A stretch of DNA of 13,903 nucleotides, from assembly GCA_947564495.1 (NCBI GenBank), contig CANOCD010000007.1:1-13903 (forward strand). The letters are read 5' to 3'. This document shows, piece after piece, positions 1 to 13,903 of this stretch. The translations under genes and the position numbers were made by a program. Below the pieces are notes generated by a model, which made no database searches, was not told the DNA's origin, and saw only the letters and a list, made by a program, of their open reading frames with translations. The stretch is from an uncultured Angelakisella sp. GTDB lineage: Bacteria; Bacillota; Clostridia; Oscillospirales; Ruminococcaceae. The number at the start of each line of letters is the position of its first letter. Position 1 is the stretch's first letter.

Positions 1-14
1 GAGTTGAGGCATCG

Positions 15-1193
15 TTGAAGAAGATCGAGTGGAACAACAAGTACACCACCATAGCGGTGTACGTTTTCCTGGTGGTGGCCGCCTGCGTCCTGTTCGGGGC
101 GGCGGTGCAGAACTTCTCCATGATCTGGGGGTTCTTCCGCCAGGTGGTCAAATACCTGCTGCCCTTTATCTACGGCTTTGTCCTGGCCTACATCCTCTCC
201 CCCCTGGTGCGGCGGATGGAAAAGCCCCTGAAGGAGCGGACCAAGCTGTCCCCCAGGGCCCGGCGGACGGTGGCCATGGCGGGGAGCTACCTTTTGGTCA
301 TCGTCGCCATCGGCACCTTCGGCATGGTGGTCCTCCCCGTCCTGGTGGAGAGCGCCGGGCAGCTCATCGGCAACGTCAGCTTTTACACCGGGCGCATCAA
401 CGAGCTCATCGACCAGCTCATCGCCTACATCCCCGACCAGACCATCTCGGAGGAGGTCCAGGCGGCCATCACCCAGGTGTTCGGCCTCATTTACGACTTT
501 GTGGCCTCCTTCCTCACCCAGGCGGTGTCCGTCGCCACCAGGGTGGCCAGCTCGGTCATCGAGGTGGTCATGGGCGTCATCATCTCGGTCTATATGCTCT
601 CGGATAAGGAAAAGCTCATCGCCCAGATGAAGAAGATCCTCTCCGCCTTCCTCCCCGCCCGTGCCATGGAGGAGCTCCTCCGGGTGGCCCACGACAGCAA
701 CCAGAAGTTCAGCGGCTTCATCACCGGCAAGATCATCGACTCCACCATCATCGGCATCCTCTGCGCCGTGGGGATGCTGCTCTTCCGGATGCCCTTTGTG
801 GCCCTGGTCAGCCTCATCGTGGGCATCACCAACGTCATCCCCTACTTCGGGCCTTTCATCGGGGCCATCCCCGGGGTCATCCTGGTCCTCATCGGCGGGG
901 ACCTGACCAAGGCGGTGCTCTTCGCCGTCTTTATCCTGGGGCTCCAGCAGTTTGACGGCAACATCCTGGGCCCCGCCATCCTGGGCCAGTCCACCGGCCT
1001 TTCCGCCATGTGGGTGGTCTTTGCCATCCTTCTGTTCGGCGGCCTCTACGGCTTTGTGGGGATGCTCATCGGGGTGCCCCTCCTGGCGGTGATCTTCGGG
1101 GTGCTGCGGACCATCGTCTACACCCTCCTCCGGCGGAAGGGGATGTCCCTGGATACCAAGGACTACGCCTCCGACCAGCACCTTCTCCTGTGA
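15..1193 (+). CDS. AI-2E family (YtvI/PerM-type) membrane transporter
   Basis: A polytopic inner-membrane protein of 392 residues, in the usual size range of the AI-2E/PerM family. An N-terminal pair of hydrophobic helices (about residues 13-60) is followed by a charged R/K-rich stretch, a third membrane helix, an amphipathic middle section (about 110-165), and a C-terminal bundle of helices. The C-terminal bundle carries family hallmarks such as NVIPYFGPFIGAIPG (about 272-286) and QFDGNILGPAILG. Known members export small solutes or act in Na+/H+ exchange; the substrate here cannot be read from sequence. The TTG start at base 15 has a GAGG five bases upstream, but the frame is open to the window edge, so a start outside the window is possible. 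The stop overlaps the GTG of the helicase gene by four bases, implying co-translation. Confidence 0.88.
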   Translation: MKKIEWNNKYTTIAVYVFLVVAACVLFGAAVQNFSMIWGFFRQVVKYLLPFIYGFVLAYILSPLVRRMEKPLKERTKLSPRARRTVAMAGSYLLVIVAIGTFGMVVLPVLVESAGQLIGNVSFYTGRINELIDQLIAYIPDQTISEEVQAAITQVFGLIYDFVASFLTQAVSVATRVASSVIEVVMGVIISVYMLSDKEKLIAQMKKILSAFLPARAMEELLRVAHDSNQKFSGFITGKIIDSTIIGILCAVGMLLFRMPFVALVSLIVGITNVIPYFGPFIGAIPGVILVLIGGDLTKAVLFAVFILGLQQFDGNILGPAILGQSTGLSAMWVVFAILLFGGLYGFVGMLIGVPLLAVIFGVLRTIVYTLLRRKGMSLDTKDYASDQHLLL

Positions 1194-3262
1194 CCGCCCT
1201 GGACATCCCCCGGTTCCTCCGGGAGGAGCGGGGCATCTCCCTTTCGGACCAGCAGCGGGCCGCCGTGGAGGCGCCCCCCGGGGACATCCTCCTCCTGGCC
1301 GTCCCCGGGGCGGGCAAGACCACCGTCCTTGCCGCCCGGATCGCTCATCTCATGGCCAACCATCATACCGACCCCCAAAGGCTCCTCACCCTCACCTTCA
1401 ACCGGGAATCGGCCCGGGACATGGCCCGGCGGTGGGAACGGCTCTTTGGGGGCCTTTTCCCCCGGGACCCCGCCTTCGCCACCATCCACAGCTTCTGTTA
1501 CCGCCTGCTGCGGGAGTACGCCGCCGGCCGGGGGAGCCAGGTCCCGGCCCTGCTGGAGGGCCGGGAGGACCGCCTGCGGGAAAACTTCCTCCGGGACTGC
1601 TACCGCCAGCTCACCGGGGAGTACCTCACTGACGAGACCATGGGGCGGCTCACCAATGCAATCGGCTACTGCGTCAACATGGGCCTTTCCCCCGAGGAGC
1701 GGGAGCGGTTCAGCCGCTCCATCCCCCAGTTCCCCCGGATCTTCCTCCGGTACACCGCCTGGAAGCGGGAAAACGGCTGGATGGACTTTGACGATATGCT
1801 CCTCTTTGCCCACACCGCCCTGGAGCGGCACCCCGCCCTCCGGGAGAGTTTCGCCGGGCGGTATGACGCCATCCTGGTGGACGAGGCCCAGGATACCTCC
1901 CGGCTCCAGCACGACATCCTGGAGCAGCTGGGCCGGGGGAACCTCTTTCTGGTGGGGGACGAGGACCAGAGCATCTACGGCTTTCGGGGGGCCTGGCCCC
2001 AGGGGCTTTTGACCTTCTTTGACAGCCACCCCGGGGGGCGGCTCCTCAAGCTGGAGGAGAACTACCGCAGCACCAAGGCCATCGTGGCCGGGGCGGACCG
2101 GCTCATCCGCCAGAACAGCCAGCGGTACCCCAAGGCCATCTTCACCCGCCGGGAGGAGGGGGAGGCCATCCGGATCGTCCGCCGCCTGGACCACGACGCT
2201 CAGTACGGGGCCATCGCCGACCTCCTGGAGACCCTGGGGCCGGGGGAGACCTGCGCCGTCCTCTACCGGGCCAGCTTTACCGGCATCGGCCTGGGCCGGG
2301 AACTCCGCCGCCGGGGCATCCCCTTCTTTTCCCGGGAGAGCCGCCTGGGCTACGCCGCCGACGCCGTCACCCGGGAGGTCTGTAACCTTGTCCGCTTTTC
2401 CGAAAGCCCCGGGGACCCGGAGCTGTTCCGCCGGGTCTGGTTCCTCCTGCCCTGCGGCCTCCCCCGCCAGGCGGTGGAGACGGCCCTGGAAAGCGGAAAG
2501 CCCGACCTGCTCCGGTATCTCCTGGACCAGGTGAACTTCCCCGGCAAGAACACCGGCCAGCTGATGTGGGTGGACCGGGTCCTCCGGCGAATGGGGAAGC
2601 TCCCCCCGGCGGAAAAGGTGGACGCCGTCCTGGAAGAGCTGGAGTACCTCCGCTTTCTGGACCGCCGGTGCCAGGAAAGCTACGACCGCAACGCCTACCT
2701 CCAGAAGCTGTCCATCCTCCGGCAGATAGCCGCCCGGACAAAGGACACCGGGGAGTTCCTCCGGGAGGCGGCCTCCGCCGAGGAGGTCCTCCGCAGCCCC
2801 CAGCCCCAGGCCGTCACCCTCTCCACCGTCCATTCGGCCAAGGGCCAGGAGTTCGACCGGGTGGTCATCGCCGACGCCCTGGAGGGGGTGTTTCCCGCCG
2901 CCGACGCCCTGGGGTCCCAGGCAGGGGGCGACCCCCGCCCCCTGGAGGAGGAGACCCGGCTCTTTTACACCGCCATGACCCGGGCCAGGGACCGCCTGGT
3001 CATTTTCGCCCCCGCCACCTGCCTGGGCCACCCCCTGGCCCCCTCCCGGTTCCTCCACGCAGTGGAACAGGGGGACGCCCCGGTGGTGAAGGGGGTCCCC
3101 CTCCTCCCCGGCCTGCGGATCGCCCACGCCTACTACGGCATCGGCTCGTTGGAGCGGGCGGACAAGGCCCGGGGGGAGATCGCCGTGAAGTTCCGCCACT
3201 ATGGAATGAAGCGGTTTGCCATCAAGGACTTGGAGGACGGAAAGACCCTGGCCCTCTGCTGA
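1190..3262 (+). CDS. UvrD/Rep-family superfamily 1 ATP-dependent DNA helicase
   Basis: A 690-residue SF1A 3'-5' helicase, expected to unwind DNA in repair or replication restart. All core motifs are present in order: Q-motif (SDQQRAAVE, about 19-27), Walker A (AVPGAGKT, 37-44), motif II DEAQD (about 231-235), motif III VGDEDQSIYGFRGA (about 254), motif IV LEENYRST (about 288), motif V STVHSAKGQEFD (about 545) and motif VI FYTAMTRARDRL (about 592). It is somewhat shorter than PcrA/UvrD (about 720-740). The start chosen is the GTG at 1190, which overlaps the upstream stop as GTGA. The frame is open further upstream, but those residues overlap the transporter and look like out-of-frame coding. 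There is no clear ribosome site, so translational coupling is likely. The exonuclease III gene 16 bases downstream suits a DNA-repair role. It could be called PcrA-like, but no symbol is assigned. Confidence 0.93.
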   Translation: MTALDIPRFLREERGISLSDQQRAAVEAPPGDILLLAVPGAGKTTVLAARIAHLMANHHTDPQRLLTLTFNRESARDMARRWERLFGGLFPRDPAFATIHSFCYRLLREYAAGRGSQVPALLEGREDRLRENFLRDCYRQLTGEYLTDETMGRLTNAIGYCVNMGLSPEERERFSRSIPQFPRIFLRYTAWKRENGWMDFDDMLLFAHTALERHPALRESFAGRYDAILVDEAQDTSRLQHDILEQLGRGNLFLVGDEDQSIYGFRGAWPQGLLTFFDSHPGGRLLKLEENYRSTKAIVAGADRLIRQNSQRYPKAIFTRREEGEAIRIVRRLDHDAQYGAIADLLETLGPGETCAVLYRASFTGIGLGRELRRRGIPFFSRESRLGYAADAVTREVCNLVRFSESPGDPELFRRVWFLLPCGLPRQAVETALESGKPDLLRYLLDQVNFPGKNTGQLMWVDRVLRRMGKLPPAEKVDAVLEELEYLRFLDRRCQESYDRNAYLQKLSILRQIAARTKDTGEFLREAASAEEVLRSPQPQAVTLSTVHSAKGQEFDRVVIADALEGVFPAADALGSQAGGDPRPLEEETRLFYTAMTRARDRLVIFAPATCLGHPLAPSRFLHAVEQGDAPVVKGVPLLPGLRIAHAYYGIGSLERADKARGEIAVKFRHYGMKRFAIKDLEDGKTLALC

Positions 3263-3278
3263 AAGGAGAAGGAACAAG

Positions 3279-4040
3279 ATGAAGCTGATCTCTTGGAACG
3301 TCAACGGCCTCCGGGCCTGCCTGGGAAAGGGTTTCCCCGATTTCGTGGCAAAGGAGCTCCCCGACCTTCTGGCCCTCCAGGAGGTGAAGATGGAGGAGGG
3401 CCAGGCAGAGATCCCCCTCCCCGAGGGATACCGCCAGTATTGGAACAGCGCCGAGAAAAAGGGCTACTCCGGCACGGCGGTGTTCGCCAGGACCGAGCCC
3501 CTTTCCGTCTCCCGGGGGATTGGCATCGAAGAGCACGACCACGAGGGCCGGGTCCTCACCCTGGAGTACCCGGGGTTCTGGTTCGTCTGCGTCTACACCC
3601 CCAACTCCCAGCAGGAGCTGGTCCGCCTTTCCTACCGCATGGAGTGGGAGGACGCCTTCCGGGGCTACCTCCAGGAGCTGGACAAGACAAAGCCGGTGAT
3701 CCTCTGCGGGGACCTGAACGTGGCCCACCAGGAGATCGACCTGAAGAACCCCGGCCCCAACCGCCGCAACCCCGGCTTCACCCAGGAGGAGCGGGACAAG
3801 CTCACCCTCCTCCTGGAGGCCGGCTTTGTGGACACCTTCCGCCATTTCTACCCCGACAAGACCGGGGCCTACAGCTGGTGGAGCTACCGCTTTCACGCCC
3901 GGGAGAAGAACGCCGGATGGCGCATCGACTACTTTATCGCCAGCCAAAGGCTCCTGCCCCGCCTGGATGACGCCCTCATCTACCAGGAGGTCACCGGCAG
4001 CGACCACTGCCCGGTGGGACTGGTGCTGAAAGACGAATAA
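3279..4040 (+). CDS. xth: Exodeoxyribonuclease III (ExoA/Xth-type AP endonuclease)
   Basis: A 253-residue member of the exonuclease-endonuclease-phosphatase fold that cleaves DNA at abasic sites and trims 3' ends in base-excision repair; it is cytoplasmic and Mg-dependent. Visible catalytic elements are SWNVNGLRA with Asn7, LALQEVK with metal ligand Glu35, VYTPNSQ, CGDLNVAHQEIDL (Asp and Asn of the active site), WRIDYFIAS, and the terminal GSDHCPVGL with the Asp-His pair. The length is typical of Bacillus ExoA. ATG 3279 is chosen because a strong AAAGGAGAAGG precedes it; the frame extends to 3216 inside the helicase gene without a good ribosome site. It is 16 bases after the helicase stop and probably co-transcribed with it, and it ends before a long hairpin terminator. 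Confidence 0.96.
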   Translation: MKLISWNVNGLRACLGKGFPDFVAKELPDLLALQEVKMEEGQAEIPLPEGYRQYWNSAEKKGYSGTAVFARTEPLSVSRGIGIEEHDHEGRVLTLEYPGFWFVCVYTPNSQQELVRLSYRMEWEDAFRGYLQELDKTKPVILCGDLNVAHQEIDLKNPGPNRRNPGFTQEERDKLTLLLEAGFVDTFRHFYPDKTGAYSWWSYRFHAREKNAGWRIDYFIASQRLLPRLDDALIYQEVTGSDHCPVGLVLKDE

Positions 4041-4080
4041 CTGCCCCGCCCTCGACAGGGTGTAACAGAATTTTCCCAGG

Positions 4081-4151
4081 AAAAGCCGTATCCTTAAAGA
4101 CGGACTTGCCCCACAGGATGGACAAGCCGACCGAAAGGACACGGCTTTTTT
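4081..4151 (+). terminator. Long stem-loop terminator between xth and spoIIAA
   Basis: The left arm AAAAGCCGTATCCTT (4081-4095) pairs with AAGGACACGGCTTTT (from about 4135) with one A-C mismatch. An inner hairpin pairs CGG-A-CTTG-CC (4101-4110) with GG-A-CAAG-CCG (about 4120-4129). The right arm runs into six T residues. The 3' arm could alternatively pair with the nearer AGCCG (4125-4129), giving a shorter hairpin over the same T-run. It most likely ends the helicase-xth transcript and insulates spoIIAA. No promoter is recognisable in the 36 bases between the T-run and spoIIAA. Confidence 0.7.
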
Positions 4152-4187
4152 GTTTTGCCCAGTTTTATCAGAAAGGTGTGAGAAATT

Positions 4188-4520
4188 ATGCCGGTCAAGA
4201 TCGACATCGCCCCCGAGGCGGACACGGTGACCGCCATGCTCACCGGGGAGATCGACCACCACGGGGCCGGGCGGCTCCGGGAGGCCATCGACGACAGCGT
4301 GCGCCGCACCTGCCCCCGGCTGCTGGTGCTGGATTTCGGCGGGGTGGAGTTCATGGACTCCTCCGGCATCGGCATCGTCCTGGGGCGGTACCGCCTCATG
4401 CAGGACATGGGGGGCAAGCTGGCCCTCAAGAACCTGCCCCCCCACATCCGCCGGGTGATGCAGGTGGCGGGGATCAGCAGTCTGGACATCCAGGAAAAGA
4501 GAGGAGGGACCGCCCCGTGA
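4188..4520 (+). CDS. spoIIAA: Anti-sigma-F factor antagonist SpoIIAA
   Basis: A 110-residue STAS-domain protein that, when unphosphorylated, displaces sigma-F from SpoIIAB in the forespore. The LTGEIDHHGA segment (18-27) and FMDSSGIGIVLGRY (55-68) match Bacillus SpoIIAA closely. Asp57-Ser58-Ser59-Gly60 fall at the same residue numbers as in B. subtilis, where Ser58 is the serine phosphorylated by SpoIIAB and dephosphorylated by SpoIIE. ATG 4188 follows AAAGGTG at a suitable distance. It is the first gene of the spoIIAA-spoIIAB-sigF operon and its stop overlaps the spoIIAB GTG. In other spore formers this operon is driven by sigma-H; a convincing sigma-H site was not found upstream. Confidence 0.96.
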   Translation: MPVKIDIAPEADTVTAMLTGEIDHHGAGRLREAIDDSVRRTCPRLLVLDFGGVEFMDSSGIGIVLGRYRLMQDMGGKLALKNLPPHIRRVMQVAGISSLDIQEKRGGTAP

Positions 4521-4960
4521 ACAGCAGAAAGCCGGAAAACATCATGCGGGTCAGCTTCCCCAGCCGTTCGGTGAACGAGAGCCTTTCCCGCTCCCTGGCG
4601 GCGGCCTTCGTGGCCCTGGCCGACCCCACGGTGGAGGAGCTCTGCGACATCAAGACCGCTGTATCCGAGGCGGTGACCAACGCCATCGTCCACGGCTACC
4701 GGGACACCCTGGGGGTGGTGTACATAACCGCCGCCCTCTACCCCGGGGGGCAGGTCATCATCACCGTCCGGGACCGGGGCTGCGGCATCGCCGACATCCA
4801 GAAGGCCCGGGAGCCCCTTTTCACCACCTGCGAGACAGGGGAGCGGGCCGGCCTGGGCTTTGCGGTGATGGAGGAACTGATGGACAAGGTAAAGGTCCGC
4901 TCCCGCCTGGGGGAGGGGACCATCGTCACCATGGAGCGGACGCTGAAAACCAGAGAATGA
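4517..4960 (+). CDS. spoIIAB: Anti-sigma-F factor / serine kinase SpoIIAB
   Basis: A 147-residue GHKL-type kinase (Bacillus homologue 146) that binds sigma-F and phosphorylates SpoIIAA. The N-box is seen as SEAVTNAIVHGY (50-61, Glu51 and Asn55), the G1 box as DRGCGI (86-91), and the glycine-rich G2 region as GERAGLGFAVME, followed by LGEGTIV. The segment LADPTVEEL and the stretch EPLFTTCE also align with the Bacillus protein. Start GTG 4517 overlaps the spoIIAA stop by four bases and is preceded by AGGAGGG; an internal ATG at 4544 is less likely. The stop TGA (4958-4960) lies only 12 bases before the palindromic element that separates it from sigF. Confidence 0.95.
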   Translation: MNSRKPENIMRVSFPSRSVNESLSRSLAAAFVALADPTVEELCDIKTAVSEAVTNAIVHGYRDTLGVVYITAALYPGGQVIITVRDRGCGIADIQKAREPLFTTCETGERAGLGFAVMEELMDKVKVRSRLGEGTIVTMERTLKTRE

Positions 4961-4969
4961 CCAAAAGGC

Positions 4970-4972
4970 TTA
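4970..4972. repeat. Target-site duplication TTA, left copy
   Basis: TTA immediately outside the left terminal repeat, matched by TTA at 5135-5137 outside the right terminal repeat. Removing the element and one TTA leaves 30 bases between the spoIIAB stop and the sigF GTG, a normal spacing within an operon. Confidence 0.6.
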
Positions 4973-5134
4973 GAGCCTGTTCAAAATCTCCCCGCACACC
5001 GCCCGGACGGGTCCTTTTCCGCCCTGCGGCGTTACAAAAACTTGTAAGCCATAAAGGCTGGACTGCGTTTTTGTGCCTTGCAGGGCGAAAAATTACCCGC
5101 CCGGTCGGCGCACTTGGAGATCTTGAACAGGCTC
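4973..5134. mobile_element. 162-bp MITE-like palindromic element inserted in the spoIIA operon
   Basis: The ends GAGCCTGTTCAAAATCTCC (4973-4991) and its near-perfect inverse ending at 5134 form terminal inverted repeats differing at one of 19 positions. They are flanked by TTA at 4970-4972 and 5135-5137, read as a 3-bp target duplication. Beyond the termini the two arms stay about four-fifths complementary for roughly 68 bases each, leaving a central loop (about 5042-5065) with its own small AGCC/GGCT hairpin, so the whole element folds as one long hairpin. It encodes no protein. The 3-bp TTA duplication recalls IS5-type (ISL2/IS1031) transposition, but the mobilising transposase is not in the window. 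It sits between spoIIAB and sigF, abutting the sigF ribosome site. Confidence 0.8.
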
Positions 5135-5137
5135 TTA
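5135..5137. repeat. Target-site duplication TTA, right copy
   Basis: Right copy of the TTA duplication. Its last A is also the first base of the AGGAAAGGGGG ribosome site of sigF, so the insertion point is at the very edge of the translation signal. Confidence 0.6.
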
Positions 5138-5147
5138 GGAAAGGGGG
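5137..5147 (+). promoter_or_regulatory. Ribosome binding site that decides the sigF start
   Basis: AGGAAAGGGGG lies eight bases before the GTG at 5156. No comparable site precedes the TTG at 5078 inside the palindromic element, which is why 5156 is taken as the sigF start. Confidence 0.6.
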
Positions 5148-5155
5148 CAAAGCGG

Positions 5156-5818
5156 GTGATCGCCGAGGACAGGAGCGCCATGGTGGAGCGGAATCTGGGG
5201 CTGGTCCACTCCTGCGCCCACCGCTTCCAGGGCCGGGGCATCGAGTACGACGACCTCTTCCAGGCCGGGTGCATGGGGCTGGTGAAGGCCACCGCCGCCT
5301 TTGACGAGGGCCGGGGGGTGATGTTCTCCACCTACGCCGTGCCGGTGATCCTGGGGGAGATCCGCCGCCTGTTCCGGGACGGCGGCACCGTCAAGGTGAG
5401 CCGGAGCATCAAGGAGCTGGGCATCAAAGCGGCCCGGGTCCGGGAGCAGCTGAGCACCGCCCTGGGCCGGGACGCCGCTGTCAGCGAGGTGGCCCGGGCC
5501 ATGGACCGCTCCCCCGGGGAGATCGCCGAGGCCCTGGCGGCCACCACGCCCCCCGTCTCCCTCACCGGCAGCGAGGAGGACGGGGGCGGCCAGATCGACC
5601 TGCCGGTGGATTCCCCCGAGGAGCTCCTCTCCGACATCCTGGCCTTAAAGCAGGCCATGGAGCGGATGGAGGACCGGGACCGGCGGCTCATCATCCTGCG
5701 GTACTACCAGAACCGGACCCAGACCGAGACCGCCCGGGAGCTGGGGATGACCCAGGTCCAGGTCTCCCGGCGGGAAAAGAAGCTGATGCAGTTCTTCCGG
5801 GAGGAATTGCTGGGGTAG
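5156..5818 (+). CDS. sigF: RNA polymerase sporulation sigma factor SigF (SpoIIAC)
   Basis: A sigma-70-family factor that drives early forespore genes. Region 2 is clear (NLGLVHSCAHRF, GIEYDDLFQAGCMGL, FSTYAVPVILGEIRRLFRDGGTV), followed by VSRSIKELG of region 3, a variable linker, and region 4 with ILRYYQNRTQTETAREL and GMTQVQVSRREKKL as the -35-binding helix-turn-helix. From GTG 5156 it has 220 residues. It lacks about 25 N-terminal residues of Bacillus SigF (255), including the part of region 1.2 that carries a GDxxAR motif. Start choice is uncertain: GTG 5156 has a good ribosome site; TTG 5078 lies within the inserted element and lacks one; ATG 5180 is also possible. The other frame upstream contains AGD-like residues, so a frameshift in the N-terminus cannot be excluded (see findings). 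Last gene of the spoIIA operon. Confidence 0.88.
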   Translation: MIAEDRSAMVERNLGLVHSCAHRFQGRGIEYDDLFQAGCMGLVKATAAFDEGRGVMFSTYAVPVILGEIRRLFRDGGTVKVSRSIKELGIKAARVREQLSTALGRDAAVSEVARAMDRSPGEIAEALAATTPPVSLTGSEEDGGGQIDLPVDSPEELLSDILALKQAMERMEDRDRRLIILRYYQNRTQTETARELGMTQVQVSRREKKLMQFFREELLG

Positions 5819-5880
5819 CCCCAAAATCTAGCAGAAAAACCCCCAGGAACTTTGCATGGAAAAGCCCCTCCCCCAGGAGG

Positions 5881-5886
5881 TATAAT
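5881..5886 (+). promoter_or_regulatory. Possible -10 box of the small-protein gene
   Basis: A perfect TATAAT lies 27 bases before the next start codon, which would give a leader of about 20 nt beginning near the ribosome site. No convincing -35 is found at 16-18 bp (GGAAAA there), and TTGCAT at 5852-5857 is too far (23 bp). A CCTCC-CCCA-GGAGG hairpin (5867-5880) sits immediately upstream of the box. Confidence 0.35.
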
Positions 5887-5913
5887 GGATGGGAAAGGAG
5901 AGGTGGTGTCATC

Positions 5914-6174
5914 ATGGAACTGGAGTCCCTGCACGCCCTGGCCCCCGCCGAGGAGGGCGGCCCCCTCTGGGTCACCTACAAGCTGCTGGAGGAGGGGGGC
6001 CGCTACGGCATCCTCTGCTACCTGGAGGGCACGGCCCCGGACCGTCCCCAGGCCCGGGCGAGGCTGGCCGACCTCTGCCCCGACCGGGAGGCCGCCGAGG
6101 CCCTGCTCCTCCGCCTGGCCGGAGGGAAGGTCCTCCCCGCCCATCTGCCCGACCTGATCTGGGAGCTGCTGTAG
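5914..6174 (+). CDS. Small conserved clostridial protein, resembling DUF6514
   Basis: An 86-residue soluble acidic protein of unknown function, without signal peptide or membrane segment. The pattern VTYKLLEEGGRYGILCYLEG (19-38), a helical middle, and the ending HLPDLIWELL resemble, from memory, small clostridial proteins of the DUF6514 type, which start with a strand-rich YGI region and end in an HLxDVIxDFL-like helix; this was not checked against a profile. ATG 5914 is preceded by GGAAAGGAGAGG. A frame starting at 5885 after AGGAGG is open too but gives a low-complexity Pro/Ser/Trp-rich product and is judged a shadow. It is 95 bases downstream of sigF on the same strand and followed by a strong terminator, so it is either the tail of the sporulation operon or has its own promoter. 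Confidence 0.72.
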   Translation: MELESLHALAPAEEGGPLWVTYKLLEEGGRYGILCYLEGTAPDRPQARARLADLCPDREAAEALLLRLAGGKVLPAHLPDLIWELL

Positions 6175-6183
6175 GCCCTACAT

Positions 6184-6232
6184 AAAAACCCCCGCGGCGG
6201 CAGGAACTCTCCTGCTGCGGCGGGGGTTTTTT
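6184..6232. terminator. Bidirectional rho-independent terminator
   Basis: ACCCCCGCGGCGGCAGGA pairs with TCCTGCTGCGGCGGGGGT around an ACTC loop, with one G-T pair and one mismatch. It has AAAAA on the left and TTTTTT on the right, so it can work on both strands. It lies between the convergent small-protein gene (+) and the UPF0210 gene (-), whose stop is at 6242. Confidence 0.9.
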
Positions 6233-6241
6233 GTCCTGCGT

Positions 6242-7603
6242 TCAGTTTTTCAGGCTCTGCATCGGCGCCGGGATCTGCCCGCCCCGCTGGATGAACTTGG
6301 CGGGGGAGAACCGGCTGATCTTCATCACCGGGCCGCTGCCCAGCAGCCCGCCGAACTCCAGGGTCTCCCCGTCCTTTTTGCCGATGGCGGGGATGACCCG
6401 GACGGCGGTGGTCTTGGAGTTCACCATCCCGATGGCGGCCTCGTCGGCGATGAGGGCGGCGATGACCTCGGCGGTGGTGTCCCCGGGGAGGACGATCATA
6501 TCCAGCCCCACGCTGCACACCGCCGTCATGGCTTCCAGCTTTTCGATGGAAAGGGCCCCGCTGGAGGCGGCGGCGATCATCCCCTCGTCCTCCGACACGG
6601 GGATGAAGGCCCCGGAGAGCCCCCCCACCCGGGAGGAGGCCATGACCCCGCCCTTCTTCACGGCGTCGTTGAGGAGGGCCAGGCAGGCGGTGGTGCCGCA
6701 GGCCCCGCAGCGTTCCAGGCCCATCTCCTCCAGGATGCGGGCCACGCTGTCCCCGATGGCCGGGGTGGGGGCCAGGCTCAGGTCCACGATGCCGAAGGGC
6801 ACCCCCAGGCGGCGGCTGGCCTCGGTGCCCACCAGCTGGCCCATCCGGGTGATCTTAAAGGCGGTGCGCTTGATGAGGTCGGCCAGCTCGCTGATGGTGG
6901 CGTCGGGGTTCTTGGCCAGCACCGCCCGGACCACCCCGGGGCCGGAGACCCCCACGTTGATCTCGCAGTCCGGCTCCCCCGGCCCGTGGAAGGCCCCGGC
7001 CATAAAGGGATTGTCCTCCGGGGCGTTGCAGAGGACCACCAGCTTGGCGGCGGCGATGCAGTCCCGGTCCGCCGTTTTTTCGGAGCACTCCCGGACGATC
7101 CGCCCCATAAGGGCCACGGCGTCCATGTTGATCCCCGCCTTGGTGGAGCCCACGTTCACCGAGGCGCAGATGTTCTCGGTGGCAGCCAACGCCTCGGGGA
7201 TGGACCGGATGAGGGCCAGGTCCCCGGGGGAAAAGCCCTTCTGGACCAGGGCGGAGTACCCCCCGATGAAGTTGACCCCCAGGACGTCCGCCGCCCGCTG
7301 GAGAGCCAGGGCCAGCTTCACCGGGTCGCCGCCGCTGGGCCCGGCGATCATGGCGATGGGGGTCACAGAAATGCGCTTGTTGATGATGGGGATGCCGTAC
7401 TGCCGCTCGATCTCCTCCCCGGTCTTGACGAGATTTTGGGCCAGTCGGCAGACCTTGTCATAGACCTTTTGGCAGGTGCGGTCCATGTCGTCGGTGGCGC
7501 AGTCCAGCAGGGAGATGCCCATGGTGGTGGTCCGCACGTCCAGGCAGTCGTGCTGGATCATCTGTATCGTTTCCAGAATATCTTTGGTATCAAGCACAGG
7601 CAT
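6242..7603 (-). CDS. PFL family protein (UPF0210/DUF711)
   Basis: A 453-residue cytoplasmic protein of the UPF0210/DUF711 family, which shares a pyruvate-formate-lyase-like barrel fold but whose reaction is unknown. It starts [17 protein letters not shown]; further conserved-looking stretches are [117 protein letters not shown] and the C-terminal [16 protein letters not shown]. The length matches the family. The start is preceded by AAGGAGGGAGG. The ACT-domain gene lies 16 bases upstream on the same strand; the two are adjacent in many Firmicutes (for example the streptococcal pair), suggesting that the ACT protein senses a small ligand for this protein. Confidence 0.93.
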
Positions 7604-7619
7604 AGGATGACCTCCCTCC

Positions 7620-7889
7620 TTAAATACGGTGCATCGAGTTGAAGATGTCCTCGTGCATCACATGGGTGGAAAGGCCCATCCCCTGGCCGATGCCGTCGAT
7701 CTTGGCGGCGAACTGGTCAAAGGGCAGCCGCAGCTCGGAGATGTCCACCAGCATGATCATGGCGAACAGGTCCTGCAAGACCGACTGGGTGACCTCGATA
7801 ACGTTGGCGTTGCAGTCGGCGCAGGCCCCCGCCACCTTGGAGAGGATGCCCACCATGTCCTTGCCGATGACAGTTACTACAGCACGCAT
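7620..7889 (-). CDS. ACT domain-containing protein (UPF0237)
   Basis: An 89-residue protein that is essentially one ACT domain. It begins [20 protein letters not shown] (the typical beta-alpha start with G-D/K-x-x-G-I), followed by [22 protein letters not shown] and a second alpha-beta unit ending near [21 protein letters not shown] domains bind amino acids or other small ligands and regulate a partner; the ligand here is unknown. The start is preceded by AAGGAGG. It is placed directly before the UPF0210 gene as in the usual UPF0237-UPF0210 pair. It may be transcribed from the far promoter near 9081-9109 or from a weak local one at 7920-7949. Confidence 0.92.
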
Positions 7890-7919
7890 AAAAAGTCCTC
7901 CTTAATACAAATAGTTTAT

Positions 7920-7949
7920 TCTATAGCGTTTTGTACCGTTAGATGACAA
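7920..7949 (-). promoter_or_regulatory. Possible sigma-A promoter for the ACT/UPF0210 pair
   Basis: On the minus strand TTGTCA (7949-7944), an 18-bp spacer and TATAGA (7925-7920) lie about 30 bases before the ACT start. The -35 falls within the last codons of the reductase gene. The -10 match is only four of six, so this is tentative. Confidence 0.35.
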
Positions 7950-8682
7950 ACCCCCCGTTCACCCCGATGACCTGCCCGGTGACAAAGGCGGAGCCCTCCC
8001 CGGCCAGCCACAGGACAGCCCGGGCGGCGTCCTCCGGGGAGCCGATGGCACCCAGGGGGGTCTCCTCCCGGAGGGCCTCCACCGTCTCCGGGTCCAGGGC
8101 GGCGTTCATCTCGGTGTCGATGACCCCGGGGGAAACGCAGTTCACCCGGATGCCGCTGGGCCCCAGCTCTTTTGCAAGGGCCTTGGTGAAGCCGATGACC
8201 GCCGCTTTGGAGGCGGAATAGGGCACCTCGCAGGAGGCCCCCACCTCCCCCCAGATGGAGGCGACGTTGACGATGTTCCCGGTGTGGCGGCGGACCATGT
8301 GGGGGACCACCGCCCGGCAGCAGCAGTAGAGCCCCTTGGCGTTGACGGCGAAGATCCGGTCCCACTCCTCCTCGGTGACGTCGGTGAACAGCTTCTGTTG
8401 GGCGATGCCGGCGTTGTTCACCAGAAGGTCGATCCGCCCCCACCGGTCCAGGACCGCCTGGGCGAAGGCTTCCATCTGGGCCACCGAGGCCACGTCCCCC
8501 CGGAAGGAAAAGACCTCCGCCCCCTCCGCCTCCAGCTCCTTGCAGAGGGCTTCGGCCCGGTCGGGGTTTTGATGGCAGCCCGCCGCCACACGCCAGCCCT
8601 CCCGGGCCAGAAGCCGGACCACGGCGGCCCCGATGCCCCGGCTCCCGCCGGTGACCATGGCGATACGTTTTGTAGATTCCAT
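7939..8682 (-). CDS. SDR-family NAD(P)-dependent reductase, EF-P 5-aminopentanone reductase (YmfI) type
   Basis: A 247-residue classical short-chain dehydrogenase. The cofactor motif is TGGSRGIG (11-18), NNAGIA follows, then catalytic Ser in VNVASIWG and catalytic Tyr-Lys in YSASK, and the C-terminal TGQVIGVNGGFVI. The stretch SIWGEVGASCEVPYS and the ending resemble the YmfI-type SDRs that reduce 5-aminopentanone on elongation factor P in Bacillus; 3-oxoacyl-ACP reductase (FabG) is the main alternative because the folds are close. No efp or fatty-acid gene is in the window to decide. The ribosome site is weak (GGATAGGAT). It begins 18 bases after the stop of the membrane-protein gene on the same strand, so it is probably in the same transcript. 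Confidence 0.85.
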   Translation of the reverse strand: MESTKRIAMVTGGSRGIGAAVVRLLAREGWRVAAGCHQNPDRAEALCKELEAEGAEVFSFRGDVASVAQMEAFAQAVLDRWGRIDLLVNNAGIAQQKLFTDVTEEEWDRIFAVNAKGLYCCCRAVVPHMVRRHTGNIVNVASIWGEVGASCEVPYSASKAAVIGFTKALAKELGPSGIRVNCVSPGVIDTEMNAALDPETVEALREETPLGAIGSPEDAARAVLWLAGEGSAFVTGQVIGVNGGFVI

Positions 8683-8700
8683 ACGATAATATCCTATCCG

Positions 8701-9054
8701 TTATAGTTTTCTGATCCACACAAAGAGCCAGACCAGGACGCAGAGGAGGGTGAGGACGCACATCCCGGCGAAGATGGCGTAGGCGTCCTGGGAGACCATG
8801 ACCGTCACCGTCTCCGGGTCCACGCCGGTCTCGGCGATGTACTCCATCTTGGCCGCCTGGGGCAGATACCACATGAGCCGCCAGCTGAGCCAGGTGAGGG
8901 CGGCGCTGACGGCGGTGAGGACGTACATCACCCGGAAGGCCGGGGTAAAAAACCGGGGCTGGCGCTTTTTGTGCTTGGCCCAAAGCCGCCGGGCCTTCCG
9001 CCAGAGCTGGCGCAGGCTCTCCAGCCCGGAAGGCGCTTTTCCCGCCACGGGCAC
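8701..9054 (-). CDS. Unrecognised two-TM membrane protein
   Basis: A 117-residue protein not recognised as a named family. A very basic N-terminus (about residues 14-40, many Arg/Lys/Trp) is followed by a hydrophobic segment (about 42-64, VMYVLTAVSAALTWLSW), an acidic 25-residue exposed loop containing VDPETVTVMVSQD, and a second hydrophobic segment (about 92-114) ending WIRKL. By the positive-inside rule both ends are probably cytoplasmic. Start GTG 9054 lies directly behind AAGGAAGGGGGG; GTG 9048 is an equally plausible start. It is the first gene of the minus-strand group and has a near-consensus promoter. No function is proposed. Confidence 0.7.
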   Translation of the reverse strand: MPVAGKAPSGLESLRQLWRKARRLWAKHKKRQPRFFTPAFRVMYVLTAVSAALTWLSWRLMWYLPQAAKMEYIAETGVDPETVTVMVSQDAYAIFAGMCVLTLLCVLVWLFVWIRKL

Positions 9055-9080
9055 CCCCCCTTCCTTTTTTGGTGACTACT

Positions 9081-9109
9081 ATTATAGCAACAACCGGGGG
9101 AAATGACAA
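9081..9109 (-). promoter_or_regulatory. Strong sigma-A promoter of the minus-strand operon
   Basis: On the minus strand TTGTCA (9109-9104), a 17-bp spacer and a perfect TATAAT (9086-9081) lie 27 bases before the GTG of the membrane-protein gene. The -35 box is inside the dyad at 9094-9130. Confidence 0.75.
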
Positions 9110-9130
9110 GACGCTTGACAAATCCCCCGG
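9094..9130. promoter_or_regulatory. Operator-like dyad shared by two divergent promoters
   Basis: CCGGGGGAAATGACAA (9094-9109) and TTGACAAATCCCCCGG (9115-9130) are inverted copies matching at 13 of 16 positions around a 5-bp GACGC centre. The left arm contains the minus-strand -35 and the right arm starts with the plus-strand TTGACA. A bound dimer would block both promoters. The cognate regulator is not in the window. Confidence 0.5.
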
Positions 9131-9143
9131 CCCGGAGTACCAT
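9115..9143 (+). promoter_or_regulatory. Promoter of the chromate transporter pair
   Basis: A perfect TTGACA (9115-9120), a 17-bp spacer and TACCAT (9138-9143, four of six) lie 25 bases before the start of the first transporter gene. Confidence 0.6.
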
Positions 9144-9167
9144 GAGGACCCAAAGGAAGTGACACCG

Positions 9168-9752
9168 ATGAAAGAAAAAAAGTCCCTGCCCCGCTGGGCC
9201 GAGATGACCCTGACCATGTTCAAGATCGGCCTTTTCACCTTCGGCGGCGGCTGGAGCATCGTGGCCCAGATCCAGAAGGAGTTCGTGGAGATCCGGGGCT
9301 GGCTCACCAAGGAGGAGCTGCTGGACATCGTCACCATCGCCCGGAGCTTCCCCGGCATCATGGTCATCAACATCTCGGTGATGCTGGGCTACACCCTGGG
9401 GGGCGTCCCCGGGGCCCTGCTCTGCGCCTTCGGGATGGCCCTCCCCGCCTTTCTGGTGATGACCGTGGTCACCGCCTGCTACACCGCCATCCGGGAAAAC
9501 CCCTGGGTGGCCCGGGTGATGGTCGGGGTCCGGGCGGCGGTGGTGCCCATCATCCTCTCCGCCGCCGTGAACCTGTGGAAAACCGCCATTCGGGACCGGA
9601 CCGGTCTGGTCATCGCCGGGATGGCCTTTCTCCTCCCCCTCCTGGGGGTGAGCAACATCCTGGTCATCTTCCTGGGGGGCGGCGCCGGGCTGGCCCTCCA
9701 GACCCTCCGGGCGGTCCGGGCGCAGAAAAGGGAAGGGGGTGACGGGGAATGA
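9168..9752 (+). CDS. Chromate transporter, N-terminal-half subunit (split ChrA)
   Basis: A 194-residue membrane protein of the CHR superfamily, half-length form. Hallmarks are FKIGLFTFGGGWSIVAQIQKEFVE (about 14-37), LDIVTIARSFPGIMVINISVMLGY with the SFPG motif, and several hydrophobic helices to about residue 180, then a basic tail. Full-length ChrA effluxes chromate by anion antiport; the short paired forms are thought to work as hetero-oligomers of opposite topology. The real substrate in gut Firmicutes is uncertain. ATG 9168 follows AAAGGAAG; the open frame back to 9069 contains the promoter and is rejected. It overlaps the second half by four bases (ATGA). Confidence 0.92.
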   Translation: MKEKKSLPRWAEMTLTMFKIGLFTFGGGWSIVAQIQKEFVEIRGWLTKEELLDIVTIARSFPGIMVINISVMLGYTLGGVPGALLCAFGMALPAFLVMTVVTACYTAIRENPWVARVMVGVRAAVVPIILSAAVNLWKTAIRDRTGLVIAGMAFLLPLLGVSNILVIFLGGGAGLALQTLRAVRAQKREGGDGE

Positions 9753-10285
9753 GCACCATCCTGGAGCTTTTCCTGGTCTTTTTCAAGATCGGGGCCTGCA
9801 GCTTCGGCGGCCTCTCCATGATCCCGGTCATCAACGAGGAGATGGTCCGCCACGGCTGGATGACCCTCTCCGAGGTCTCGGACATCGTGGCCATCGCCGA
9901 GATGACCCCGGGTCCCCTGGGCATCAACGCCGCCACCTTCGCCGGCATCCAGGCGGGGGGACTTCTGGGGGCGGTGGCCGCCACCCTGGGGGCTGTGACC
10001 TGCGGCCTTACCCTCTGCCTGGCGGGGTCTGTCTTCCTGGCAAGGCTCAAGGGCAACCCCTACCTGGAGCGGTTCACCTACGGCATCCGGCCGGTCTGCA
10101 TCGGCATCATGCTGGCCACCGCCGTGAACCTCCGGGCCAACTACCAGGGGACAGGGGGCGCCGTCTCCATCCCCGCCCTGGTGGTGGGACTGGTCTCCCT
10201 GTGGCTGCTGGTGAAGCGGAACTGGCCGGTGCCCCGGGTCATTGCGGCAGCGGCGGCCCTGGGCCTCCTCCTGGGGGGACTGTGA
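9749..10285 (+). CDS. Chromate transporter, second-half subunit (split ChrA)
   Basis: A 178-residue CHR-superfamily membrane protein, partner of the preceding gene. It shows FFKIGACSFGGLSMIPVINEEM (about 10-31), IAEMTPGPLGINAATFAGIQAGG (with the TPGP motif where the first subunit has SFPG), and four to five hydrophobic segments, the last ending at the C-terminus. ATG 9749 overlaps the first gene's TGA, with GAAGGGGGTGACGGGG upstream, implying equal translation of both subunits. The pair belongs to the divergent unit under the 9115-9143 promoter. Confidence 0.92.
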   Translation: MSTILELFLVFFKIGACSFGGLSMIPVINEEMVRHGWMTLSEVSDIVAIAEMTPGPLGINAATFAGIQAGGLLGAVAATLGAVTCGLTLCLAGSVFLARLKGNPYLERFTYGIRPVCIGIMLATAVNLRANYQGTGGAVSIPALVVGLVSLWLLVKRNWPVPRVIAAAAALGLLLGGL

Positions 10286-10293
10286 TCCCGGGA

Positions 10294-10321
10294 AAAGCAA
10301 AAAAATCTGCTGTTTTTTTAA
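10294..10321 (+). terminator. Weak terminator after the transporter pair
   Basis: AAAAGCA (10295-10301) can pair with TGCTGTTTT (from 10310), followed by T residues. The stem is short and AT-rich, so termination may be incomplete. A second T7 run follows at 10336-10342. Confidence 0.35.
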
Positions 10322-10332
10322 CGAACCCCCTT

Positions 10333-10361
10333 GTTTTTTTGCCGCCGGTATTGTAGGATAA
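10333..10361 (+). promoter_or_regulatory. Possible promoter of the hydrogenase operon
   Basis: TTGTTT (10333-10338), a 17-bp spacer and TAGGAT (10356-10361) precede a leader of about 55 bases to the first gene. Each box matches four of six consensus positions. No Rex-type TTGTGA...TCACAA site was seen. Confidence 0.35.
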
Positions 10362-10425
10362 AGGGCGGGAAAGCCAAGTAAACTACTAGCGGCGCCATCA
10401 ACAATAATTCGGGAGGAACGAGAAG

Positions 10426-10668
10426 ATGAACATTTCCGTCTGCATCGGCAGCTCCTGCCACCTGCGGGGCTCCTACGACATTATCCAGCGGCTGAAGGAA
10501 CTCATCGCCGAAGAAAAACTGGAGGACAAGGTGAACCTGAGCGCCTCCTTCTGCCTGGGCCAGTGCACCCACGGCTGCACCATCCGTGTCGACGAGGACA
10601 TCGTCACCGGGGTGACCAAGGACAACATCGGGGACATCCTCCACAAGGCTTTGGCGGAAAGAGGGTGA
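10426..10668 (+). CDS. NuoE/HydC-like thioredoxin-fold [2Fe-2S] protein
   Basis: An 80-residue small iron-sulfur protein. Cys6-x4-Cys11 (VCIGSSCHLRG) and Cys43-x3-Cys47 (FCLGQC) form the four-cysteine pattern of thioredoxin-like [2Fe-2S] ferredoxins related to the 24-kDa subunit of complex I; Cys51 is extra. It is only the ferredoxin domain, lacking the N-terminal helical part of full NuoE (about 160 residues). It probably passes electrons to or from the hydrogenase encoded next. The start has GGGAGG nine bases upstream. The stop TGA at 10666-10668 is five bases before the hydrogenase ATG. Confidence 0.9.
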   Translation: MNISVCIGSSCHLRGSYDIIQRLKELIAEEKLEDKVNLSASFCLGQCTHGCTIRVDEDIVTGVTKDNIGDILHKALAERG

Positions 10669-10673
10669 CGGGG

Positions 10674-12377
10674 ATGGAAGTGCTGGGCCTCAAACGGGCG
10701 AACTGCAAAAGCTGTCACAAGTGCATCCGGGTCTGCCCGGTAAAATCCATCGAGTTTTCGGGCCAGCAGGCCAAGATCATCGGGGACGAGTGCATCCTCT
10801 GCGGCCAGTGCGTGGTCACCTGCCCCCAGAACGCCAAGGTGGTCCGCTCCGACGTGGAGCGGGTCAAGGCCGCCATGGCCGCCGGGGCCCGGGTGGTGGC
10901 CAGCGTGGCCCCCTCCTTCATCGTGGACTTCCCGGTGGAGGGCATCGAGGAACTGGCGGTCATGCTGGGGAAGCTGGGCTTCGCCGAGGCCCAGGAGACC
11001 GCCATGGGCGCCTACCTGGTGAAAAGCGAGTACGAAAGGATGGTCCGGGAGAAGCGCCAGGACATCATCCTTTCCACCTGCTGCCCCTCGGCGGTGCGGC
11101 TGGTGCAGAAGTATTACCCCGACCTGGTGGAATACCTGGCCCCGGTGGTCTCCCCCATGGAGGCCCACGCCAGGTACATAAAGGAGCGGGACCCCGAGGC
11201 CTTCGTGGTGTTCATTGGCCCCTGCATCTCCAAAAAGGCGGAGGCCGAGGACTTTTCCGCCTCGGTGGACTGCGTCCTCACCTTTGAGGAGCTCCGGGCC
11301 TGGGCCGAGGCCGAACAGGCGGAGCCCGAGACCCTCTCCTGCGACCTGGGGGGACGGCGCTCCCGGTTCTTCCCCAAGCCCGGGGGGATCATCCAGAGCA
11401 TGGACCGGGAGAACACCGGCTACCGCTACTACGCCGTGGACGGCCCCGAAAAGTGCGCCGCCGCCCTTCGGGACATCCGGAGCGGGCGGCTCCACAACGT
11501 CTTTGTGGAGATGAACATCTGCGAGGGCGCCTGCATCAACGGCCCCATGATCCGCTCCCGCCAGGGGGGGATGCTGGAGTGCCAGGACCGGGTCACCGAC
11601 TACGCCGCCCCCGGCTTCCCCGACGTCCCGCCCAAGCGGGATTTCCAGGCCGACCGCCCCGTCCCCCTGGCCTGCGCCATCCCGGCCAAGCCGGTCCGGG
11701 AGAAGATCCCCACCCAGGCGGAGCTGGAGGAGATCCTGGCTAAGATGGGCAAGCAGAGCCCCCTGGACGAGCTCAACTGCGGCTCCTGCGGCTATCCCAC
11801 CTGCCGGGAGAAGGCCAAGGCGGTCTTTAACGGCAAGGCGGAGATCACCATGTGCCTGCCCTATATGCGGGAGCGGGCCGAGTCCCTCTCGGACAAGATC
11901 ATCGGTTCCACCCCCAACGCCATCCTGGTCATCGGGGAGGACCTGACCATCCAGCAGATGAACAGCGCCGCCTGCCGCCTCCTGGAGGTGGACCGCCAGA
12001 CCGCCCTGGCCCGCCGGCCGGTGGAGGAGTTCCTGGACCCGGTGGACTTCGTCTTTGTCCTGGAGGACGGCCGCCCCATCAAGGATAAGAAGGTCTGGCT
12101 GGAAAGCTGCAAGAAGTTCGTGGAGGAGACCATCGTCTACGACATCGAAAACAAGCTCCTCCTGGCCATCATGAAGGATGTCACCGCCGAGGAGCGGGAG
12201 AACCGCCGGGCCCAGGAGCTGCGCCAGCAGACCCTGGAGGTCACCGACCGGATCATCCAGAAGCAGATGCGGACCGTCCAGGAGATCGCCAGCCTCCTGG
12301 GGGAGACCACCGCCGAGACCAAGGTGGCCCTCACCAAGCTCCGGGGGGCCGTGGCGGAGGGGGAAAAGCATGAGTAA
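10674..12377 (+). CDS. PAS-containing [FeFe] hydrogenase, putative sensory (group C / HsfB-like)
   Basis: A 567-residue multidomain protein. Residues 11-21 and 40-50 are two CxxCxxCxxxCP motifs (2[4Fe-4S] ferredoxin). The H-cluster domain (about 60-340) has motif L1 as STCCPSA (Cys136, Cys137), L2 as GPCISKKAE (Cys184, Lys187, Glu190) and L3 as EMNICEGACING (Glu279, Cys283, Cys287), so all four cluster-binding cysteines are kept. A CxxCxxxxCx16C 4Fe-4S domain (Cys369, 372, 377, 394), a PAS domain (about 405-505) and a coiled coil (about 505-560) follow. Two canonical methionines and a tryptophan of the L motifs are replaced, as expected for sensory rather than bulk hydrogenases. ATG 10674 has AGAGGG at eight bases; GTG 10665, overlapping the previous stop, is an alternative. 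It overlaps the phosphatase gene by eight bases. Confidence 0.9.
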   Translation: MEVLGLKRANCKSCHKCIRVCPVKSIEFSGQQAKIIGDECILCGQCVVTCPQNAKVVRSDVERVKAAMAAGARVVASVAPSFIVDFPVEGIEELAVMLGKLGFAEAQETAMGAYLVKSEYERMVREKRQDIILSTCCPSAVRLVQKYYPDLVEYLAPVVSPMEAHARYIKERDPEAFVVFIGPCISKKAEAEDFSASVDCVLTFEELRAWAEAEQAEPETLSCDLGGRRSRFFPKPGGIIQSMDRENTGYRYYAVDGPEKCAAALRDIRSGRLHNVFVEMNICEGACINGPMIRSRQGGMLECQDRVTDYAAPGFPDVPPKRDFQADRPVPLACAIPAKPVREKIPTQAELEEILAKMGKQSPLDELNCGSCGYPTCREKAKAVFNGKAEITMCLPYMRERAESLSDKIIGSTPNAILVIGEDLTIQQMNSAACRLLEVDRQTALARRPVEEFLDPVDFVFVLEDGRPIKDKKVWLESCKKFVEETIVYDIENKLLLAIMKDVTAEERENRRAQELRQQTLEVTDRIIQKQMRTVQEIASLLGETTAETKVALTKLRGAVAEGEKHE

Positions 12378-13542
12378 GCTGTATCTGGAAAACGGCTGGC
12401 TCTCCATGAACAAGGCGGGGGAGCTCCTCTGCGGCGACCACGTGGAGACGGTGAACCGGGAGGACAGCGTCATCATGGTCCTGGCCGACGGCCTGGGGAG
12501 CGGGGTCAAGGCCAGCATCCTTTCCACCCTCACCTCCAAGATATTGGCCACCATGCTGGCCGGGGACATGACGGTGGAGGACAGCGTGGAGACCATCGCC
12601 CTCACCCTGCCGGTCTGCGCCGTGCGCCAGGTGGCCTACTGCACCTTCACCATCCTACAGGTGAACAAGTACACCGGGGAGGTCTACCTGGTCCAGTTCG
12701 ACAACCCCGACCTCATCCTCCTCCGGGGGGGCAAGGTCTTTGACTACCCCAAGGAAAAACGGGAGATCGCCGGCAAGACCATCTACGAGACCCGGCTGTC
12801 GGGCCGGATCGGGGACCTCTACATCATGATGAGCGACGGGGCCATCCACGCCGGGGTGGGGACCACCCTGAACTTCGGCTGGCAGCTGCCGGAGATCGCC
12901 GACTACGCCCAGCGGGTCTGGACCCCGGACCTTTCGGCCAAATCCATGGCGGCCAAGATCAGTGACGCCTGCCGGGAGCTGTACATGGACATTCCCGGGG
13001 ACGACACCACCGTTGCCGCCCTGCGTATCCGCCAGCGCCAGCAGGTGAACCTGATGATCGGCCCCCCCATGGACCCGGCCCGGGACGAGGAAATTTTGGG
13101 GGACTTCTTCGCCCTGGAGGGCAAGACCATCGTCTGCGGCGGCACCACCAGCACCATCGTTGGCCGCTACCTGGGCAAGCCGGTCTGCCCCACCCTGGAT
13201 TTCCCCGACCCGGACATTCCCCCCATCGCCACCATCCAGGGGGTGGACCTCTGCACCGAGGGGGTCATCACCCTGGGCCGGGTGGTGGCCCTGGCGGCCC
13301 AGTGCCTTTCCACCGAGATCGGGGAGCCCACCTGGCTTGCCGCCAAGGACGGGGCCTCCCTCATCGCCAAGATGCTCTTCGAGGAGGCCACCAACGTCAA
13401 CTTCTACGTGGGCCGGGCCATGAACCCCGCCCACCAGAACCCCGAACTGCCCATCAGCCTCAACCTCAAGCTCCGCCTTGTGGAGGAGCTTGCCAAGAGC
13501 CTGGAGGGGATGGAAAAGACGGTGACGGTGCGGTACTACTAA
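12370..13542 (+). CDS. SpoIIE-family PP2C protein phosphatase with an extra C-terminal domain
   Basis: A 390-residue soluble protein. Residues 1-220 form a SpoIIE/RsbU-type PP2C domain with metal-binding aspartates in LADGLGSG (Asp40), MMSDGAIHAG (Asp156) and GDDTTVAAL (Asp211/212), predicted to remove phosphate from a Ser/Thr phosphoprotein. Residues about 225-390 form a second domain with LMIGPPMDPARDEE, KTIVCGGTTSTIVGRYLGK and VDLCTEGVITLGRVV, which I do not recognise. There is no transmembrane part, unlike SpoIIE itself. ATG 12370 lies inside the last codons of the hydrogenase gene, so synthesis is coupled and the hydrogenase-PAS protein is its likely controller. Pairing of this phosphatase type with sensory [FeFe] hydrogenases is known in clostridia; its substrate is not. 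Confidence 0.9.
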   Translation: MSKLYLENGWLSMNKAGELLCGDHVETVNREDSVIMVLADGLGSGVKASILSTLTSKILATMLAGDMTVEDSVETIALTLPVCAVRQVAYCTFTILQVNKYTGEVYLVQFDNPDLILLRGGKVFDYPKEKREIAGKTIYETRLSGRIGDLYIMMSDGAIHAGVGTTLNFGWQLPEIADYAQRVWTPDLSAKSMAAKISDACRELYMDIPGDDTTVAALRIRQRQQVNLMIGPPMDPARDEEILGDFFALEGKTIVCGGTTSTIVGRYLGKPVCPTLDFPDPDIPPIATIQGVDLCTEGVITLGRVVALAAQCLSTEIGEPTWLAAKDGASLIAKMLFEEATNVNFYVGRAMNPAHQNPELPISLNLKLRLVEELAKSLEGMEKTVTVRYY

Positions 13543-13556
13543 AGCGGGAAAGAGAA

Positions 13557-13602
13557 AGCCCCGGCTTCTTCTGCAAGACGCAGGAGAGGCCGGGGCCTTT
13601 TG
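13557..13602. terminator. Terminator between the hydrogenase operon and a convergent gene
   Basis: AAGCCCCGGC (13557-13566) pairs with GCCGGGGCCT (13589-13598), with inner TTCTGC/GCAGGA pairing. The plus strand continues into TTTT and the minus strand into CTTTCTCTTT, so it may serve both convergent units. Confidence 0.75.
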
Positions 13603-13627
13603 GTTTGCGTGGGTTTTGGGGCGGGGG

Positions 13628-13903
13628 TCAGGCGGGGAAGTGTTCCTGCGGGACCGCCTCTTCCCCAAAGTCTATCAGCGTGACCCGGCCCAGCTGTTGA
13701 ATATAGCTTTTGATATTGGGGGCCAGGGGGTTATCGGACAGGTCGCAGATGCAGTAGTCCGACCGGTCCAGCATGGTCTTGATCTTCCGCAGCGTTTTGA
13801 GCCGGGGGTCCTTTGTCCCGGTGTCGATGTTCTCCATCCGGTGGAAGGGCGGGATGTAGTCCGGGTACTGCTTTTCCAGCCACTCCCGCCCCAAAACCCA
13901 CGC
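13628..13903 (-). CDS. C-terminal part of an unrecognised protein (partial)
   Basis: The visible 91 residues are open through the window edge, so the start lies outside; a TTG at 13894 is only an internal candidate. Features are a basic stretch DPRLKTLRKIKTMLDRS, then SDYCICDLSDNPLAPNIKSYI and GRVTLIDFGEE before the end. The SDYCICDLSDN pattern recalls Rossmann-like deoxyribosyltransferase/TIR-type folds only loosely, and no family is assigned. It converges on the hydrogenase operon across the terminator at 13557-13602. Confidence 0.6.
   Translation of the reverse strand, partial: AWVLGREWLEKQYPDYIPPFHRMENIDTGTKDPRLKTLRKIKTMLDRSDYCICDLSDNPLAPNIKSYIQQLGRVTLIDFGEEAVPQEHFPA

Follow-up and report, generated by a model that had tools for sequence, protein, structure and literature searches.

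The window, that is the whole stretch of 13,903 nucleotides that was analysed, carries the genes of a sigma-F switch on its plus strand. spoIIAA (4188..4520), encoding the anti-sigma-F antagonist with a STAS domain, is followed by spoIIAB (4517..4960), encoding the anti-sigma-F factor and ending with a TGA stop at 4958-4960, and by sigF (5156..5818), which starts with a GTG at 5156. Only SpoIIAB exceeds its curated cut-off (TIGR01925, 172 bits, cut-off 135); SpoIIAA has TIGR02886 as its best model with 89.6 bits, below the cut-off of 114.75, together with Pfam STAS, and SigF has TIGR02885 with 216 bits, below 321. The three names are nevertheless supported because gene order and orthologues agree, and the GTG start of sigF aligns with GTG or TTG starts in four other genomes of the genus (G001, G003, G004 and G005). 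Further downstream, at 10426-13542, we noted three genes that, judged by eye, resemble those of a small iron-sulphur protein, a hydrogenase-like PAS protein and a SpoIIE-type phosphatase.

The gap between spoIIAB and sigF is occupied by a palindromic element of 162 bp (4973..5134, no strand assigned), which breaks neither gene and scores 168.5 bits with a covariance model, R1, that has the element itself in its training set. Its left terminal inverted repeat, GAGCCTGTTCAAAATCTCC (4973..4991, plus strand), has near-identical counterparts at the ends of IS5-family insertion sequences (ISs), and its right one, GGAGATCTTGAACAGGCTC (5116..5134, minus strand), was read from the sequence; the two are complementary at 18 of 19 positions. 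A TTA stands on either side, at 4970..4972 in the context C-TTA-G and, again as read from the sequence, at 5135..5137, neither copy having an assigned strand. The 162-bp length, the 19-bp repeats and the TTA duplication had been described in an earlier note on this DNA and were borne out, as was the contact of the right edge with the ribosome site of sigF: the SD-like GGAAAGGGGG (5138..5147, plus strand) starts directly after the right TTA. The long hairpin proposed there also stands, the element folding at -89.9 kcal/mol compared with -49.6 +/- 3.7 for 200 dinucleotide shuffles (z -10.9), and the figure of about 68 bp per arm was slightly high, as we counted 63 pairs in the minimum free energy fold. 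A repeat search returned one inverted pair here, with 59 nt per arm and 80% complementarity. The only ORFs touching the element are mechanical ones crossing its edges, and there is no transposase gene inside it.

Copies, empty junctions and partner elements

We looked for the element in its own genome, an assembly of 377 contigs that is 59% complete, and found 45 matches, corresponding by manual count to 32 distinct places, some of them partial at contig ends. Five other full-length copies in this genome are 88-92% identical to the spoIIAB-sigF copy. In a first draw of 61 genomes six matched: the own genome, four more from the genus and, with a 28-bp match, one from another genus. A pattern for one end of the element gave 33 sites in the own genome, between 30 and 108 in each of four further genus genomes and 0 in the remaining five, while its backward control gave 0 in all 10. 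The search for further copies that the earlier note had proposed thus returned 32 places in the host and the end in 4 of the 9 other genus genomes. No DNA match to the element was found in the plasmid and phage collections.

The orthologous junctions were read in the sigF loci that could be fetched, 30 including that of the window (no sigF orthologue was obtained from G007 or G009). All seven of the other genus junctions read (G001-G006 and G008) have a short gap and no element. Searched with the family model, the 29 other sigF loci gave no hit between spoIIAB and sigF, the spoIIAB neighbour being unconfirmed in some distant ones. In G005, the nearest relative sampled by SigF identity (92%), 33 nt separate the stop from the start by manual count, compared with 30 nt in the window after subtraction of the element and one TTA; with the element, the gap grows from 30 to 195 nt. 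An empty junction with a single TTA was to be looked for according to the earlier note: the junctions without the element are there, and, the relatives' junction letters having diverged, the empty site is matched by place and not letter by letter. The opposite outcome, with the element at the same place in all relatives and nowhere else in the genome, was looked for and not found.

The same ends define a family. Pairing ends within 320 bp in the fetched loci gave 100 pairs after removal of redundancy; 62 of them measure 160-162 bp. An identical TNA flanks 71 of the 100 (TAA 40, TTA 26, TGA 3 and TCA 2), and the other 29 have unequal triplets, including own-genome copies with TCA and TTA. In GTDB contigs the end pattern occurs in at least 114 stretches, from Oscillospiraceae and other Clostridia and also from Spirochaetales, Gammaproteobacteria and others. 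Among the fetched loci, size variants with the same ends have lengths between 48 and 278 bp (for example L029:1306-1389, L007:1505-1728 and L011:458-676), and those of 219-225 bp seemingly carry an extra piece in one arm. Among the matches listed from open-licence PMC literature we found no description of this family, which does not imply that it is unpublished.

Full-length ISs with such ends were present in other carriers and none was found in the own genome, so that the partner element sought by the earlier note exists elsewhere. L142:1818-2706 is a complete IS of 889 bp with ends like those of the MITE, and L234:1052-1919 is another of 868 bp; both have TAA on both sides. The L142 transposase consists of two overlapping ORFs with matches to DUF4096, DDE_Tnp_1 and NF033580, the last scoring 137.5 on the larger ORF against a cut-off of 110. 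The L142 IS combines a 3-nt target with two overlapping ORFs; the sources we cite, in the parts available, give a three-nucleotide target with a single ORF for the IS1031 group (PMC2516522) and two overlapping ORFs for the IS427 group (PMC3281130). ISAba37 and ISCaa8 are relatives named in plasmid records, and annotated relatives have approximately 60-65% protein identity. The ISs, of the IS5 family by NF033580, and the MITE have in common the ends GAGYCTRTTYAAAATCT and the TNA duplication; the ISs measure 868-889 bp and encode a DUF4096 and DDE transposase, whereas the MITE has no gene. The L142 IS also lies approximately 20 bp from a 160-bp MITE (2726-2885) with similar ends, TAA standing on each side of both.

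With the L142 transposase as query, 8 of the 27 end-pattern genomes searched matched. A transposase of this kind was not found in the own genome, which is incomplete, and within the genus it matched only in G009, as four contig-end fragments with ends GAAGCTGTTTAGTATCT, unlike those of the MITE. PF01609 genes, present in 2 of 10 genus genomes, were rejected as partners: L099 is without such an end within 3 mismatches, and the G009 locus (L100) is an IS fragment with diverged ends. The family model detected no MITE core in the ISs of loci L142, L232, L233, L234, L235, L226 and L228; its only matches in the IS loci were the MITE adjoining the L142 IS and, over 30 nt at the end of an IS, a weak hit (E 0.009).

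With many copies, empty junctions, TNA duplications and full-length IS5-family ISs sharing its ends, the element is an insertion, a MITE, as the earlier note had read it. A native regulatory hairpin of the spoIIA operon with no insertion, which the strong fold exactly between operon genes and beside the sigF ribosome site might suggest, deserves next to no credence given the many copies elsewhere in the genome and the lack of the family model at the junction of the 29 other sigF loci, and orthologous junctions without the element rule it out. A misjoin of a short-read MAG contig through the repeat is conceivable for an assembly this fragmented and incomplete, in which several contigs end inside element copies, but it is very improbable: the flanks restore the spoIIAB-sigF order of the relatives, the other full-length copies are different enough to be distinguished, and TTA is present on both flanks. 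In the insertion reading, a non-autonomous IS5-family MITE would have entered the 30 nt that separate spoIIAB from sigF, at a C-TTA-G target, after the lineage of this genome had split from G005. It would have been moved in trans by an IS5-family transposase, which we infer, since none was found in the incomplete own genome.

Insertion habits of the family and predicted effect on sigF

The gene context was examined for 41 genus copies, a part of all copies, with genes called by a codon model that had been trained on the window. The flanking genes are co-directional for 24 of these copies, divergent for 10 and convergent for 3, and 4 copies have a gene on one side only. By position, 27 are intergenic, 12 fall exactly on the stop codon of a neighbour and 2 are inside a predicted ORF, the ORF being predicted on the joined site. 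While 75% of all TNA sites fall in ORFs, the share of stop-codon insertions was compared outside ORFs, where 12 of 39 copies exceed the expectation from the 85 of 853 TNA sites that are stop codons (p 0.0003). In these genus loci the duplicated TNA is thus the predicted stop codon of the neighbour at approximately three times the expected share. No common insertion sites were found among the 41 copies, as judged by flank matches at E 1e-15. Having called the insertion into such an operon unusual, the earlier note was too strong on this point: 24 of the 37 genus copies with genes on both sides lie between co-directional genes. Because the family inserts mostly at intergenic and co-directional sites, the spoIIA operon site is of an ordinary type for it.

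The start and ribosome site of sigF are intact beside the element. The mean unpaired probability predicted for the SD-like sequence with three flank lengths was 0.66, 0.49 and 0.52 with the element versus 0.76, 0.45 and 0.12 without it, so that the modelled access to the sigF ribosome site shows no consistent loss. Between 4850 and 5300 we found neither a sigma-70-like promoter nor an intrinsic terminator, searched as a hairpin followed by a T run.

We also compared sigF itself between genomes. Between the own genome and G005 dN is 0.038 and dS 0.411 (dN/dS 0.09), and the other nine pairs among five genomes give ratios of 0.08 to 0.22; some of these pairs differ by one terminal codon, and the ratios average over the time before the insertion too and are no proof of present function. 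The genus commonly has sporulation genes, SpoIIGA and SpoIVA each being present in 8 of its 10 genomes. Canonical Spo0A, SpoIIGA and SpoIVA were not found in the 59% of the own genome that is assembled. For Spo0A_C the best E was 1.3e-9 in the own genome, where this weak match is the only one, and 4.8e-20 in G005, both incomplete assemblies, and near 1e-44 in the other eight genus genomes.

An insertion that sharply lowers or raises sigF and shifts the timing of sporulation might be expected from a site between the genes of an anti-sigma and a sigma factor, all the more as the lengthened gap could end a translational linkage. Such an effect is nonetheless quite improbable, considering that the ribosome site is predicted to be about as open, that there is no terminator, that sigF is conserved and that co-directional insertions are usual for the family. 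The regulatory effect on sigF that the earlier note considered may exist and is, by the modelled folds, probably modest. The transcript would carry a hairpin of approximately 63 pairs between spoIIAB and the ribosome site of sigF. The most likely course, with somewhat less than even confidence, is that this hairpin folds on itself and leaves the sigF site open, that it separates the two genes in translation, that it may be cut by RNase III and that it would affect the SpoIIAB:SigF ratio modestly. Within this picture, the translational separation of spoIIAB and sigF may follow from the lengthened gap, and cutting of the sigma-F operon hairpin by RNase III may occur by analogy with Correia elements.

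A core common to elements with other ends

To describe the interior of the element, 66 elements of 157-163 bp were scored against the seed. In 57 of them the interior resembles the seed with z over 7, and these form alignment A1; leaving out the nine with z under 7 favours the family. In A1, 93.5% of the cells are paired and 25 of 37 pairs are changed on both sides. The covariation score is 0.313 versus 0.113 +/- 0.006 for shuffled and 0.032-0.089 for slid alignments, counts that the kinship of the copies inflates. Further pair types (47 versus 43.7 in shuffles, a value reached by 57 of 500) were not clearly above expectation.

The conserved part is a core hairpin at 5009..5099 (plus strand), approximately R1 model positions 37-127 with approximate edges, which is also found alone in other, longer elements. 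It contains two opposed motif pairs, placed by comparison with A1 and, for the first, with the R1 consensus as well. The first (5028..5044, plus strand) is made of GGCGTT at 5028-5033, where the consensus is TGCGTT, and CTTG at 5041-5044; the second (5063..5080, plus strand) is made of CTGCG at 5063-5067 and CCTTG at 5076-5080, at positions that elements with other ends also conserve. Of these motifs, TGCGTT and CCTTG, opposed to each other, remain unpaired at the same A1 columns.

In a search of the order, R1 matched 42 of 147 genomes including the own one, and 25 of 86 genera, among the matches listed; in a draw from the phylum it matched 8 of 299 genomes, namely the own genome, two others from its order and five from other classes. 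Many of the R1 matches listed span only model positions ~37-127. The 20 such core stretches that we read have surroundings unlike the arms and ends of the window element, and the four of them that were folded are longer palindromes. Other core-bearing elements have 156-165 bp and different ends, for example GAACCTGTATTCA, GGGCGATCTGAAAAG and GTACCATGTAAC. One of these, in G003 of the same genus (L034, reverse complement 518-678), has the ends GAACCTGTATTCA and TTA on both sides and lies just before spoIIAA; G003 also has GAGCCT-ended copies, so that one genome contains two kinds of ends and one core. In G030, of another genus, a further core-bearing element lies approximately 120 nt after sigF (L060, 2263-2422); its ends are GAACCTGTTCCCAGAGG, and TTA flanks it on either side. 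Two of the 29 other sigF loci have a core-bearing element beside the operon, which we do not read as more than chance, carrier genomes having tens of copies.

The core was then compared with shuffles keeping composition and pairing, using 38 chosen elements, 8 of them A1 members and 30 found through R1 with other ends or contexts. Results showed that 28 of the 30 other-end cores, whose finding through R1 favours the core and several of whose ends are only partly different, outscore all 300 shuffles, as do 6 of the 8 A1 members; the exceptions are L164 and L180 (A1 members), L305 and L314. When 13 A1-type and 19 other-end elements were compared in an alignment fitted to the model, the core of the latter had a mean identity of 0.63 to the A1-type consensus, their arms one of 0.46 and their ends one of 0.53. 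Several of the other ends are diverged relatives of the MITE's ends and not strangers, because they are still 0.53 identical to the consensus. Three elements of exactly 160 bp (L184:2040-2199, L214:6945-7104 and L216:412-571), whose hosts are a Gammaproteobacteria and a Spirochaetales MAG, have the same ends and interiors unlike the seed. As they keep 160 bp and the ends with no core-like interior, they hint that the length of the element may matter by itself.

Selection of the hairpin as an RNA in one orientation, as a structured RNA or a processing signal, would agree with the very stable fold and the covariation, and transcripts of Correia elements are described in the accessible part of PMC10969869 as cleaved by RNase III. 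This is unlikely on the pairing data. In the chosen orientation, the 37 pairs of A1 contain 67 A-C mismatches versus 29 G-U, and a set of 43 sequences under 80% identical, filtered from 83 best-strand matches of 124, contains 60 A-C versus 46 G-U, half of the G-U being in one column. On the opposite strand the same cells would favour G-U, and selection in one orientation, judged by wobble pairs, is unsupported. The orientation to host transcription is 9:9, without bias, in the 18 of the 24 co-directional copies for which it is known. Moreover, no known Rfam RNA matches the window at the gathering threshold, and a lax search of seven loci gave only E values near 1, the best being 0.91. An RNA acting in both orientations, or a DNA, may look alike in such orientation data.

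Gene conversion can homogenise palindromes. Palindrome and core could accordingly persist by conversion from arm to arm or by recent amplification, with no selection on structure, and the relatedness of the copies inflates the covariation counts on which selection is argued. We consider this rather unlikely, more so for conversion alone, which is a poor explanation because the motifs stay unpaired at the same columns, where conversion would erase them. That the core of the 19 other-end elements, found via the model, is closer to the consensus than their arms and ends also speaks against it.

We infer instead that the core is a part that the element needs and that is kept by selection. The core hairpin with its TGCGTT and CCTTG motifs would have been maintained through compensatory changes in elements with differing ends, and would not be mere filler. 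As DNA, it may serve in the pairing of ends, as a cruciform or as a protein site; alternatively, it may act as RNA, whichever its orientation. Taken as a whole, it is highly probable that an IS5-family MITE was inserted here after the split from G005, mobilised in trans, that it places a hairpin in the transcript and that its core is kept by selection. More tentatively, and with considerable doubt, the hairpin of approximately 90 bp could be a functional module common to different palindromic elements across Bacillota. Their ends would follow the transposase, and what stays the same would be the core and, in many cases, a length of approximately 160 bp.

Comparison with known elements

MITEs are usually viewed as two ends with arbitrary filler in between. 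The present MITE has a centre that is recognisable in many genera, in elements with differing ends, and with compensatory changes. Under selection on the core, non-autonomous elements of this kind would contain an internal part that they require. A core common to elements with other ends is what a specialist would not expect. If the module is real, the core could serve the pairing of the ends, the binding of a host factor or a harmless insertion in transcripts in both orientations. The spoIIAB-sigF case offers in this respect a direct test of the tolerance to a long hairpin in a dosage-sensitive developmental operon.

To our knowledge, Correia elements, ERIC and RUP are without the present core, and their ends and hosts differ from those of the present MITE. 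They are likewise short and intergenic and can lie in host transcripts, according to the part of the literature available to us (PMC10969869), where cleavage of Correia transcripts concerns RNase III. Chunjie and QMITE2 are similar in forming families of full-length and shortened copies, and the same part of that source reports one host for each (PMC10969869), whereas the present core occurs in 25 of 86 genera among the matches listed. REP and the GTAG- and CGTC-tagged palindromes are likewise palindromic multi-copy repeats; they measure 20-40 bp in the portion consulted of PMC3733652, where terminal inverted repeats with a TNA duplication, as in the present MITE, are not among the features described.
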